Shown: positions 1 to 5,541 of the stretch, one piece after another | Layout of the letters: every line of letters starts with the position of its first letter | Numbering within the stretch: the first letter of the stretch is position 1 | Assembly (NCBI GenBank): GCA_001803565.1 | Contig: MHDQ01000057.1 | Location: 1-5,541, forward strand | Reading direction: 5' to 3' | DNA: 5,541 nucleotides | Source of the DNA: Nitrospinae bacterium RIFCSPLOWO2_12_FULL_45_22 | GTDB taxonomy: Bacteria; 2-12-FULL-45-22 | Program-made: the position numbers and the translations under genes | The notes under the pieces: generated by a model | Seen by the model: the letters and a program-made list of their open reading frames with translations, nothing else | What the model was told of the DNA's origin: nothing | Database searches by the model: none

Positions 1-28
1 CTTCTTTTTCACTAGGCTTGCCGATCAT
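1..28 (-). CDS. Start of an unrecognised gene, cut by the window edge
   Basis: Only the first nine codons (MIGKPSEKE) and one further base are visible, so no function can be given. The start is well supported: AAAGGAGGT (33-41 on the plus strand as its complement) lies five bases before the ATG, which is close to an ideal Shine-Dalgarno arrangement. The gene follows hflC on the same strand after a 133-base gap that holds a large inverted repeat, so it may have its own promoter or be read through from hflKC. A TTGACA lies in that gap on the minus strand, but I see no convincing -10 box at the right distance. The start is quite certain; the identity is unknown. Confidence 0.6.
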
Positions 29-56
29 ATAGACCTCCTTTACTATCGACTGGTAT

Positions 57-147
57 TGTCAAAACTTCACCACAGAGTACACAGAGTATTGCTCTGTGCT
101 CTCTGTGGTTTCATATTTTTCCCTCTTTTTTCATAAAACTTTTGACA
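57..147. repeat. Nested inverted-repeat element between hflC and the next gene
   Basis: Perfect 8-bp outer arms, TGTCAAAA at 57-64 and TTTTGACA at 140-147, enclose an inner imperfect palindrome. The inner arms are 69-86 and 92-109, 18 bp each with two mismatches and a 5-base loop (TATTG). Each inner arm is itself a tandem of CACAGAG-like heptamers about nine bases apart. The inner palindrome could fold into a strong hairpin in RNA from either strand. On the minus strand no T-run follows, so it does not look like a standard intrinsic terminator for hflC; on the plus strand it is followed by T-rich sequence, but no plus-strand gene ends here. It is most likely a dispersed, REP-like or miniature mobile repeat. 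Whether it occurs elsewhere in the genome cannot be seen here. Confidence 0.7.
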
Positions 148-161
148 TTACCTATCAACTA

Positions 162-1016
162 TTACTTTAATCCGGGGTTTTCTAAGTAGCGTAGCAAGTC
201 CGAATCGGGTCTTAAGACCAGCGTAGTACCGGCCGTGAAGATCTTCTCATAGGTCTCTAGCCGTCGGCTGAAGGCATAGAATTCTGGGTCCTGGCCAAAG
301 GCCTGGGCATAGATAGCAGTAGATTGGGCATCTCCAGTACCCATGAGCTTTTGACTCTTCTCATAGGCCTGGGCCAAGATGATCTCCCGTTCTTTATCAG
401 CACCGGCCCGCACCTCCCGGGCCCGCTCCTCCCCCTCGGCCCGGTAGCGCTTACCAATCCGGTTCCGTTCAGCCTGCATCCGGGCAAAGACACTGGCTTG
501 CACTTCCTCGGGCAGGTCGGCCCGCTTGATCCTTACATCAATAACTTCGATGCCAAAGGGGGCTGCCATCTCCCGGGTCCCGGTGGCCACTGCCTCCATG
601 ATGGATTCACGTTTTTCCCGGATAATGTCTTTAAAATTGTGTTTGCCAATCTCCTGGCGTAGTCGGGCAAAGATAATATCATCCAGCCGGGCCATGGCCC
701 CCCTTTCATCCCGTACCGTACGGAAGAATTGGAGGGGGTCTTTTATGCGCCAGCGGGAGAGATGGTCTACCGCCAATCGCTTCTTATCCAGGGTGAGATA
801 CTCACCCGGTTGGGCATCGGTCGTCAAGACCCTCTTATCGAAGCGAGTAAGGGAATGGAAGACGGGAACGCGATAATAGAACCCTGGTTCCAGTATGGTC
901 TTTATATGCCGGCCAAACTGGGTGAGGATGGCTTGCTCCCATTCGTTGATGACAAAGGCCACCTGGGAGATGACGATAAAAACCGCTATAGCCAGACCAA
1001 TAATAAGGTTTCTCAT
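162..1016 (-). CDS. hflC: HflC, SPFH-domain modulator of the FtsH protease
   Basis: HflC pairs with HflK to form a large membrane-anchored cage around the ATP-dependent protease FtsH and tunes its degradation of membrane proteins. The 284-residue product has an N-terminal membrane anchor (about residues 4-23) followed directly by the SPFH/prohibitin domain (about 24-190; note QFGR at 33-36 and EPGFYYRVP at 43-51). A charged Ala/Glu/Arg-rich helix follows at about 175-235, then the family-typical segment AQAFGQDPEFYAFSRRLETY (237-256). It is somewhat shorter than the E. coli protein, mainly in the linker regions, and looks intact. The ATG at 1014-1016 is fixed by a GGGAGGT site lying in the last codons of hflK, nine bases away. 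It is encoded 6 bases downstream of hflK, so the two are surely co-transcribed and probably translationally coupled. Family assignment is firm. Confidence 0.95.
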   Translation of the reverse strand: MRNLIIGLAIAVFIVISQVAFVINEWEQAILTQFGRHIKTILEPGFYYRVPVFHSLTRFDKRVLTTDAQPGEYLTLDKKRLAVDHLSRWRIKDPLQFFRTVRDERGAMARLDDIIFARLRQEIGKHNFKDIIREKRESIMEAVATGTREMAAPFGIEVIDVRIKRADLPEEVQASVFARMQAERNRIGKRYRAEGEERAREVRAGADKEREIILAQAYEKSQKLMGTGDAQSTAIYAQAFGQDPEFYAFSRRLETYEKIFTAGTTLVLRPDSDLLRYLENPGLK

Positions 1017-1022
1017 TATAAA

Positions 1023-2099
1023 TTACCTCCCTTCATTTTCTATAGGTAATGTCTCTTTTGCCTTTTCCGGGGTCGTAGGAGGGATTAGCTCCCTCAAGGG
1101 AAGTATGGGTAAGACCCCCCTTCCCTTCTCTCCCCCAGTGTCCAGGATGAACTTTTGCGTTGCTGGCAGAATTCGTTCTATACTCTCCAGGTAGAGGCGG
1201 TCTCTAGTTACTTCTTTGGCCTTCTGATACTCTTCTAACAACTTGAGGAACCTGGCCGCATTGCCTTGAGAGCGGATTACGCGTTGCTCCTTGTAAGCCT
1301 CGGCCTTCCGGAGCATCTCAGCCGCCTCCCCCCGGGCCTTGGGCACTACATCCTCCCGGTACCCCTCTGCCTCTCTCATCAGCCGTTCCCGGTCTTCCCA
1401 GGCCCTTACTACATCGTGGAAGGCATCCCTTACCTCCCGGGGCGGGTCTACTACCAGCAGCCGCGCCTCGGTGACCAATAGCCCGGTCTGATAGGTATCA
1501 AGGAGGTTCTGTAAATAGCTCTTTGCCTTCTCCTGCACCACTACCCGGCCTTCCGTCATAGTATAATCAATAGTATTCTGGCCTACTACACCCCGCAGGG
1601 CTACCTCGGTCGAGGCCCGCAAAACCTCTTCCGGATTACGTGTCCGGAAGAGATACTTTACCGGGTCTTGTACCAGGTACTGGACGAAGAGTTGGACATC
1701 AACAATATTCTCATCCCCGGTAAGCATCAGGGACTCTTCAAAGACTGGTTGGGTAGCACTAGTAGGGCCCTCGGCAACCGTACGGAAGCCGACCTCAGCC
1801 CGTCTCACCCGGGCAATGTCTACTACATTATGGGCCTGGATAGGCCAGGGTAGCCGGTAGCGCAGCCCCGGGTCAGTCTGGGTTATTACCCTGCCAAATA
1901 AGAGCACCACACCTCGTTCGCCCGGGCCTACCATATAAAGCCCCGAGGCTAGCCAGACAAGCAGTACAATAACCAGGATAAGCCAGCCGAGCTTCCCGGT
2001 ACCCCATTGCTTCAGCCGTTCCAGGATGTTCACCAGACCTGGTGGGAGTCTGAAATCTTCCAAAGGAGATGTATCCCTCGGGAACCGTTTCTGATCCAT
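1023..2099 (-). CDS. hflK: HflK, SPFH-domain modulator of the FtsH protease
   Basis: HflK is the partner of HflC in the HflKC membrane assembly that surrounds FtsH. The 358-residue product starts with a polar N-terminal tail, then one membrane segment (about residues 37-56), then the SPFH domain (about 57-235, including ERGVVLLFGR at 61-70 and PGLRYRLPWPI at 77-87). A long helical region follows with HflK hallmarks: PREVRDAFHDVVRAWEDRER at 220-239, then VVPKARGEA, and the TRDRLYLES segment at 298-306. The Gly-rich N-terminal tail of enterobacterial HflK is lacking, as is usual in many other phyla. The start is the ATG at 2097-2099, preceded by a purine-rich GGGGGGA about seven bases upstream. 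The gene follows a crotonase fragment by 15 bases, so its original upstream region appears to have been rearranged. Family assignment is firm. Confidence 0.95.
   Translation of the reverse strand: MDQKRFPRDTSPLEDFRLPPGLVNILERLKQWGTGKLGWLILVIVLLVWLASGLYMVGPGERGVVLLFGRVITQTDPGLRYRLPWPIQAHNVVDIARVRRAEVGFRTVAEGPTSATQPVFEESLMLTGDENIVDVQLFVQYLVQDPVKYLFRTRNPEEVLRASTEVALRGVVGQNTIDYTMTEGRVVVQEKAKSYLQNLLDTYQTGLLVTEARLLVVDPPREVRDAFHDVVRAWEDRERLMREAEGYREDVVPKARGEAAEMLRKAEAYKEQRVIRSQGNAARFLKLLEEYQKAKEVTRDRLYLESIERILPATQKFILDTGGEKGRGVLPILPLRELIPPTTPEKAKETLPIENEGR
1025..1032 (-). promoter_or_regulatory. hflC ribosome-binding site made from the end of hflK
   Basis: The Shine-Dalgarno sequence AGGGAGGT is built from the last two sense codons of hflK (GGG AGG) and the first base of its TAA stop. 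The hflC ATG follows after about nine bases. Ribosomes finishing HflK therefore terminate on the hflC initiation site, an arrangement that favours coupled, near-equal synthesis of the two subunits of an equimolar complex. Confidence 0.8.
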
Positions 2100-2114
2100 A
2101 ATTTATCCCCCCTG

Positions 2115-2264
2115 CTATAGTGTTATACTGAAGGCATTAAGCTTTTCGGGTCGGTTGAAAGCAATCCGTCCTACCCAACCCTCCATCTCTGTATGTTGTT
2201 TCTTCTTATAGATGATGTGGTCAAACTCAAAACCCTCCACCTTCTGCCAGGGTGTCAATCCCAT
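2115..2264 (-). pseudogene. Truncated crotonase-family (enoyl-CoA hydratase-like) N-terminus
   Basis: This 49-codon frame encodes the opening of a crotonase-fold acyl-CoA enzyme. The run WVGRIAFNRPEKLNAFS (residues 30-46) matches the hallmark first strand and N-R-P-x-x-x-N-A motif of enoyl-CoA hydratases/isomerases. Intact members run to roughly 250-300 residues, and the oxyanion-hole and catalytic regions are all missing. A TAG stop comes right after FSITL, where a normal protein would continue into the first long helix. The ATG at 2262-2264 is preferred over an upstream TTG at 2307-2309 because AAGGAGGGA lies six bases before it. Only 15 bases separate the stop from hflK, so the rest of the gene has been removed, not merely frameshifted. 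It could still be translated as a short leader coupling into hflK. I call it a gene remnant; the exact acyl-CoA substrate of the parent is not recognisable. Confidence 0.75.
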
Positions 2265-2270
2265 CACAAA

Positions 2271-2279
2271 TCCCTCCTT
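2271..2279 (-). promoter_or_regulatory. Strong ribosome-binding site before the crotonase fragment
   Basis: AAGGAGGGA followed six bases later by ATG is the best Shine-Dalgarno match between the radical SAM genes and hflK. It decides the start of the fragment at 2264 over the TTG-initiated longer reading. Its preservation in front of a fragment without a catalytic domain suggests a recent truncation, or a retained role in bringing ribosomes to the hflK transcript. Confidence 0.65.
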
Positions 2280-2308
2280 ATTAATCAGGTTAAAGATTAA
2301 AGATTCCA

Positions 2309-3678
2309 AATAAACCGATCAACTATTTCTTCTCATTAATGATCTAAATAGATAAACTAACATTCCTTTTATCCCGGAATTGAGCCGGAACAACCCAATG
2401 GAATAGGTTTTTCGGGCTATTTTTAGGCACTGAAGGGGGGTATAAAAGCGCTTGTAAATCCGTTTCCTAATTCTCTTCAGCTCTTTCTTACCATATTTTT
2501 GAGAATAGATCCCATTGTCTGCCCCTATGTAATATCCATTAGTATCCTTAATGACAGCGTTCAGGGGAGAATATTTCTCGGTCCTGAGTATGCTTAAGTC
2601 CATGGTATCAGTCCCTATCTCTTTAGCAAAACCGCTGATTTTCATCATATCTTCCTCGTTCTCTCCGATATTACCTACGATGAAAAAGCTATGGATATGA
2701 AAATTATATTTGGTTATGATTTGAAATGCCTTGCGCACATAAGAGATATCAAATCCCTTATTAATCTCCTTCAGGGTCTTATCCTTTGCCGATTCTATCC
2801 CAAAGCTTAAAATTCTAAAACCTGCCTCATACATCTTCTTTAAAATATCGGGCCTTTCACATATCTCTAACCGCAAGGTTAGCATAAATAACTTCCTTAT
2901 ACCTTCCTCCTGGATCAAATGGCATATCTGCTCCACCCTCTCTAAATCTACGGCAAAATTGTCGTCCACAAACATTATCATCTCAGCTTCTATGGTCTTC
3001 AACTCGGCTATCACTGATTCAGGGGACCTTCCCGACCAGGGCCTCTTCTCCCCCAGGGGGTTTTTACTGAAGGTACAAAATTTACAGGAAAAGGGACATC
3101 CCCTTGAGGTCGCCATAAAATCGATATTGTAGCCAAGATACATCCCCTTGAAGGATAGACGATATTTATTCCGCCTCAGTTTTCTGAGGGGGAAGATTGT
3201 ATCACTCAAGGAGGTTAGTTTACGTGAGGGATTGTGAATCACCTTAGTACCGTTTTTATAGGAAATGCCTGTTATATCTTCAACCGCAACATCCTCAACC
3301 AGTTCCCTGATGATCTCCTCTCCATCGCCCCTCACTATTACATCTATTGCCGGGTAGTCCTGGAAAAGCTCTTCCACATAAATCGTTGCGGTTCTCCCTC
3401 CCACAACCAAGGTTTTATCCCTGGGGATTCGGTCTATTAGCGCTCCCAGGGCAGCTTTTTCCCGGGGCCAGTTGACACTTATACATACTAGATCTGTGTC
3501 TCCCATTAGATATTGCATAAAATTCCTATTAAATCTCATATCTACCAGGGTTATATCCCCGACCGACCCCTCCATGGAGGCGGCAATATATTCCAGGCCC
3601 AGAGGGGGGGCATATTCTTTCTTGGCATGTCCTTCTTCGTAAGGGAAGACACAGACAGCATGGTTATATTTCACCATA
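2309..3678. repeat. Direct repeat, left copy (1370 bp, gene-sized duplication)
   Basis: This segment aligns without gaps to 3847-5216 at a constant offset of 1538. I counted about 84 mismatches by eye (about 94% identity). Similarity begins 10 bases past the stop codon of the enclosed gene and ends one base before its start codon, so the repeat is almost exactly one open reading frame. No insertion-sequence ends or target-site duplications are visible at the borders. Confidence 0.95.
2319..3677 (-). CDS. B12-binding-domain radical SAM enzyme, downstream copy
   Basis: The 452-residue product is a cobalamin-binding-domain radical SAM protein. The N-terminal Rossmann-like domain (about 5-130) shows the family signatures YAPPLGLEYIAAS (22-34), VVGGRTAT (91-98) and IVRGDGEEIIREL (114-126); like many of this class it has no DxHxxG corrinoid motif. 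The radical SAM barrel (about 185-350) carries the [4Fe-4S] ligands C194, C198 and C201 in a CxxxCxxC motif (codons at 3075-3098), then VDDNF (237-241) and FGIES (292-296). The C-terminal part (about 360-452) is basic and ends in an amphipathic tail that could touch membranes. Such enzymes often methylate unactivated carbon or rearrange substrates, including lipids, natural products and bacteriochlorophyll precursors; the substrate here is unknown. The start ATG has GAGGT about ten bases upstream. It is the second gene of a tandem pair, 179 bases after the other copy. Confidence 0.9.
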   Translation of the reverse strand: MVKYNHAVCVFPYEEGHAKKEYAPPLGLEYIAASMEGSVGDITLVDMRFNRNFMQYLMGDTDLVCISVNWPREKAALGALIDRIPRDKTLVVGGRTATIYVEELFQDYPAIDVIVRGDGEEIIRELVEDVAVEDITGISYKNGTKVIHNPSRKLTSLSDTIFPLRKLRRNKYRLSFKGMYLGYNIDFMATSRGCPFSCKFCTFSKNPLGEKRPWSGRSPESVIAELKTIEAEMIMFVDDNFAVDLERVEQICHLIQEEGIRKLFMLTLRLEICERPDILKKMYEAGFRILSFGIESAKDKTLKEINKGFDISYVRKAFQIITKYNFHIHSFFIVGNIGENEEDMMKISGFAKEIGTDTMDLSILRTEKYSPLNAVIKDTNGYYIGADNGIYSQKYGKKELKRIRKRIYKRFYTPLQCLKIARKTYSIGLFRLNSGIKGMLVYLFRSLMRRNS

Positions 3679-3710
3679 ATTCAATAACCTCAAATTATTC
3701 ATTGTTTGGT

Positions 3711-3728
3711 ATGAAAACAGATTTTCAT
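3711..3728. repeat. Perfect 7-bp inverted repeat ATGAAAA/TTTTCAT
   Basis: ATGAAAA at 3711-3717 and TTTTCAT at 3722-3728 flank a 4-base loop. It lies 34 bases upstream of the start of the downstream radical SAM gene, within reach of an operator or a small RNA hairpin. The arms are A/T-rich, so the hairpin alone would be weak. Confidence 0.45.
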
Positions 3729-3738
3729 GCTTGTTGGC

Positions 3739-3752
3739 GACCCGCTAGGGTC
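3739..3752. repeat. Small GC hairpin GACCC/GGGTC
   Basis: GACCC (3739-3743) and GGGTC (3748-3752) are separated by GCTA. On the minus strand it lies between the T-rich part of the spacer and the gene start and is not followed by a T-run, so it is not a convincing terminator. It is the only G+C-rich element in the spacer. Confidence 0.4.
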
Positions 3753-3777
3753 ATGGAAGTTTTTAAAGAAAAAATAA

Positions 3778-3796
3778 CTCTTTGTGCCTTTGTGGC
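3778..3796. repeat. Half copy of a CACAAAG/CACAGAG-type repeat
   Basis: Read on the minus strand, this is GCCACAAAGGCACAAAGAG: two heptamers of CACAAAG about eight bases apart behind a CC. It resembles each arm of the palindrome at 69-109 (ACCACAGAG..CACAGAG), differing mainly in G to A at the fifth heptamer base and in one base of spacing. No opposite arm of comparable length is present, so it would be a solo half-site of the same repeat class. Confidence 0.45.
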
Positions 3797-3806
3797 TAAC
3801 ACAAGT

Positions 3807-3831
3807 TTTCATAGTATACTTTTTTATGAAA
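3807..3831. repeat. Perfect 7-bp inverted repeat TTTCATA/TATGAAA
   Basis: TTTCATA at 3807-3813 and TATGAAA at 3825-3831 enclose 11 bases. On the minus strand it begins about 26 bases after the upstream radical SAM stop codon. It uses the same ATGAAA core as the inverted repeat at 3711-3728 but in the opposite arrangement. No T-run directly follows on the minus strand, so a terminator role is not supported. Confidence 0.4.
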
Positions 3832-3846
3832 CCCTCTACCAGTCTT

Positions 3847-5216
3847 AATAAACCGATCAACTATTTCTTCTCATTAATGATCTAAATAGATAAACTAATA
3901 TCCATTTTATCCCGGAACTGAGCCGGAACAATCCAATGGAATAGTTTTTTCTGGCTATCTTTAGGCACTGAAGGGGTGTATAAAACCGATTGTGAATCCG
4001 TTTCCTAATTCTCTTCAGTTCTTTCTTCCCATATTTTTGAGAATAGACCCCATTGTCTGCCCCTATGTAATAGCCATCAGTATCCTTAATGACATCGTTC
4101 AGGGGAGAATATTTTTCGGTCCTGAGTATGCTTAAGCCCAGGGTATCAATCCCTATCTCTTTAGCAAAACCGCTGATTTTCAGCATATCTTCCTCGTTCT
4201 CTCCGATATTACCTACAATAAAATAGCTATGGATATAAAAATTATATTTGGCTATGATTTGAAAGGCCTTCCGCACAGATGAAATATCAAATCCCTTATT
4301 AATCTCCTTCAGGGTCTTATCCTTTGCCGATTCTATCCCAAAGCTTAAAATTCTAAAACCTGCCTCATACATCTTTTTTAAAATGTCGGGTCTTTCACAT
4401 ATCTCTAACCGCAAGGCTAACATCAGTAACTTCTTTATGCCTTCCGCCTGGATCAAATCACATATCTGCTCCACCCTCTCTAAATCTACGGCAAAATTGT
4501 CGTCCACAAGCATTATCATCTCAGCTTCTATGGTCTTCAACTCGGCTATCACTGATTCAGGGGACCTTCCCGACCAGGGCCTCTTCTCCCCCAGGGGGTT
4601 TTTACTGAAGGTACAAAATTTACAGGAAAAGGGACATCCCCTTGAGGTCGCCATAAAATCTATGTTGTATCCAAGGTCTATCCTCTTGAGGGATAGACAA
4701 TATTTATTCCGCCTCAGTTTTCTGAGGGGGAAGATATTGTCACTCAAGGAGGTTAGTTTACGTGGGGGATTGTGAATCACCTTATTACCATTTTTATAGG
4801 AAATTCCTGTTATATCTTCAACCGCAACATCCTCAACTAGCTCCCTGATGACCTCCTCCCCATCGCCCCGCACTATTACATCTATTGCCGGGTAGTCCCG
4901 GAAAAGCTCTTCCACATAAGTCGTTGCAGTTCTACCTCCCACAACCAAGGTTTTATCCCTGGGGATTCGGTCTATTATCGCTCCCAGGGCAGCCTTTTCC
5001 CGGTCCCAGTTGACACTTATGCATACTAGGTCTGTGTCTCCCCTTAGATATTTCATAAAATCCTTATCAAATCTCATATCTACCAGGGTTATATCCCCGA
5101 CCAACCCCTCCATGGAGGCGGCAATATATTCCAGGCCCAGAGGGGGGGCATATTCTTTCTTGGCATGTCCTTCTTCGTAAGGGAAGATACAGACAGCATG
5201 GTTATATTTCACCATA
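3847..5216. repeat. Direct repeat, right copy (1370 bp, gene-sized duplication)
   Basis: This is the partner of the segment at 2309-3678, in the same orientation and gap-free. Mismatches are unevenly spread: only one lies in the 200 bases 4461-4660, and only two in the first 138 bases of the repeat counted from the gene start, while several 60-base blocks carry seven to nine. Confidence 0.95.
3857..5215 (-). CDS. B12-binding-domain radical SAM enzyme, upstream copy
   Basis: This is a 452-residue paralogue of the gene that follows it, with 409 of 452 residues identical and no gaps. It keeps every signature: YAPPLGLEYIAAS at 22-34, the cluster ligands C194, C198 and C201 (codons at 4613-4636), VDDNF at 237-241 and FGIES at 292-296. 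Replacements cluster at 50-58 (NRNFMQYLM in the other copy, DKDFMKYLR here), at 173-180 in the linker before the cluster (R, F, G, M, Y become C, L, R, I, D), and at 253-267. Both copies look functional by motif. This copy follows htpX after 86 bases, with GGGAG about nine bases before its ATG. No substrate or partner gene is visible, so its reaction is unassigned. Two near-equal copies could form a heterodimer, act on successive carbons, or be redundant; this is inference. Confidence 0.9.
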   Translation of the reverse strand: MVKYNHAVCIFPYEEGHAKKEYAPPLGLEYIAASMEGLVGDITLVDMRFDKDFMKYLRGDTDLVCISVNWDREKAALGAIIDRIPRDKTLVVGGRTATTYVEELFRDYPAIDVIVRGDGEEVIRELVEDVAVEDITGISYKNGNKVIHNPPRKLTSLSDNIFPLRKLRRNKYCLSLKRIDLGYNIDFMATSRGCPFSCKFCTFSKNPLGEKRPWSGRSPESVIAELKTIEAEMIMLVDDNFAVDLERVEQICDLIQAEGIKKLLMLALRLEICERPDILKKMYEAGFRILSFGIESAKDKTLKEINKGFDISSVRKAFQIIAKYNFYIHSYFIVGNIGENEEDMLKISGFAKEIGIDTLGLSILRTEKYSPLNDVIKDTDGYYIGADNGVYSQKYGKKELKRIRKRIHNRFYTPLQCLKIARKNYSIGLFRLSSGIKWILVYLFRSLMRRNS

Positions 5217-5243
5217 TCTAAACACTCCCAAGGTCTTCATAAT

Positions 5244-5273
5244 AAAAAAAGTTCCTGGCTAAAGTAGGAGCCA
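5244..5273 (-). terminator. Weak terminator candidate after htpX
   Basis: On the minus strand a 5-bp stem, TGGCT (5269-5273) with AGCCA (5256-5260) around an 8-base loop, is followed after five bases by a run of seven T. It lies about 29 bases past the htpX stop. The stem is short and the T-run not immediate, so termination would be partial at best; it may instead be chance. Confidence 0.3.
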
Positions 5274-5286
5274 TCGTGGAGGACCT

Positions 5287-5301
5287 CTTTAAGTCTTAAA
5301 G
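5287..5301. repeat. 15-bp palindrome directly after the htpX stop codon
   Basis: CTTTAAG and CTTAAAG, 7-bp perfect arms around a single central base, abut the htpX stop. With no loop room it cannot form a good RNA hairpin, so if meaningful it would be a protein-binding site in DNA ahead of the radical SAM pair. Confidence 0.35.
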
Positions 5302-5541
5302 CTACCTTATCCTGCCAGCCATCTGCTCCAGCCTCTCTACCCTCTCTTCTATTGGGGGATGGGTACTGAAAAGTTTCATTAACCCACCACCGGTTAAGGG
5401 GTTGACAATAAACATATGGGCAGTAGCCGGGTTGGCTTCCATCGGGGTTAATTGCACTCCTCTCTGCAATTTTTTCAAAGCCGCGGCCAGATAGAGGGGA
5501 TTGCCTGATATACTTGCCCCGCCCGCATCGGCCAGGTATTC
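5302..5541 (-). CDS. htpX: HtpX-type membrane zinc protease, C-terminal part
   Basis: The last 79 codons of an M48-family membrane metalloprotease are present; the rest lies beyond the window edge. The frame opens with EYLADAGGA, matching the conserved R-E-x-x-A-D-x-x-G-A block of HtpX, so the very first visible residue is the probable third zinc ligand (Glu). It continues with [15 protein letters not shown], then [13 protein letters not shown], and ends with the family-typical tail [18 protein letters not shown] before TAG at 5302-5304. The HExxH motif and membrane helices are outside the window. HtpX degrades misfolded inner-membrane proteins and overlaps functionally with FtsH, so its place upstream of hflKC fits a membrane quality-control neighbourhood. 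The match to the C-terminus of the family is strong. Confidence 0.9.

Follow-up and report, generated by a model that had tools for sequence, protein, structure and literature searches.

A probably young tandem duplication in an undescribed subfamily of putative cobalamin-dependent radical SAM enzymes from a Nitrospinae genome

The window (the whole stretch of DNA analysed, 5541 bases, which is the entire contig C57 of a 3.67-Mb draft assembly of 321 contigs, 85% complete) carries two adjacent genes, here called copy A and copy B, that probably arose by a tandem duplication both young and confined to this lineage. The duplicated gene would encode a radical SAM enzyme of the class-1 cobalamin-dependent kind, with radical C-methylation as its most likely activity. 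The duplication is ordinary in itself. Few enzymes of the large B12-radical-SAM class have a known substrate, and the value of the locus is that it defines an undescribed subfamily of this class with a TokK-like lower-face tryptophan and a testable lead to a target, the helicase neighbourhood described below. All genes of the window are co-directional, in the order htpX-like 3' end, copy B, copy A, menB-like remnant, hflK and hflC, and its features are as follows:

162 to 1016, minus strand: hflC, a single-copy flank (NCBIfam score above cut-off)
1023 to 2099, minus strand: hflK, a single-copy flank (NCBIfam score above cut-off)
2115 to 2309, minus strand: open reading frame of 64 amino acids, apparent menB-like crotonase N-terminal remnant (weak match)
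2309 to 3678, unstranded: repeat unit that contains copy A, with 94% identity to 3847-5216
2319 to 3677, minus strand: copy A, B12-binding/radical SAM protein of 452 amino acids, intact, the faster-diverging copy
3752 to 3844, unstranded: about half of a dispersed palindromic element of about 180 nucleotides, delimited by genome matches and aligned copies
3847 to 5216, unstranded: repeat unit around copy B, 94% identical to 2309-3678
3857 to 5215, minus strand: copy B, B12-binding/radical SAM protein of 452 amino acids, intact, the slower copy, with an AlphaFold2 model
5302 to 5541, minus strand: htpX-like M48 protease gene, truncated at the contig end so that only its 3' part is present (Pfam and NCBIfam profiles)

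The two copies, each of 452 codons on the same strand, are offset by exactly 1538 bases and align over 2309-3678 with 84 mismatches, zero gaps and 43 residue differences, exactly the hand count of the original prediction. The differences fall at codon positions 1, 2 and 3 in the numbers 27, 17 and 40, and the estimated divergence (dN 0.044 and dS 0.147 by NG86; dN 0.047 and dS 0.119 by YN00) gives a dN/dS of about 0.3-0.4. No other copies were found by BLAST of the same genome, which holds about 26 further homologues that are only 24-31% identical. Foreign origin was considered on the basis of composition and rejected, the copies having 42.5% G+C, close to the 43.2% of sampled loci of the genome; the compositional outlier of the window is hflCK, at 54-55% G+C.

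Both proteins belong to the radical SAM superfamily (PF04055, E 1e-20 and 2e-18) and have a B12-binding domain (PF02310, 35.8 and 41.7 bits, cut-off 32.1), and all catalytic motifs are retained in both copies, as had been read in the original prediction. None of the NCBIfam equivalogs scored (HpnJ, BchE, HpnR, MgmA, AprD4 and others) comes near its cut-off. The best named profiles, HpnJ (TIGR03471; 126.1 and 116.5 bits, cut-off 577.6) and BchE (TIGR02026; 111.2 and 113.2 bits, cut-off 481.35), likewise combine B12-binding with radical SAM domains, but their scores are far too low and the window has neither hopanoid nor bacteriochlorophyll genes. MgmA/TIGR04014 (69.8 and 71.5 bits, cut-off 360) and AprD4 (NF033070; 38.5 and 33 bits, cut-off 500) were also rejected.

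Modelled with AlphaFold2 (pLDDT 88.5, pTM 0.86), copy B matches solved structures over nearly its whole length, the best being AprD4 (Z 30.2), OxsB (27.5), CysS (26.9), MgmA (26.8) and TsrM (25.1), and it also matches TokK over the whole length. All five are cobalamin enzymes except AprD4, a diol dehydratase without a known cobalamin requirement. That this radical SAM enzyme (6fd2) is the top structural match, over 399 residues, weighs against the methyltransferase reading; it is only 16% identical. Methyl-coenzyme M reductase glutamine C-methylase, MgmA (9ccb), is the top phmmer hit among PDB sequences (E 4e-11) and has the best Foldseek E-value, but shares only 20-22% identity and in a profile alignment lacks a tryptophan at the lower-face position. 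TokK and CysS share with the subfamily a Rossmann B12 domain and radical SAM core, the whole-length fold (Z 19-27) and a tryptophan in the loop after strand 3, but are only about 17% identical, and they belong to biosynthetic clusters for antibiotics, where their substrates are pantetheinylated, whereas no such cluster is found at copies A and B.

In an alignment of 114 rows, Cys194, Cys198 and Cys201 of the CxxxCxxC motif are invariant (114/114), and 113 rows have Trp70, which lies just after strand 3. Profile alignment places Trp70 at Trp76 of TokK, which has an extra residue before it, and at the equivalent tryptophan of CysS. Trp76 of TokK lies under the cobalt and is unable to act as a ligand, and the same is indicated for CysS by alignment (review, PMC13331322). 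From this one aligned residue and the Pfam match we infer cobalamin binding, and because Trp70 aligns with a tryptophan that lies under cobalt, radical C-methylation is the best guess at the activity; likeness of fold alone does not show the reaction, and the steps that follow go beyond sequence and fold. Each protein would bind SAM on a [4Fe-4S] cluster held by CxxxCxxC and cobalamin in the Rossmann domain at its N-terminus, where Trp70 would lie below the cobalt like its counterparts in TokK and CysS; one SAM would serve to make methylcobalamin, and a second to generate the carbon radical that receives the methyl group.

Relatives at 41-51% identity are found in metagenome-assembled genomes (MAGs) of Phycisphaerae, Omnitrophota, Desulfobacterota, Aminicenantes, Verrucomicrobia, Nitrospirae and others, beyond which identity falls to 32%. 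The subfamily is present in 35 of 397 sampled genomes of the class Phycisphaerae (class of G060), 67 of 384 of the phylum Omnitrophota (G061) and 18 of 395 of the phylum Desulfobacterota (G062), as a single copy in most of the genomes that have it, and is absent from the one other genome examined of the phylum to which the window belongs. Nothing specific to it was found in the literature. The subfamily is unnamed, undescribed and widely scattered, although the kind of enzyme is recognisable.

A maximum likelihood tree of the 114 rows (quick method, SH-aLRT support only) makes copies A and B sisters with support of 100, on a stem of 0.47 with tips of 0.072 (A) and 0.031 (B); the nearest rows are L196, L197 and L206:1473. 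The copies therefore group by genome, with no separate A and B clades across species, so that the duplication, or the last conversion, was recent. Sequence and tree together show both copies to be intact in-paralogues under purifying constraint. Directly adjacent pairs recur in only 2 of about 120 genomes, and their phylogenetic make-up is different each time: in G060 (L044) the members are 75% identical and close but not sister, and in G437 (L202:4400-7217) they are 41.9% identical and belong to two deep clades. Two clades are also represented 2.5 kb apart on one contig of G840, and two in-paralogues about 9.5 kb apart in G717. Adjacency is thus rare and has been assembled in different ways.

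Comparison with the nearest relatives and with the family gave a direction to the residue changes between the copies. Of 37 assignable changes, 25 are on copy A and 12 on copy B (one-sided binomial, 0.02), or 19 and 9 when only firm calls are counted, which puts the rate of change of copy A at about twice that of copy B. It alone departs from the family at the near-invariant positions D253 (to H) and Y331 (to F). This asymmetry would fit a new role as well as relaxed constraint. At present the pair may serve to raise dosage, while copy A is possibly on its way to another substrate, and the data are compatible with dosage and drift alike.

The original prediction had drawn attention to the tight limits of the repeat, and these hold: the similar stretch reaches from about 10 bases beyond the stop codons to 1-3 bases ahead of the starts. 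The flanks (2100-2307, 3681-3845 and 5219-5301) are no more like one another, in either orientation, than shuffled sequence, even though copied flanks would be expected to remain plainly recognisable at 12-15% synonymous divergence. The spacer stretch 3752-3844 is 80-90% identical to at least 8 further sites of the genome (C277:4658-4748, C265:1-91, C115:191-286, C132:10514-10597, and on C125, C239, C273 and C8). Aligned copies reveal a palindromic element of about 180 nucleotides with halves that are inverted repeats of each other and a predicted hairpin of -49.9 kcal/mol; about half of this MITE-like dispersed element is in the window, ending about 3 bases before the repeat of copy B. Repeats of CACAGAG/CTCTGTG at 71-107, downstream of hflC, are similar in kind to the CACAAAG motifs that this element has in the spacer. 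On the other side of copy A, the 64-residue open reading frame, which had no match in a Pfam search, matches residues 12-50 of the 302 of 1,4-dihydroxy-2-naphthoyl-CoA synthase (E 2e-6). This menB-like remnant starts at the end of the copy A repeat and stops about 16 bases before hflK, and no other DNA match that could be its source was found in the same genome.

The element and the remnant point to turnover of the flanks, and copying of a near-bare frame is compatible with them as well. Accordingly, of the two origins originally proposed for the tight limits, replacement of the flanks gains from the element, the remnant and the non-homologous flanks, while arrival of a bare frame also fits. 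The duplicate may have covered little beyond the frame, or its flanks may later have been replaced, the agents being the inserted palindromic element and a gene turnover that left the menB-like remnant; insertion alone, however, would leave copied flanks in place.

The same boundaries could be explained by an old tandem pair with gene conversion limited to the frames, which would leave saturated flanks around genes 94% identical. The lack of similarity in the flanks at a dS of only 0.12-0.15 favours this, as does the longest identical run between the copies, 151 bases, which exceeds what uniform scatter would give (p 0.003). The run spans the conserved CxxxCxxC region, however, and when synonymous changes alone are counted the longest gap is unremarkable (p 0.10), leaving patchy gene conversion unsupported; moreover, the A/B pair is found in no other lineage that could show its age. 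Conversion of an old pair is thus considered unlikely, and the adjacency is still less likely to be an artefact of assembly, in which two separate loci were joined at the dispersed repeat of the spacer. The contig is only 5541 bases long and the 93-nucleotide stretch resembles at least 8 other places, but a typical short read would be longer than that stretch, whose likeness to the others of only about 85% offers no easy join, and the copies are told apart by 84 sites and by their flanks. Even were the adjacency an artefact, the duplication would be real.

The two-enzyme chemistry originally suggested, in which A and B are a maintained unit performing different steps on one substrate, can be argued from the intactness of both copies and from the changes peculiar to the faster copy A. 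It also has precedents in RiPP pathways with several B12-radical-SAM methylases (PoyB/PoyC; three in bottromycin), where several enzymes of the class act in one organism from genes in RiPP operons (PMC5682303), though no RiPP operon was found at A/B. A further point in its favour is that two Lokiarchaeota MAGs have a tandem pair of a related subfamily (L068:3338-6356 and L070:4923-7929) with copies that are orthologous across species at 61-67% identity and only 41-43% alike within a genome, apparently an old maintained pair in contrast to A and B. Since A and B are sisters, they are in-paralogues and not an old two-enzyme unit; the subfamily is mostly single-copy, the other adjacent pairs are unrelated events, and no conserved pathway genes surround the subfamily gene. 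A maintained unit is therefore improbable, and a young duplication remains the preferred reading.

Clustering of neighbours over 106 subfamily loci yielded two recurrent families, DEAD-box RNA helicases and, less often, RRM proteins, beyond which no conserved pathway neighbourhood was found. Among 62 subfamily-bearing genomes of the Omnitrophota, 48 have the DEAD-box helicase, nearly always once, and 12 of these 48 have it no more than 600 bp from the subfamily gene, against about 0.1 expected by random placement, a count that is inflated by shared ancestry and for which no probability is claimed. The helicase is upstream in 3, downstream in 6 and convergent in 3, a variety of arrangement that speaks against inheritance from one event. 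Helicase-adjacent loci include L045, L046, L054, L155, L174 and L206, and the gene of a small RRM RNA-binding protein lies beside the subfamily gene at L169, L195, L218 and L219, including the two nearest relatives. The short contig of the window has no helicase neighbour. The proximity suggests a link to RNA or cold stress, and because genes for DEAD-box RNA helicases and RRM proteins recur near the subfamily gene, there is a small chance that the subfamily modifies RNA or an RNA-binding protein in a cold- or RNA-stress response, with copy A moving to a second target. Synteny with hflK was sought in five other genomes, in which the gene is either missing or lies on a different contig. A lead to lipids from FabF, FabG and FabZ near four loci was rejected, the contexts being unlike; in two Omnitrophota MAGs, a FabF-FabG-(ACP)-FabZ set follows the subfamily gene (L045:5001-10424 and L057:4998-11320).
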